NCBI GenBank assembly: GCA_029260315.1
Contig: JAJDDM010000135.1
Span: forward strand, 1 to 64,000
Length of the DNA stretch: 64,000 bases
From: Phycisphaerales bacterium
Lineage (GTDB): Bacteria; Planctomycetota; Phycisphaerae; Phycisphaerales; UBA1924
Direction: 5' to 3'
Numbering within the stretch: the first letter of the stretch is position 1; every line of letters begins with the position of its first letter. Positions 1-64,000 of this stretch are shown in pieces. Both the position numbers and the translations under genes were made by a program. The notes below the pieces were generated by a model, which was not told where the DNA came from, did not search any database, and worked only from the letters and a program-made list of their open reading frames with translations.

Positions 1-254
1 GAGGTGCCCAGCAGCGCCGCGGCCGCGGCCACGGCGATCAGCCCGCCGAGGGCCTGGACGTCCGGGCCGGCCTCGGCGGCCAGGGCCGGACCCGCGATCA
101 GGGTCAGCGCGAGGCCGTAGAGCCCGAGCAGGATCCAGCCCTGGAGCTTGGCGTACTTGGGCCCCAGCCCGGGCCGGTCGAGGACCAGCAGGGCAGCCAG
201 GAGTCCGAAGGACATCTGGACCAGGAACAGCAGCGAGACGTGAGCAAGGGGCAT
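1..254 (-). CDS. Small membrane protein, C-terminus beyond window edge
   Basis: Reading from ATG at complement 254: MPLAHVSLLFLVQMSFGLLAALLVLDRPGLGPKYAKLQGWILLGLYGLALTLIAGPALAAE..., hydrophobic segments, open to edge. Confidence 0.55.
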   Translation of the reverse strand, partial: MPLAHVSLLFLVQMSFGLLAALLVLDRPGLGPKYAKLQGWILLGLYGLALTLIAGPALAAEAGPDVQALGGLIAVAAAAALLGT

Positions 255-315
255 CGGGACCGCGCGGTGGGGCCGGCCGGCGGGGCGGCCACCCGGGGAC
301 GGGCGTGGGGCGCGT

Positions 316-495
316 CTACTTGTCGAAGATGTTGCGGTCCTTGGGGATGTGCTTCTCTTCGATCTCCTCGAAGCGCAGATCCGGGGCACCATCCCTGCGG
401 CGCTTGGCGTCGGCACCGTCGTGGGCGGGTGGCGAGATGGGCAGCTTGGGGCGCTCGAGCGGGTTCTCGGGCTGCGGATCGCGGTCCTGCGGCAT
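316..495 (-). CDS. Hypothetical 59-aa protein
   Basis: MPQDRDPQPENPLERPKLPISPPAHDGADAKRRRDGAPDLRFEEIEEKHIPKDRNIFDK; internal start of the 316..720 ORF. Confidence 0.35.
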   Translation of the reverse strand: MPQDRDPQPENPLERPKLPISPPAHDGADAKRRRDGAPDLRFEEIEEKHIPKDRNIFDK

Positions 496-811
496 GGTGC
501 ACTCCCTGGGGCGACGGTCCCCTTGATACCGCCCAGCCCGTCCTACGGGCAAGCCGGGGCCGGTGACGGACCCGGGGAGGGATGCAGCGTGGCCCGGGGT
601 CCTCTCCCGCCAGGCTCCGATCCACCGGACCCCGCCGGCACCCCGGGCCACGAAGTTGATTGTGAAGACACCACCCGCGGATGGAAGGCCGAGGCTTGTC
701 GTGCTGGAGCAGAATTGCACGTAGCTGGATCGCTACATACATACCGATGCGCATCTGTCACCGGTGCCGGCGGTGCGGAGGGTCCCGCAGCTCGGGGCGG
801 GTCGCGCTGCG

Positions 812-1528
812 TCAGCCGTCGATGCCGTGGTCCAGCGCAAAGCGGATCAGCTGCGCATTGTTCTCCACCTCGAGCTTGGTCAGCAGGCGGTGTCGGTAGG
901 TCGACACGGTGCTCTCGCTGACGATCATGTGCTCGGCGGCCTGCTGCAGGTTGAGGCCTCGCACCAGGCAGCGCAGCAGCTCGAATTCGCGCGCCGACAG
1001 CTTGGCCAGACCCACGCGCGACCCGCGCGGCTTGCGCAGGTGCTCGGCGACCGACTCGGCCAGGCGCGGCGTGATGTAGCTGGCCCCGCGGTGCACCACG
1101 CCGATGGCCTTGATCAGCTCCTCGGGTGCGTCGGACTTGACCAGGTACCCCGCGGCGCCGGCTTCGAGCGCCTTGAGCACGTAGTGGATGTTCTCGTGCA
1201 TGGTCAGGATCAGCACGCGAACGTCGGGATACTGCTCGTTGAGCTTGAGCGTGACCGCGGTGCCATCCAGGTCCGGCAGCGAGAAATCGAGCAGCAGCAC
1301 GTCGGGCTGGAGCTCGCCCACCAGGCGGATCGCGTCCTTGCCGCAGCCGGCCTGGCCGACGATCGCGATGCCCTCGCTTTCGTCCAGGATGCGCGCCATG
1401 CCCTCGCGGACCACGGGGTGGTCGTCGGCCAGGAGGACGCGTACACACTCGGGGGAGGTCATCGGGGGCAGGTCCGCCAGGGCCAGGTCGGTGGGACGGG
1501 CGGGGAGATAGGTCTCGTCAGGGTGCAT
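812..1528 (-). CDS. NarL/LuxR-family response regulator
   Basis: Receiver domain (VLLADDHPVVREGM, LLLDFSLPDLDG, YLVKSDAPEELIKAI) plus C-terminal LuxR HTH (LSAREFELLRCLVRGLNLQQAAEHMIVSESTVSTYRHRLLTKL). Confidence 0.95.
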   Translation of the reverse strand: MHPDETYLPARPTDLALADLPPMTSPECVRVLLADDHPVVREGMARILDESEGIAIVGQAGCGKDAIRLVGELQPDVLLLDFSLPDLDGTAVTLKLNEQYPDVRVLILTMHENIHYVLKALEAGAAGYLVKSDAPEELIKAIGVVHRGASYITPRLAESVAEHLRKPRGSRVGLAKLSAREFELLRCLVRGLNLQQAAEHMIVSESTVSTYRHRLLTKLEVENNAQLIRFALDHGIDG

Positions 1529-1529
1529 G

Positions 1530-4500
1530 TCAACTCCTTCCGTGTCCGGCGCTCGGCACGCTCTCGCTGACCGGCGTCCGGCTCGTGCCGGCTCGAGACA
1601 GCGGGATCGACACCGAGATCCGGGTTCCCTCCCCGACGCGGGAGGTCAGCTCGAAGTCTCCCCCGAGCTGGTCGACGCGCTCGCGCATCCCGATCAGGCC
1701 GAACTGACGGTCCGACGGGAGTGCGCCCGGTTCAAAACCGGCGCCGTCATCCTGGATCACCAGCGCGATGGTATCGGATTCGCATCGCAGTTGAAGGTCG
1801 AGACGGGTCGCCCCGGCGTGGCGGGAGACATTCGTCAGGGCCTCCTGCACGATGCGGTAGACGTGCACCGAGACGGGTTCGGGAACATGGTTGCGCACGA
1901 AATCGAGATCGGAGCTCACCTCCAGCCCCGAGCGCGTCTCGAAGTCGGAGAGCGCCGAGGCCAGGGCGACCTTCAGGCCCAACTCGTCGAGCACGCGCGG
2001 GCGCAAGAGGTGCGAGATCTCGCGCACACGCTCCAGGCTGCCGCGAGCCGCCTCCAGCGCCCGCTCGACGGCCTGGGTCTGTTTGTTGCCGTCCGCCGTG
2101 CGCTGGAACTGTTGCAGGTCCATGCAGATCGCGGTCAGCAGCTGGCCCAGATCGTCGTGCAGGTTGCGCGAGAGGTTGCGGCGCTCGTCCTCCTGGCTGG
2201 TCATCAACATGCGGTTGATGACGCGCAGGCGCGCGTTGAGGGCGGCCAGCTCGCGGCCGGTCTCGCGCCGCTCGACGGTGCGGTCGTACAGGATCAACGC
2301 CACGCCGAAGAGCAGGCCGAAGACCACCAGGAACGGCGGCCGCCAGGTGACGTCCAACTCGATCGGGTCGAGCACCACCCGCCGCGACGCGGGCTCGGAG
2401 ACGTTGCCGTAGCTGTCCACGGCACGAACCTCGATCTCGCGCTGCCCCGGCGACACGTGCGGGAAGACATGGTCGCGGCGATGCCCCTTGTCGATCCAAC
2501 GGCCGTCGTCCAGGCGGACCTCGAAGCGCAGGCCCTCCCTGGGCGTCGCCTCCCAGGCATCCTCGCCGTCCCAGAAGACGTGGACCGAGCTGCCGCTGGG
2601 AGTCGTGCTCGTCGGGCGGCTGGTGATGCGTGGGGGCGTGGTGTCGTCAGGGTGCAGGTGCACGAGGCCGCCGCCCTGACTCCCGAGCCAGAGGCCGTCT
2701 TCTCCGTCGGCGAGCAGCGGCCAGAAGCTGGGCACCAACGGGCCCTCGTGTCGCCCGTTGGCGACGGTCAGGCAGCGCCCGTCGTCGACCAGGCCCAGCC
2801 CGAAGTCGGACGCGAACCAGAGCCGGCCCGCAGGGTCGAAGCTGAGGTCGGCCGCGGCGGCGCCTTCCCAACCCGAGCCGTGGAGGTACTCCCACTCCCC
2901 ATCGGGGTGGCGACGCAGCACGCCCGGATCGCTCGGACCACGCCCGCACCACAGCGTGCCGTCGGGTGCGAACGCCAGGCAGAAGATGCGCTGCACGCCC
3001 ATCCCGACCTGATCGAGCGGGATCCAGCGGTCACCTTCCAGTCGCGCGACACCGGCCCACGTCGCGACGTGCGGCGTGCCTTCGGCGTCGAAGGCGACGT
3101 CGTAGCAGCGGTCGTGCGGTAGACCGTCGGCAGTCGTCCAGCGTTTCCACCGCCCCTCGGACAGGCGCGCCAGGCCGGCTCGCCCGGCTTGCCCGGCCTG
3201 CCCGGCCTGCCCGGCGCGCCCGACCTGCCCGCGTGGCCCGAGCAGCGGGAACCACAGCGCCCCGTCGGCATCCTCGATCACGGCGTGGGCCGACGATCGA
3301 CCGGGCCCGCGCTCGTCCTGATGTGTCGTCCAGCGTGTGCCGTCGTAGCTGAGCACGCCGTCGAGGTGCGAACCACTCACGACCCACAGGCGGCCTTCGG
3401 GATCTTCGTGCACGCCGGTGATCTGCTCGAGTTCCGGGCCGTCCTCGCCCGCCCGCGTGAACACCTCGACGAAGCCCTGCCCGTCCCAGCGCGCGATGCC
3501 GTGGTGCGTGCCGATCCAGAGGCCGCCGTCCCGCGCGGGCGCCAGCGCGTTGATCGCGCCGCTGACGCCCACCGAACCGGGGTCGTGGATCGCCCAGCGC
3601 TCGCTGGCCAGGTCGCACACCGTCAGTTGTCCCGAGTGCGAGAGCAGGCCCAGCCGCGAGCCGGCCAGGACCACGCAGCGCAGGGCGCCCTCGAAGGGCA
3701 GCGCCTGGCGCGGGACCTCGACGTGTTGCTCGCGGACCACTCTCAGGCCGGACTCCCGCATGCCCACGAGCAGCCGTCCGTTGCCCACCGCCAGCGCACC
3801 CGCCACGATGTCCGCGTTGTCGTCGTCGCCGTGCAGGGTCTGGAGCGCGCGCCCGTCCCAATGGAGACCCGGGTGGCGCCGTCCGAACGAGCGTTGCAGG
3901 AAGGTGACGCGGTCACCGTCGGTCACCACGTAGGGGAAGACGCGGGGCTCGGCGTCGCCGATGTCGTCCGGCAGTGCGAGCGCCAGCCAGTCGGACCCGG
4001 GCGGCTTGCGCCAGAGACCGAGATCCGTGGACGCGAACAGGGTGCCGTCGGGGGTGCGCCCCAGGCCGGGCGTGCGCGTCACACCCGGTGGGGCCTCGGC
4101 GACGAGCGACAGGCTCCCGGCAACGACCCCATAGACCCTGCCGTCGACGGCGATCAGCGGCCCGTCCGACCCGTCCACCAGACGGCTGAGACGGTCCGGG
4201 TGATCGACGCGCGCCAGGGTCTTGAGGGTGTCCGGACCGGCGATCAACACGGAGTGGGACGTCACGGCCAGCAGTCGGTCGTCGGCGATCTCGGTGACCG
4301 CCTGCACGTCCAGCGTGGTCCAGCCGGCGCTGGCCGTGGTCCAGCCCGCGCTGCCGTAGCGCCCGAAGCCACCGTCCCAGAGCACGAGCAGGTCACCACC
4401 CTCGAGGGCGAAGACCCGCTCCAGTGGGACCTGCAGCGGTCGCGCCGGTCCTGGCAGGACGCGCCAGCGCCAGCGTTGGCCCAGACGGGCGGCCCAGTCC

Positions 4501-4589
4501 TCGTCGCCCCGCGGATCCGGTTCGTCGCCAGCGTGCCCGCCTGGAGCGCTGGCCGCGAACACGGACAGGAGCAGGCCGAGCAGCACCAT
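1530..4589 (-). CDS. Two-component-regulator-propeller sensor histidine kinase (Y_Y_Y, HisKA_3, HATPase)
   Basis: Propeller repeats, Y_Y_Y-like segment, DERRNLSRNLHDDLGQLLTAI (HisKA_3) and IVQEALTNVSRHAGAT...DDGAGF...GLIGMRERVDQLGG; adjacent to the response regulator. Confidence 0.93.
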   Translation of the reverse strand: MVLLGLLLSVFAASAPGGHAGDEPDPRGDEDWAARLGQRWRWRVLPGPARPLQVPLERVFALEGGDLLVLWDGGFGRYGSAGWTTASAGWTTLDVQAVTEIADDRLLAVTSHSVLIAGPDTLKTLARVDHPDRLSRLVDGSDGPLIAVDGRVYGVVAGSLSLVAEAPPGVTRTPGLGRTPDGTLFASTDLGLWRKPPGSDWLALALPDDIGDAEPRVFPYVVTDGDRVTFLQRSFGRRHPGLHWDGRALQTLHGDDDNADIVAGALAVGNGRLLVGMRESGLRVVREQHVEVPRQALPFEGALRCVVLAGSRLGLLSHSGQLTVCDLASERWAIHDPGSVGVSGAINALAPARDGGLWIGTHHGIARWDGQGFVEVFTRAGEDGPELEQITGVHEDPEGRLWVVSGSHLDGVLSYDGTRWTTHQDERGPGRSSAHAVIEDADGALWFPLLGPRGQVGRAGQAGQAGQAGRAGLARLSEGRWKRWTTADGLPHDRCYDVAFDAEGTPHVATWAGVARLEGDRWIPLDQVGMGVQRIFCLAFAPDGTLWCGRGPSDPGVLRRHPDGEWEYLHGSGWEGAAAADLSFDPAGRLWFASDFGLGLVDDGRCLTVANGRHEGPLVPSFWPLLADGEDGLWLGSQGGGLVHLHPDDTTPPRITSRPTSTTPSGSSVHVFWDGEDAWEATPREGLRFEVRLDDGRWIDKGHRRDHVFPHVSPGQREIEVRAVDSYGNVSEPASRRVVLDPIELDVTWRPPFLVVFGLLFGVALILYDRTVERRETGRELAALNARLRVINRMLMTSQEDERRNLSRNLHDDLGQLLTAICMDLQQFQRTADGNKQTQAVERALEAARGSLERVREISHLLRPRVLDELGLKVALASALSDFETRSGLEVSSDLDFVRNHVPEPVSVHVYRIVQEALTNVSRHAGATRLDLQLRCESDTIALVIQDDGAGFEPGALPSDRQFGLIGMRERVDQLGGDFELTSRVGEGTRISVSIPLSRAGTSRTPVSESVPSAGHGRS

Positions 4590-4790
4590 GGCGCGCAGCC
4601 GGAAGGCCCCACGCGGGAAGACGGCCCACGTGCGCCGTGAGCCTGACAGGCGTACCGATGCCTCGCTCGTGACCTCGACCTCCCGATGCCCGCCCTCGGC
4701 CCGATCGTATCACGCGGGTCGCATCCACCCGTGCCAGGGCGGGGGCAGGTCCCGTGGGGCCCGGCGCGATGGAGGCCTGTGGGCGGCCTG

Positions 4791-6146
4791 CTAGCGGAGC
4801 AAGGCTGCGAGGTCGATCACGGTGGCCGTGCCGCGCTTGCGGCTGCGCGTGCCGAAGTCGTCGCCGCCGATGATCACGTCCGGATCGCCGTCGCCGTCGA
4901 CATCGCCGGCGGCCGCCACCGCGATGCCGAGGCGCTCGCCCGCGAGAGCGCCGTGAAGCGTGGCCAGGACCGAGCCGTCCGCGCCCGAGATGACGGTGAC
5001 CGAGCCCGCGCCGATCGCCGCCGAGTCGTCCGTCGGCTGGCCCACGAGCAGGTCGCCATGGCCGTCGTCGTCGATGTCGCCGGCGTCCGCGAGGAAGGCC
5101 GCCGGGCGGGGCAGGTCGAGGAGTGGCTCACCGGTGGCGCCGGAGTAGACCTTCACGCCGGTGAACTCGGCCATCGAGCGGTAGAGGTCCAGAGTGCCGG
5201 AACCCACGGCGACATCGTCGATGCCGTCGCCGTCCACGTCGCCGAGACCGGCCACGGTGCCCCCGAAGTTGCTCTTCGCGCGCGCGCCTTGGAAGCCGTG
5301 CAGGACCTCGCGGGTCGCGCCGTTGAAGACGCGCACGTAGCCGACGCCGGCGTTGCGGGACTGGTCGGCGCCCACCATGAACTCGTCGATGCCGTCGCCG
5401 TCCAGGTCTCCGGTACGAGCCAAGGACACGCCGAAGCGGTCGCCGTCGGCCTGCCCGCGCAGGGTGGCCAGCTCATGACCGTCGGTGCCCGAGACCAGGC
5501 GCACGAAGTTGCCCGACGGCGCGCCCACGGCCAGGTCGGGCACGCCGTCGCCGTCGAGGTCATCGAGACCGACCGCCGTGCGACCGAGCTCATCGCCGCG
5601 ATCGTCGCCGTGCATGGCGAACAGGACCGAGCCGTCGTGACCGCTGAAGGCCCAGGCGCTGCCGGCGCCCTTGATCTTCGTCGGGTCATCGGCGTGAGCG
5701 CCCACGAGCAGGTCGCCGTGGCCGTCCCCGTCGAGGTCCCCGGCGCCGGCCACCGAGGAGCCGAAGCGCGCCGCGCCCGCGGCCGGGCTGACCAGCTCGA
5801 GCAGGACCCGCCCCGAGCGACCCGAGTACACGACCGCACGCCCGGTCGCGGCGTGTTGGTAGGGCGCGCCGACGATCACGTCGTCGCAGCCGTCGCCGTC
5901 GACGTCGCCGGCACCCGCGACCGCGTCGCCGAAGTGGGCGCCGTAGGCGTCACCGGAGAAGGCGTGCAGTCGCCAACCGTGGTCGACGTCCGCCACGGAC
6001 GTGGTGACCGCGGTGCTGGGGAGCGGGGCGGGGCCCTTGGTGGTGCCGTCGCCGGCGAGAGTGGGTGCCGTCAGGAGGCAACCGAGCGCGAAGGGAGCGG
6101 TGAGTGCCGCGATGCGGCCGGCACGGGAACGCGTCTGGTTCTGCAT
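4791..6146 (-). CDS. Secreted FG-GAP repeat (integrin-alpha-like propeller) protein
   Basis: Repeated GDVDGDGxDDVxVGAP motifs; signal peptide if start is MQNQTRSRAGRIAALTAPFALGCLLTAPTLA. Confidence 0.9.
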   Translation of the reverse strand: MQNQTRSRAGRIAALTAPFALGCLLTAPTLAGDGTTKGPAPLPSTAVTTSVADVDHGWRLHAFSGDAYGAHFGDAVAGAGDVDGDGCDDVIVGAPYQHAATGRAVVYSGRSGRVLLELVSPAAGAARFGSSVAGAGDLDGDGHGDLLVGAHADDPTKIKGAGSAWAFSGHDGSVLFAMHGDDRGDELGRTAVGLDDLDGDGVPDLAVGAPSGNFVRLVSGTDGHELATLRGQADGDRFGVSLARTGDLDGDGIDEFMVGADQSRNAGVGYVRVFNGATREVLHGFQGARAKSNFGGTVAGLGDVDGDGIDDVAVGSGTLDLYRSMAEFTGVKVYSGATGEPLLDLPRPAAFLADAGDIDDDGHGDLLVGQPTDDSAAIGAGSVTVISGADGSVLATLHGALAGERLGIAVAAAGDVDGDGDPDVIIGGDDFGTRSRKRGTATVIDLAALLR

Positions 6147-6490
6147 GTGTGGTGTCCCTCGGTCCTGGCCAAGTGGGTGCGTCTGCCCGCGCTGTCTGCT
6201 GCCCGTCCTGGTGCGCGTCGCTGCCAAGGCTCGCCTGTCCGCCGGTCGAGCGCGACACCCATCGGCTCCGGTACGTCCGAACCTACCCGTCGTGTTCGAA
6301 CCGCGGCAGGGCTGTCACCGAGCCGCCACGCCTCGCCATACGGTGGTCACGACCGAGTGAGCGGTGGGTCGGCGGCGGGCGAAGCCCCAGCCCGGTGGCG
6401 GGACCGCGGCGTGCGTTTCGCCCTCGATCGTCGGAGCAGGCGTATGCTCGATTCCGGCAGGGGTCTGGGCGTGGGAGCCGGGAGTCCATC

Positions 6491-7729
6491 ATGTCGAATC
6501 GTGCTCGTCCGGCCGGTTGGGTCGGTCTTTCCATCGTGGCTCTGGGAGGAGTGCTCGCTCCGGCCGCGGCGGGCGCGGTGCCCGTCGTGGACCCGGCCGG
6601 GGCCCCCGGCGCCGATCACACCGACTTCGGGCTCGCCGTCGAGGCGGCCGCCGAGGGCGACGTGCTCCTGCTCCGACCCGGCGTCCACGACGCGGCGGCG
6701 AGCGAGCGGGTCATCATCGACGGGAAGTCACTCGTCGTCGTGGCCGAGGTCCAGGGGCCCGACGCGATCCTCGACTTCGGGCTCGTGGTGCGGAACCTGG
6801 GCGCGGGTCAGTCGTTCGTTGCGCGGGGCGTGAGCTTCACCGGCGCCGCGGCCGTCTCCTTCGGCCAGTACCAGGTCGAGGTCACCGACAACGTCGGGCC
6901 GGTCTGGTTCGAGGACTGCATCTTCGACGACGCGGGGACGATCGCGAGCGCCGGACCGCTCCACGTCCTGCGCAGCGCCGCGGTGACGTTCCACCGCTGC
7001 AGCCTCGGCGGCGCGCGCGGCACGCCGTTGCGGTCCACCGACTCCGAGGTCCACCTGTACGAGACCGACCTGATCGGTTTCGACGGACCGCCGGACACCA
7101 AGTTCGGCGCGTCGGGCGGGGACGCGGCGGTGATCAGCGGCGGCGAACTCTTCGCCCAGGGTTCGCTGTTCCAGGGCGGGGACGGCGGCCTGAGTCCATT
7201 CAGCTCGTACTCGGGGGATGGCGGGGATTGCCTGGCGCTGCTCGAGGATCCCGTCGTGCGTCACCTCGACTGTGCGTTCGAGCCGGGACTCGCGCCCCTC
7301 GCGGGTGTGTCCTCGGGACTCGACGGCGTGGTGTTCCACGACTTCGATGGTGGCGCGGTGATCGAGGCGTGGCCCGGCAGCTCGTGGTTCTTCGTGGCGT
7401 CGACGCCGGTGCGCGAGGGCGACCTGCTCGATGTCACGGTCCAGGGGCCGCCCAGCCACGTGTTCTTCCTGACCTGGTCGCTCGCTCCCGGCGCGACGCT
7501 GCTGCCGGGCAAGGGCATTTCCGTCGCCGTGTCGCTGCCGTTCTTCTTCCTGCCCATCGCCGCCCTGCCGCCGAGCGGGGCGTTGGCGTTCCCGTTCGTG
7601 GTGCCCGAACTCGGTCCGGCGTTCGAGGCGCTCGTGGTCCACATGCAGGCGGGTTTCAGCGGGCCGAAGGGCGAACTGGCGACGACGGGCGGGACGGCGA
7701 TCGTGTTGCTGGATGCCGCGGTGCCGTAG
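6491..7729 (+). CDS. Secreted right-handed beta-helix/pectin-lyase-fold-like protein
   Basis: Signal peptide MSNRARPAGWVGLSIVALGGVLAPAAAGA followed by parallel-beta-helix-type repeats. Confidence 0.8.
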   Translation: MSNRARPAGWVGLSIVALGGVLAPAAAGAVPVVDPAGAPGADHTDFGLAVEAAAEGDVLLLRPGVHDAAASERVIIDGKSLVVVAEVQGPDAILDFGLVVRNLGAGQSFVARGVSFTGAAAVSFGQYQVEVTDNVGPVWFEDCIFDDAGTIASAGPLHVLRSAAVTFHRCSLGGARGTPLRSTDSEVHLYETDLIGFDGPPDTKFGASGGDAAVISGGELFAQGSLFQGGDGGLSPFSSYSGDGGDCLALLEDPVVRHLDCAFEPGLAPLAGVSSGLDGVVFHDFDGGAVIEAWPGSSWFFVASTPVREGDLLDVTVQGPPSHVFFLTWSLAPGATLLPGKGISVAVSLPFFFLPIAALPPSGALAFPFVVPELGPAFEALVVHMQAGFSGPKGELATTGGTAIVLLDAAVP

Positions 7730-7809
7730 TCGGGCGACCGCAGGTCCCGCCCGCCGCGCGGGTGCCGCGTTGCGTGTGCCTGGCCGCGTGTGCCTGGCCA
7801 CGTGTGCCG

Positions 7810-10128
7810 TCAGGCCGGCACGAGCAGCCCGCTGTCCACGGCCCGGGCGAGGACTTCGAAGGCCGCGCCGCGGTGCTCGCTGCCGAAGCTGTCGAGCGCC
7901 GCCTCGACGCTGTCGTCGGACGCCGCGCGGAAGAGTCGCGCCGCGTCCTCGCCGACCTCGAAGGTGCGGTGCTCGTCGCCGAGGAAGACGACCCAGCTCG
8001 CCTCGGCGTCGATCGGCGTGGCGTCGGCGCGGGCGTGGGATTCGCTGCGTGCCACGCCCCCGAGAGGCGTCGGGTCGCTCCACACGCGGTCGAGACGGTT
8101 GCGCACCTCGGCGTAGGGGAAGGCCAGGCGCGTGAGCGTGGCGTCGTCGCGCAGCGCCAGGCGCTGCGGAAAATCCTCGCGGCGACGCACGTGGTCGCGC
8201 GGGCCCGACAGGCGCGTCGGCGGCTGGTCGCGCCGGAAGACGTCGATCCCGAACCGGCACAGGTACAGGAAGATGTGGCTCTTGTAGCGGTAGTAGAGGA
8301 AGTTGTCGCCGCGCAGCGCCGGGAGCGCCTCGGTGGCCGCCCCGAGCACGTCGTTGAAGGCGCCCTTGACCTCCTCGCGCGACATGCCGGACGCGGACTC
8401 GCACTCGAGGTAGCGCGCCAGGTCGTTCACGGGCGCCTCGCCCGGCGCCAGCGCGCGCGGGTCGTCGATCACGCGCGCGATGCCGAACTTCGCCGGGTCG
8501 CGATACATCGGCGAGACCATGTCGAGGTTGAAGATCTGCAGCGAGATCTCGCCGATCCAGTCGCTGTTGCGCACGATGAACTGGCGCGTGAGGTCGGCTT
8601 CCTCGCGCGTCTCGGTGGGGAGCCCGACCATGGTGTAGAGCGTGGCCGAGATGCCCGCCTCGTGCGTCCAGCGCACGACGCGTTGGGCCTCGACGAGGTC
8701 GGTGCCCTTCTCGACCAGGTCGAGCACGCGCTGGCTGCCCGACTCGAAGCCGTACATCAGCTTGCGGCAGCCGGCGCGGTGCAGCGCCGCCAGGCTCTCG
8801 GGGTTGAACATGCGCTCTTCCATGCGCGCGTCACACCACCAGGCGACGTCCAGGCCGGCGCGCTCGAAGGCGTCCGGGATCCGCTTCGCCATGAGCGGCG
8901 GCAGGTCGTCCATGATGAAGTAGAAGTACCTGGTGCCGTGGCGCTCGACCAGGGTCTGCAGGTCTTCGACCAGGCGCTCCACGCTGCGCTCGCGGTAGGT
9001 CGGGCCGATGGCGGTGTAGAGCGTGCAGAAGCCACACTTCTCGTAGTAGCAGCCGCGCGTCGGCGCCACGGGCAGGACCAGCTCGCCGGACAGGTAGCGG
9101 TCGAGCGGCAGGTCGCTGAAGTCCGGCGTGGGCAGGTCGTCGATGGGCATCGGCAGCAGCTCGCCGTTGGTGACGACGGTGCCGGTGGCGTCGCGATACA
9201 CGACGTTGCTCACGCCGGAGAGGTCGGGCGTGCCGCGGGCGGCGCCGATCGCGGTCGGACCGAGGTCCGCGTCGCCCTCGCGCCGCACGCCCCCCGCCGC
9301 CGCGACGGCCTGGGCCAGCTCGAGGATCGGGCGCTCGCCTTCGTAGACGACGATGCTGTCGCAGCGGTCGAACAGCGGACCCGCGTGTGCCAACCGGTTG
9401 CCCACGTAGGCGAGCATGCCGCCGCCGAGCGTGATGTGGATCCCGGGCCAGCGCGCCTTCACCATCGACGCGAGCGTCAGCGCCGGCACGAGCTGGCTGC
9501 CGTAGGTGACCGAGATCCCGAGCACGTCGGGCATCTCCGCCTCGATGCGCGGCAGCGCGCGCTGCTCGAAGAACTCCCGGAACATGTTCCCGTCGACGTC
9601 ATCCACGCCGGCGAAGAGTTCCGCGCTGCTGTCGATGCTCGTGCGCTGCGTGTAGTTGTGCGCCGTGAACAACGAGGGCTGGTACTCGGTCGAGAGCAGC
9701 TTCAGGCCGGCCTCGAAGGTGCGCATGGCCCAGAGGTACTTCGCCCTGTCGTAGAAGGCCTCGGCGTCACGGATCGTGTCCTTGGCCTCGTCCATGTGCG
9801 TGGCGAGATAGGGGCCCGAGGCCAGCGCGTCAGCGTGGAGCCGATAGCGGTCGAGGTCTTCGGGAGCCAGGGCGGCGCCGCGCTCGAGGCCCGCTTCGGC
9901 CGCGCGCTCGGCGATGCGCTCCACCGACAGCGCGAGGCGCTCGTCGCTGATCAACTCGTCGTAGGCCTGCAGGTTCAAGTCCCAGACGGTGGCGCCCGGA
10001 AACCCGTGTTGCGCGAGGAAGGCCTTGAGCGAGGGCAGCGCGAGGTACGGCTGCGTCGGGTGCCCCTGCGGTGGGAAGACCAGCAGGACGCGAAGGTCGT
10101 CGGGGTGGCGCGCGGTGTCGGTCGTCAT
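7810..10128 (-). CDS. B12-binding domain radical SAM protein with short C-terminal winged-helix/PqqD-like tail
   Basis: LRVLLVFPPQGHPTQPYLALPSLKAFL N-terminus; TRGCYYEKCGFCTLY cluster motif; MYGFESGSQRVLDLVEKGT. Confidence 0.88.
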   Translation of the reverse strand: MTTDTARHPDDLRVLLVFPPQGHPTQPYLALPSLKAFLAQHGFPGATVWDLNLQAYDELISDERLALSVERIAERAAEAGLERGAALAPEDLDRYRLHADALASGPYLATHMDEAKDTIRDAEAFYDRAKYLWAMRTFEAGLKLLSTEYQPSLFTAHNYTQRTSIDSSAELFAGVDDVDGNMFREFFEQRALPRIEAEMPDVLGISVTYGSQLVPALTLASMVKARWPGIHITLGGGMLAYVGNRLAHAGPLFDRCDSIVVYEGERPILELAQAVAAAGGVRREGDADLGPTAIGAARGTPDLSGVSNVVYRDATGTVVTNGELLPMPIDDLPTPDFSDLPLDRYLSGELVLPVAPTRGCYYEKCGFCTLYTAIGPTYRERSVERLVEDLQTLVERHGTRYFYFIMDDLPPLMAKRIPDAFERAGLDVAWWCDARMEERMFNPESLAALHRAGCRKLMYGFESGSQRVLDLVEKGTDLVEAQRVVRWTHEAGISATLYTMVGLPTETREEADLTRQFIVRNSDWIGEISLQIFNLDMVSPMYRDPAKFGIARVIDDPRALAPGEAPVNDLARYLECESASGMSREEVKGAFNDVLGAATEALPALRGDNFLYYRYKSHIFLYLCRFGIDVFRRDQPPTRLSGPRDHVRRREDFPQRLALRDDATLTRLAFPYAEVRNRLDRVWSDPTPLGGVARSESHARADATPIDAEASWVVFLGDEHRTFEVGEDAARLFRAASDDSVEAALDSFGSEHRGAAFEVLARAVDSGLLVPA

Positions 10129-10147
10129 CGGGAGTCCGGGCTCGGGG

Positions 10148-12115
10148 TCAGGTCGCGAGTCGTTGCAGGAGAGCGTGGGCGTCACGCAGCGTGTCGTCGT
10201 CCGCGTCGGGCCAGCGGCGGCGGAGTTCGTCGCCGTCGAGTCCTTCGGCGACGTCGGCCAGGAAGGGCGACAGGGCCGTGGCCTGGACGCTGTCACCACG
10301 CCGGACGAAGAGGATGTCGGTGGGCGTGGGCGTGGGTGTGGTGAGGTCCGTCGTGTCGCCGGTGCCCTCGGCGAAGAGCGAGCGGGGATCGGCCGGGAAG
10401 CGCTCGAGCGAGGTCGTCGCGGTGGACGCGAGACGGGCTTCGTAGCGGGCGAGCAGCGCCAGGTCGGCGTCGGTGTCCGTGCACCACGCGGCAAAGCGCG
10501 TCACGGCCCCCTCCCGCGTGAGGACCGAGGGTTCGGCCAGGTCGGTGTTGCCGGCTCCCGGCAGGTCGAGCGCGCAGGCGTGTCGGAGGAAGGTGTCGAG
10601 GGTGTCCGCGATCGATCCCGTTCGGGCCACGTGCGCGAAGGTCCGCGGGAAGACCTCGAGCAACAGGTGGGCGTTGCGGCTGCGGCGGTAGAGCGTGGTC
10701 GGGTCGGCCGGCCGCCCGTGCTCGTCGAGCGGCAGGTGCACGCGGAACGCGCCGAACACCGTCTCGTCGGCGGCGATCAGGTCGGCCGTCTCGGGGTCGG
10801 TCTGGCCGGCGGGGATGTCGAAGCCGCGCACGAGGTCGGCGGACACGCCGGGAACGAGGTGCACTCCCCCGGGCACTTCGGCCGCCCGCCCGTTGCCGGG
10901 CGTCACGTTCCACCAGTGCATCGACAGGGACACGCCGTCGATCCGCGCCGCCCGCGCCATGAAGGCGAGGTTGCGGTCCAGTTCGGCGCGGGTCTCGCCG
11001 GGCAGCCCGGTCATGGTCCCGACGATCGAGGCCACCCCGGCGCGTTGTGCGGACTCGAGCACGGCGATCACCGCGTCCTCGTCCATGCCCTGCTGTCGCC
11101 CGCCCTTGGCCATGGCCAACAGCTGGCGCGGCACGATGGACTCCACGCCGTAGAGGATGCGGCGGCACCCGGCCGCGGCCATGGTGGCCAGCAGGTCCTC
11201 GTCGACCAGATCCAGCCGCGTCCGGCACTCCCACGCCAGGCGGTTTCCGCGCCGCTGCTTCTCGGCGCAGATCTCCAGCACGCGCTGCCGGTCGAAGGTG
11301 AAGAGGTCGTGGGTGACGTAGACGCAGTCGATGTCCCCGAGCGCTGCGAGGCGATCGAGCTCGTCCGCTGCCCGGGCCGCGGAGAGATGCCGAGCCCGCC
11401 GGCCCCAGAACACCGGCGTCGTGCAGAAGCTGCAGGCGTGGCTGCAGCCGCGGCCCAGGTCGATGGGGAAGAGCGCAGCCTCCTCGCCCGCCGCCTCGGC
11501 GTACGCACGCGGACTCTCGGCCAGGTCCCAGGCCGGCGAGCAGACCTCGTCCAGGTCCGCCACCAACGGCCGCGCCTCGGTGCGCAGGGCGGGGCCGGTG
11601 GGCAGACCGTGGGCGTCGAGCCCGCCCCCGTGTCGCGGGCCCGCGCGCACCACGACTCCGGGAACTGCGCCCCACGCCTCCGGGCAGTCCCACACGTCCA
11701 GCAGATCTGTCAGCGTCCGGTCCGCCTCGCCCACCGCGACGACGTCCACGGACGGGTACCGCTCGATCACCTCCTCCTCGACGGTCTCGGGTCCTTGTCC
11801 ACCGAGCACGACGGGAAGGCCGGGCCGGCGTTTCCTCACCTTCTCGGCGAGCAGCAGGGCCGCGGGGAGCGAGGAGAGCATCGACGTCAGCCCCAGCACG
11901 TCGGGCCCGCGCTCGAGGATCGCGTCCGCGCAGCGGTCGAGCAGGTCCGGGCCGCTGGGCAGGTCGCCGCGGCGGATCAGCAGCGCCAGGTCCAGGAAGT
12001 CGGCCTCGTGTCCGGCCGCGCGGGCCGAGGCGCCCAGATGGAGCGGCCCCAGCGGCGGCATGGAGTAGCCGAACGTATCGCGGTGGGGCGGCTGGACGAG
12101 GAGGACACGGGCCAT
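10148..12115 (-). CDS. B12-binding domain radical SAM protein
   Basis: MARVLLVQPPHRDTFGYSMPPLGPLHLGASARAAGHEADFLDL; RGCSHACSFCTTPVFWG; YGVESIVPRQLLAMAKG. Confidence 0.9.
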   Translation of the reverse strand: MARVLLVQPPHRDTFGYSMPPLGPLHLGASARAAGHEADFLDLALLIRRGDLPSGPDLLDRCADAILERGPDVLGLTSMLSSLPAALLLAEKVRKRRPGLPVVLGGQGPETVEEEVIERYPSVDVVAVGEADRTLTDLLDVWDCPEAWGAVPGVVVRAGPRHGGGLDAHGLPTGPALRTEARPLVADLDEVCSPAWDLAESPRAYAEAAGEEAALFPIDLGRGCSHACSFCTTPVFWGRRARHLSAARAADELDRLAALGDIDCVYVTHDLFTFDRQRVLEICAEKQRRGNRLAWECRTRLDLVDEDLLATMAAAGCRRILYGVESIVPRQLLAMAKGGRQQGMDEDAVIAVLESAQRAGVASIVGTMTGLPGETRAELDRNLAFMARAARIDGVSLSMHWWNVTPGNGRAAEVPGGVHLVPGVSADLVRGFDIPAGQTDPETADLIAADETVFGAFRVHLPLDEHGRPADPTTLYRRSRNAHLLLEVFPRTFAHVARTGSIADTLDTFLRHACALDLPGAGNTDLAEPSVLTREGAVTRFAAWCTDTDADLALLARYEARLASTATTSLERFPADPRSLFAEGTGDTTDLTTPTPTPTDILFVRRGDSVQATALSPFLADVAEGLDGDELRRRWPDADDDTLRDAHALLQRLAT

Positions 12116-12312
12116 GCGCTCAGCAACGCTAGCAGGCCGGCTGGCGTGGGATCACTGTTGTCGCGGCTGGATGTTGCCCCGGATGTTCCGGTGGGTGTCC
12201 GGGTGGCTGTTCCGGGGTGCCGGCGACCCTCTTGCCCGGCCCGAGGCCGCTACCTATGATTCGCCGCTTGCCGCGTGGCCTGGAACCCGAGGGTTCGGGG
12301 CCGTCTGGTCGC

Positions 12313-12389
12313 GGGGGTGTAGCTCAGTTGGTTAGAGCGCCAGCCTGTCACGCTGGAAGTCGAGGGTTCGAGTCCCTTCACCCTCGCCA
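12313..12389 (+). tRNA. tRNA-Asp(GTC), CCA encoded
   Basis: Full cloverleaf: acceptor GGGGGTG/CACCCTC (one G-T), D-arm GCTCAGTTGGTTAGAGC, anticodon loop CTGTCAC, T-arm GAGGGTTCGAGTCCCTT, CCA. Confidence 0.97.
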
Positions 12390-12502
12390 TTCGTAAGAGT
12401 GGCTGAACGCCGAACTTAGGCGAGCCTGCCCGCTACGGGCAGAGCGGCTCCGATCGTCGGGAAACCCGGTAACTACCGGATTCCGACCCCAGGAGGCCGC
12501 CG

Positions 12503-13639
12503 ATGGCCCCTCGAAAGCGTTCGCGCGTTCCCTCGTACCGGCTCCACAAATCCTCTGGCCAGGCGGTCGTGACGCTTGTTGGCAGAGACCACTATCTCGG
12601 CCCCCACGGGTCGAAGCGCAGTCGCGCCGAGTACGACCGGCTGATTGCGGAGTGGTTGTCCACGGGGAGGCGTGTGCCGCCTGGGGACGAGCAGGGCGGA
12701 GTGACGATTGACGAACTTGCAGTGCGCTACTGGGAGTTCGCGAGGGAGTACTACCCGTCGGGGGCCCGGACCAATGAGCTGGAGAACATGCGCTACGCGA
12801 TCCGCCCGTTGCGAAAGCTGTACGGACCTACGGCCGGGGCAGCTTTCGGACCCAAAGCGCTCAAGAGCGTTCGCGATCACATGATTCGCCAGGGCCTCGC
12901 GCGCAATACGATCAACGCGAGAGTTGGTCGCATCAAGCGGCTGTTTCGCTGGGCGGTCGAGAACGAGCTTGTGCCGAGTAGCACGCTGCATGGCCTACAA
13001 GCTGTTCGTGGACTCCCGAGCGGAAGGTCAGCAGCGAGGGAAAGCGAGCCGGTGCGCCCCGTGCCGAGTGAGGATGTGGAGGCCGTGCTTCCGCATCTGT
13101 CTCGTCAGCTTCAGGCGATCGTGCGCCTCATGGACCTCACCGCGATGCGGGTGGGAGAGGTTGTGAAGATGCGCCTGGCGGATATCGACCGGAACCACGA
13201 CCAGGAGACCGGGGTCTGGTCTTACTGTCCACCGAAGCACAAGACGGCGCACCACGGGCATGAGCGCGTAGTCCTGCTGGGGCATCGTGCCCAGGGCTTG
13301 CTCAAGCCGTTCTTGGCGGCGGATCCGCACGCCTATCTGTTCTCACCTCAGGAGGCTGAGCGAGAACGCCGGGGGGTGTTGGGCCAGGAAGTGAGGAGAG
13401 TCAGCGACTACTACCAGACGCATGTGGTGCGAAAGGCCATCAGTCGTGCCTGCGTGAAGGCGAGGGTGCGGCCCTGGCATCCCCATCAACTGCGCCATTC
13501 AGCAGCGACGCGGCTCCGAAAGGCGCACGGCCTGGACGCAGCACGCGTTCTCTTGGGACATCGGTCACCCGCCATCACCGAAGTGTACGCCGAGCTTGAT
13601 CATAGCCGGGCGCTTCAGGTCGTTGCGGTTGACGGCTGA
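12503..13639 (+). CDS. Tyrosine recombinase/integrase
   Basis: RLMDLTAMRVGEVVKMRLADID ... HPHQLRHSAATRLRKAHGLDAARVLLGHRSPAITEVYAELD; starts 114 bp after tRNA-Asp. Confidence 0.93.
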   Translation: MAPRKRSRVPSYRLHKSSGQAVVTLVGRDHYLGPHGSKRSRAEYDRLIAEWLSTGRRVPPGDEQGGVTIDELAVRYWEFAREYYPSGARTNELENMRYAIRPLRKLYGPTAGAAFGPKALKSVRDHMIRQGLARNTINARVGRIKRLFRWAVENELVPSSTLHGLQAVRGLPSGRSAARESEPVRPVPSEDVEAVLPHLSRQLQAIVRLMDLTAMRVGEVVKMRLADIDRNHDQETGVWSYCPPKHKTAHHGHERVVLLGHRAQGLLKPFLAADPHAYLFSPQEAERERRGVLGQEVRRVSDYYQTHVVRKAISRACVKARVRPWHPHQLRHSAATRLRKAHGLDAARVLLGHRSPAITEVYAELDHSRALQVVAVDG

Positions 13640-13710
13640 ATCTAGCAGCCAGTGCGAACAGTCAGGCGCGCCGAGAATCCGAGAGGCGGCGCATGCCCCG
13701 GCCGGAGTCA

Positions 13711-14181
13711 TCATCGAACCTCAGGATTCCAGTGTTCGGACGCGATCCACGAAGTGGTGCTGGAGACAATAAGGAAGTCGAGGACCGGGATACCAAGGAG
13801 TTTTCCCGCTTCCGTGAGGCGGTCGAAGATGTCGCGGTCTTGCATGGACGGGCTCAGGTTTCCCGACGGGTGGTTGTGCGCGCAGATGATGGCGGAAGCG
13901 TTCGAGAGGATGGCTGCCTTGAACACCTCGCGAGGGTGAACGAAGGCGCTGGAAACCGTGCCGATAGAGGCCGTCTCCGCTGAGACGACGCGATGAGCAG
14001 CATCGAGGTGAAGCACGATGAAGTGCTCCCGATCCTTGGCTCCAATCAGCGCTTGGACTGCTTCTGCGGCATCTTGCGGAGCCCGTACGGTGTGAGCTTC
14101 GGCGATGGCGCCGACCTGCTCGATGGTCACTAGTCGCAGCCGTGGGGCCGTGTCGTTCTGTGGCCGGTTCTTGCTCGCCAT
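13711..14181 (-). CDS. RadC-like JAB-domain protein, copy 1
   Basis: MASKNRPQ...; VHPREVFKAAILSNASAIICAHNHPSGNLSPSMQDRDIFDRLTEAGKLLGIPVLDFLIV (HNHPSG...D). Confidence 0.9.
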   Translation of the reverse strand: MASKNRPQNDTAPRLRLVTIEQVGAIAEAHTVRAPQDAAEAVQALIGAKDREHFIVLHLDAAHRVVSAETASIGTVSSAFVHPREVFKAAILSNASAIICAHNHPSGNLSPSMQDRDIFDRLTEAGKLLGIPVLDFLIVSSTTSWIASEHWNPEVR

Positions 14182-14280
14182 GTTCGAGTCCTCCTCGTTT
14201 CCGAGAGGCCCATTCCTCTCAGCCCCCGTGGAGGAGTGGGAGTCAAGAAACGATGAGGATGGGTGTTGCGAGCTGGGCCT

Positions 14281-14420
14281 GCCTACGGGTTGCCCCGTCA
14301 ACGCGTCGAGCGTAGTGACACACTGACCGGAGCTTGGTCGATTCACGTCGCGTAGGCGATCTGCCATGCGGACTTCGACGAGATGCCGAGCCGACCCGGA
14401 AGAGTTGCCACGAGGGCAGT
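14281..14420. repeat. Dispersed repeat R1, copy 1
   Basis: CCTACGGGTTGCCCCGTCAACGCGTCGAGCGTAGTGACACACTGACCGGAGCTTGGTCGATTCACGTCGCGTAGGCG... shared with 36395 and 42697 regions. Confidence 0.75.
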
Positions 14421-14493
14421 CGGCATTGCTTCGGCCAGTTTGGCGGCCGCTACGCTGCTCCAGAGGACGACAGTCCCGGACACGCCTAGAGGG

Positions 14494-14763
14494 TTACGGC
14501 GACCGCAAGGGAAGGAAGGCCCGGCCTTTGGCAGGGGGACAGCCGAGGACACATGAGGGCCGACTTGCTGGTAGAATTGGTGGTTTCGCTCGTTGTCGGG
14601 GTCCAGCTTGGTCCTCGCGGCTCGGCGTCTCAAGGCCGCGACGAGCCTCGAAGTAGCCGACTACCAGCCGCCGGAAGTACACGCCCGGGGAGAGTCTCGC
14701 CGTAGGGCTGCTAGCGTCGCCCACAGGGAACTTGCTGCTCGGCAGCAAAGGAGAGCAGGCCAC
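14494..14763 (-). pseudogene. Internally deleted DDE transposase remnant (same family as 34930..36345)
   Basis: LSPGVYFRRLVVGYFE and GLETPSREDQAGPRQRAKP match LAPGVYFRLLMVGYFE and GIETPSREDRAKVDKKRKK of the intact transposase. Confidence 0.7.
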
Positions 14764-15362
14764 TATCGCTTGCGCGGCTTAAGCCTCGCGTTGCCGCGCC
14801 CCCGCCGCGCCATCTGTTGGTTCACACCGGTGACGTTCATCCTATAGCGAAGCATGTCCTTGCTCACGCCGTAGCGAGGAACGGCTTGTACGTCGGTCCA
14901 CCCCTGCTCCCCAATGTGCAGGAGCGCTGGTCGCGGGAGGAGCAGACAACCCCCAAGCCAATCCGCCTCGGCCTCCTGGGAGCTGCTGTAGGTATGCAGC
15001 ATGAGCAGGCCGTCCTCAGCAACATCGATCCTGCTCGGTTCGTGCCCGATGATTAGATGAGCAAGCTCATGCATCAGGTTGCTGGCTGGCCTGCCCCCGG
15101 AGTGCGCGGAATTGAGGATGACGACAGTCGTGTTAGACACGTGGATTGTCACCGCCGACCAACCGCCAGGATCTTCCTCGAGGAGGACCTGCAGCGCGTC
15201 CTCCGGGACGCCCGGTACATCCCTCGCGCTCCACACCGCGACGCCGAGGTGCTCGGCCAGGCTTTGTGGGTCGAGTGGTTCCTGTGGCCGGAGGTCAAGC
15301 TCACGCCGCAGGTTGCTGGACGTGTTCTCGCACCATGTCTTGAAGCCTCGAACGAACGTCAC
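14763..15362 (-). CDS. ImmA/IrrE-family metallopeptidase, copy 1
   Basis: NLMHELAHLIIGHEPSR zinc motif, EAEADWLGGCLLLPRPAL; GTG start overlaps upstream XRE stop (GTGA). Confidence 0.9.
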   Translation of the reverse strand: MTFVRGFKTWCENTSSNLRRELDLRPQEPLDPQSLAEHLGVAVWSARDVPGVPEDALQVLLEEDPGGWSAVTIHVSNTTVVILNSAHSGGRPASNLMHELAHLIIGHEPSRIDVAEDGLLMLHTYSSSQEAEADWLGGCLLLPRPALLHIGEQGWTDVQAVPRYGVSKDMLRYRMNVTGVNQQMARRGRGNARLKPRKR

Positions 15363-15709
15363 TCGGGCGGGGCCTCCGTGGCGAGAATGGCGCGCTGAGC
15401 GGCCAGGATCATCTGGGATAACGCCTGTGCCGTCGTGGGCGAGATGGCCTGAGGCTTTTTGAAGTGGACTGCCACCTTGGCGATGTCGCCGCCCTTTGAG
15501 GGCGACTTCACTCGGAGCACCTCGCCGGGGTCCACTTTCAGCCAGGTGCAGACCTTCCGAAAGGTCTCCAGGTCAGGGAGGTGCCCGCGTTCTACCCGCG
15601 ACAGGGTCGCTGGGCTGATGCCGATCTTCCTGGCGACGTCCCGGATGCCGCGGGTATCACGGGAAGTCCGAAGCAGGCGGCCAAGGGTCTGGAGGGTCGG
15701 GGCGGCCAT
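15359..15709 (-). CDS. XRE-family HTH regulator
   Basis: LGRLLRTSRDTRGIRDVARKIGISPATLSRVERGHLPDLETFRKVCTWL. Confidence 0.88.
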   Translation of the reverse strand: MAAPTLQTLGRLLRTSRDTRGIRDVARKIGISPATLSRVERGHLPDLETFRKVCTWLKVDPGEVLRVKSPSKGGDIAKVAVHFKKPQAISPTTAQALSQMILAAQRAILATEAPPE

Positions 15710-15852
15710 GGAGGGCGGTGTTTCTCCGGTGAGAAAGTGTTTGACCGCGTGGACGGCGATGTTAGCGTCTTACGCATGAGACACCGTTGCACGGCCCCTA
15801 CGGTCGGTCAAGTCCGGGCCGGGCATTTCCTACCCACAGATCGGAGATTCCG

Positions 15853-16107
15853 ATGCCGACGACCATGATCACCCTCACGTTCAGCTCCACCGCCGGGGAC
15901 TTCACCGGCGAGTTCCCGGTCGACCTCATCCTGGGGGACGTCAAGAAACGCGTCATGGAGCAGTTCGGCCTGGACCCCAGCAAGGCGGACCAGGTGATTG
16001 TCACGCTCGACGGTCGCGTGCTCGACGAGACGAAGACCCTCGAGGAGCTGAACCTCCCCGACGGCGCGGTGCTCGTCATCGAGCGCAAGGAGGTGACGAA
16101 GATCTAG
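15853..16107 (+). CDS. Ubiquitin-like beta-grasp protein (single domain)
   Basis: MPTTMITLTFSSTAGDFTGEFPVDLILGDVKKRVMEQFGLDPSKADQVIVTLDGRVLDETKTLEELNLPDGAVLVIERKEVTKI follows the ubiquitin pattern. Confidence 0.85.
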   Translation: MPTTMITLTFSSTAGDFTGEFPVDLILGDVKKRVMEQFGLDPSKADQVIVTLDGRVLDETKTLEELNLPDGAVLVIERKEVTKI

Positions 16108-16115
16108 GTCTCCGC

Positions 16116-16538
16116 ATGGACATTGAAACGACCAGAGCCACAGTCCACAAGCTGGTGGACAAGGTCCGCCAGTCGGCCATGGCGGACGCGATGGGATGGG
16201 GTCTCGACCACCAGGATCTCATCCTGTTTGTTGGGATACGATCTCGGCAGCGCAAGGACCGCTCGTTTCTTTTGAGGGTCTCGTTCGACGATCTCCCGAG
16301 GCGGGCGCCCTCGTACGTTTTCGTCAACCCGTCAACGAAGCAGCACGATGATGCGGGCTGGCCACCGAACGTGCGCCATGGGAGGGCGCCCCCCGGCATT
16401 TGCACACCGGGGACGCGGGAGTGCTGCGAGCACTACCACGTGAACGATCCTCAGTATCAGTGGAGATACACAGACGACGCGCTGCTTTGCACGCTACTGG
16501 AGATCCAGAAGATGGTGGAGAAGGGAGTGGGAACGTGA
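16116..16538 (+). CDS. Putative prokaryotic E2-like protein
   Basis: 140 aa between Ubl and JAB/E1 genes; Cys/His-rich GICTPGTRECCEHYHVNDPQYQW; assigned mainly by operon position. Confidence 0.6.
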   Translation: MDIETTRATVHKLVDKVRQSAMADAMGWGLDHQDLILFVGIRSRQRKDRSFLLRVSFDDLPRRAPSYVFVNPSTKQHDDAGWPPNVRHGRAPPGICTPGTRECCEHYHVNDPQYQWRYTDDALLCTLLEIQKMVEKGVGT

Positions 16539-17155
16539 GGTGGCCGTGGCGCCCGGGCCGGGAAGACAATGTGGAATCGCCGTCGAGGCCAGCCTATCCA
16601 ACAGTGCGACCCTATGCGGGGCCGGTGCCAGGAAGGCGCGCACGCCGGGTCCCGGAGCGTCCCGGCCGCGTCTATGTCCCGCTCGATGTGATGCGAGCGA
16701 CGAGCGATGTCATGAGGCGGCATGGCCGTGAGAGACGCGAGGCCTACGTCTGGTGGGGTGGCTACTTCCTGCCGGACGGTGACGCGCAGGTCGTCACCGC
16801 TCTCTATCCGGATGTGCCCACCGAGCATGGCAGGGTGCACCTTGACCACCAGAACCTGATCGCGCTGCATGAACGCCTGCGGGCGCTCGACCTGGTACTG
16901 GTCGCAGAGTTGCACACACATCCGCCGGGCGCCGGCGGACAGAATGACGTGGATGCCGCGAATGCAGCCGCAACCTACCGCGGCTTCGTCACCATTGTAG
17001 TCCCCGACTTTGCCGCTCCGATCCTCCACGATCTGCGGACGGCCTACGTGTACGAGTACGAGGGAGGCGATCAGTGGCGCGAGCTGACAGAGACAGAGAT
17101 CGAAGGGCGCTTTCTGGTCGAGGAGCCCTTTCATGAGGTCAACATGGCGCGATGA
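16535..17155 (+). CDS. JAB/MPN (JAMM) domain putative deubiquitinase-like protease
   Basis: VLVAELHTHPPGAGGQNDVDAANAA: E...HxHx7(N)x2D JAMM signature; GTG start overlaps E2 stop. Confidence 0.85.
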   Translation: MRWPWRPGREDNVESPSRPAYPTVRPYAGPVPGRRARRVPERPGRVYVPLDVMRATSDVMRRHGRERREAYVWWGGYFLPDGDAQVVTALYPDVPTEHGRVHLDHQNLIALHERLRALDLVLVAELHTHPPGAGGQNDVDAANAAATYRGFVTIVVPDFAAPILHDLRTAYVYEYEGGDQWRELTETEIEGRFLVEEPFHEVNMAR

Positions 17156-18747
17156 GCCAGTCTGATCGAACGCTTGATGTGCTGGAGGTGCTCTCTCAGG
17201 GCTCGCTTTCGCGAAGCGTGTTCGCGCAGGTTCTAGCTCCGGCCTCGGTGCGCCTGACGCTGAGCCCGGAGGTCGCCGATGAGGTTCAGGCGCAGGCCCT
17301 TTACACGTTCCTCGTCAACCTAGTCGGTCGGATGTACCCCATCGTCCAGAACCTTGATCTGGCCTTTCCACCTTCAGCACGCCTGCGCTTCACGCCTCCC
17401 CGGTCTCGCCGCTCCACGTTAGAACAGCATGTGTCTCAGTATCTCAAGAGCCTACAGCCGGATCTCGCGTGGCACTTGAACCGCCCGGACTGTCAGTCCG
17501 TGAGCTGCGAAGTCGTTGTCGGGCGGTCATCAGTGGGCGCAGAGCACCTGATCAGCGTTGGAAGCGATGGCTGGATTGCGCGGGTGTCCTCGGCCGAGAA
17601 CATGGTGGTCGGCGGGGGGCTGAACCCCGTGGGCGCTTACGCCGCAGCGTGCATGGCCGCGGGAGAGGTGACCAAGCGTGTTCTCGCCTCTCACAAGGAC
17701 TTATTTCCTGGCGTTCCCGTTGTCCCACTTGAGGGGTCGTTGTCCTTCTCGACGCTCACCTTCGCCTCCTCCACGGAGGCTACGATTGACGGACCGAACC
17801 CGGACCTTCCCGAGCCTGTCGATCTCCAGCGGCTCACCATCGTTGGACTTGGAGCTGGGGGAATGGCGCTCGCGTATACTCTAGCGACCGTTGAGGGCTT
17901 GTCTGGCCGTGTTCTTGGGATCGATCCCGACATCGTCTCTGTCACCAATCTGAATCGGCTCGTGAGCAGCGGAGCAGGCGACGTCGCTGCAAAGCGAGCG
18001 AAGGTTGAGGTTCTCGACGGAGTTTTCTCTCACGTGGCCGGGGTGGTCGTTCAAGGCCATGCGCTTCCCTATCGGGACGCCTCCCCTCTGCTCGCCAGTG
18101 TGGATCTTCGACACGTCGTCGCCGCTGTCGACACGCGGGAAGCACGCCGCGATCTCCAACACGACACACCGGCGGTGTTATGGGACGCCGCGGCAACTGA
18201 AACCGGAGAATTCTACGTCTGGCGGCTGATCTTCGGCACTACAGAATGCATGGAGTGCAAGCACCCGCCAGGGAAGGCGGACCCGGAAGTCGCTCAGGCT
18301 CGCGTCTTGGCGGAGACCCTCGGCCTGAACCAGGGCACGTGGCTCACGAAGACACGCGACAACGAGCCATTTACGGCCCTGCAAGCAGAGGTGATCAAGC
18401 AGTCCATCGAATCAGCACAGAGTCCGGCATCACCGCCTTCAGTAGGCGAGCGCTTCAGCGACTGGTACCCAGGGCAGTGCGGCCAACTTCAGCTCGAACC
18501 CATTGAAGAGGAAGCGCCGATACCCTTTGCTCCGGTAATGGCCGGCGTGCTGCTGGCCGGCGAAGTCATTAAAGAGCGGTGCTTCCCGGAGTTGTCCCTC
18601 GACGGCGGCTATTGGAACACTCTGCTCGGGAAGTTCATGGTTCACAACAGGCCGGTCCGGCGACCACGCCGTTCGGACTGCGAACTCTGCCATGACGAGA
18701 ACTTTGTTGTGCAACACACGCGGATTGATGCCAGCGATCCTACCTGA
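17152..18747 (+). CDS. E1/ThiF-like adenylating enzyme
   Basis: LTIVGLGAGGMALAYTLATVEGLSGRVLGIDPDIVSVTNLNRLV Rossmann fold with NLNR; CMEC and CELC paired cysteines; ATGA overlap with JAB gene. Confidence 0.87.
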   Translation: MSQSDRTLDVLEVLSQGSLSRSVFAQVLAPASVRLTLSPEVADEVQAQALYTFLVNLVGRMYPIVQNLDLAFPPSARLRFTPPRSRRSTLEQHVSQYLKSLQPDLAWHLNRPDCQSVSCEVVVGRSSVGAEHLISVGSDGWIARVSSAENMVVGGGLNPVGAYAAACMAAGEVTKRVLASHKDLFPGVPVVPLEGSLSFSTLTFASSTEATIDGPNPDLPEPVDLQRLTIVGLGAGGMALAYTLATVEGLSGRVLGIDPDIVSVTNLNRLVSSGAGDVAAKRAKVEVLDGVFSHVAGVVVQGHALPYRDASPLLASVDLRHVVAAVDTREARRDLQHDTPAVLWDAAATETGEFYVWRLIFGTTECMECKHPPGKADPEVAQARVLAETLGLNQGTWLTKTRDNEPFTALQAEVIKQSIESAQSPASPPSVGERFSDWYPGQCGQLQLEPIEEEAPIPFAPVMAGVLLAGEVIKERCFPELSLDGGYWNTLLGKFMVHNRPVRRPRRSDCELCHDENFVVQHTRIDASDPT

Positions 18748-18749
18748 AG

Positions 18750-18990
18750 GCCGATTGCGGACTCCCTCGACTACGGGCTGTTCGCGTGACATGCCTCTTG
18801 GGTCAGTCCAGGCGCAGGCTCTGCTCGGCCACAGCGACCCGAAGCTCACGAGCACGGTCTATTGCACCTGGCGCCGGACGACCTGCGCGAGGCCGTGGGA
18901 CGGCTCAGCGGTGGGGGCGGTCCGCGACCCTCTGGCAGCATATTGGCAGATGCCGAGGGCGCCGCGAATGCCGACCGTCATAGGTCCATG
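18750..18990 (+). pseudogene. Relic of tyrosine integrase C-terminus, frameshifted
   Basis: VQAQALLGHSDPKLTSTVY in one frame continues as HLAPDDLREAVGRLSGGG in another. Confidence 0.8.
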
Positions 18991-19215
18991 TCAGCAATGG
19001 AGCGGGCGACCGGGTTCGAACCGGCGACATTCAGCTTGGGAAGCTGGGTAGCGGAACATGCCGCCGGCAATGACATCGGGGGACATTCGATGCCAAGTGA
19101 GGACACGCCAGAGAGTTGCGACGATGGAGACGGGTGATTTGGGCTCTGGTGAGAGGGCATCAGCGGACAATCGAAGACCGACTTACTGGCAGCAAATGGC
19201 AGAGGTCGCAGGTTC
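18990..19215. repeat. Dispersed ~220-bp repeat R2, copy A
   Basis: Aligns by eye with 24887-25115 and 42880-43100 (ACATCGGxGGACAxTCGATGxCAAGTGAGGACAC... CTGGCAGCAAATxGGCAG). Confidence 0.8.
18998..19049 (-). other. tRNA-Gly(CCC) 3' half fragment (attP-like core)
   Basis: Minus strand CCCAGCTTCCCAAGCTGAATGTCGCCGGTTCGAACCCGGTCGCCCGCTCCA: anticodon arm (CCC), T-arm, acceptor 3' strand, CCA; 5' half absent. Confidence 0.8.
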
Positions 19216-19622
19216 GATAGTCCCCCCTGAGGGCCAAAGGGGAGAGCGCGGTCTCTTGGTTCGATTCTGCGTCGGGAACCACCGCTCGGCCGGCATCGAG
19301 GCGGTGAGGCAGCGGGTCGCGGAGGCGGGGCGTCTTCGGCGACGAGCGGGCTTGGCCCCGGTCTCCAGCGGAGCGGAACGGCCCGAGGTCGGGGCTCCGG
19401 TGCATCCGTCACTCCGTATGGATGGGAGTTGGCCGTTGGGGACAGCGAGCGAGGTGGCTAAGCCAGCCTTTGGACAGACCGAGGAAGATTCCTGAGAATT
19501 CCTGGCTGCCGTCTGTTCGGATTCCGCTCTCTCCAGTTAGGCGGGCAGCTCCCGTGCCATCGGCGGCGCTCGCGCCCACCTTCCGCAGACACATCTCACC
19601 TACTGGCGCATGGAGTAGCAGC

Positions 19623-20912
19623 ATGCAAAGGCAGACCCTCTTCTTAGCGGCCTTGGTGATCATGACCTTCGCCGCCTTGCCAGGGAACTCATCAGCGCAG
19701 CAGTTCCCCAAGTTGGACTCATCTTGGACCGTCACGGTGAACGGCCAGAGTGTCCAGGTCAACAATGACGGGAGCTTCGTCATCCCGAACGTCTCTGCGG
19801 CCGACCAGTTTGGGCCCGGGGGCCCGGGCACGGCGCCCGACTTCGTCAGTGACAACACACTGCGCGTCATTGGCGTGAGCACGGCGGACGGCGTTACGCG
19901 GTATGCGTACAGCGATGCGTTCCAGTTCGTGGCGGGGCAGGAGTTCTCGGTAGGGCAAATGACGATTACGGACGTCCCGCCCCCGTTTCCTCAGTCGATT
20001 GAGGCAACGCCGGATGACATAGTTCTGACGGCCAGCGGCCAGGCCACGGTTGTTCGCGTCGATGGTGAGCTCATCGATGGGAGCATTATTGATGTCACCG
20101 GAGCCGTTGCCGGAACCACCTACCTGACAAGCAATCCGGGGATCTTGGAAGTCGACTCGTTCGGGGTTGCGACGGCCATCAGCGATGGGCCGGCCTTCGT
20201 CACCGCCATCAACGAGGGTGCTGCCTCTGTAGTGCTGATCCAAGTCGTACTGGGCGATCCGTTGACGGAAGTCCGAGGATTCGTCCAGCTCGAGGACGGC
20301 ACCTCCGTGGTTGGCGCCGACGTAACGATCGGGGGGCAGGGACAAACGGCCCTATCGCTGGCCGATGGCAGCTTTGTGATCCCAAACGTGGCGACGCAGC
20401 TGGGTCTCTTGAACGTAACGGCCAGCGCTGTTATTGGAACAGAGTCCTTTGCAGGTTCCTCAGGTTCAGTCGAGCCCGTGCCCGGCCTGCTCACGGATGT
20501 CGGTTTGATCACCATGAGTGAGTTCACAGCCGTCACAATTACGTTCGACGCCGGAAGTGGGAGCCCTCCAAGCTACACAGAGTCCGGTCTCACCGTGGTT
20601 TCCGGCCAGGATCACCTCCATCTAGGAGATAACAGTCTTGATGGGAGTCCTGATCTCTACAACCACTCTGGATGTTGCTCGACGCCTTACGAATTCACAT
20701 TTGGCGGAGCTCCGTTTGGTGTCGTCAGTTTGGATATAGTGAATCTCCCGTCGGGAACGCACACATTCACATCGTCAAGTGGAGCAGTAGAGATCGTCGC
20801 CGGGCCTGGAGTTCATGTGTTTTCGGCGTCAGGATGGACAGGGATCACGTCGTTTAGGTGGGACGCGACGGGAAACATGATGATCGACGATCTCGTGATA
20901 GAGGCTGAGTAA
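19623..20912 (+). CDS. Secreted protein with carboxypeptidase-regulatory-like segments
   Basis: Signal peptide MQRQTLFLAALVIMTFAALPGNSSA; VRGFVQLEDGTSVVGADVTIGGQG...SLADGSFVIPNV. Confidence 0.7.
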   Translation: MQRQTLFLAALVIMTFAALPGNSSAQQFPKLDSSWTVTVNGQSVQVNNDGSFVIPNVSAADQFGPGGPGTAPDFVSDNTLRVIGVSTADGVTRYAYSDAFQFVAGQEFSVGQMTITDVPPPFPQSIEATPDDIVLTASGQATVVRVDGELIDGSIIDVTGAVAGTTYLTSNPGILEVDSFGVATAISDGPAFVTAINEGAASVVLIQVVLGDPLTEVRGFVQLEDGTSVVGADVTIGGQGQTALSLADGSFVIPNVATQLGLLNVTASAVIGTESFAGSSGSVEPVPGLLTDVGLITMSEFTAVTITFDAGSGSPPSYTESGLTVVSGQDHLHLGDNSLDGSPDLYNHSGCCSTPYEFTFGGAPFGVVSLDIVNLPSGTHTFTSSSGAVEIVAGPGVHVFSASGWTGITSFRWDATGNMMIDDLVIEAE

Positions 20913-23900
20913 TGGCCAGCGTCAAGATCAGGGCGTGGAGTCGAACAATGAGCGAGATGAATTCGCGGATGACTCTTGGCCTGCTAGGCCACAGAGTGAA
21001 GGGGGCGACAGCTGTGTATCGGACGAACATGCAAGTAGTATTAATCACCCTGTCAATCCTTGTGGCACTCGCGCCAACCGGGCACTCGACCCAAGGTGTG
21101 GGGGGCGGCACTCAGGACAAGATTGCTGTTTGTCACGTTCCTCCCGGGAACCCTGAGAACCCGGTTACGATCCTGATCTCTCCCTCAGCGCTTCCGGCGC
21201 ACCTTGCTCACGGTGATGTGCTCGGAAACTGCGGAGAGCCAGTCTCAACGACCGGGCCGACACTCGATCCAGTGCTGAGCCCCACGGCTTCGACGAGCAC
21301 GACGATCACTGGAGTGTCGCTCGAGTTGGGGAGCTCAATCCTCGTAGAGGGCGGTGCTCAGTCGGTGGAAGTGCCCGTGGAGGCTGACCAGACCTTCGAG
21401 GTTCCCGTAGATCTGAATCCAAATGCAAACAACCACCTATTCGTGACTGAGATCTTCGACGACGGAACTTCTAGCCCAATCGTAGGCGTTGAGGTGATCC
21501 AAGATGGAACACCACCGACGCTGTTCATCGACTTCCCGCTGGATGGTGCCGAGTTGACCACCGAGACCAGTGATGTGGCAGGACGTGTTAGTGATCTACT
21601 CAGTGGGTTCATGGGCCTTACAGTGACCGTCAATGGCATCGAAGCAGTCGTTGACATTGGCATCGGTACCAACGGCACGTTCTTTGCCGAGAGTGTCCCT
21701 CTTCTCCAGGGTCAACCCACGCTGGTTCAATCCATAGGTGTGGATGGTGTCGGAAACTCAGCCAGCGCGGCTGTCACCGTCACTCTTGTCGAGGTAGACG
21801 AGGGGGCGCCGTTCATGACGGCGATCTCCGGAAACGGTCAGAACGGGCTAGTTGATACTCAACTCGCTCTTCCCATCATCGTTCAACTTCTCAAGGGAGA
21901 TGGCAGTCCGTTCGGCGGAAAAGTCGTGACGTTTGACGTGGATCGAAGCAACGGTCAACTGAGTGATGGGCCGGTCGGCGGAACGCTTACGCACCAGGCT
22001 CTCACTGATGCGAACGGCTTTGCTCAGGCATACTGGACGCTCGGAAGCGATGCTGGTTGCGGTAATAACCGGGTTGCAGTCACGTCGACGGACATCCAAG
22101 GCACGGTATTCTTCTGCGCTAGCGCAACCGCAGGTCCGGCCTCACAGATCAACGTGGGTTCGGGCGATATGCAGAAGGCGGAAGTATTGGGGCCCGCCAC
22201 GGAGCCTCTGCGCGTGTGGGTCAGCGATTCCTGCAATGGAGTTGAGGGAGTGCCGGTCACTTTCATCGTTGAGGGCGGGGGTGGAGCTGTAAACGGCCTA
22301 CCGGTGTTCACGGTCACGACGAGCTCCACAGGGCATGCGGAGGTAGGCTTCCTGACAGGTGCCGAGCCGGGCAACAACACGGTTGTGGCCGATTTCTTCG
22401 GGAACTCCGGGAATCCGGTCACGTTCACGATTGTGGGCGTAGAGAGCAACCCGGAGCTGCCAACGAGTCTGGTCGGCGTGGTGGTCGACAATGGAGGCCA
22501 GCCAATCCAGGGGGCTTCGTGCACACTCGAAGTGGGAGGACTGATGCTCGGCCCGAGTGCGTCCGATCTCGACGGACGGTTCGAGTTCACGGACACGGTG
22601 GTGTCGGGTCCGGCCGAGCTCCAAATCGACGGACTTGTGGCCACGCACGTCGGTGGCATCGGTGGGATGGACGTGTTGCCCGGGAGCTTCCCGGCTCTCG
22701 AGTTCGAACTGGTACTTGTGCCGAACGCCGAGAATTCGCTGCCGAGCCCCGTCAAGCTACCCCCGCTCGATCCACTTAACGCACGTGCCTACAACGGCAC
22801 GGCTGATGTGACACTCACAGTGGTGGGCATCGAGGGGCTGTCGATGACGGTGAAGGCGGGCTCGGTTACGTTGGCTGATGGCAGCGTGCCCAGCCCCGCG
22901 AACCCGACCATCCTGTCGCTGAACCAGGTTCATGCGGACGATGTTCCGATGCCCATGCCTGATGGCGCTGCACCTCCGTTCGCGTGGACGCTACAGCCGG
23001 CTGGCGCGACGTTCGACCCTCCCGTCGCCATCACGTACCCGAACATGTCCGGCCTCCCACCCGGAGCGATCGCTTACTTCCTTAGTTTCGATCATGACAC
23101 CGGAGAATTCGAGATCATCGGAAGTGGTGAAGTGACGGGTGATGGGCTGTCTATCGTCTCGGATCCGGGTGTCGGCATCGCGACGGCCGGTTGGGGCTGC
23201 AACTGCCCTCCGTACTCGATCACTGACGACTGTAAGAACTGCAACGTGCAAGTAATGGGGCCCGATTTTGCGTGTACAGGTTCGAGTCAAACCTATGTGG
23301 CGAAGGCCACTGGCGGAGGAACGCTCACATGGAAGGTCTCCGATGGGGCGTCCTCCTCATCCTCGAGTGCGACTGTAAGCGACGGTGAGTGCGTATCCCT
23401 AGATGTGAGCTTTAACTCTGAGGGACCTGCTGGAGGACCACAAAGTTCCGGAAACAAGGTCGAGGCGACACTTGTCTGCAGTAGTGGGCTGACTGACCAG
23501 GGCGGAGTTGGAGTCGGAGTGGCATCCAGCGTAGATCCAGGCTCGGTTCCAATTACATTCACGCCTGGTTCACCTGCGCCAACACCTAGTGGGTGGGGTG
23601 TAACGGTATTCGATGACCCCCTGGTCGATATTACTGCCTACTGTGATCATGGCGCCGGAGTTTGGAGGTGTAGAGTGACCGAGGCTGAGGCTACGCACCA
23701 CCAGGCCGTTCGGCTGTTGCCGGGTGTTGTAGAGGTCACGCAGGCGCTTGTGAATTCAACGACAAACTGTTCCACTCTGAATACGATGATCAGTAGTCTG
23801 CTCAGTGTCGCGAACCAGGGGGCCGATTCCGGCTACTACATGTTGGCAGCTGTTCAGGCGCACGAGGATGTGCATGTCCAGCAGTACATAGCGGGGGTTA

Positions 23901-24169
23901 CGCCACTGTATGCGACGTTTGTCTTGTCGGCAGAGGCCCTTACAGTCCCCCTTTCGAGCCATACAAATGCAGCCGATGCGACCACTGCTCTGAAGGGCCT
24001 TGCCGCCTACGTGACCGCATTCGATGCGTTTTGCCTTGGGGAAACGGCAGTGGCCAATCAAACCGCTTCGCACGTGCCGGCTACGCCCTTCGTGCAGGCT
24101 GAACTCGGAGTCGTAAACCCCATGATTACGAATATCAACACTCAGAAGGCAACTTTGGGATGCCCATAG
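20912..24169 (+). CDS. Large secreted Ig-like/Big_1 protein with C-terminal HExxH motif
   Basis: CHVPPGNPENPVTILISPSALPAHLAHGDVLGNCG motif; Big_1-like repeats; VQAHEDVHVQQYIAG; overlaps upstream stop. Confidence 0.75.
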   Translation: MASVKIRAWSRTMSEMNSRMTLGLLGHRVKGATAVYRTNMQVVLITLSILVALAPTGHSTQGVGGGTQDKIAVCHVPPGNPENPVTILISPSALPAHLAHGDVLGNCGEPVSTTGPTLDPVLSPTASTSTTITGVSLELGSSILVEGGAQSVEVPVEADQTFEVPVDLNPNANNHLFVTEIFDDGTSSPIVGVEVIQDGTPPTLFIDFPLDGAELTTETSDVAGRVSDLLSGFMGLTVTVNGIEAVVDIGIGTNGTFFAESVPLLQGQPTLVQSIGVDGVGNSASAAVTVTLVEVDEGAPFMTAISGNGQNGLVDTQLALPIIVQLLKGDGSPFGGKVVTFDVDRSNGQLSDGPVGGTLTHQALTDANGFAQAYWTLGSDAGCGNNRVAVTSTDIQGTVFFCASATAGPASQINVGSGDMQKAEVLGPATEPLRVWVSDSCNGVEGVPVTFIVEGGGGAVNGLPVFTVTTSSTGHAEVGFLTGAEPGNNTVVADFFGNSGNPVTFTIVGVESNPELPTSLVGVVVDNGGQPIQGASCTLEVGGLMLGPSASDLDGRFEFTDTVVSGPAELQIDGLVATHVGGIGGMDVLPGSFPALEFELVLVPNAENSLPSPVKLPPLDPLNARAYNGTADVTLTVVGIEGLSMTVKAGSVTLADGSVPSPANPTILSLNQVHADDVPMPMPDGAAPPFAWTLQPAGATFDPPVAITYPNMSGLPPGAIAYFLSFDHDTGEFEIIGSGEVTGDGLSIVSDPGVGIATAGWGCNCPPYSITDDCKNCNVQVMGPDFACTGSSQTYVAKATGGGTLTWKVSDGASSSSSSATVSDGECVSLDVSFNSEGPAGGPQSSGNKVEATLVCSSGLTDQGGVGVGVASSVDPGSVPITFTPGSPAPTPSGWGVTVFDDPLVDITAYCDHGAGVWRCRVTEAEATHHQAVRLLPGVVEVTQALVNSTTNCSTLNTMISSLLSVANQGADSGYYMLAAVQAHEDVHVQQYIAGVTPLYATFVLSAEALTVPLSSHTNAADATTALKGLAAYVTAFDAFCLGETAVANQTASHVPATPFVQAELGVVNPMITNINTQKATLGCP

Positions 24170-24825
24170 CCAATCAGAAGAATGGGACGATTCCCTCCGA
24201 AGGATTCCAAAGCAGGCTCTTGGGGATTGGAGTGGCTCTTGCCGTCGCATGTGTCATGCTCGGGTGCCGGAGGGAACCTGAAGAGCCGTCAGGATCTATC
24301 GAGACTGGAACATATCAGGAGAGAGGGGGGGCACCCCCGGGGGTTGGTGCGAGAGACAGTGCTGACATGATAGTGGACGAAATACTGCACTTCGACATTC
24401 AGCCGAACTTCCATGAAGACGGTGGTCTCGTTTCACTAGATATAAACATACAAAACACATCGAATACCAGCGACGTTGTTCTTCGAGTAAATAGAAGGTT
24501 GGATGCTTCGTTCATGATTATGGTACGGGATTCGGAAGGCGTGCTCCTGTCGCTCGCTCCCCCAAAGTTCAGCACTGAAGATGCGCAGCAACTTGATGAA
24601 ATCCACGTTTCGAGAGCTGGAACGCGAGCCTGGACAATAGCTATCAAGGACCGGGTACACTCCCTTCCGCAGAGCCCGCTACAGGCAACGATTGTCGTTC
24701 GTTGTAGTGTCCTCTACGCGGTTCTCGGTAAGGATGGCGGACGGGAGGCTGACTTCAGGCCGTTAGTGACAGAGGCATACACTGCGTCGGTTGCGCTGAC
24801 AGAGACGGCACTGGCGAGCGGATAG
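24160..24825 (+). CDS. Putative lipoprotein
   Basis: Lipobox-like LAVACVMLGC; overlaps upstream CDS stop (coupled). Confidence 0.6.
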   Translation: MPIANQKNGTIPSEGFQSRLLGIGVALAVACVMLGCRREPEEPSGSIETGTYQERGGAPPGVGARDSADMIVDEILHFDIQPNFHEDGGLVSLDINIQNTSNTSDVVLRVNRRLDASFMIMVRDSEGVLLSLAPPKFSTEDAQQLDEIHVSRAGTRAWTIAIKDRVHSLPQSPLQATIVVRCSVLYAVLGKDGGREADFRPLVTEAYTASVALTETALASG

Positions 24826-24886
24826 GTCGTGGTCTCGCTTGGCGCAGCGCTTCCCGCGGTCAACACGCCCTTCAAGGTCGCTCAGG

Positions 24887-25115
24887 ACAAGAGCGCGTGA
24901 CTGGACTCGTACTGGCGATGTCAGCTTGGGAAGCCGCGCAGGGGAACATGCCGACGGCGATGACATCGGCGGACAATCGATGGCAAGTGAGGACACTCCA
25001 GAGCGTTGCGACGATGGCGACGAGTGGTTAGGGCTCTGGTGAGAGGCCATCAGCGGACAATCTAGGACCGACTTTCTGGCAGCAAATTGGCAGAGGTCGC
25101 GGGTTCGGTTCAGTA
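24887..25115. repeat. Dispersed repeat R2, copy B
   Basis: Same module as 18990-19215, including degenerate TCAGCTTGGGAAGC. Confidence 0.8.
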
Positions 25116-25450
25116 GTCGCTATTCGCCTGCCAGATACCGCCGCCCTGTTCGAGGCTGGCCTTGAGGTCACGCAGGAACCAATCGAGCAGGTCTGAATCG
25201 TTGGGGTTTCGGGCTTCCGGCAGCTGTGGCCCGGCGCCCGACTGGTTGAGCTTGTGACTCTTGCGCAGCTCAAGATGCCCGTCGGCAAACCGGAGAACCT
25301 TGACCCGAAGGAGGCTCGGCTGCTGCTCGGTCCGCGAAGAGCTTTCGGCTCGAGCCAGAAGTAGTGTTCGCCCGCACAACTGGCGTAGTCTCTGACGAGT
25401 CTAGAATAGCGCTTCGGCCAGTTTGTGAACTCCAGTTGGTCTACAACCAT
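25112..25450 (-). pseudogene. Possible frameshifted small hypothetical protein
   Basis: MVVDQLEFTNWPKRYSRLVRDYASCAGEHYFWLEPKAL in one frame, then QPSLLRVKVLRFADGHLELRKSHK... in another. Confidence 0.3.
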
Positions 25451-25499
25451 TCCCCCTCCGTTCGGTTCGTGGTTCCCCGTGTCCTAGTGAAGTTGTAGG

Positions 25500-25700
25500 G
25501 CAGGTTCAAGGGCGATCAGGTGCGGACTTGATGCCTCGTTCTTCAGGATCCTCGAGACAGTTGTTCGGCCGACACGATGGCCCAGGTCATGGATGCGTGT
25601 GTAGGACCAGCTCGAGTTCTCGTTGGCCATGCGGACGACGAGCCTCTTGATCTCCTGCATGACGCCTCGACGACCCGTCCGTGGCTGTACCCGGAGCGGG
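25500..25700 (-). pseudogene. IS3/IS481-type transposase fragment
   Basis: [43 protein letters not shown]. Confidence 0.65.
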
Positions 25701-25930
25701 TGGGACTCGGCCATCATGTGATGTGGGACCAGGATGAGGCGCGGCACACCGGCCCAGGATCGCGCTGGCCCGAGGTCGGCCGGCATGAACGCGGTGGAAC
25801 GCATGAAACTCCGACTGGGCACTTGGCCATACGGCCTATCGCCGACCTGACCAGGAGGAGGACAGCACATGGGCACGAGGAAGCACGAGACTGCCCTCGC
25901 GACACGAACCCGAGGTTCTCGCGCAATCGA

Positions 25931-26569
25931 TTACAGGTCGAAGTAGTCGGTCCCGCTCGAGCCCTTCCCCTCGGTGTTGGCGCGGAACTCCCCCGTCTCC
26001 GAGCTGTACAGCCACCCGCCGGCCCCGGTCGGTGCATCCGGCATCCGCGAGACGATGTGCACGACGTCGAGCTTGTCGATGGGGTTCTGTGGGAACGACC
26101 GTCGCAGATACGGGCCAAGCTCGTCCCCAGGTTCCCCGGCCACCGTCGTCTTGGTCGTGAGCTGCTCGACCACGCGCTCGTCTGGGTAGTGATCCATGTG
26201 CTGGATCTTGTACATCTCTGCAGCCCGGCGGATCGTCGCCAACGCGGAGGCCAGGGCCGCCTCCTCGTGCTCCGACGAGGTCGTGTTGAACTGCGGCACC
26301 ATGACCATGAGGAAGGCCGTGCCGAGGAACAGGGTCAGCAGCAGCAGGCCCGCCACGCGCGACCACGTCCGACGCCCAACACGCTGGGTCTCCTCCGGAG
26401 TCGGCAGCACCACCATCTTGCCATCCTCCTCAAGGCGCTGCTCGAGTACCCGGATCTGCAGGCGGGCCTCGCGGAGCTGGGTGAGCGTGAGGAGGAGCTT
26501 CACGCCGCCAGCCAGCAGACCCCCGAGCACCAGGATCACGGGCCACCAGGAGGCGATGAGTTCAGGCAT
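25931..26569 (-). CDS. Membrane-anchored pilin/GspG-like domain protein, paralog 1
   Basis: Two hydrophobic segments then ASALATIRRAAEMYKIQHMDHYPDE...GPYLRRSFPQNPID...GAGGWLYSSETGEFRANTEG. Confidence 0.65.
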   Translation of the reverse strand: MPELIASWWPVILVLGGLLAGGVKLLLTLTQLREARLQIRVLEQRLEEDGKMVVLPTPEETQRVGRRTWSRVAGLLLLTLFLGTAFLMVMVPQFNTTSSEHEEAALASALATIRRAAEMYKIQHMDHYPDERVVEQLTTKTTVAGEPGDELGPYLRRSFPQNPIDKLDVVHIVSRMPDAPTGAGGWLYSSETGEFRANTEGKGSSGTDYFDL

Positions 26570-26728
26570 GGGGTCGCGGGCCTCCGGGAGACTGGGGCCT
26601 GTCGGAGCGGGGGCCCCATAGACAGAAGCGGAAGGAGAGCTCCGGCCCGAAGTAGGGGCTCATATGCGAGGGTCAGAGCCTAGCGTTTTCCCTAACGGGC
26701 GGGAGGTGGGCAGGGGTCTTCGCCGCCA

Positions 26729-27352
26729 CTACTGATCGAGGTCGAGGTAGTCGATTCCGCTGGAGTCCTTCGCAGGCGTGCCCGTTAGGACCGCCTCAGT
26801 GTACGGGCCGTACGCCCAGCCGCCGGCTTCTGGCAGGGGCGACATGATCTGCACGGCCGCCCGCTCATCGACATGGTCTTCAGTGGACCCATGGACAAGG
26901 TACGGACCGTGCCGACTATCCGGTTCCGCTGAGGTCACCCCCGCGGCGATGAGCAGCTCAATGAAGCGCTCGTCCGGGTCCTGGTCGGGGTGCTGCGACT
27001 TGTACATCTCGATAGCCTGTCGCATGGTCGCGAGGTTTGAGGCGAGGGCTTCCTCCTTGCTGGCGCGCGCGCTGAACTGTGGAACAACGACCAGGACAGC
27101 TAGGCCGACGATGAACGCTATGACCAGCACGCCGGCCACGCGCAACCAGGTCCACTTCCCACGATTCCCGATCTCCTCAGGCCCCGGCAGGACCACGACG
27201 TGCCCGCCTTCCCTGAGACCCCGCTCGAGCCCCTCGATGCGCAGCTGCGCTTCTCGGAGCTGCGTGAGCGCCCCGAGAAGCTTGGCGCCTCCAGCCAAGA
27301 TTCCCACCAGGATGACGGGGTACGACCACCAGTCGGCAATGACGTTGATCAT
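26729..27352 (-). CDS. Membrane-anchored pilin/GspG-like domain protein, paralog 2
   Basis: Same architecture: WWSYPVILVGILAGGAKLLGALTQLREAQLRIEGLE...SNLATMRQAIEMYKSQHPDQDPDE...GGWAYGPYTEAV. Confidence 0.6.
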   Translation of the reverse strand: MINVIADWWSYPVILVGILAGGAKLLGALTQLREAQLRIEGLERGLREGGHVVVLPGPEEIGNRGKWTWLRVAGVLVIAFIVGLAVLVVVPQFSARASKEEALASNLATMRQAIEMYKSQHPDQDPDERFIELLIAAGVTSAEPDSRHGPYLVHGSTEDHVDERAAVQIMSPLPEAGGWAYGPYTEAVLTGTPAKDSSGIDYLDLDQ

Positions 27353-27399
27353 GAGCTGTCTCGGGACGGCTCTGGCGCACCCTGAAGGAGCGGAGTTCA

Positions 27400-27659
27400 C
27401 GCCCCAGGCGAACAGGCCGGCTTCTGGCAGGGGGACAGCCGAGGACACATGAGGGCCGACTTGCTGGCAGAACTGGTGGTCTCGCTCGTTGTCGGGGTCC
27501 AGCTTGGTCCTCGCGGCTCGGCGTCTCAAGGCCGGGACGAGCCTCGAAGTAGCCGACCACCAGCCGCCGGAAGTACACGCCCGGGGAGAGTCTCGCCGTA
27601 GGACTGGTAGCGTCGAGCACAGGGAACTGCCTGCTCGGCAGTAAAGGAGAGCAGGCCAC
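27400..27659 (-). pseudogene. Transposase remnant, copy 2 of 14494..14763
   Basis: MACSPLLPSRQFPVLDATSPTARLSPGVYFRRLVVGYFEARPGLETPSREDQAGPRQRARP. Confidence 0.7.
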
Positions 27660-28258
27660 TATCGCTTGCGCGGCTTGGGCCTCGCGTCGCCGCGCCCCCG
27701 CCGGGCCATCTGTTGATTCACACCGGTGACGTTCATTCGATAGCGAAGCATGTCCTTGCTCACGCCGTAGCGAGGAACGGCTTGTTCGTCGGTCCAGCCC
27801 TGCTCCCTAATGTGGAGGAGCGCTGGTCGCGGGAGGAGCAAACAACCCCCTAGCCAATCTGCCTCGGACTCCTGGGAGCGGCTGTAGGTATGCAGCATGA
27901 GCAGGCCGTCCTCAGCAACGTCGATCCTGCTCGGCTCGTGCCCGATGATTACATGGGCAAGTTCATGCATCAGGTTGCTTGCTGGCCTGCCCCCGGAGTG
28001 CGCGGAATTGAGGATGACGACAGTCGTGTTTGACGCGTGGATTGTCACCGCCGACCAACCGCCAGGATCTTCCTCGAGGAGGACCTCCAGCGCGTCCTCC
28101 GGGACGCCCGGTACATCCCTCGCGCTCCACACCGCGACGCCGAGGTGCTGGGCCAGGCCATCTGGGTCGAGTGGTTCCTGCGGCCGGAGGTCAAGCTCAC
28201 GCCGAAGGTTGCTGGACGTGTTCTCGCACCATGTCTTGAAGCCTCGAACGAACGTCAC
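27659..28258 (-). CDS. ImmA/IrrE-family metallopeptidase, copy 2
   Basis: Near-identical to 14763..15362; LMHELAHVIIGHEPSR. Confidence 0.88.
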   Translation of the reverse strand: MTFVRGFKTWCENTSSNLRRELDLRPQEPLDPDGLAQHLGVAVWSARDVPGVPEDALEVLLEEDPGGWSAVTIHASNTTVVILNSAHSGGRPASNLMHELAHVIIGHEPSRIDVAEDGLLMLHTYSRSQESEADWLGGCLLLPRPALLHIREQGWTDEQAVPRYGVSKDMLRYRMNVTGVNQQMARRGRGDARPKPRKR

Positions 28259-28400
28259 TCGAGCGGAGGTTCCGTGGCGAGAATGGCACGCTGAGCGGCC
28301 AGGATCATCTGGGATAGCGCCTGTGCCGTCGTTGGTGAGATGGCCTGAGGCTTTTTGAAGTGGACCGCCACCTTGGCGATCTCGCTGCGCTTTGTCGCTG
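28255..28400 (-). pseudogene. Truncated XRE regulator, C-terminal part only
   Basis: IAKVAVHFKKPQAISPTTAQALSQMILAAQRAILATEPPLE matches the C-terminus of 15359..15709; HTH missing. Confidence 0.8.
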
Positions 28401-28867
28401 CGAAGCTGGTGCAAGCGCTACCCGCAGCCTTCAACGGGGCCTTCCCAACTGCACGCCGACGTGCTACGAAAGCCGAGCCTCTACGAATGGACACCGGGTC
28501 CGACTATTCGGTAGTGCGAATGGAAGCCTGGCGGGATGCTGCGGAGACATCGACTTGCGGAACGTGCAGGACTTGACGACCGTGGCCCTCTCATGGAAGG
28601 CACAGGCATTTGTCAGTGGAGGAGGGTGAAACAAGAGTTGCAAGAGCCGGCGCCGCAGGCACTCGCTGCCCGGGAATCAGGGCCAAGGCACTGGCGTGCT
28701 TTAGGGAGCGGGGAACTACTCAGAGTGGGAGGCCGGGTGGGAATCCGAGTGCTCTTGCGCGAGCAGTGCCAGGGCTCCGGGGCGCCCACGCGTCGGACTC
28801 CTTCTCGCGGTGTGCCATAACGGGCATTAGGAAGGGAAGGAGTGGTCATACCTCCCTCTCTGTTCCT

Positions 28868-29944
28868 ATGATTGGCGGAGAAGAAGTCGAACCTGACATC
28901 CACCCGGCTTTGGAATCGTCGTTTCAACTACTCGACCGAGCGTCTGACGTACCTATGCACCAACCGACCAGAATTGGCATTGTCGGCCTCGGCCATGTGT
29001 TTGAGTGGCAGGCCAAGGCTCTTGAGTTGGTCTCCGGAATTGAAGTCTCTGGCGGAACCGACACTGACCCGGCGAAGGCGGGCAACCTATCCAAGGGCAC
29101 CTTCTATCCGTCGCTTGACGAGCTGCTCGCCACGGATGTCGATGCCGTCTTGGTCTCGACGCCGCCGGCGACTCACCATGACATAGCAACGCAGGTCCTT
29201 CGGTCCGGAAGGCATGTGCTGTTGGAAAAGCCCGCCACGCTGGATCTCGGGCACTTGTCGAGCCTCTATGCGCTGGCTCGCGATCTTGAGCGCCGACTAG
29301 TCGTCGCCTTCCATGCCTCGTTTGCCGCAGACGTCCTCTGGGTCGTACAGCGGCTCAAGCACGGATCGCTGGCAGTGCACGGGCAGATCGATTCGGTCCG
29401 ATCGTGCTTTTGCGACCCCTATCTCACGACGAGGGGCATTGCGCCCGAGCACGCAGCGCTCGGCGGCAGCTGGATCGACAGTGGGATCAACGCCCTCAGC
29501 GTGCTTGCATCACTCGTGCGGGATCCAGTCCTGACAGAGGCACGGGCGACTGTTGTTCCGCAGTTCGGCCCTCTCGACGTCGCTGCGCTGGCAGACTTCG
29601 AGTTCTCGGACACCGTCACCGGCCGCAGGGGCCGGGCCTCGATCGAGACGAACTGGGCACTCGGCATAAATAGGAAGACGACGTCGCTGCGCTTCACCGA
29701 CGGCACCGAACTGCTCCTGGACCACTCAGGGCAACAGGTCGTCGAGACGTCTCCCTCGGGTGCCGGCTGCGTTCTGGCTGAGTTCTCCGACGGGCCGCCG
29801 AGGCTCGTGACCCACTATATGGGCGTTTTCCAGAACTTCCTCCAGCACCTCGCCCGCGGGTCTGACAACGAAGAGTTCGCACGGCTCACCCACCGTCTGC
29901 TGCTCCAGGCTCGCGACGAGGCCGTCCGGCTTGGCGTTACGTGA
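28868..29944 (+). CDS. Gfo/Idh/MocA-family oxidoreductase
   Basis: RIGIVGLGHVFEWQAKALELVSGIEV...VLVSTPPATHHDIATQVLRSGRHVLLEKPATL. Confidence 0.9.
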   Translation: MIGGEEVEPDIHPALESSFQLLDRASDVPMHQPTRIGIVGLGHVFEWQAKALELVSGIEVSGGTDTDPAKAGNLSKGTFYPSLDELLATDVDAVLVSTPPATHHDIATQVLRSGRHVLLEKPATLDLGHLSSLYALARDLERRLVVAFHASFAADVLWVVQRLKHGSLAVHGQIDSVRSCFCDPYLTTRGIAPEHAALGGSWIDSGINALSVLASLVRDPVLTEARATVVPQFGPLDVAALADFEFSDTVTGRRGRASIETNWALGINRKTTSLRFTDGTELLLDHSGQQVVETSPSGAGCVLAEFSDGPPRLVTHYMGVFQNFLQHLARGSDNEEFARLTHRLLLQARDEAVRLGVT

Positions 29945-32454
29945 AGCATCCTCGGAGCCGGTTTGACGAACGAGGAGTCGGTGCTCGCGCCCGACGGGGC
30001 TTCATTGACCGTGTCTCCTACACACGGGACTTCGAGCGACTCATCGGAGAGCTAGGGACGCGGGAATGTGAGGACGTGGTCGTGTGGAACATCCACGGCG
30101 TTCCGGGGATCGGGAAGAGCCGTCTGGCCGCTGAGCTGTCTCGGATGGCGACTAGCTCGGGAATGCAGAAGGTCGCAGCCTGTCACCTCGACTTCGAGGT
30201 CCCACGGCTGCGCGTGATCGAAGACGCGCTGTACTACATCCGACAACACCTCCCATATCGGTGCAATACGTTCGACTTCGCGTTCGCCCGCTATTGGACC
30301 ATGCTAGGGCGGTCGCTGAGCGCCCTGGACCACAGGCACCGGGTCAAGGGCGGGAGCCTACTCCTCGACATCGCCGAGTATGCGAAGACCGCCGGCGCAG
30401 CGCTCACGGAGGCGGGCGGATTCCTTCCAGGCGTCGGCTTGCTGGCAAAGTTGGGAGGGGCGGCCGCCAGGAGGCTCCGCCGATGGCGCGCGAAGCACAA
30501 GGACCTACTGGACCACATGGAGCGGCTGGAGCTAGTCGAGCTCCGCGATCGTCTCGCCCACTACCTCGGTGTCGACATATCCGACGCAGCCGAGAGCGGC
30601 CGAGTGACCATCCTTGTGTTCGACTCCTTCGAGCGCCTCACCGATGTAGCCGAGGCGCGCGAAGTACGCGGGAGCCATCGAGGCGATCAGTGGGTGCGCG
30701 ATCTCCTCGCATCGACTCAGCGTATGGCCGCCGTGATCCTCTCGCGGCGCAGACTCACTTGGCCCGAACATCCGTCCGAGGCATGGGGGGAGTCCTTTGT
30801 GCCCTGGCTGCTGGACCGTCTCGAGTCTCGCGACGTCGAGGACTTCCTGCGCAACGTGCCGATTGAGGACGAGGGGATGCGTGCTCACATCGCCCGAATC
30901 TCGAACGGCGTGCCGTTCCTGATCGACCTCTGCCTCGACGCCTGGGAGCACATCGTCAGTGGAGGTGGTGAGCCCATCTCAGGCGACATCGGTATCGACT
31001 CGAATCAAATCGTTGAACGTTTCCTGGACGGGCGCTCACTCGAAGAACGTGCCACGATCAAGGCCATCGCTTTCCCTGAGGTATTCGACGAGAACGTGTT
31101 TCAGTTCATGGTGAGGGAGGTGGGGACTTCCTACCCGGCCAACGAGTTTGAGAGCTTCGCGAGGCTCTCCTTTGTGAGGCGACTTGAGGGCTCCGACTTG
31201 TACCACCTCCATCACACGATGCGGGCGGCGTTGCTCTCGACACTCACTCTTGGTGAGCGGCGGAGAGTCACCCAGGCTCTCGTCGAGTACTGCCGCTCTT
31301 CATCAACGGTGCACGGATCGGACGCTTGTCTCGTCGGCATGACCCTTGGATTCCAGCTGTTGTCGGAGCGACCGGAGATTGCGCCGTGGCTCTACGGGAC
31401 AACGCGTGACCTCGTGGGCGCCGGACACTGGCCAGAAGTAGATCGCGTGCTCTCGGAGTTCGAGGGCCGGCTGTCGAACGAGGCCAGGAGCGTCACGTCG
31501 CTCATTCGCTCTCTCGTATTGAGGCGCTGGGGCCGGATCGACGAGGCCCTCGATGCTTTCGCGGAGGGCCAACCCGCACGCGTGGCCCCGCATGAGAGAT
31601 TCGTGGCCTTCCATCACGCGAACCTGCTGAGGATCGGCGGAAGCTACGGCGAGGCGGGGCGAATCTACCAGCAGATCGCCGACGGGGATCACCATGACAA
31701 CAAGACCCGATTGCTGGCCGGGAAGCAGTTGGCGGATCTGCTCATGCTGCGAGGTCGTTTCAGCCGGTCCCTCGAAGTGCTTGAAGGCACTCTGCGCAAG
31801 AGCCTCGAACCCACCCAGACCGCGGAGCTGCTGCGCCAGCAGGGGCATGTCTATCGATGGAACTTCCTCGCCGACGAGGCTCGTGAGAGCTACGAAGCCG
31901 CGCTAGCCATCGCCGAAGAGCGGTCTCTGCACAGTCTGACCGGAAGGCTAGAAACGAACATGTTGGAGCTGCACGCGCTATCCGGGACCGACGCCGGACC
32001 GCTTGCCGATCGCGCTCTGCAGACGAACGAAACGCTCGGGGCGACCATCGAGCTCGGAAAAGTTCATTGTGCGCGTGCGATTCTCTGCGTGACGCAAGGC
32101 GGGGACTTGGCCAAGGCACGGCTTGAGTTGGCGCTGAGCCTGAAGTGCTTCCGGAGCAGCAAGTACCGAGCCGGCGTCGCGTTCTCCTTAATTGCCCACG
32201 TGCTGCTCGATATCGCAGAGGGTGGCTTGCGAAGCAACATCGTGCTGCGCCGTTTGATCTCATTGACTAATGCGCTGGGAGTGTACCGATTCCTTGCTAG
32301 AGGCTTGTTCGACGCGATTGCGCGACAAGGGACAATGCGGCCGGAGGGGCGCGTATACTGGATTCGCCGCTCCCACGCTCAAGCATCATGGTCCGCCTTG
32401 GTCGCCGCAGCGCGGGGGCGAGTCCGCGATGGTCAGGGGTGGCGAAGTGCGTGA
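29941..32454 (+). CDS. STAND-type NTPase with TPR-like C-terminus
   Basis: VWNIHGVPGIGKSRLAAEL Walker A, VTILVFDSFERLTD Walker B, helical repeats; GTG start overlaps upstream TGA (GTGA). Confidence 0.78.
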   Translation: MKHPRSRFDERGVGARARRGFIDRVSYTRDFERLIGELGTRECEDVVVWNIHGVPGIGKSRLAAELSRMATSSGMQKVAACHLDFEVPRLRVIEDALYYIRQHLPYRCNTFDFAFARYWTMLGRSLSALDHRHRVKGGSLLLDIAEYAKTAGAALTEAGGFLPGVGLLAKLGGAAARRLRRWRAKHKDLLDHMERLELVELRDRLAHYLGVDISDAAESGRVTILVFDSFERLTDVAEAREVRGSHRGDQWVRDLLASTQRMAAVILSRRRLTWPEHPSEAWGESFVPWLLDRLESRDVEDFLRNVPIEDEGMRAHIARISNGVPFLIDLCLDAWEHIVSGGGEPISGDIGIDSNQIVERFLDGRSLEERATIKAIAFPEVFDENVFQFMVREVGTSYPANEFESFARLSFVRRLEGSDLYHLHHTMRAALLSTLTLGERRRVTQALVEYCRSSSTVHGSDACLVGMTLGFQLLSERPEIAPWLYGTTRDLVGAGHWPEVDRVLSEFEGRLSNEARSVTSLIRSLVLRRWGRIDEALDAFAEGQPARVAPHERFVAFHHANLLRIGGSYGEAGRIYQQIADGDHHDNKTRLLAGKQLADLLMLRGRFSRSLEVLEGTLRKSLEPTQTAELLRQQGHVYRWNFLADEARESYEAALAIAEERSLHSLTGRLETNMLELHALSGTDAGPLADRALQTNETLGATIELGKVHCARAILCVTQGGDLAKARLELALSLKCFRSSKYRAGVAFSLIAHVLLDIAEGGLRSNIVLRRLISLTNALGVYRFLARGLFDAIARQGTMRPEGRVYWIRRSHAQASWSALVAAARGRVRDGQGWRSA

Positions 32455-32497
32455 AGGGCACTGTGCAGACAGGTTCAGTGCACTCAGTCGTTGGCCA

Positions 32498-33225
32498 CTA
32501 GTGTCCTGAGTCCGAGATTCGTCGACAAAACCGCGCAACGCTCTCGAGGATGTCGTCGGCAGACTTGGTCCAGACAAAGGGCTTCGGCTTGGCGTTGTGG
32601 AGTTGCACGAAAGTCTTGATGGCCTGTTCGAGTTGACGCGTGCTGCGGTGCACACCGCGTCGGATCTGCTTGTCGGTGAGCATCGCGAACCAGCGTTCGA
32701 CCTGGTTGAGCCACGAGGCGCCGGTGGGCGTGAAGTGGAAGTGGAATCGCGGGTGGCGTGATCGCCAACGACGGATGGCGGGTGTCTTGTGAGTCGCGTA
32801 GTTGTCGAGCACGACGTGGGCGTCGCGCTCGGCGGGGACCGCGTCGTCGATGCGATCGAGGGACTTGCGAAACTCCACGCTTCGGTGTCGTGCGTGGCAG
32901 TGCCCGATGACCTTGCCCGTGACAATACCGAGCGCCGCGAACAGGGACGTCGTGCCGTGTCGGACGTAGCTGGGAGTGCGCCGCTCGGCCTGCCCCGGTC
33001 GCACGGGGAGCAGTGGCTGTGTCCGATCGAAAGCCTGGACCTGCTGACCGACGACTGGCTCAACCGGCAGGCCGGCGCCACCGAACGAGTGCTTCAGTGC
33101 GTCGCGTCGGCGGGCAACGACTCCAGCGTCTTCGTGATCACTCGCTCCACGTCTTCGTCGAGAATCGTGCGCGGCACGCCTGGTCGAGGCTCGTCACTGA
33201 CGATAGGCCGGGCCTGTGGTGAAGG
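32498..33225 (-). pseudogene. IS630-family transposase remnant
   Basis: AHVVLDNYATHKTPAIRRWRSRHPRFHFHFTPTGASWLNQVERWFAMLTDKQIRRG; N-terminal half frameshifted. Confidence 0.85.
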
Positions 33226-33435
33226 ACATCCGAGGACCGACTACCTGGCAGCAATCTGGCAGATGCGGGAGGCGGAGGTCGAGCTGTTGAGGGTCCGTGG
33301 ATTACCCGTGGAGAGACGGTGGGATCAACAAGCAGAGCCGGCGCGGTCGCGCCAACACAGGTTTTCGGCGTTCGCTTCGTCGCGGGATTCCGCTCCTCTT
33401 GGGGTGGATGTCTCTTACCAAGGGGAACCAGATTG

Positions 33436-33663
33436 ATGCCGCGGTACGCGAACCTGGGGGGTGACTCTGGCGTCAGGTGGTACGAGATCGGCCAGGGGTC
33501 TATCGAGGTCGCGTTCAGGGACGGCGGTGTGTACGTGTACACCAATGCGAGTGCCGGCTCGTACAGCATCGAGCGGATGCAGTTACTCGCGCGGGCAGGC
33601 CAGGGTCTCAATGCCTTTATCAACACCGACGTCAAGAAGGGGTATGCCTCGAAGCGGCAATAG
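33436..33663 (+). CDS. KTSC-domain-like small protein
   Basis: GVRWYEIGQGSIEVAFRDGGVYVYTNASAGSYSIERMQLLARAGQGLNAFINTDVKKGYASKRQ. Confidence 0.65.
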   Translation: MPRYANLGGDSGVRWYEIGQGSIEVAFRDGGVYVYTNASAGSYSIERMQLLARAGQGLNAFINTDVKKGYASKRQ

Positions 33664-33723
33664 CTGCTGCGAAGATGATTATGGAAGGACGAGCACAAGA
33701 CAGTAGGCAGCTGAGGAGGGCAC

Positions 33724-34257
33724 ATGGGGCTCCGCTACGAAAATCTGGACGAGCAGACGCGGGCGTTGATGATCGCCGAGATCGAGAGGGACATCAACAC
33801 GTCAACGCTTTACGTGAGTGACAACCTCACAGAACATGGCAGGTCGGAGTACCCAGACCTCCTCTGTGATGCAGCGCGGGAGGGGAGCGACGACACCTTG
33901 GCGGGTGAGATTCGCGGTCGCCTTAACACGCATGAGAAGCCACGGCGACTGAAGTCTGGGGGCTTCTCGCAACCGCCGAAGATGCGCAGCAACGCGCACG
34001 AGATGCTGGCTCATGGAGAGTTCAACCGATTCTATATTCGAGCGGTGTGCCTGCGCGCGATCGACGCTGGCACAGCTCAAGTGGTCGTATATAGGGCAAA
34101 GGCGGTAAGAACAGCGCGTTCCGCATCGGAGGAGATGATCGGGCAAGACGTGTCAGCCGAGGTACTGCTCCAGGACCTGCGGTCAAACCCGGGCGTTGAT
34201 ACCGCACTTGGCCTTCCGTCGGGGCCGAACTCTGGGCTCTCTGTGCGCTTGCCCTGA
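33724..34257 (+). CDS. Hypothetical protein
   Basis: 177-aa ORF 60 bp downstream of the KTSC gene, same strand. Confidence 0.6.
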   Translation: MGLRYENLDEQTRALMIAEIERDINTSTLYVSDNLTEHGRSEYPDLLCDAAREGSDDTLAGEIRGRLNTHEKPRRLKSGGFSQPPKMRSNAHEMLAHGEFNRFYIRAVCLRAIDAGTAQVVVYRAKAVRTARSASEEMIGQDVSAEVLLQDLRSNPGVDTALGLPSGPNSGLSVRLP

Positions 34258-34337
34258 GCAGCGTTGCGGAAGGTCGGATAACGCCCGCTCGAGCGCTCGT
34301 AGTGTGACGCGTGCCTCGGCCGAGGCCATGTTGCACC

Positions 34338-34799
34338 TCACGCCATCCAGTGCTCAGACGCGCTCCACGAATCGTTGCTGGAGACGATGAGGAAGTCGAT
34401 GAGCGGGATGCCGAGGAGCTTTCCGGCCTCCGTGAGGCGGTCGAAGATGTCGCGGTCTAGCATGGAGGGAACAAGGTTCCCCGACGGGTGATTGTGCGCG
34501 CAGATGATGGCGGAAGCGTTGGAGAGAATGGCCGCTTTGAACACCTCTCGAGGGTGAACGAAGGCGCTGGAAACCGTGCCGATGGAGACCGTCTCGGCTG
34601 AGACGACACGGTGAGCAGCATCGAGGTGAAGCACGATGAAGTGCTCGCGGTCCTTGGCTCCAATCAGCGCTTGGACTGCTTCTGCGGCATCTTGCGGAGC
34701 CCGTACGGTGTAAGCTTCGGCGATGGCGCCGACCTGCTCGATGGTGACTAGCCGGAGCCGTGGGGCCGTGTCGCTCTGTGTGCGGTTCTTGCTCGCCAT
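34338..34799 (-). CDS. RadC-like JAB-domain protein, copy 2
   Basis: MASKNRTQ...ICAHNHPSGNLVPSMLDRDIFDRLTEAGKLLGIPLIDFLIVSS; near-identical to 13711..14181. Confidence 0.9.
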   Translation of the reverse strand: MASKNRTQSDTAPRLRLVTIEQVGAIAEAYTVRAPQDAAEAVQALIGAKDREHFIVLHLDAAHRVVSAETVSIGTVSSAFVHPREVFKAAILSNASAIICAHNHPSGNLVPSMLDRDIFDRLTEAGKLLGIPLIDFLIVSSNDSWSASEHWMA

Positions 34800-34891
34800 G
34801 TTCGAGTCCTCCTCGTTTCCGAGAGGCCCATTCCTCTCAGCCCCCGCGGAGGAATGGGAGAAGAGAAACGAGGAGGATGGGTTTTGGCGAG

Positions 34892-36386
34892 CTAGCAGGC
34901 CGTGGGCAAAGGGTGATTCCAGCGGCTGATCATGCCGCCAGTCCGACGACGGCGCGAGGCGGAGGTGTCGGCGCGAGTCGGTGCGCGGTGTCGATCAGGG
35001 CTCGCACGACCTTCACGAGGGCGCGCGCCGCGAGGTGCGCCCCGAGAAGCCCCGCACACGCCGCCGCGAGGCGGCCCGCGAGCCCCTTGGGCGTCCCGGC
35101 GCCGAGCAGCGTGCGCATCAGCAGCGCCAGGTTGTAGGTCGCGGCCTGGATCAGCACCCGCTTGGTCACGTTGTCTCGTCGTCGGACGTGCACTCGGCGC
35201 AGCCCGCCCGTCTCGTAGCAGTGCGCGTTGCTGCGCTCGGCCACCTCGGCTCGTCGCCTGAGCAGCGCCTTCCCGCGCTCGCCCTGGATGCGCCTCCGGT
35301 TTCCGTAGACCGCGTCGCGCGCCTCACTCTTGCCCTTCCAGCGACGACGCCCACGCGCCGGCTCACTCGCGTAGGTCCGGAAGCCCAGCTCGGTCAGGTC
35401 CGCCAGCACGCCGTTGCTGTGGTAGCCCTTGTCGAGCACCACCGACTGCACGACGCCTCCGGCCGGCAGTGCCTCGCGGACGTGGTCCGATGCCTCCGCC
35501 AGCGTCTCGTACACCGTGCTCGTGTCGCCGCAGTCCGCGGCCTGCACCGTCACCGCCACGATCGCCGTCGTGTCGAGGTCCGTCGCGTGCTCCACCTTGT
35601 GGGCCAGGTGCGTGCGACCGTCCTTCATCTTCGTGATGCGCGCGTCCGGGTCCCCAGGGTGCGTCCAGTCGTCGTTGCTGCCCTTCTTCTTGCGCTTCTT
35701 GTCGACCTTCGCGCGGTCCTCGCGGCTCGGCGTCTCGATCCCGCTCGCACGCGCCAGCTCGTCCAGAAACGTGTCGTACGCCTGCCCGTCGTCTCGACGC
35801 ACGATCGAGCGCAGCGCCGCATTCGCCTCCAGCGTCGTCGCGTCGATCGCCACCGCCTTGCCCTTCAGCAAGCCGCGACGACCCAGCACCGACAGGATCC
35901 ACGCAAACACCTCGCGGTGCGTCTCGAGGTCCAGCAGCCGCCGCGTGTAGCTCAGCGTGCTGTGACTCGGCGTCGACTGCTCGAGGTCGTACCCCAAGAA
36001 GCTGCGCAGCGACAGGCTGTCCGCGCACCGCCACGCGATCTCCCGCTCGCTCCCGATGCCCTCGAAGTACCCCACCATCAGCAGCCGGAAATACACACCC
36101 GGCGCCAGGCTCGGACGACCGATCTTCTCGGCATAGAAGCCTGCGCAGCGCGACTCGACGAAGGCGTCGAAGCCCTCCTCCGCGAGCAGGGCGTTCACGC
36201 GCTCGTAGAAAGGATGGCCTGGTGACCGCGCCAGCTCACCACTCGGCACGAAGAGCGGGGCCTGCCGCTCGGTCCGTCGACTGCCCATCGCCATGGCTCG
36301 CCCTCCGCTGCGGGGAAGGGGAAATGATCGGGGCTCGCGGGCCACGGTTCAATTCCGCGTCGGGGACTTTCCCCACAGCCTGCTAG
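34892..36386 (-). mobile_element. Intact IS1182/IS5-like insertion sequence flanked by CTAG
   Basis: TIRs CTAGCAGGCCGTGGGCAAAG (34892) and CTTTCCCCACAGCCTGCTAG (36367-36386); CTAG single-copy in the paralogous empty site near 14275. Confidence 0.85.
34930..36345 (-). CDS. DDE transposase (DUF772 plus DDE_Tnp_1 type)
   Basis: LAPGVYFRLLMVGYFEGIGSEREIAWRCADSLSLRSFLG...VAIDATTLEANAALRSIVRRD...VVLDKGYHSNGVLADL. Confidence 0.92.
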   Translation of the reverse strand: MAREPRSFPLPRSGGRAMAMGSRRTERQAPLFVPSGELARSPGHPFYERVNALLAEEGFDAFVESRCAGFYAEKIGRPSLAPGVYFRLLMVGYFEGIGSEREIAWRCADSLSLRSFLGYDLEQSTPSHSTLSYTRRLLDLETHREVFAWILSVLGRRGLLKGKAVAIDATTLEANAALRSIVRRDDGQAYDTFLDELARASGIETPSREDRAKVDKKRKKKGSNDDWTHPGDPDARITKMKDGRTHLAHKVEHATDLDTTAIVAVTVQAADCGDTSTVYETLAEASDHVREALPAGGVVQSVVLDKGYHSNGVLADLTELGFRTYASEPARGRRRWKGKSEARDAVYGNRRRIQGERGKALLRRRAEVAERSNAHCYETGGLRRVHVRRRDNVTKRVLIQAATYNLALLMRTLLGAGTPKGLAGRLAAACAGLLGAHLAARALVKVVRALIDTAHRLAPTPPPRAVVGLAA

Positions 36387-36394
36387 ACGTGCCT

Positions 36395-36540
36395 ACGGGT
36401 TGGCCCGTCCACGCGTCGCAGTGACACACTGACCGGGCCTTGGTCGATTCACGTCGCGTAGGCGTTCTGCCACGGCGACTTCGACGAGTTGCCGGGCCGT
36501 CCTGCGCGAAGTGCCGCGAGGGCAGTCGGCCTCGCCGCAA
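36395..36540. repeat. Dispersed repeat R1, copy 2
   Basis: CCTACGGGTTGGCCCGTCCACGCGTCGCAGTGACACACTGACCGGGCCTTGGTCGATTCACGTCGCGTAGGCG. Confidence 0.8.
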
Positions 36541-36954
36541 GGTGAAGACCCAGCCATGCGGCGTAACTCGCTGCCCATATTGAGGTCAGTATTCCTGAAG
36601 GAGCGCGGAAGATCATATCGGCGCTCTCTTTCAAGGAACGCGCGTTCCCCGCCTTGGAGTATGCCGCAAGCGTCTTTGCCAGTACGACCGCCTTCGAGCC
36701 CAGCGTCGATAACCCTTCCGCCGCTCTCTGGGGTGATCTGAGCTGGCCTCGGTGGTGCCCGTCCCCTCCTTTCTGGCCGGCGCCGTGTTGCCCGGGCCAG
36801 CAACCGGTGGGGTATCTGGCGACCCTAGATACCGTGTACACCGAGAAGCGCGCCTCGGGAGACGACCCGACCCCCGCGGGCGCTTCCGTTCGGATGTCAG
36901 CTCCGCTGTCCAAGCCAGAGCGCTAGAATGTGGTCGAGAAAGGGGACCTGACCT

Positions 36955-39117
36955 ATGAGGGAAGCTGATCCGACTGCCGAGGACGCGAATCCTCCCGTGG
37001 ACACGACATCGTCGCCCAGCAGACCAGGCGCCATGCAACACGATGAACCAATCGAGCAGATCGACATCGCCATTGTCGGGGGTGGCGCCGCTGGCCTATA
37101 CGCCGCACTGAGACTAGTCCGAGATGAAGCGTTCGAACACAAGTCGATCGTCATTTTCGACGCGTACGACCGCCTTGGAGGCCGTATAAACACTCTCAAG
37201 CTGCCGCCGAGCATCATGCCATACAGCGCCGACGCTGGCGCAATGAGGTATATCCCTGACAAGCAGGTTCTCATCAACGCCTTGATCAAGGCGCTCGGCC
37301 TTGACTCACACACCTATCCCTACGTCTTCCCTACGGCCTCCTATTTTTCTCGCGGCCGCCATTTCTCAACAGATGTCGATCAGCATACTGGCCACCTGGT
37401 TGAACTGTACTCTGCTGGCCGCGCTCCAGGACCCACTCCGCAGACCGGCTACAAGATCACTTCATCGGCCCAGAGGGGCAAGCAACCCGGCGAGCTAATT
37501 GGCTACGCGATATCGAAACTTCTCGGTGATCCGGATCTCGACATTCTGGGCGACGGAGTAGGCATTTCCTCGGTTCGGCATCTAAAAGAGCAAGTGAAAC
37601 GCGCGTCTGAGGCGGGGCTCTCCATATCCTTTGAGCATCTGTCACCAGCCGAGTGGCACTACTTCAAGATGTGGGCGCGATATGCTGGAACAAAGCTCTC
37701 CGACCTAGGGTTCTGGGACTTAATTCAAGGCCAGCTCGAGGAAGAGTCGTATCAGTGGGTCGAAGATGGACTGGGGTACCAGACGATTATTGGAACGTGG
37801 AATGCAGCGGATGCCATTCCGTGGTTCCTGGCGGATTTTGCTCTCGGAAAGAAACGTGTTCGCAGTGCTGACGGTGACGACGTGGAGGTGAATGTTCAGT
37901 ACGCGTCCCTTCACGGAGGCATGTCTCGTCTTCCTGAAGCGCTTCGGGCCCTTTTCTTGAAGGAGGCCTGGGCTCCAGCGGGTGCGCACGGTGAGGACTT
38001 CCATGTTCGACTGTATCACTGGCTTACGACAATCCGATGCGAAGACAGCGGCGCGTTCCTATTGACGTTCGAAGAACGACACCAGGACCTGGAATCCCAT
38101 GGATACGGACATGTCCTGCGGCCGAGCCCACCTAGAACACGCATGGTCCGGGCCAAGCAAGTGATACTTGCAATGCCACCTGGCGCGATCCGGGAAGTGG
38201 CACTGGAAGGACCAGCTCTTGACAGCCTAGACGTGGCGGGCTTCAAGAGTCTACTGGGAACCGTAACATCGCACGACCTTCTGAAGATGTTTATTGTCTA
38301 CAGCACCCCGTGGTGGTGGGATGGCAACGTCGATACGGAGAGTGCGTCGCTAGGAAGCGTAAGTACGCCTGGCGGCGTGACTGAGTTCTCCGGCTACAGG
38401 ACCTTTACATCGCTGCCGCTTCGAATGCTGTACTACCATGGCCCCCAGTCTCAGTTGCACGCAAGTGCATATGGAGAAGTTTCGAACACGCTTCAGCCGC
38501 GAATGTCAATGATCATGGCCTATTGCGACGCGCGCCATGCGTTGTACTGGGACGCACTAAAATCGAAGCGAGACAACCACGGTGCTTACACTAGCCCGCG
38601 CCTAGAAGCTCAGATTAGAACGCTGCGGCGGGCCAATGCCGAACAACACGCCGAGGCGCAGAAGATTCTTGCCCTTTATGGGGTACCCGAAGCTTTTGCG
38701 GACAGAGCACACGAACAAGTCTGGCGCCTCCACGAGTATCGAGTCAACCAGAACAGCTTCCAACCAGACCAGATAACGCCGATCGGGCTTCGACGGCGTC
38801 CCGTCCCCGGCTCGGAGGTCATTCTCTACATGAACTGGGGGCGTGCACCATTTTATGGCGGCTGGCACTCGTGGAATGTAGGTGAAGTATCACACATTGT
38901 CCGCAGGAAGGTTGCTCAACCGTTCACTGGGCTCGATCTCTATATCTGTGGTGAAGCATTCTCTAGTGACCAGGGTTGGATCGAGGGGGCGCTCCGCTCC
39001 GCGGAGTTGGTTCTTACGAATTACATGCACATGCCTCCACCCAAGTGGCTTGATAATCTCCAGGACTTGCTCACGAGAGCTCGATACGATACTTTAGAGA
39101 GCTACATTAATTGGTAG
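36955..39117 (+). CDS. Flavin-dependent amine oxidase-like protein
   Basis: IDIAIVGGGAAGLYAALRLV FAD fold, YDRLGGRINTLKLP, DAGAMRY, C-terminal LYICGEAFSSDQGWIEGALRSAE. Confidence 0.9.
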   Translation: MREADPTAEDANPPVDTTSSPSRPGAMQHDEPIEQIDIAIVGGGAAGLYAALRLVRDEAFEHKSIVIFDAYDRLGGRINTLKLPPSIMPYSADAGAMRYIPDKQVLINALIKALGLDSHTYPYVFPTASYFSRGRHFSTDVDQHTGHLVELYSAGRAPGPTPQTGYKITSSAQRGKQPGELIGYAISKLLGDPDLDILGDGVGISSVRHLKEQVKRASEAGLSISFEHLSPAEWHYFKMWARYAGTKLSDLGFWDLIQGQLEEESYQWVEDGLGYQTIIGTWNAADAIPWFLADFALGKKRVRSADGDDVEVNVQYASLHGGMSRLPEALRALFLKEAWAPAGAHGEDFHVRLYHWLTTIRCEDSGAFLLTFEERHQDLESHGYGHVLRPSPPRTRMVRAKQVILAMPPGAIREVALEGPALDSLDVAGFKSLLGTVTSHDLLKMFIVYSTPWWWDGNVDTESASLGSVSTPGGVTEFSGYRTFTSLPLRMLYYHGPQSQLHASAYGEVSNTLQPRMSMIMAYCDARHALYWDALKSKRDNHGAYTSPRLEAQIRTLRRANAEQHAEAQKILALYGVPEAFADRAHEQVWRLHEYRVNQNSFQPDQITPIGLRRRPVPGSEVILYMNWGRAPFYGGWHSWNVGEVSHIVRRKVAQPFTGLDLYICGEAFSSDQGWIEGALRSAELVLTNYMHMPPPKWLDNLQDLLTRARYDTLESYINW

Positions 39118-39157
39118 CGGAGTAGCCGTTTTGTCATTTACTATAAGGAGAGTGTGC

Positions 39158-39364
39158 ATGGGCCCAAATCAGAATGAAATTCCGAGCGGTGGGCAGGAGC
39201 GACGAGGGCCCGTAGGGGCCACCGGGGTGACGCCTGAGGCGGGCGGTGAGGGACATAGGCTCGACGACGAAACGATCGACTTACCTATCAAGCTACCCTA
39301 TATAGATGAAGTTGAAGACACCCTTCGCCGCATGTATGCCAGAGCTCACCTATACGAGAAGTAG
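39158..39364 (+). CDS. Small 68-aa hypothetical protein downstream of amine oxidase
   Basis: AAGGAG at 39146-39151 then ATG; MGPNQNEIPSGGQERRGPVGATGVTPEAGGEGHRLDDETIDLPIKLPYIDEVEDTLRRMYARAHLYEK. Confidence 0.6.
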   Translation: MGPNQNEIPSGGQERRGPVGATGVTPEAGGEGHRLDDETIDLPIKLPYIDEVEDTLRRMYARAHLYEK

Positions 39365-39367
39365 TCC

Positions 39368-39748
39368 TGGCGGCCGGTGGCAAGAGGGCATTCCGAGTGT
39401 GATTCGGTCGTAGAGGCGCGTCGCGCTTATGTTGGCGTGTCCGAGCAACATCTGGACGTAGGCGATGTCCGCGTTGTGGTCCAGTGCGTTGGTGGCGGCG
39501 GTGGTGCGCAAAGCGTGCAGGCACAAACCCATCCAAGTGGATGCCGGCAGCCGTGCTGTAGCGCCTGACCATCTTGTAGATCCCGTCCCCAGTGATCCGC
39601 CTCGATCATCGTTCCGGTGCGGTTGTTCCGCACGGGACGGAAGAGAATTCCGTTGCGGTCCTCCTCATGACCCGCTTCCGGCAGGTAAGCCAGGATGGCC
39701 TCCATGCCGACTGCGTGAGCACGCACGTAGCGTGTCGTCACGCGGCGC
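39368..39748 (-). pseudogene. Relic of XerC-like integrase, paralog of 48469..49587
   Basis: [33 protein letters not shown] and [39 protein letters not shown] in different frames. Confidence 0.85.
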
Positions 39749-40033
39749 CTAGCAGCCCTCTGTGAGAAGGCTCCTTGGGTCAAGGACTTGCATCGGTTGT
39801 GTGTTGTCGCCTTGGCGACGGAGATCACGAGGGCGTCTCGTACCCGCAGGCGTCTGTTCGCACTCTGGGAGGGGCGCTACGTGGCCCCGGTGCATGAGGG
39901 GGTCCGTCCGGTCGGGGCTGCCATCGGTAGGACGAGCTTCAAGCTCAGGGCTGCTATCGCAGTCCCCGGGACCGGGCGGGTTCGAGGAGTCGTGATCGGT
40001 GTTCTAAAGAGCGACTGCAGGGGGGCGGACGCG

Positions 40034-41095
40034 TCAGTGTGCGGCTCTGGTCACGCAAGGCTCCCAGACGCTGCCCGTCCTCCAGAGGTGGTGCAGCAGA
40101 CACGCGAGCTTGCGAGCGACCGCGATGCGGGCCCTCGCCTTGGCGCGTTGAGAGCCCCCGCGGTTGAGTCGCTCGCCGAAGCGCCGCAGGTCGCAGTCCT
40201 GACCGAAAGGGCCCAGGATGTAGCTGGCGGCGTTGACCAGCAGTCGCCTCAAGAGCCGGTCCCCGCGTTTGCTGATGCGGAGTTGGGGCGTCTTGGACCC
40301 CGAGGCGTACTGCCCGGGTGCGAGCCCGATGTAGTTGCCGACGGTGCGCGACGATGAGAAGCGGTCGGGAGTCTCGAGGGTCGCGGCAAACGCCAAGGCC
40401 AGCGTCGGTCCGACGCCGGGCACCTGGCGCAGCACTTCCGTTTCGGGATGATGCTCCGCCGAGACCTGCTCGATCTGCCGGTCGCAGCGCTTGATCTGCT
40501 CGGCGACCTGCTCGAGGACGGCGAGCACGGGAGCACACACCTCGCGCAGCGGGTCCGGGACATGCACGGCGGCACGTTTGTGGAAGCTCGCCGTCGAGCA
40601 GGCCGGGACACGCCCGCCAAACGACTTCACCTGCCCGCGCACCAGGTTCACGAGCTTGGTTCGCGTGCGGACAAGGTGGTCTCGGGCGTGCAACAGCGAG
40701 CGACTGACGCGACACATCTCGCCGCGCAGCTTCACCGGCCGCAGCAGCTCAGGATCCACACGACCGAGCCGAGCGAGCATCCGTGCGTCATTGCGATCGC
40801 TCTTCCGACCGCTCTGCGAGATCAGTCGCAGCTCGCGAGGATTGGCGACGACCACTTCATGCCCCGCACCACGCACGAGCTCGGCGATCCAGTGCACATG
40901 GCCACAGGCTTCCACCACCACCCGACAAGGCGCCAGGCCATCCATGAGCTTCTGGAGGCCCGCTTGCGTCGTCGCCACCTCGCCTTCCTGCAGCCGCACA
41001 CCGGCTGCGCTCACATGGCAGAAACTCGTCCGACGGTCGCCCACATCGAGGCCGACGGTCTCAGTGGCTCGGGGCACGGTGGTAGGCTGGGTCAT
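40034..41095 (-). CDS. IS110-family transposase (DEDD)
   Basis: VGLDVGDRRTSFCHV...VEACGHVHWIA...SDRNDARMLARLGRVDPELL...LRQVPGVGPTLALAFAATLETPDRFSSSRTVGNYIGLAPGQ. Confidence 0.93.
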   Translation of the reverse strand: MTQPTTVPRATETVGLDVGDRRTSFCHVSAAGVRLQEGEVATTQAGLQKLMDGLAPCRVVVEACGHVHWIAELVRGAGHEVVVANPRELRLISQSGRKSDRNDARMLARLGRVDPELLRPVKLRGEMCRVSRSLLHARDHLVRTRTKLVNLVRGQVKSFGGRVPACSTASFHKRAAVHVPDPLREVCAPVLAVLEQVAEQIKRCDRQIEQVSAEHHPETEVLRQVPGVGPTLALAFAATLETPDRFSSSRTVGNYIGLAPGQYASGSKTPQLRISKRGDRLLRRLLVNAASYILGPFGQDCDLRRFGERLNRGGSQRAKARARIAVARKLACLLHHLWRTGSVWEPCVTRAAH

Positions 41096-41192
41096 GGCCG
41101 GTCTCCTCTGATCGCGATGGGGTGAGGTCAGTCCCTCCGATCATGCAGCCCCTCACGGGTGACTGCGCCGGGAGACCGGCCTTCTCACACCA
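41096..41192 (-). ncRNA. Candidate IS110 bridge RNA/structured leader (unproven)
   Basis: Perfect 11-bp inverted repeat GGCCGGTCTCC (41096-41106)/GGAGACCGGCC (41171-41181) directly upstream of the transposase start, with inner GTGAGG/CCTCAC. Confidence 0.35.
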
Positions 41193-41223
41193 TCCGTTGA
41201 AGAAGTGGTTCTTCGGGGCGAGT

Positions 41224-42585
41224 TCATGCGAGCACCCAGCGATATCCGCGTGAGCAGTCGGCGCTGGCGACATCGGCGATGCGCGGCGCGCAGCGACCGA
41301 GGAGGTCGATGAGTCGGCTCCAGCACGCGATGAGGCGCTCCCACGCGGCCTCGAGGGCCGCGACCGCCCGCCGCGACAGCCCCTTCGGGGTGCCGACTCC
41401 GATCAGGCGCCGCATCATGAGCCCGAGGTTGAAGGCGGCGACGTGCACCAGGTAGCGCTTGGCGATGTTGTCGTGGCCTCGCAGATGCGTTCGTCGCATC
41501 GCTCCAGTTTCGAGGCAGTGGGCGAAGGAGCGTTCGACCAGTTCACCGCGGCGCTTGTGCAGGGCCTTGGCTTTCGCGCGCTGCTGCCGACGACGGTTGC
41601 CGTACACCGCGTCGCGCACGGCCTGCTGCCCGCGCCACCGGCGACGGGGACGCTTCGGCTCGGCGATGTAGGTCCGGATGTCCAGTTCGGTCAGCGTGGT
41701 GAGCACGTCGTTGCTGTGGTAGCCGCGGTCCGCCACGACCTCGGTCGCGGTCTCGCCCGTGGCCTGCTAGAGCTGGTCGTTGGCCTCCGCGAGCGTCTCG
41801 TACACGCTGCTCGTGTCGCCGCGGTCGGCGGGCTGGATCGTCACCGCGGCGATGGCGCCGCTGTCCAGGTCGACCGCGTGCTCGGCCTTGTGGGCCAGGT
41901 GCGTGCGGCCGTCCTTCATCTTCGTGATGCGGGCGTCCGGGTCGTCTGGGGACTCCCAGTCGTCGTTGCTGGCCTTGCCCTTGCGCCCCTTGTCGACGCG
42001 CTTTCGGTCCTCGCGCGTCGGTGTCTCGACGCCGCTCTCCTTGGCCAGTCCCTCCAGGAAGTCCGGGTAGCTCTCGCCCGTGTCGCGCCGCACGATGCTG
42101 CGCATCGCCGCGTTGGCTTCCATGGTCGTCGCGTCGATCCCCACGCGCTTGCCGGCGAGCAGCTTGTGCTCGGACAGCAGCGCCAGCACCCAGGCGAAGA
42201 CCTCGCGGTGCGTCTCCAGGTCGAGCATCTGCCGGATGCGACACAGGCTGCTGTGGTCCGGCGTGCGCTCGGTCAGCGGCACGCCGAGGAAGCTCCGCAG
42301 CGAGAGGCTGTCGCGGCAGCGCCAAGCGATCCCGCGCTCGCTGTCCAGGCCCTCGAAATACCCGATCATCAGCATCCGGAAGTACACACCCGGCGGGATG
42401 CTCGGCCGGCCCATCCGCTCGGCGTAGAAAGGCCGGCACTGTTCCTCGACGAAGTCGTCGAAGCCGTGCTTGGTCAGCAGCGCGGACAGACGGTCGTAGA
42501 AAGCGTGGCCTGGCGCCGCGTCGATCCGATCAGCCGGCACGAACAACGCCTCCTGCTGCTCGCGCGCCTTGCGTCCCATCGACAT
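41224..42585 (-). pseudogene. IS1182/IS5-like transposase split by one in-frame amber codon
   Basis: 41767..42585 and 41224..41736 are in one frame; junction ...ANDQL*QATGETATEVVADRGYHSNDV. Confidence 0.88.
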
Positions 42586-42696
42586 CGTGGGGTCTCCGTG
42601 GTCGTCGGCTCCGTCCTACGTCATGAGGCGCGCGGCGCGGAGCACTTTTTCAACGGGCTGCTAGGCAAGGCTGCCCACCGTCAGCGCCGCGTGGAC

Positions 42697-42800
42697 GTGC
42701 CTACGGAACGGGTTGGCCCGTCCACGCGTCGCAGTGACACACTGGCCGGGCCTTGGTCGATTCACGTCGCGTAGGCGACCTGCCACGTCGACTTCGACGA
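42697..42800. repeat. Dispersed repeat R1, copy 3
   Basis: ACGGGTTGGCCCGTCCACGCGTCGCAGTGACACACTGGCCGGGCCTTGGTCGATTCACGTCGCGTAGGCG. Confidence 0.8.
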
Positions 42801-42879
42801 CGACGGGAACCTGCCCACCTCGGCGAAGGGCGCCCTGACGACCGAGGAGCAGGCCGAGCATCGTCGGGACGAGTGCGGA

Positions 42880-43100
42880 CGATGTCGAACTGGACCGGGC
42901 GACCGGGTGCGAACCGGCTACACTTAGGTTGTGAAGCCGCGCGGATACAGGCATCGGACGTGGTGACATCCGCGGACATTCGGAGACAAGTGAGGTCACG
43001 CCAGAGGCTTGCGGTGCCTGCAACGAGTGGCCGGGGCTCTGGTGAGAGGACATCTGAGGGCAATCGAGGACCGACGTTCTGGCAGCAAACTGGCAGTCGC
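42880..43100. repeat. Dispersed repeat R2, copy C, with degenerate tRNA-Gly-like segment
   Basis: TGGACCGGGCGACCGGGTGCGAACCGGCTACACTTAGGTTGTGAAGCC... GGGCTCTGGTGAGAGGACATC... CTGGCAGCAAACTGGCAG. Confidence 0.78.
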
Positions 43101-43395
43101 ACGCCTCCGCAGATGGCCCGGAGGAGCGGCTGCCGAACCGCCAGCTTGATCGGCGAAGATGCGGCGGGTGGCGCTTCGGCACGGAACGCGCTTGTCGTCC
43201 CCTGCCTCGGCGCTGTTAGGCCTGCCACGGGCTATGGGTCGATGAGGTGGCCCTGTGCGCTCCCAGGGGCGAGGCCGTGTAGGGGGCCCCGGTCAGGCCG
43301 GCCTCCTTGGCCTCCGGCGGGCCCCTAGGCGTAGCAGCGACCATTGGAAGACATTCGGTGTTGCATCTAGATCTCTTCCATTCTAGAATAGCCAT

Positions 43396-44547
43396 ATGGC
43401 GAGCAAAAATAGAACAGCCGAGGGCGCAGCGGCAGACGCGGAGGTCATCGGTGAGGATCTCTTCCAACTCGCCCGACTGGCGCTGACTGGCCGAAAGCAA
43501 GACGTTCAGCTCCACATCCGACGCATCGCGAAGCGGTACCGAAAGGCCACGCCAGAGATTGCCGATCGGCTTCAGGATCTTCTGAGGGAGGCGCCAAGCA
43601 GGTCCTCTCCGCTGCGAGGCACAGACGGAGGGGCTTCGGCGCTCCCCGTGGATCTCGATTCTCGGCTGGAGTTGGTGCGCTGCGAGAGCGTTATCGAGCT
43701 TGACGCTGAGCCCATCCTCGATGAGAGGCTCGGCAGCCATCTTCAGCAGGTGGTGGAGGAGAGAAGGCAGCGAGTCCACCTGGATGAGCAAGGTCTCTCG
43801 CCAGCGCGTTCACTGCTGTTCACTGGACCGCCAGGAGTCGGAAAGACGATGGCAGCTCGCTGGGTTGCCCGTGAGCTGCAACTCCCGTTGCTGATCTTAG
43901 ATCTCTCCGCCGTTATGAGCAGTTTCCTCGGACGTACGGGAAACAACCTCCGGTTTGTGCTCGACTACGCAAAGAAGATTGAGTGCGTCCTGCTCTTCGA
44001 CGAGCTCGATTCAATCGCGAAGAGACGAGACGACGCAACGGAGATCGGAGAGCTAAAGCGCTTGGTCACAGTTCTACTTCAAGAGATAGATGACTGGCCG
44101 TCCAATGGCCTTCTGATTGCTGCCACAAACCACCCCGAACTCTTAGACCCTGCTGTGTGGCGGCGATTCGATATGGTGTTGGATTTCCCAATGCCAGACG
44201 AGGACGCCGTTGCAGAAGCGGTCAGCCGATTCCTTGATGCAGACTCGAGAGTAGACCCCTTGTGGAGACGCGTGCTTGGAAAGGCTCTTCGAGGCGCGTC
44301 GTTCAGCGATATCGAACGATGTGCGCTGCATCTTCGGAGAGCGCTAGCGCTCAAGGGTGGCGCAGGGCGTGAAAGTTTCTCTCGTCTCGTCCGCTCACAT
44401 GTTGAGCCGCGACCGTGGCAGGAGCGCGTAGAGCTGGCGCGCGAGTTTTCTAAGATGGATGGACTGTCTCAAAGGTTGGTGCACGAACTCACCGGTATCA
44501 GCAGAGAAAAGATCCGAAAGGAAAGCAGGGAAGTCCAAGGGGAGTAG
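43396..44547 (+). CDS. AAA+ ATPase
   Basis: LLFTGPPGVGKTMAARWVA Walker A, VLLFDELDSIAKRRDD Walker B, LIAATNHPELLDPAVWRRFD. Confidence 0.93.
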   Translation: MASKNRTAEGAAADAEVIGEDLFQLARLALTGRKQDVQLHIRRIAKRYRKATPEIADRLQDLLREAPSRSSPLRGTDGGASALPVDLDSRLELVRCESVIELDAEPILDERLGSHLQQVVEERRQRVHLDEQGLSPARSLLFTGPPGVGKTMAARWVARELQLPLLILDLSAVMSSFLGRTGNNLRFVLDYAKKIECVLLFDELDSIAKRRDDATEIGELKRLVTVLLQEIDDWPSNGLLIAATNHPELLDPAVWRRFDMVLDFPMPDEDAVAEAVSRFLDADSRVDPLWRRVLGKALRGASFSDIERCALHLRRALALKGGAGRESFSRLVRSHVEPRPWQERVELAREFSKMDGLSQRLVHELTGISREKIRKESREVQGE

Positions 44548-44553
44548 GAGACG

Positions 44554-46794
44554 ATGCCGATAGAAGACCAACCAAACTTCTTGCTCGGGCACGGTGAGCG
44601 CCTCGTTGAGCCTGTCACCATTCAGAGTGGAGGTGGCCCGAGGAAGCTCCCGTACAGCTTTGCGCAGGCACGCGAGCGTTTGGCTCCTCAGGTCGACGCT
44701 GCTTCGCACTCCCTGGACGCCTTGCCAGACAGCGCGTGCCCAAATGACGAAGTAGTTGGGATCATCACTCTCCACCCACAGTGGCTAGCGAAGAGCTACC
44801 ACCCAACCGCACTGCTACGTGAGGTAGGTCTAGAGACGGTTGGAAGCCGTCCAAGAATGGTGAAGCCTGAAAAGTGGACTAAGAAGGGTGAGGTTGAGGA
44901 GGCGCCGAGTACCGAGCTGTTCGTTGCCGGACCGAGAGATGCGTTTCGTGACTGGGCCACCACGCTTCCAGGCTGGTCGCCAGCGACGGATGTTCTGCGC
45001 AAAGAACTAGCGCGCCTAGAAGCTGTAAGGGCCCCTGAGCGCAAGGATCGTGTTCAGAAGATACGCTCGCGAGAACAAGAGCTTGTGCTGGAAGTGGGGT
45101 TGCACGGCGGTCGCGGTGAGTCTGGCCTCTACATTCTGGATGCGTTTCAGAGATTCGTAGAGGGGCTTGGTATGGAGGCAGTTCATGCCAAGAAGTTGTT
45201 CGCGGGGCGCCTCTGCTTCATGCCAGTCTTGGGCGAGCGTTCCAGGCTGAGTGAGCTTTGGAAGTTCTCGTACCTGAGAGTTGTTCGAGAGATGCCGCGG
45301 CTTCGACGACTCGATTCCGTCCTTCGGTCCGTTTCCGTCCCCGCACCGGGCCCCGTTATTCTCCCCGACGCGGATCCTGTTGATCCTGGGTTGCGTGTGG
45401 CGGTGCTGGACGGAGGGACACCCAAGGGTGCGGGACTAGAGCGATGGGTTACCCCATACGACGCCAAGGGGGTTGGCGGCGATGTCCCGAAGTACCTCAG
45501 TCACGGTGCGCACGTGAACTCTGCGGTGCTTTTTGGCGCGTTGTCTGCCGAGGAAGGGGCACAGCCATACGCAGCTGTTGACCATTTCCGAGTACTCGAC
45601 AGCGATTCGGGCAAGGATGACGAACTCTACGATGTGATGCATCGTGTTCGCGATGTGATGCAGTCGAACAACCACAGTTTCTTCAACCTGAGCATCGGCC
45701 CCGAGCTACCGGTTGAGGATACGGAAGTGCATGCCTGGACATGCATGCTTGACGAACTACTCGCGGATGGGAATCGACTTGCCGCAGTGGCCGTCGGGAA
45801 CGGCGGCGACCTGGATTCGCAAGCTGGGCACAATCGAGTTCAAGTACCGGCGGACGGAGTCAACGCCCTCTCGGTGGGGTCAGCGGATACGCAGGGTGCG
45901 AAGTGGCGGCGCGCTTGGTACAGCTCAGTGGGTCCGGGTCGGAGTCCGGGCTTGATAAAGCCGGATGTGCTGAGCTTTGGCGGTATCGAGCAAGAGCCTT
46001 TCTGGGTTGTGGACTCCAACTCTCCAGCGAAGCTGTACGGCGCCCTTGGTACGAGCTTCGCGTCGCCTGCCGCGCTGAGGCATGCGCTCGGAATACGTGC
46101 GCACTTCCGTGAGAGTCTGAATCACTTGGCGATTCGAGCGCTCCTCGTTCACTGCGCCGAAGATGCGGATGGCGATCGGCTGCAACATGGGTGGGGGCGG
46201 CTGCCCGACGAGCTTGACTCATACGTAGTCTGTCCGGATGGAAGTGCTCGAATCGTGTATCAAGGCGAAGTTGAGCCTGGCGGATGGGTTCGGGCTCCCA
46301 TTCCATTGCCCGACGGCGACTTGCCCGGGAACGTCCGGATCCGCGCGACCTTCTGCTACGCAACCCGGATAGATCCGAACCACCCGGGTAACTACACGCA
46401 GAGCGGCCTCGTCATTACGTTTCGTCCAAACGATGCGGTATTCGACGAGAAGTCAGAGCATCCCGAGCAACCCAAGTCTAAGTCCTTTTTTAAGCGCGGC
46501 GAATACCAAACCGAACGGGAGCTACGCCAGGACGCCCTTAAGTGGGAAACGGTGATCCACGCGGACCAAACAAAGCGAGGCCGCGGCCTCAAGAATCCAG
46601 TCTTCGACGTGAACTACCAAGTGCGTGAGGAAGGGCAGACGGTCGCACATGATCGAGCGCTCAAGTATGCGCTTGTCATCACAGTGTCTTCAAAGCGCAT
46701 CCACGACATGTACAACCGTGTGCTGCGCAGGTATCAAAGTCAGCTCCAGCCCTTGCGGCCAGTTGTGAAGATCCCAGTTCGTACACGCATGTGA
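44554..46794 (+). CDS. S8 (subtilisin-like) serine peptidase
   Basis: VAVLDGGTP (Asp), LSHGAHVNSAVLFG (His), YGALGTSFASPAALRHALG (Ser). Confidence 0.92.
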   Translation: MPIEDQPNFLLGHGERLVEPVTIQSGGGPRKLPYSFAQARERLAPQVDAASHSLDALPDSACPNDEVVGIITLHPQWLAKSYHPTALLREVGLETVGSRPRMVKPEKWTKKGEVEEAPSTELFVAGPRDAFRDWATTLPGWSPATDVLRKELARLEAVRAPERKDRVQKIRSREQELVLEVGLHGGRGESGLYILDAFQRFVEGLGMEAVHAKKLFAGRLCFMPVLGERSRLSELWKFSYLRVVREMPRLRRLDSVLRSVSVPAPGPVILPDADPVDPGLRVAVLDGGTPKGAGLERWVTPYDAKGVGGDVPKYLSHGAHVNSAVLFGALSAEEGAQPYAAVDHFRVLDSDSGKDDELYDVMHRVRDVMQSNNHSFFNLSIGPELPVEDTEVHAWTCMLDELLADGNRLAAVAVGNGGDLDSQAGHNRVQVPADGVNALSVGSADTQGAKWRRAWYSSVGPGRSPGLIKPDVLSFGGIEQEPFWVVDSNSPAKLYGALGTSFASPAALRHALGIRAHFRESLNHLAIRALLVHCAEDADGDRLQHGWGRLPDELDSYVVCPDGSARIVYQGEVEPGGWVRAPIPLPDGDLPGNVRIRATFCYATRIDPNHPGNYTQSGLVITFRPNDAVFDEKSEHPEQPKSKSFFKRGEYQTERELRQDALKWETVIHADQTKRGRGLKNPVFDVNYQVREEGQTVAHDRALKYALVITVSSKRIHDMYNRVLRRYQSQLQPLRPVVKIPVRTRM

Positions 46795-46867
46795 TGCAGT
46801 GAAGACTTGCTGGCTCAGGGCCGCCGGCAAGAACTTCTTCACCCGAAGGCCCCACAGGAGTTGCGGA

Positions 46868-47116
46868 ATGAGTAAAAACAAGGAATCGCCGAACTACTGG
46901 GTTAGCCCGACTGATGACGGTCGCTGGTCTGTGAAGCGCGAAGGCGCCGACCGAGCCGCGAATGTCTTCGACACCCAGAAGGAGGCAAACAGCCGTGCAC
47001 GAGACCTAGCCAAGACCTCAGGCGGGGAGCGTATCACGCAGAAGCGCGACGGTACGATCGGAAGTAAGGACTCGTACGGCAACGATCCAAGGAGCCGCAA
47101 GGACACAGAGCACTAG
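46868..47116 (+). CDS. DUF2188-like small protein
   Basis: YWVSPTDDGRWSVKREGADRAANVFDTQKEANSRARDLAKTSGGERITQKRDGTI. Confidence 0.75.
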   Translation: MSKNKESPNYWVSPTDDGRWSVKREGADRAANVFDTQKEANSRARDLAKTSGGERITQKRDGTIGSKDSYGNDPRSRKDTEH

Positions 47117-47269
47117 CTGTGCTGTCCAGAGACGCTGTTTATCCGGGGCTCCCTGTGATCATGGGGTTTCTTGACGATCTCACTCACACAGGAGAGCCCA
47201 CGGATGAGGCTATCTGGTAACGCTCGGAGCACGCTGAGGGCGCGTCTGTTGACGGCGCAACTGGGGGAG

Positions 47270-47500
47270 GCTGGGTGTTTGCCCACGTCTGCGTTGACGA
47301 CCACACCAGTCTCGCGTACGCCGACGTGCTCCGTGACGAGAAAGGCGAGATCGCTGCGGCATTCCTGGAGCGCGCCGTGGCCCTGGGCGCGCGCTTCGCC
47401 GCGTGCTCACCGACAACGTCAGCTACTACCTGTCGAAGGTCTTTGCAAAGAGCCGCTCGCGGCTCTGTTTCAAGCCTTACCAGGCCCTACGCGCCGCGCA
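47270..47500 (+). pseudogene. IS481-type transposase fragment, frameshifted
   Basis: VFAHVCVDDHTSLAYADVLRDEKGEIAAAFLERAVA, then VLTDNVSYYLSKVFAKS in another frame. Confidence 0.8.
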
Positions 47501-47880
47501 AGCCGAACGAGACCCAATCAGGCCGGCGCGGCCGAAAGAAGAACGCGGCAGGCTTTCATGGTCTTTGTCGCTACAATCGGCCTCCTAGTTGGAATTCAGT
47601 CTCTCCCGGAGCTAGTACGGACGATGCACAGTGAAGCGAAGATGGCGCACGAGGTACTTGAAGAAGAAGCAGTTGGAGGAGGGTCTCCTACGCCGAGCAC
47701 GCCTCCGACGCCGATCCCGATCGAGAGCGAGCCGATCGAGAAGGGTGAACCACCTGGAAAGTAATCAAGAGAGTCCTGACGCTTGCAGTCCGACGGTGCA
47801 TCGCACCGTAAGTAGATAGCAGCACTGCGTTGTCGGAGTAGACGTGAGTCTTTTATAAAGCGCACTTGGGTGCCTTCCCC

Positions 47881-48126
47881 ATGAAGTACGCGGTTCTCGG
47901 TGGTGCCGCATTCTTGTTTGTTGGCTTATCCCTTGTGGCTAATGCGTCTGAGGTCGCTATACTTGCTATGGCTGCGCCTGGCGTGGCGGCTCTCTCTGCC
48001 GCACTCTTTGCAGTTGTTCAGGACCTTCTTGCGCATGAGCGTGAGGTCCGTTTGCAAGAGTTCTCCTCCCACATGGCCAACACGGCCTTCGACAAGCACG
48101 TGGCCTTCTGCGAGGCATACGTATAG
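47881..48126 (+). pseudogene. Small membrane protein, probably truncated by amber stop
   Basis: MKYAVLGGAAFLFVGLSLVANASEVAILAMAAPGVAAL...DKHVAFCEAYV*; frame continues EFHGAFEILWREGASKDA. Confidence 0.4.
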
Positions 48127-48468
48127 GAATTCCACGGAGCGTTTGAGATTCTATGGCGGGAGGGTGCGAGCAAAGACGCTCCCGGGTGTGCAAGCTGACC
48201 TGCCCCCCCTGAAACCGGTCCAGAAGCAGAGTGATACTCTGGGCGCTGAATGGAGGCGCCCCCCGTCTCGCCCTCCTGAGCCGCCCTGCGAGCTCGAATA
48301 AACGAATGGACAGATCAGACGCCGTGCTGTGTTAACGTGGCCGCCAAGGTCCGGGCTTGACGACCTCTAAACTCTAAAGAGGTTTTCGGTAGGCATACGC
48401 AATCGTTGCCTGGATGCGCCTTCGAACGCCGGCCTCCGTGGTGCCGACCTGGTGTTCATCAAAGTCGC

Positions 48469-49587
48469 TCAATAGCTGACTTTGAAGGTGGGGGAGTCCT
48501 CGGGCCGCGCGCGTCTACGGTCATAGAGCCGCGTCGTGCTGATGTTGGCGTGACCGAGCCACATCTGGACGTAGGCGATATCGGCGTTGTGCTCCAGGGC
48601 GTTCGTGGCGGCGGTGGTGCGCAGAGCGTGCAGGCATAACCCGTCCACGTAGACGCCGGCAGCCGTGGCGTAGTGCTTGACCATCTTGTAGATCCCGTCC
48701 CCAGTGATCGCCTCGTTCATCGTTCCGGTGCGGTTGTTCCGCACGGGACGGAACAGAGGGCGCTTGCGGTCCTCGTCATGACCCGCTTCCTGCAGGTAGG
48801 TGAGGATCGCGTCCATGGCGGCCGGGTGGGCGGGCACGTAGCGTGTCCTGGAGCCCTTGCCTTCGACGCGGAAGTGCATCACGCCGCGCCTCTCGGCGAG
48901 GCTGCCTACCGTCAACGCCGCGAGCTCGCTGCGCCGCAGCGCGTGGAAGAGATACGTTGCGATGATCGCGCGATCGCGCTTCGCCTTCAGGTTTGAGCCT
49001 GAGGGTGCGCGCAGCAGCTTCTTGGCCTGCGCGTCGGACAGCGCCGGGGTCTTGCCCTCGTTGCTGTCCACCGCGGGTCGCTTCACGCCGGCGACCGGGT
49101 TGTGCTCAACGGCGTTCTCGTTGCAGAGGTAGTCGAACAGCGAAGCGATGGCCGAGAGCTTCCGGCGGATCGTCGCCGGCGCTAGGCCCTGACCCTCGAG
49201 CAGACCGCGCCAGGCGATCAGGTGGGCACGTGTGACCTGGCGCAACTCATCGGGCGCCTCGATCCCGCAGAACGCGATGAAGGCCTCGACATCGCTATGG
49301 TAGGCCCGGCGAGTGTTCGGATTGTCGATGTTAGCGAGCCAGGTCAGTGCGGCCGGGACGTCCGAGAGTTGGTGGAACTGCTCGGCCGAGAGCAGCCTCG
49401 GCCCCGTCAGCGCCAGCTCGCCGTCGCGCGAAGCCCGTGTTTGCTCTCCCGCACTCGCCTTCGAGGGCAGAATGGGCACGTTGCGAGGCCCGTCGGTGCC
49501 GCTCCTATCGTTGTTGCTGTCGCCGCTTTTCAGCATCCCCCTCTCGCTTCTTGAAGTATTGATAATGTATTTTATCAATATTGACAA
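48469..49587 (-). CDS. XerC/D-like tyrosine recombinase
   Basis: [20 protein letters not shown] ... [40 protein letters not shown]. Confidence 0.93.
49558..49579. promoter_or_regulatory. Palindromic site overlapping the 5' end of the integrase ORF
   Basis: ATTGATAA-TGTATT-TTATCAAT perfect 8-bp inverted repeat in an AT-rich island. Confidence 0.45.
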
Positions 49588-50150
49588 GTGGGGGTCTTGT
49601 TCGGTTGATGATCCGCCAGTAATGGGTCCCGATCTTATCTATAGGCAAGACCTGCCGGCCGCGCTTCCACCACGAGCTTCTCCAGATCGACCTCCCGTTC
49701 CCAATACCGTTAGTGCCCTAACTAGAAGGGCAACGGTGGTGGTTGCAAACGACCCTCTTCAGCGCCTGAGTAGTCAGCTAGTGGTTTCATTGCTTGGCCT
49801 TCCCCGAGCGTCGCGTCGCGACCGTCCGGCTCACGTTTGCAAGGTTCATCACGAAGCTCTTCAGCCATTCGTAACCAGCGTGACGCGTTTCTTGGGAAGG
49901 AAACGGCAAACAACGCGATTGTGCGCCTCTCACTCGTGACCAGGTGTCAGGATGCCGGTGCTCGAGTGAGCACGCCGCTGGCGGTGGCCTCTCCTGAGGC
50001 GAGCTTTCCGCCCTCCCCTACCCTGACCACAGGCGAAGCCCGTTGGCCGCGTGGGCACCGCCGTGCAGGCTCTGAGAGGACCCGTGCAGCCCGACCCGCT
50101 GCGCTCTGTCAACGAATCGGGCGTCTTGCTCTGGCGTAGAGGTAGGAAGG

Positions 50151-50246
50151 ATGGATCCATGGTTGCCTCCATGCATGTGTGGCAAGAAGAAGCGATGCAG
50201 GCCTACAGCACGCCATGTGTGGAAGCCCCCTTGCATCGTGCTCTGA
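50151..50246 (+). CDS. Possible Cys-rich 31-aa micro-ORF
   Basis: MDPWLPPCMCGKKKRCRPTARHVWKPPCIVL preceded by GGTAGGAAGG. Confidence 0.25.
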   Translation: MDPWLPPCMCGKKKRCRPTARHVWKPPCIVL

Positions 50247-50274
50247 TTCGTGGCATCGATCGCCTCAGGGAATC

Positions 50275-50997
50275 ATGAGTCGATGCATGCTCACACTTGC
50301 TTACTTCAACCAGAAGGGAGGCGTCGGAAAGACGACGTCGGCCGTGCACCACGCGGTGCGCCTCAGCCAGCGCGGCCTCAACACAGCGCTGGTTGACGTG
50401 GACCGCCAGCGCCACGCTTCGCGCTGGGTCGAGGCGTCACCGTTCGGCGTGACTGCCCACTACGTGTCACCTCAGGAGCTCTCGGAATCGATCCGTCACC
50501 AGGTCGCGAAGGGGGAGAACCCAAGTGCCCTGCCAGACGCAGGCGCCTTCGACGTCATAGTGATCGATGCCCCTGGGCAGCTCGACGTCGCCAAGCCCGT
50601 CTTGCTCGTTGCGGATGTCGCGGTGATTCCGTGCGTCCCAAGCCCCGACGATGTGAACTCCACCATCGAAACGCTGATGGCCATCCAGCGTGTGCGACAG
50701 AAGCGTCAGGGAAGGCCGTACCCGATCGTGTTCCTGAATCGCGCTGACCGTCGGAGCAAACTCGGTCGGGAGAGCGGCCTGCTCGTCGCGGAGTTCGAGA
50801 GGGTGGGGGTGCCAGTCTGCACGGCGACGCTCCCACATCGGGCGGCGTTCGCCAGAGCCCGAGACGCTGACACGGTGGTGGGGGCGGTGCGCTTTGGCAG
50901 GAAAGCCGCGAGGGAAATGGATGCCGTATTTGAGGAGATCGAAGCCTATGGAAGAGACAAGACCGAGTCTGGCGGCCCGAGCCGGCGTGCAGCTTGA
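50275..50997 (+). CDS. ParA-family partition ATPase
   Basis: LAYFNQKGGVGKTTSAVHHAVRLSQRG, VIVIDAPGQLDVAKPVLL. Confidence 0.93.
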   Translation: MSRCMLTLAYFNQKGGVGKTTSAVHHAVRLSQRGLNTALVDVDRQRHASRWVEASPFGVTAHYVSPQELSESIRHQVAKGENPSALPDAGAFDVIVIDAPGQLDVAKPVLLVADVAVIPCVPSPDDVNSTIETLMAIQRVRQKRQGRPYPIVFLNRADRRSKLGRESGLLVAEFERVGVPVCTATLPHRAAFARARDADTVVGAVRFGRKAAREMDAVFEEIEAYGRDKTESGGPSRRAA

Positions 50998-51331
50998 GGC
51001 CGTGGACATGAAGCTGACGGACATCGACGAGCTCCTCCGCGACGAGGATGACCTGCAAGGGAAGAGCGAGGCTCCCGAGCCGCTGCCAAAGGTCGCCAAG
51101 CGGCGCATCCCGAAGCCGACGTCGCCCAAGCCTGAGCCCAGCCCCGCCGCCGAAACGAAGTACAAGCAACTGAGCTTCTACGTGTCGCGCGAAGAGTACT
51201 TCGCCCTTCGCACCGCGAGTGTCGACCGGGAGGGCCGAGGCAAAGAGCCTTTCGGCCACGAGAAGATGGCTCGTGCGGCGCTCCGCGCCTGGCTCTCAGC
51301 CCGGGGGTATCTCGACAAGAAGGCGGCGTGA
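50948..51331 (+). CDS. Probable partition partner/small DNA-binding protein
   Basis: Overlaps parA 3' end; TKYKQLSFYVSREEYFALRTASVDREGRGKEPFGHEKMARAALRAWLSARGYL. Confidence 0.6.
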   Translation: MEETRPSLAARAGVQLEAVDMKLTDIDELLRDEDDLQGKSEAPEPLPKVAKRRIPKPTSPKPEPSPAAETKYKQLSFYVSREEYFALRTASVDREGRGKEPFGHEKMARAALRAWLSARGYLDKKAA

Positions 51332-52236
51332 CGAAGGAGCTCACCCCGAGAGAAGAGCGCTTGGTGGCTGCCGCCACCGACATCCGATCGCGGCCACCAG
51401 GCCCGAAAGAGACAGCGTTCCTGACCCGCTTCCTCGTCCAGGCAACGCTCCCGCATCGCCAGCCCAAGGGCAACCCATCCGAGTGGTACCGGGTGAACGG
51501 CCACTACACGCTGGCCATCCGCCCTGGGTTCACGCAGGACCGCAAAACCCGCGACCGCACCTGGCTCGGCTACCCGTCGGGGTCGATTCCAAGGCTGCTG
51601 ATGTTCTGGACGACGACGGAGGCTCTGCGCACGGGCTCCCGGAAGCTCCACATGGGGAGCAGCCTGAGCGAGTTCATGCGAGAGCTGGGGCTCAATCCTC
51701 GAAACGGCCGCGGCGAGCGCTCCGACGCGCACCGCCTGCGCCTGCAGATGGAGCGGCTCTTTCGGGCCACGATCAGCTTCGAGTACGCCGACAACACCAC
51801 CCGGCGCTGGTGCGACATGCAGGTGGCCCCCGAAGGAGAGCTCTGGTGGGACCCACGGCGCCCCGACGAGGTCACGCTCTGGGACAGCTGGCTCCTGCTC
51901 GGCGAACGCTTCTACGAAGCCATCGTGGGTGCTCCCATCCCGCTCGATGTGCGCGCGCTCCGGGAGCTCAAGAGCTCGCCCCTGGCTCTCGACCTCTACG
52001 CCTGGCTCACCTACAAGACCTACCAGGTGAGCAAGACCGACCGGCCCCAGCGAGTGTCGTGGAACCAGCTACTTGCACAGCTCGGAGCCGACTACAGCTC
52101 GCCGAAGGATTTCGCAAAGAAGGCCCGTCATGCCCTGCAGCGCATTCGCCCGGTCTACCCCGGGCTGTCCCTTCGGGACTTCCCCGGAGGGCTCATCGTC
52201 CGGCCCGGACGAACCGCCATCCCCAACGCCCGGTAA
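51328..52236 (+). CDS. Plasmid-type RepA replication initiator
   Basis: SLSEFMRELGLNPRNGRGERSDAHRLRLQMERLFRATISFEY...LALDLYAWLTYKTY; GTG start overlaps upstream TGA. Confidence 0.85.
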   Translation: MTKELTPREERLVAAATDIRSRPPGPKETAFLTRFLVQATLPHRQPKGNPSEWYRVNGHYTLAIRPGFTQDRKTRDRTWLGYPSGSIPRLLMFWTTTEALRTGSRKLHMGSSLSEFMRELGLNPRNGRGERSDAHRLRLQMERLFRATISFEYADNTTRRWCDMQVAPEGELWWDPRRPDEVTLWDSWLLLGERFYEAIVGAPIPLDVRALRELKSSPLALDLYAWLTYKTYQVSKTDRPQRVSWNQLLAQLGADYSSPKDFAKKARHALQRIRPVYPGLSLRDFPGGLIVRPGRTAIPNAR

Positions 52237-52282
52237 GAGCACGAGGTCCGCCGAGCGAGCCCCTTCTCGGGGCTCCTTTGCC

Positions 52283-52412
52283 TGTGGATAACCCTGTGGA
52301 AGAGCAGCATTCCGCTGAGATGAAACGGTCCACCTCGGAGGCCCCGTGAAGCCGGGCACTTGCGGGAGCGCTGAGACGAAATGGTCCCCCGACTGAGATG
52401 AAATGGTCCCCC
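52283..52412. other. Candidate plasmid origin: DnaA box plus three 21-bp iterons
   Basis: TGTGGATAA (52283-52291); GCTGAGATGAAACGGTCCACC (52314), GCTGAGACGAAATGGTCCCCC (52370), ACTGAGATGAAATGGTCCCCC (52392). Confidence 0.75.
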
Positions 52413-52440
52413 CTTCCTATAGATACCTATAGAAGATCCT

Positions 52441-54174
52441 GTAGTAAGGGCTGTGGGAAGCGGGAGAGAGCTTCGCGCGTCTCGGGAAGGCCAAGCCGAG
52501 AATGCGTGGAGAGGTGGGTGGAGAATCTCTCTGTCCGGGAAACCCTGACCGTGATAGGTGAGCCTCTTGTAGGCCGATGGGTCTACCCGTGCTCGGTGGA
52601 TGCCAGACAGGCACCGCCTTGCACCTTTGAGATGGGACAGCAGCACCCAGGAAGTCTGGCTTACCGGCCAGGTGAAGGGCTGCGGGTTCACCACCCGCAA
52701 CTGCCGCTGGACCCGTAGAGCCGGATGCCGCGAGAGTGGCTTGTCCGTGCTCGAGGGAGGCTTGTCGGAGTAACCCTTTCTCACCGTCCTCCGCTGTTCC
52801 CGTAAGGCCGCATAAGGAGTTTCCTGCGGCAGGGTGTTTGGACAGATAAAGACCAATCCCGACATTCGATCCCATAGCCAAGTGCCTTGAAGAAGGGCGA
52901 CCGGGAAAGACCTGGAAGGCGGCTCGAGAGAGCAACCGACCAGGCTGTGATGGTTGAAGGTGGTGAGTGGGGGAGGTCCCCCACGAATCCCCCTGCGGGG
53001 TCAGGACCGAAGCTCTCTTGGAAGAGCAAGATCGGGTGGAAGACTCGTGAGGTTCGGGCAACGCAAGCCGGCGTCGGGAGTGGCGAGGTCCGCAAGGGCC
53101 CGTCCCGGGTGATGACGACACTCGGGTATCGCGCTACAAAGGAGGCTCTGGTCTCCCCAAAACGCGAACGCGAAGAGCTCAACGATGAAAGGCCCGCAAG
53201 GGCTTGCCGGTCAGCACCATCGGAGACGGTGCCGAACCGCGAAAAGCGGTATGCGATGGGTAAGGGGATGCTTCTTGCTTCGATCCCCCGAAATCGAGGG
53301 CCAGTCTGGCTCTCGTAAACGACGTCTTGGGCGGGAGCCTTCGACGTACGCATGACGCCTGAGGGGTCTCCCCTCTAGCGACGTGACCGATGGAGTGACA
53401 ACCAGCACTAACCGGGGAACCACGGCAGCAGCCGGTGTGGTGACCGGTGCCCAGAGACGTCTTCTGGGTGCTTGAAACGCTGTCGTGGGGGAGTAGGCCC
53501 CAACTAGAAGCGGGCCCTCGATGGACGAGGGCTCGGCGGTGACTGGAGGGAAGCCTCCAGCGGGAGCAGTCTTGCTCCCGTGCGGCAAGGCCGTCGCATC
53601 CCGTTCGTGTGCCAGCGGGTGGTGCCGGGCACGTGGAACGACGACGAAAGGGGTGACGGGTCGTAGGCCCGTCTCAAAGGTGCACTGACGAGAGGAGGGG
53701 AGACTCTCCTCCCGTCAGCGCGAAAGAACTCGCGGTCGATGCCGCGAGAGAAGAAGGGCTCTGGCGAGCTTGTGTTCTCTCGCATCACGCGTCCCGAGTA
53801 CGGAGGAGGTTACCACCAGAGGCCCGGAGCGTGGGGGGGACCCACGTCTCAGAGCGGTCTCTGGTGAAGAGGTTTGCGCAACACCTATGGAGTTGCGCAA
53901 CAGCAACATGCTGAAGCAGGTCGCGCGTGAACTTGCAAAGCAGGAAAGGAGGGCGAGAAGTGCGTTGTGGGGGCCTGTGAGCCACGTGGTGGCACGATCT
54001 GATGCCGACTGCGGGTCTGGGTCCCCTGGAGACAGCCTCGGGGTCGTGAGGAGCTCTGTGCTCCTTGCGGCCTCGAGGTGGCTCTCATGCTGGAGAGAGG
54101 TTGCGGCGAAAGGGAGCCCGCCGAAAAGAGGCTCCCACCATCACGGAGGGGGATGAGCAAGGACGAGGGCGAAG
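52441..54174 (+). ncRNA. Candidate giant structured non-coding RNA (~1.73 kb; ends approximate)
   Basis: No convincing protein on either strand; many perfect short-loop hairpins, e.g. TGCGGGT/ACCCGCA (52681), GTGGGGG/CCCCCAC (52967), GCCC-GCAA-GGGC (53192), CTGGAGG/CCTCCAG (53543), CGGGAGCA/TGCTCCCG (53561), CTCGCGG/CCGCGAG (53729), CACCAGAG/CTCTGGTG (53814/53859), TTGCGCAAC/GTTGCGCAA (53874/53892). Confidence 0.75.
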
Positions 54175-54852
54175 ATGGGGAGAGGGACGTATCGGTTTGA
54201 AGCGGCTTCGGTCGAGGGCTTCGTGCAACAGCTCGCGGCGGGGTACATGCCGCACGGGTACTGGTTCTACGTCCGGGGCAGGATCCCGGAGCGGAAACCC
54301 GTCGAAGCGGTCGACCGAAAGCTCCTTCGTCGCTACGAGGTCGCGATGTCGCCTTGGCAGCGGGTCCGAAGGAGGCGCCGGGCACTGGAGCGTCGTGAGC
54401 CGGCGCCGGCGAGCGTGCAGTACCTGAGGCTCGATCGAACGTTCGTTCTGTTGGCCACGCACGGTCATCACCAGCTCTTTGAGGATGAAGCCAGGGCCTT
54501 GAAGGACTTCCGAAGGGCGCCGCTTCGCTTCGGGGGCTACTCGATCGCGCTGCGAGGAGGGCGAGCCTCGGTCCGGATCGAGGACGAGCAGTTCAAGGTG
54601 GTTCGAGCGGCGTTCACCGACCAGGCGCTGAGGCTCCCAGTGGAGCAGTTGGGACGAGCGTTTCGGGAGTTGCCGTTCGTGCCCTACGCGCCCGTGAGAC
54701 GGCAGCTCTTCCGGCTCCTTCGAGCGGTGAACGAGCGACGGAAGATCGCGGGGCTCGAGGAGGTGCCGCCGATCTGGCTGCAGCTCAAGCGAAAGCCGGT
54801 GCCGGTCTTTCGAGATGAGGGCATCAGCAGGAGGAAGAGTGTTTGTTTCTAG
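54175..54852 (+). CDS. Basic 225-aa protein directly downstream of structured RNA
   Basis: MGRGTYRFEAASVEGFVQQLAAGYMPHGYWFYVRGRIPERKPVEAVDRKLLRRYEVAMSPWQRVRRRRRALERR...; very Arg-rich; family not recognised. Confidence 0.75.
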   Translation: MGRGTYRFEAASVEGFVQQLAAGYMPHGYWFYVRGRIPERKPVEAVDRKLLRRYEVAMSPWQRVRRRRRALERREPAPASVQYLRLDRTFVLLATHGHHQLFEDEARALKDFRRAPLRFGGYSIALRGGRASVRIEDEQFKVVRAAFTDQALRLPVEQLGRAFRELPFVPYAPVRRQLFRLLRAVNERRKIAGLEEVPPIWLQLKRKPVPVFRDEGISRRKSVCF

Positions 54853-54859
54853 GGCAGGA

Positions 54860-55021
54860 ATGATCGTCGGAGGAGTGCTCGGTGTCAGCGTCGGGCTTGC
54901 TGCGGAATCGATGGGAGCGCTCTCGGCTGTCGCCCTTGGGCTGCTCGGGGCAAGTGTGGGTGCCGGCTTTGGAATCGTGGCACCCATCGTCGTGATCGTC
55001 TGGGTGTTGCGCTTTGCGTAG
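54860..55021 (+). CDS. Small glycine/alanine-rich membrane protein
   Basis: MIVGGVLGVSVGLAAESMGALSAVALGLLGASVGAGFGIVAPIVVIVWVLRFA. Confidence 0.45.
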   Translation: MIVGGVLGVSVGLAAESMGALSAVALGLLGASVGAGFGIVAPIVVIVWVLRFA

Positions 55022-55071
55022 CGTCTTCGGCTCGGTTGCCTTTCGGATGCAATCCGTGCCAGTGTTGCCCC

Positions 55072-55500
55072 ATGGGCCGCATCATCGCTTCCGTCACCGT
55101 TGAGAACCTCCACCAGGAAGGCGCATCGTTTCGCTGCGATGCCTTGGTCGACACCGGCGCGGCGTTTCTTGTGCTGCCGAACGCCTGGCGAGAGCGCCTC
55201 GGGAAGCTCGACCTATCTCGGAAGGTGGAGATCGAGTTAGGCGACCAAAGCGTCCGATCGGGCGAGGTCTGTGGCCCCGTGAAGATTCAGATCGAAGGCT
55301 TCGACGCCTTCTCGGGAGAGGTGCTCTTCATCGACATGGAACCGGCCGGAGGGCGGTATGACCCGCTGCTTGGATACGTTCCACTCGAGCAGAGCCAGGT
55401 CGCCGTGGACATGGTGGGACACCGCTTGGTGCCCGTGCGCCGCGTGGATCTCAAAGTGGTAGTGCTTGAAGGGGCCGATTTCACTGGCTCGACCCCATAG
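55072..55500 (+). CDS. Retropepsin-like aspartic protease (clan AA)
   Basis: FRCDALVDTGAAFLVLPNAWRERLG (DTGA), DPLLGYVPLEQSQVAVDMVGHRLVPV. Confidence 0.85.
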   Translation: MGRIIASVTVENLHQEGASFRCDALVDTGAAFLVLPNAWRERLGKLDLSRKVEIELGDQSVRSGEVCGPVKIQIEGFDAFSGEVLFIDMEPAGGRYDPLLGYVPLEQSQVAVDMVGHRLVPVRRVDLKVVVLEGADFTGSTP

Positions 55501-55509
55501 CCAGAACCC

Positions 55510-55830
55510 TCAGTACTCATCCGGAAGGAGCACCGTCGTCACCGATCGGTCCGCTTCCGTGATGATCCAGAACTTGGTGCCCTGCTTCGTGCGATAGGCC
55601 GAGAGGAGCCGAGTCTCTTGACGAAGAGCCGCATCATTGGCGGCCTTGTCCTCATCATCCAACTCGCCCCAATCTCCACGAGCGTGACGGGCGATGGCCG
55701 TCACCAACTCGTCGGATGGGACCTCTGCCAGCGCCCCTGGTGTCGTGAGGAGCCGGCCCAACACGAAGTGGACAGAAAACCTGTCGGAGACCACGTGATT
55801 CCTCCAAATGAGACCTTGTGCGTGCTCCAC
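55510..55830 (-). CDS. Conserved plasmid/ICE-associated hypothetical protein
   Basis: LVTAIARHARGDWGELDDEDKAANDAALRQETRLLSAYRTKQGTKFWIITEADRSVTTVLLPDEY. Confidence 0.7.
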   Translation of the reverse strand: MEHAQGLIWRNHVVSDRFSVHFVLGRLLTTPGALAEVPSDELVTAIARHARGDWGELDDEDKAANDAALRQETRLLSAYRTKQGTKFWIITEADRSVTTVLLPDEY

Positions 55831-55924
55831 CCGCAGTGGGAAGAGCAGTCACAAGGCCTTGAGGAAGAGAGCGAGGCCTCTACACGTGCTTAGATCGAAT
55901 CGTGTGTCGATGGCAAGGACTGGC

Positions 55925-57382
55925 CTACCAGTCGTGTTCGACCAGAGACTGAATGTACGTGGCCGCGGAAGCAATGGCCCCTGCGACGTGTCGAAGAGGC
56001 TCCTGGCAGTGAACGCCGTCGATGGTCAAGAAGTTGTAGCCCACACCGCCGTCCTCAAGTCCGTCGAGGTCCGGGCACCTCGGCATCCGGTAGAAGTCCA
56101 GTGGTATGCCTGCGCGGTCAAGCCCAGTGGCGAGAGGTGTTCCCGGGAGTACCGTCTCGACATTTGGGTAGAAGCCCGCGACCGTCGTGCCCTGTTCGAG
56201 GACTTCTTCACAGAGTCCCACGGTTTCTCGAACTGTCTCTGCCGTCTCCAGAAGCGCGCCTTCTGTCGAGAGAGCGCCAAACATGAGCGACAACCCAACA
56301 CGAAGTTCGGCTCGCCGGAGCCACTTGAGCCTCTCGAGAAGGAGGTTCCTCGTAAGCGCCGGTTTGCCGACGCTGCTTAGGATTGCTGCGGCACCGCTTT
56401 CCACACCGGTGTAGACGTATCGGCAGCCATGGTGGGCGAGAAGTTGCACGGTCCTCTCCGACAGCATCGGCAGGTACACCTGGCATCCCCACTCAACACC
56501 GAGGCGACTCAGCATCGGAAGGAGGGTGGTCCGAACGTGCGTCGTCGTCGGGAAGATGCTGTCTTGGAAGTAGACCGAGTGGCCGGGCCTTGAGGCGCAG
56601 AGTTCCTCCAGCCAGTCGAAGCGCTGCTGAACGAGCACGCGCCCGTCGGGCGAGGCTTCGCTGCAGAAGATGCAACGCCCGTACGGACAGCCCCTGCTGA
56701 TCATGACGGGCAGGGTGGATCCAGAAGCGAAGGCAGTGAACTCGATGTGCTGATCCGTCACTGGACGGTCGGGGATCTCTCCGAAGGACAAGGGGCCACC
56801 GTCTAGGTCAAGATGCGGCGTGGAGAGAGGCCACCAAGGGCTCGTGAGTCTCACCCGTCCCGCTGGAGGAGGCCTCTTCGCCAAGGAGGCAGGAAGCGAC
56901 TCGCAAAACCGCTGGGGGGGCGAACCGTGCTCGACGTATTGGGGCAGAAGCCACCCGAGAGCGTGCTCCGCGTCTCCCGCGATCGAGAGATCGATTCCGG
57001 ATATGCTCCCGGCCATCTTCTGCGGGCAGTCGTCTTCGTGAGGTCCTCCGGCTAGGAGCAGGACTCGGTCGCCGGCTTCCTCGCGGATGGTTGCAACGAC
57101 TCGAGCTGCCTCCTCAATTGCGGCCGTCGATGTGGACACGCACACAACGCGGAGTGAACCTCCGCGCGCGAGCGATCGGAGCTCGGCGTAGAACTCCTCG
57201 CTCGCGCCTCGTGGGTCGAGGTATCCGACTTGCTCGTCGGCGTCGGCGAGTGCGGGGAGAGCGAGGGCGACCGCGGAGAGGAGGCTGCCTGGCATGCCCT
57301 CGAACTTTAGCGTGCCTGGGTAGGGGGCATGGATCAGCAGGATGGACGTCTGAGTTGTTGCTTCTTGGAGTGTGTCGACCAT
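55925..57382 (-). CDS. B12-binding domain radical SAM protein
   Basis: SILLIHAPYPGTLKFEGMPGSLLSAVALALPAL; ISRGCPYGRCIFCSEA; YVYTGVESGAAAILSSVGK. Confidence 0.87.
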   Translation of the reverse strand: MVDTLQEATTQTSILLIHAPYPGTLKFEGMPGSLLSAVALALPALADADEQVGYLDPRGASEEFYAELRSLARGGSLRVVCVSTSTAAIEEAARVVATIREEAGDRVLLLAGGPHEDDCPQKMAGSISGIDLSIAGDAEHALGWLLPQYVEHGSPPQRFCESLPASLAKRPPPAGRVRLTSPWWPLSTPHLDLDGGPLSFGEIPDRPVTDQHIEFTAFASGSTLPVMISRGCPYGRCIFCSEASPDGRVLVQQRFDWLEELCASRPGHSVYFQDSIFPTTTHVRTTLLPMLSRLGVEWGCQVYLPMLSERTVQLLAHHGCRYVYTGVESGAAAILSSVGKPALTRNLLLERLKWLRRAELRVGLSLMFGALSTEGALLETAETVRETVGLCEEVLEQGTTVAGFYPNVETVLPGTPLATGLDRAGIPLDFYRMPRCPDLDGLEDGGVGYNFLTIDGVHCQEPLRHVAGAIASAATYIQSLVEHDW

Positions 57383-57386
57383 GGCG

Positions 57387-57447
57387 CAGACAATTGTCTG
57401 CGCTAGCGGCGTTGCAGACAACTGTCTGTAGCTCAGTTGTCTGCAAC
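57387..57447. promoter_or_regulatory. Multi-palindrome operator between divergent radical SAM and XRE genes
   Basis: CAGACAATTGTCTG (57387-57400), CAGACAACTGTCTG (57415-57428), 14-bp inverted repeat GTTGCAGACAACTG (57411)/CAGTTGTCTGCAAC (57434). Confidence 0.85.
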
Positions 57448-57463
57448 GCAGCACGCTGCCGAA

Positions 57464-57703
57464 GTGGCAGAACGGAAGAAGATCTCGCTGGAGCAGGCGT
57501 TTGGCCTGGTGGTGAGGGAGCGCCGGCTCCGGCTAGGCCTCTCGCAGGAGGCGCTCGCGTTCGAGGCCGACCTCCACCGGACGTACATCAGCATGCTCGA
57601 GCGCGGACTCCGGGTTCCTTCGCTCGCCACGATCGCCCTCTTGGCGGAGGCCTTGGGAACGCGAGCGAGCACTCTGGTAGCCGAGGCCGAGGGCACATCC
57701 TAG
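57464..57703 (+). CDS. XRE-family HTH regulator
   Basis: FGLVVRERRLRLGLSQEALAFEADLHRTYISMLERGLRVPSLATIALLAEALG. Confidence 0.9.
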   Translation: MAERKKISLEQAFGLVVRERRLRLGLSQEALAFEADLHRTYISMLERGLRVPSLATIALLAEALGTRASTLVAEAEGTS

Positions 57704-57789
57704 GCGCGTGCAATCCGTGGGTCGGCCGACATTCCGAGGCCGAACTCTCCCTCTAGACAGATGCTCGCTATCGCGTGTATGGCTCTCTC

Positions 57790-58470
57790 ATGGGAGGGAG
57801 AGCATCACCGTGGTATCCGCTGACGTCGAACGAGACGCAGGTCGCACTCGCTGTTGCAGGTCTGCTTGGGACAGCTCTGGAGGTTTCCGGGCTCCCGCTT
57901 TCTGTTGTGGTTGCGAGCATTGCGAGCTTTCTCGGAATCGCCTACTTCGCGGGCTTCCTTGCTCGAGCGGCGAGTAGCCAGTTCGCGTTCGTTGAGCATG
58001 CTGCACGAGGAGGCGCTGGGTACCTTCCGTACTTCCGGCGTGCTCGAAAGAGCCTCCTGTTGATCCATGTTGACGACGACCCGCCAGTGCCGGAGCTCAC
58101 GGGGCTCTATGCGACGCTCCTCGAGAAAGGCGTGGAGATCAGGCGTCTCATCATCCGGAGGCCGGAGGCCCTCCCGGAGGCGTACGACTGGGTGGGCCGC
58201 CTTGAGCCGCACCCTCGCCTTATCCAGCGTGAAGTCCCGCCCCCCGAGGCGGCTCTTGGCGCGCTGAGCTTCGCGATCGTTGACGAGAGCACGGTCTTGA
58301 TTGCCGTGCCGGATGTCTCCGCAACAGAGGCCGCCCCGTACTCATCGGGGTTCTTTCTGAGGCACCTTCTCGTGGTGGACGACGCGCGCGTGGCGGCAGC
58401 CTTTGTGCGTGTGCACGAGTTGCTGTGGAAGCGCGGGCAAGGCCTTCCAGCGGCAGTGCTTCCTGGCTGA
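57790..58470 (+). CDS. Membrane-anchored hypothetical protein
   Basis: Two N-terminal hydrophobic segments then soluble domain FRRARKSLLLIHVDDDPPVPELTGLYATLLEKGVEIRRLIIRRP. Confidence 0.6.
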   Translation: MGGRASPWYPLTSNETQVALAVAGLLGTALEVSGLPLSVVVASIASFLGIAYFAGFLARAASSQFAFVEHAARGGAGYLPYFRRARKSLLLIHVDDDPPVPELTGLYATLLEKGVEIRRLIIRRPEALPEAYDWVGRLEPHPRLIQREVPPPEAALGALSFAIVDESTVLIAVPDVSATEAAPYSSGFFLRHLLVVDDARVAAAFVRVHELLWKRGQGLPAAVLPG

Positions 58471-58554
58471 ACGCCATACGGCGTTCGGAACCCCAAGCGA
58501 ATCCCGCTGGCTTCATCAGGAGTTTGTCTGCCCACCCCCGATGGAGTCAGAGGC

Positions 58555-58887
58555 ATGGCCGGGACGTACGTGCTGAAGAAGGCCTCAAATGGCCAGTACA
58601 TGTTCAACTTGCTCGCCGGCAATCACGAGGTGATCCTGACCAGCGAGCTCTACGTGTCGAAGAGTGGTGCCCAGAACGGGATCGAGTCGGTGCGAACCAA
58701 CTCGCCGCATGACTCGCGATACGATCGTCGAACGGCGACGTCCGGAGCGCCCTACTTCGTGCTGAAGGCGGCCAACCACGAGATCATTGGAAAGAGCGAG
58801 ATGTACTCCTCGGCCACCGCCATGGAGACGGGCATCCAGTCCGTCAAGACGAATGGGCCGACGGCGGCGGTGAAGGACGCCACCTGA
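58555..58887 (+). CDS. YegP-family (DUF1508) protein
   Basis: Tandem repeats: YMFNLLAGNHEVILTSELYVSKSGAQNGIESVRTN and YFVLKAANHEIIGKSEMYSSATAMETGIQSVKTN. Confidence 0.9.
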   Translation: MAGTYVLKKASNGQYMFNLLAGNHEVILTSELYVSKSGAQNGIESVRTNSPHDSRYDRRTATSGAPYFVLKAANHEIIGKSEMYSSATAMETGIQSVKTNGPTAAVKDAT

Positions 58888-59093
58888 GGCCCTGCCGACC
58901 AAGGCCACGAGCGCCTTCTCGACGGCGGTGAGTTCGTTGGCCGTAGATGTGCTGTCGCTCTCGCCGCGACACATGGCGCTGGCCGACCCGCAGAAGTTGG
59001 CCGGGTTGTTGCCGTGACGGCGCGTATTCCTTGTGGGCGCATCACAGCGCTGGATGGTCGTCTTGCTGCGGCACGTCCAGCGGGGGAAGAGCC

Positions 59094-59468
59094 ATGGTCT
59101 CACGGTATCGCGCTTCGCTCCTCTGCTTGGCGGGAGCAGCCACGCTCCTCACTCTCGGCTGGGGCGATGGCAGCCGCAGGGATCAACCGCAGGCCATGCC
59201 ATGCGCCGGGGAGAAGATGCGAAGCACCGCTGACGGCCGTTGTCCCGCCCATCAGGAGACCCTCGTCAGGAAGGCGCTGGCGGTTCCCTGCGGTGCGGCC
59301 ACCTGGGCGAGCGCTGCCTATGGCGAGGCGCGGGAAGCGCACTTCCCCTACGGAGCGGCCGGACGGGACCCCGCGACTGGACGAGGCGTCGCAACGCTCC
59401 GCCTTCGAACGTGTGCGGGGTGCACGTCGGCGGAGAGAGCCTGGCTCGCGGCTTCCAGAGGGGACTGA
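59094..59468 (+). CDS. Putative secreted hypothetical protein
   Basis: MVSRYRASLLCLAGAATLLTLGWGDGS signal-like N-terminus. Confidence 0.4.
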   Translation: MVSRYRASLLCLAGAATLLTLGWGDGSRRDQPQAMPCAGEKMRSTADGRCPAHQETLVRKALAVPCGAATWASAAYGEAREAHFPYGAAGRDPATGRGVATLRLRTCAGCTSAERAWLAASRGD

Positions 59469-59490
59469 GGGGTCCTCGTTCCCGGAGGAC

Positions 59491-59757
59491 CTACAGCGGC
59501 CGAATGCGCTTTGCGGGCTTGTCCCTCGCCAACTCGTACTGGGACTTGTAGCGCATCCACGTCTCGGGCTTCTGCTTGAGAGCCCCGGCGATGCGCCAGG
59601 CCATGTCGGCGTGGAGATCGCGTTCCCCGGCGAGGAAGTACGCAAGGCAGCGTCGAGAGATGCCGATCCACTCGGCGAACTCCGTCTGGGTGACGCCGAC
59701 GTGTTCGAGCTGCAGCCGGAGTCTCGCGCCCGGATGTGGCGGACGACGTGCGGGCAT
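59491..59757 (-). CDS. HigA-like XRE antitoxin
   Basis: HPGARLRLQLEHVGVTQTEFAEWIGISRRCLAYFLAGERDLHADMAWRIAGALKQKPETWMRYKSQYELAR. Confidence 0.88.
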   Translation of the reverse strand: MPARRPPHPGARLRLQLEHVGVTQTEFAEWIGISRRCLAYFLAGERDLHADMAWRIAGALKQKPETWMRYKSQYELARDKPAKRIRPL

Positions 59758-59836
59758 TCAGAAACTCCCGAGGGGCCCCCCGCCCCATAGGAAGCGTACG
59801 TCCCTCCGGTGCCAGCGGGATGTGACGTTTCCCATG

Positions 59837-60172
59837 CTAGGAGCGATCCGTAGCCGCAGCACCGGAAGCAGACTCCCCGTTCTTCTTCAGTTGTGGCAAC
59901 GCTCTGATGGGCCGAAGCGAGCCGTGTCGGGCCAGATCGTAGAGATTCTGCGTGTGGAGCCACTCAGCAGCGTCCTCACCCAAGGCACCCGCGATGCGCC
60001 AGGCCATGTCCGGCGTGAGCGACCGCTGGCACCCCACGAGGTAGGCGAGTGCTCGTCGGCTCACACCGATGTGCTGAGCGAAGGCCGTCTGCGAGATGCC
60101 GAGGTCGTCGAGCCGTCGTCGTAGACGCTCTCCGGGGTGCGCGTGCTTGCGGCGTGCATTCGCGTTCTTCAT
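59837..60172 (-). CDS. HigA-like XRE antitoxin, paralog
   Basis: HPGERLRRRLDDLGISQTAFAQHIGVSRRALAYLVGCQRSLTPDMAWRIAGALGEDAAEWLHTQNLYDLAR. Confidence 0.88.
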   Translation of the reverse strand: MKNANARRKHAHPGERLRRRLDDLGISQTAFAQHIGVSRRALAYLVGCQRSLTPDMAWRIAGALGEDAAEWLHTQNLYDLARHGSLRPIRALPQLKKNGESASGAAATDRS

Positions 60173-60488
60173 GGCCCCTCTCCAGCGGACCGCGTCCGTT
60201 CCTATAAGCGGGAAGAACAGCGGAGATGTGAGCGCGCTCCGCGAAAAAAAAGGCGTGCACAATTCTCGCGCACGTGTCGACGGCTGACGAGGCGCCCTTC
60301 TTCCCGTTAGGCGGGACACCTCCTGGCGCACGGAATAGGGCGTGCGCACACGTCTTGCGAATTCGCACACGCACGAGCACAGCGGCAGTGAGGTTGTGGC
60401 GTCGCGCGAAGTGAGAACAAGACGTGCATCACAACCGGGTTGACGCCCTTCGGAGGAGCTCGTACCCCGGAGTGCATCGGAAGGGAGG

Positions 60489-63320
60489 TTGCCCTTGAGC
60501 GACAAGGGACCACTCGCAGCGGGCTTGGCAGCGCACCGAGTAGAGCGAACACGCTCCTCGGCACGCCGCACGGCGACCTTCTGGGAGCGCCGCTATGTGC
60601 TGAAGCACTTTCGTAGCTGTAGCAACGACACACTGTCGAGGGGCAGCGAGCTGCCCATGTCCGAAGTCGTGGCGGTCCTCGAGTCGAACAAGGCCACGCG
60701 ATCTCTCGGCGACGAAAACCGCATCCGCAAGGCCAGATCGGTCGAGCCACCGCTGATGCTGACGCCCCGCGTCGTGCTGGACCGGGCGACGATGCTCGAC
60801 ACGCGTGTGCTAGGCCGCAGGGACGCCTGGTGCCTTGGCGCGATGTTCGTGCTGTCGTTGATGCTGTACGCTGGCACCGCGGCCACCACCGTCACCGGCG
60901 AAGATGCCGGCGAACTCCTTGGTGCAGCCCACGGTCTCGGGGTACCTCACCCGCCCGGCTATCCGCTCTGGACGCTGCTGGGCCATGCCCTGGACCGGGG
61001 GCTGCCCTTCGGGACGGCCGCATGGCGCATCACGCTGGTCTCCGGGCTTTTCTCGGCCCTCGCGAACACGCTGCTGCTGGCGCTGTGCCTGAAGACGCTC
61101 AAGAGCCGGCTCGCCGCCGTGACGGCCGCGGGCCTCTTCGCGGTCTCGCTTACACACTGGACGCAGGCCGTGATCCCGGAGGTCTACGGCCTCAACACCT
61201 TCTTCGTCGCGGCGTGTGCGCTGCTCCTCGTTCGCCTCGCCGAGAAGCCGACCCCGGGGCGCTTGCTGGCCCTCGCTGTGGTCTCGGGCCTTGCACTGAC
61301 CAACCACACCACGGCCCTGGCCACGACTGTCCTCTGTGCCGTCGGAGCAGTCCTCGTTGCCCCGAGGCTGTTCCGTCGTCCCCTCGTCGCCGGGGGTGCG
61401 CTGGCTCTCTGCCTCGCACCCCTGGCGCTCTACCTGCTGCTGCCGGTCTTCTCGGCGAGTGACCCATACGTCGACTGGGGCAACCCCGAGACGACGAGTG
61501 CACTCTGGGAGCACGTGAGCCGGCAACAGTACGCGGGCTCGGAGCGCGATCAGCAAGCCGTCGCCGCCGACTACGGCAGCTACCTCAAGCGCCTCGGGCT
61601 GCTGGCCTCGTCGATGACGGAGCAGTTCGGAGGACCGTGGGTGATCGCGTTTGCGATCGTCGGCTTCTACGTGCTGCTGGTCCGGCAGACGGGGCTGTGG
61701 CTCTACCTGATGGCCTCGGGGTATCTGTGCTCGGTGGCGATCACGCAGCTCACGGCGTACTCGTTCGACCGCGAGCACATCTACGCCAACCAGATCTTCT
61801 TCATCCCGGCGTGGCTCACGCTCGCGTGGTTGGTGGGCGGCGGCATCGACGGCGTGCTCTGGTTGGTCCGCCAGGCGTCGGCACTCTCGCCCCGCACCGT
61901 GCAGCGGGTCGCTGCCGCGGCGTGTGTGGCTCTGCTGGCCTACCCCGCGTGGAGTCACTACCCCCAAGCGGATCGCTCAGAGACCAGGCTCATCGCTGAC
62001 TACGGTAAGGCGCTTCTCGACGCGATGGACGAAGGCGCGCTGTATTTCCCGGCTTCCGACCACAGCACTTTTGCGGTCATGTACTGGCAGGGCGTCGAGG
62101 GCTACCGGACCGACATCGTTATCGCCGACAAGTACGGCCGTTTCGAGCGCGACCTCGTCGAGCCGTTCATCGACGACACCGACCGCCAACACCTCAACGA
62201 GGCCACCAGCTACGACGAGCAACGTCGACGCGTCGAAGCGCTGCTCATCGAACGCTGGCCGGGCCCGGTGTACTTCGCGAACAAGCGCGCAATGGACGAT
62301 CTGCCCGAGCTCCGCTGCGAGCCTCGGGGGCCGCTGTTCGAGATCATGGCCGCCGAGGAAGCCGAGGCGTGGTGGCAGCCCGGCGAAGAAGGCGAGCTAT
62401 CGGCGGGCCTGGCCTTCTGGAGCCGGTTTGACCACCTCGACCTCGAGGACGAGCGCGAGGGACTCGACTTCACCGTGCAGATGGTGCGCGGGGACCTGCG
62501 CTACCTCCGCGGCTTCGCCCACGTGCGAGCCGGTGACCTCGATGGCGCGGTCGCCGAGTGGTCAATGATCGAGGCTGACCTCGCGCCACTCAAGCAGCTG
62601 TTCAACAACATCGGCTCGGCCCTGGCCGATCACGACCGGCTCCCCGAGGCCCTCACGTTCTACGAGCGGGCCCTCTCCGAAGACCCCGAGTACGTCCTGG
62701 GGCTCCGCAACAAGGCCTCGGTCCACGTCAACCTCGGCCAGCTCTCCTCGGCCATCGGGCTGTACGAGCGCATGCTCACCGTTGACCCCGGGCACCGTGA
62801 CGCGAGGCTGAAGCTCGCGGATCTCCTCGAGCAGCAAGGTCGCCCCTCCGAGGCGCTGTATCACCTCGAGGCGTTGGCGCTCGCCGACCTGAGGGACCCC
62901 GTCCCTTGGAAGCTCGCCGGTGGCGTGCTGCTTCGAGGGGGTGACCTCGCCAAGGCCGAGGACGCGTTCGCCGAGGCGCTGGAGCGGGCTCCGCACGATG
63001 ATGAGCTTGCCGAGCGGCTCCAGTTCCTCCGCAGTGGCGCGGCGCTCCTGGCGCAGCAGGCTGTGCCCGACATCCCCGCTGCCGCCGACCCGCTGTTTGA
63101 CCCGTTCGGGGATCCCCTCTCGGATGACTTCGGCGCGGCCCTCTCGGGGCCGCCCCAGGCGCCGGGCGCTCGCGCACCCACTCTCCCCGATCCCACGCCG
63201 CGCCTTCCGGCACCGGGCGGTCTGACACGACCGCCCGGTGTCCCCACCGGCCCAGCAGCCCTTTCGAGCCCACACGGTCTCTCCCCGATCGTCGGCTCTC
63301 TTCCCTCGGGGAGTCCGTGA
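60489..63320 (+). CDS. DUF2723-domain membrane protein with TPR C-terminus (true start probably 60657 or later)
   Basis: TGEDAGELLGAAHGLGVPHPPGYPLWTLLGHAL, multiple TM helices, C-terminal TPRs. Confidence 0.88.
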   Translation: MPLSDKGPLAAGLAAHRVERTRSSARRTATFWERRYVLKHFRSCSNDTLSRGSELPMSEVVAVLESNKATRSLGDENRIRKARSVEPPLMLTPRVVLDRATMLDTRVLGRRDAWCLGAMFVLSLMLYAGTAATTVTGEDAGELLGAAHGLGVPHPPGYPLWTLLGHALDRGLPFGTAAWRITLVSGLFSALANTLLLALCLKTLKSRLAAVTAAGLFAVSLTHWTQAVIPEVYGLNTFFVAACALLLVRLAEKPTPGRLLALAVVSGLALTNHTTALATTVLCAVGAVLVAPRLFRRPLVAGGALALCLAPLALYLLLPVFSASDPYVDWGNPETTSALWEHVSRQQYAGSERDQQAVAADYGSYLKRLGLLASSMTEQFGGPWVIAFAIVGFYVLLVRQTGLWLYLMASGYLCSVAITQLTAYSFDREHIYANQIFFIPAWLTLAWLVGGGIDGVLWLVRQASALSPRTVQRVAAAACVALLAYPAWSHYPQADRSETRLIADYGKALLDAMDEGALYFPASDHSTFAVMYWQGVEGYRTDIVIADKYGRFERDLVEPFIDDTDRQHLNEATSYDEQRRRVEALLIERWPGPVYFANKRAMDDLPELRCEPRGPLFEIMAAEEAEAWWQPGEEGELSAGLAFWSRFDHLDLEDEREGLDFTVQMVRGDLRYLRGFAHVRAGDLDGAVAEWSMIEADLAPLKQLFNNIGSALADHDRLPEALTFYERALSEDPEYVLGLRNKASVHVNLGQLSSAIGLYERMLTVDPGHRDARLKLADLLEQQGRPSEALYHLEALALADLRDPVPWKLAGGVLLRGGDLAKAEDAFAEALERAPHDDELAERLQFLRSGAALLAQQAVPDIPAAADPLFDPFGDPLSDDFGAALSGPPQAPGARAPTLPDPTPRLPAPGGLTRPPGVPTGPAALSSPHGLSPIVGSLPSGSP

Positions 63321-64000
63321 TGAGCATCCTCCGACCACTGGTCGTCTTGCCGACCTACAACGAGCGCGCAAGCCTCCCGCCGCTGCTCGCACAGATCCTG
63401 CGCACGGTGCCCGCAGCGGAGGTCCTGGTCGTCGACGACGACTCACCGGACGGCACCGGCGAGTGGGCCGATGACCAGGCCGTGAGTGAGCCTCGGCTGC
63501 ACGTGATCCATCGCCCCGGGAAACAGGGGCTCGGCTCGGCCTACATGCGGGGCTTCGCGTGGGGGCTGGAGCAGGGCTTTGACGTGCTAGTCGAGATGGA
63601 TGCTGACGGCAGCCACCGCCCGCGGTACCTGCCCGATCTGCTGCGCAAGGTCGAGGACGGTGCCGATCTCGCCATCGGTAGCCGCTGGGTCGAGGGCGGC
63701 GGCACTGTCGGCTGGCCGTTCTCGCGGTTGGTGATGAGCAAGGTCAGCAACTTCATCGCCGAGACCGTGCTGCACATGCACGTGAAGGACGCGACCGCAG
63801 GTTTCCGTGCGTACCGGGCCGAGGTGCTACGGGCGATCGACTTCACGTCCATCGAGGCGGAAGGGTACGCCTTCCAGATCGAGGGGCTGTTCCGGGTCTG
63901 GCGCTACGGCGGGCGAATCGAAGAGACCCCGATCACGTTTACGGACAGGATCTGCGGGTCGAGCAAGATCAGCCGGGTCGAGGTGCTCGGTGCGATGACC
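63320..64000 (+). CDS. Polyprenol/dolichol-phosphate mannosyltransferase-like GT2, 3' end beyond window
   Basis: LVVLPTYNERASLPPLLAQIL...VLVVDDDSPDGTGEWAD...VEMDADGSHRPRYLPDLL...DATAGFRAY; overlaps upstream TGA. Confidence 0.92.
   Translation, partial: MSILRPLVVLPTYNERASLPPLLAQILRTVPAAEVLVVDDDSPDGTGEWADDQAVSEPRLHVIHRPGKQGLGSAYMRGFAWGLEQGFDVLVEMDADGSHRPRYLPDLLRKVEDGADLAIGSRWVEGGGTVGWPFSRLVMSKVSNFIAETVLHMHVKDATAGFRAYRAEVLRAIDFTSIEAEGYAFQIEGLFRVWRYGGRIEETPITFTDRICGSSKISRVEVLGAMT

Follow-up and report, generated by a model that had tools for sequence, protein, structure and literature searches.

A probable, highly divergent Bil-lineage operon encoding a ubiquitin-like protein without a C-terminal glycine in a Phycisphaerales bacterium

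Introduction

Bacterial operons of the Bil type combine a ubiquitin-like protein (Ubl) with E1, E2 and JAMM-family enzymes, and the locus described here raises the question of whether such an operon can be a conjugation module when its Ubl lacks a C-terminal glycine. The locus lies within a 64,000-nucleotide stretch of a Phycisphaerales contig (JAJDDM010000135.1), the whole of which is called the window. The reading we favor, with a probability of about 0.78, is that the operon represents a highly divergent conjugation module of the Bil lineage, most likely an inducible anti-phage system residing on an integrated island.

Results

Operon organization and the three enzymes

The operon spans positions 15853-18747 of the forward strand and comprises an 84-aa Ubl in the BilA position (15853..16107), a 140-aa E2 in the BilB position (16116..16538), a 206-aa JAMM/JAB peptidase with a GTG start in the BilC position (16535..17155) and a 531-aa E1 in the BilD position (17152..18747). 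Eight bases separate the Ubl and E2 genes, followed by two 4-base overlaps, GTGA (where the JAMM start overlaps the E2 stop) and ATGA (between JAMM and E1). This packing had been described in an earlier, sequence-only reading of the locus, and is confirmed along with the motifs then quoted, HTHPPGAGGQNDVD in the JAMM protein and GLGAGGMAL and NLNR in the E1; the proposed correspondence to BilABCD (Ubl, E2, JAMM DUB, E1) is also borne out, the same gene order being found at the loci of relatives.

The E1 matches Pfam ThiF (9.8e-13) and Prok-E2_C (2.3e-6), both over curated cut-offs, and the PADLOC BilD model (2.4e-9), with PADLOC E1-E2 models far lower; residues 54-524, nearly the full length, match the solved BilD structure 8tyz_A at 1.1e-19. 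Its N-terminus forms a Prok-E2_C/IAD-like region, and its adenylation domain retains GLGAGG, Asp258, Asn266, Arg269, Lys284 and Asp327. The candidate catalytic residue is Cys443, in a Cys443-Gly444 pair that is invariant in the alignment; the catalytic residue of BilD is Cys417 (PMC11354881). Two zinc-binding CxxC pairs (C366/C369 and C510/C513) also occur in the aligned relatives. The JAMM protein matches the PADLOC BilC model (9.4e-18) and the solved BilC 8tyx_B (1.1e-5), and carries its metal and catalytic residues (Glu69, His127-x-His129, Asp140), with Asn replacing the usual Ser of the motif. As in Bil, the JAMM protein is a BilC homologue with its metal ligands in place. A further BilC match, at locus L009, was rejected as false, that locus being a ThiS-like/cysteine-metabolism locus.

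The E2-position protein, in which a UBC fold and a catalytic Cys had been proposed as the features to seek, shows both. It aligns with rhizobial BilB at E=7.7e-6 (hhalign), and a family profile of ten E2-position proteins, the window protein included and the rhizobial ones left out, finds among solved structures Ubc 3we5 (0.0033) and BilB 8tyz_C (0.0045), then Mms2; for comparison, a rhizobial E2 of the set matches solved BilB at 4.5e-58. The AlphaFold2 (AF2) model has an alpha-4beta-alpha arrangement, with BilB the best PDB match (TM 0.66) and UBE2L6/UbcH8 next; its confidence is medium (pLDDT 69, below 50 for residues 83-94, part of the active-site loop), and because the input alignment included BilB relatives, it is supportive without being independent. 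Cys96 (16401-16403, in ICTPGTRE), Glu102 and His108 align with Cys138, Glu144 and His151 of BilB, whose CEHH motif consists of Cys138, Glu144, His146 and His151 (PMC11354881); the structural His146 of rhizobial BilB is replaced by Cys104. The PADLOC BilB model did not match the window E2. Independent support comes from weak tblastn matches of the E2 (E 0.009-0.3) on plasmids of four distant genera, Ralstonia, Deinococcus, Mesorhizobium and Janibacter, each of which occupied the second position in an operon of the same order.

The matches to BilC and BilD models, to Pfam ThiF and Prok-E2_C and to the solved BilD and BilC structures argue that this gene set did not come together by chance, and the window E2, JAMM and E1 each outscored 200 of 200 shuffles with profiles from each group of relatives. 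From their sequences, the three enzymes can be assigned to the Bil lineage with high confidence. The sequence-only reading had regarded a single-domain Ubl, an odd E2 and two CxxC pairs as divergent details; all three are standard in the rhizobial branch of Bil, the one with solved structures. Its description of the E2 as rich in Cys and His holds, but these residues correspond to the CEHH active site of that branch and are not unusual.

The ubiquitin-like protein and its C-terminus

The Ubl matches two Pfam families, YukD (1.2e-5) and ubiquitin (1.7e-5), in each case slightly under the cut-off. A single-sequence AF2 model nevertheless predicts one beta-grasp domain with a pLDDT of 87, whose top PDB matches are ubiquitin, SUMO and ISG15. 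The PADLOC BilA model did not match the protein; this model is narrow, since it also missed the rhizobial L011 Ubl. Scans with the window Ubl gave no close relative.

Comparison of C-termini revealed a feature overlooked by the sequence-only reading: the tail of the window Ubl (...GAVLVIERKEVTKI) has no Gly in its last 13 residues, whereas in every one of the other 38 Ubls that could be read cleanly in related operons, many of them close rhizobial copies, the last Gly lies 0-3 residues from the C-terminus (examples are GGGV, KAGVAGA, SGSR and RVNG). Two loci were left out of this count: L039, where an E2 sits in the Ubl slot, and L012, a Bradyrhizobium barranii plasmid locus whose Bil-like Ubl gene (~2560-2720) looks frameshifted, with GGGG-stop in another frame. 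The E2 start at L012 is annotated too late. A glycine-ended Ubl is a defining feature of Bil, and since the window Ubl does not end in this way, the operon is not classed as a plain Bil member. The tail may be real, altered or mis-sequenced; either it is handled differently, or the Ubl acts non-covalently, or its gene is damaged or mis-sequenced.

It is possible, though unlikely, that the operon is an ordinary functional Bil system whose true Ubl is glycine-ended, the 3' end of the gene having been mis-assembled or freshly frameshifted. The window sequence rests on a single MAG contig, and moving back by one frame past codon 79 yields ...LVIERK-GG-DEDLGLR-MDIETT, whose GG falls close to where rhizobial Ubls have Lys-Ala-Gly; the related L012 gene is frameshifted at precisely the same place. 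Against this, GC content by codon position holds the annotated frame up to its stop, and the shifted frame meets no stop before it enters the E2 gene, as in no relative. The GG itself is encoded by GGAGG within a Shine-Dalgarno-like stretch (AAGGAGGTGA) and may thus be a coincidence. Programmed -1 frameshifting into GG was considered separately and rejected, as inspection revealed no slippery heptamer and codon-phase composition favors the annotated frame.

An equally tentative explanation holds that the E1, E2 and JAMM proteins are of Bil origin while the Ubl is now a non-conjugated partner, or the system is decaying. Eukaryotic Hub1/UBL5 is a ubiquitin-like partner of this non-conjugated kind. 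In its favor are the missing glycine and the intact fold of the Ubl, which is predicted with confidence from the single sequence. The structural matches include Hub1; this match is not special, as many ubiquitin-fold proteins match the model. The Ubl gene also differs from its operon partners in GC3 (0.96 versus 0.70-0.77), and some active-site residues of JAMM and E2 are substituted. Yet the E1 catalytic residues, the E2 Cys and His and the JAMM metal ligands are kept in four open frames, which would be unexpected after loss of conjugation. The Ubl of a Bil-lineage defense operon could also have lost its C-terminal glycine while E1, E2 and JAMM stayed intact; it would then be activated at a different residue or assist the E1-E2 pair as a non-covalent cofactor, a proposal we regard as distinctly doubtful. 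A genuine glycine-free tail would challenge the rule that a terminal glycine is needed in such cascades, and would provide a simple way of testing that rule.

Regulatory genes and other ubiquitin-like pathways

Divergently transcribed from the operon, on the reverse strand, are genes for a Cro/C1-type HTH repressor in the CapH position (15359..15709; Pfam HTH_3 2.3e-9) and an ImmA/IrrE (Peptidase_M78) metallopeptidase with an HELAH (HExxH) motif in the CapP position (14763..15362; Pfam 4.4e-15). The latter is weakly CapP-like (PADLOC capP 3.5e-7), and the PADLOC CapH model did not match the window HTH protein. The divergent intergenic region contains a short, weak inverted repeat, TTTCTC-CGGT-GAGAAA (15721..15736), a possible operator. 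An HTH+ImmA/IrrE pair, or an HTH gene, adjoins relatives of the operon in Ralstonia, Deinococcus, Mesorhizobium, Bradyrhizobium and one genome of the same family, with the HTH at the same place in L002, L004, L008 and L012; the Ralstonia locus (L002) has a bona fide CapH (4e-26) and CapP (2e-71).

Regulators of the CapH/CapP type are common in Bub and CBASS (PMC13373217), and a ubiquitin-like operon beside such a pair might on that ground be assigned to Bub or to type II CBASS. This is very improbable and was rejected: no CD-NTase or effector gene lies beside the operon, and the E1, whose PADLOC E1-E2 scores are far under that for BilD, is nearest to BilD (1e-19), scoring 0.43 against BubCD and 0.68 against MoeB among solved structures. 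Of the "Bil/Bub-like" label originally given to the operon, only the first half therefore stands, through the BilC and BilD matches.

In a maximum-likelihood tree, the window E1 stands beside the rhizobial Bil E1s (88/58; 89/92 for a wider node that includes a Bradyrhizobium E1), a placement that is moderate given the many long branches, while the MoeB/ThiF proteins from this bacterial family group apart in a clade of their own (100/100), on which basis a MoeB/ThiF origin was rejected. The phylogeny proposed earlier as a check thus sets the E1 apart from that clade; the outcome named as fatal to the sequence-only reading, an E2-position protein without a UBC fold and an E1 within MoeB/ThiF clades, did not arise on either count. 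Family-wide, matches to the E1 profile were nearly all MoeB/ThiF-like; scans with the E1 gave no close relative, nor did scans of phage records. A pathway for sulfur carriage or cofactors, pairing MoeB/ThiF with a ThiS/MoaD-like carrier, could account for the ThiF-family adenylation domain, but is scarcely credible for an E1 outside that clade with an N-terminal Prok-E2_C region and a Cys-bearing insert, accompanied by a UBC-fold E2 and a JAMM protein and by no metabolic neighbors, the more so as a sulfur carrier would likewise need a C-terminal Gly.

Genomic setting

To the left of these genes, a tyrosine recombinase/integrase (12503..13639, forward strand; Pfam Phage_integrase 3.1e-18) begins 114 bases past a tRNA-Asp gene (12313..12389). 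GC3 is about 0.9 left of the recombinase and about 0.6-0.8 over much of the right side; the recombinase at a tRNA and the drop in GC3 suggest an acquired island, of which the integrase/tRNA-Asp site is the likely edge. No second copy of the tRNA-Asp 3' end, which would mark the far attachment site, occurs in the window. Between the integrase and ImmA genes lies a reverse-strand gene for a RadC-like JAB-domain protein (13711..14367; Pfam RadC 1.2e-37), typical cargo of mobile elements. The window also contains an IetAS anti-phage pair at 43396..46794 on the forward strand (IetA 3.6e-83, IetS 1.9e-42), so that the contig carries at least two defense modules, if the Bil-like operon is counted as one.

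Other features adjoin the operon on its right. An integrase C-terminal remnant (LLGHSDPKLTSTVY) precedes an apparent reverse-strand tRNA-Gly 3' fragment at 18990..19060 (GGTTCGAACC...CTTGGGAAGC), where ARAGORN calls no tRNA; these are possibly scars of another element. Two large secreted-looking proteins, Ig-like or adhesin-like and of low GC3, are encoded directly downstream (19422..24169, forward strand).

Discussion

Proposed mechanism

For the window operon, the analysis establishes the order of the genes, their homology, the predicted folds of E2 and Ubl and the retained active-site residues of E1, E2 and JAMM, and we infer conjugation, its target, a role in defense and the mode of regulation from the characterized systems. 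As a Bil-lineage module, it would operate through a BilD-like E1 that uses ATP to adenylate the Ubl at its C-terminus and then, by homology, loads the Ubl on Cys443, from which it would move to Cys96 of the BilB-like UBC-fold E2. The E2 would join the Ubl to a target, which in characterized Bil is a phage virion protein, a modification that lowers phage infectivity, and the JAMM protease would trim the Ubl or take it off. Expression may be governed by the upstream pair, the ImmA/IrrE protease probably cutting the divergent HTH repressor upon DNA damage and so switching the operon on, as with CapH/CapP. An anti-phage function is the presumed outcome. The weak point of the conjugation model is the Ubl tail, which is without the glycine that the chemistry apparently requires in all relatives.

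Comparison with known systems

The nearest known system is the rhizobial Bil operon of the NGR234 type (8tyx, 8tyz and 8tz0), with which the window operon shares gene order, a separate JAMM protein, a single-domain Ubl, a BilB-type E2 with a Cys-x-Pro/Ala-Gly-x-Arg-Glu motif and a BilD-type E1 with a Cys insert, the rhizobial E1s being nearest in the tree. It differs in an E1 identity of only about 27%, in the lack of the long insert that precedes the active site in rhizobial BilB, in a Ubl without the C-terminal Gly of its rhizobial counterparts, and in its divergent HTH+ImmA pair. A UBC-fold E2 with a CEHH site is thereby indicated to persist without the rhizobial insert. The NGR234-type operon corresponds to row 6c of Iyer et al. 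2006 (Pfam DUF2604 / Metal_CEHH / JAB / Prok-E2_C-ThiF), where the protein in the E2 slot was predicted to be 'metal-binding' (PMC1779556); by the match of that slot to BilB and the UBC fold, this protein is the E2 itself. In the rhizobial locus L011, on Rhizobium etli p42a, genes for TIR-domain and caspase-family proteins (6145..7503), possible linked effectors, come after the Bil operon.

A second set of Bil-like operons, on rhizobial and other plasmids (L037-L043), has the same Ubl-E2-JAMM-E1 order as the window but differs in a longer Ubl protein ending in RVNG or RVEG, an E2 motif of LYLPCDR and a UvrD-type helicase encoded upstream; the E1s form their own 100/100 clade. These two-Ubl proteins may be compared with the ISG15-like two-domain BilA (PMC11354881). 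Copies on haloarchaeal plasmids (L013, L034 and L035) preserve the same order, and this type of operon is therefore not confined to bacteria.

In its control region, the window operon resembles the CapH/CapP-regulated Bub and CBASS operons, in which a divergent HTH gene and an ImmA/IrrE protease likewise lie upstream. CapW or CapH/CapP adjoin 219 of 544 Bub operons, and CapK/CapS adjoin five Bil operons (PMC13373217); the window pair adds to the evidence that Bil operons can be under CapH/CapP-type switches. Overall, the comparison would broaden Bil-type conjugation to include a lineage that shares about 25% identity with any other sequence found in this analysis.
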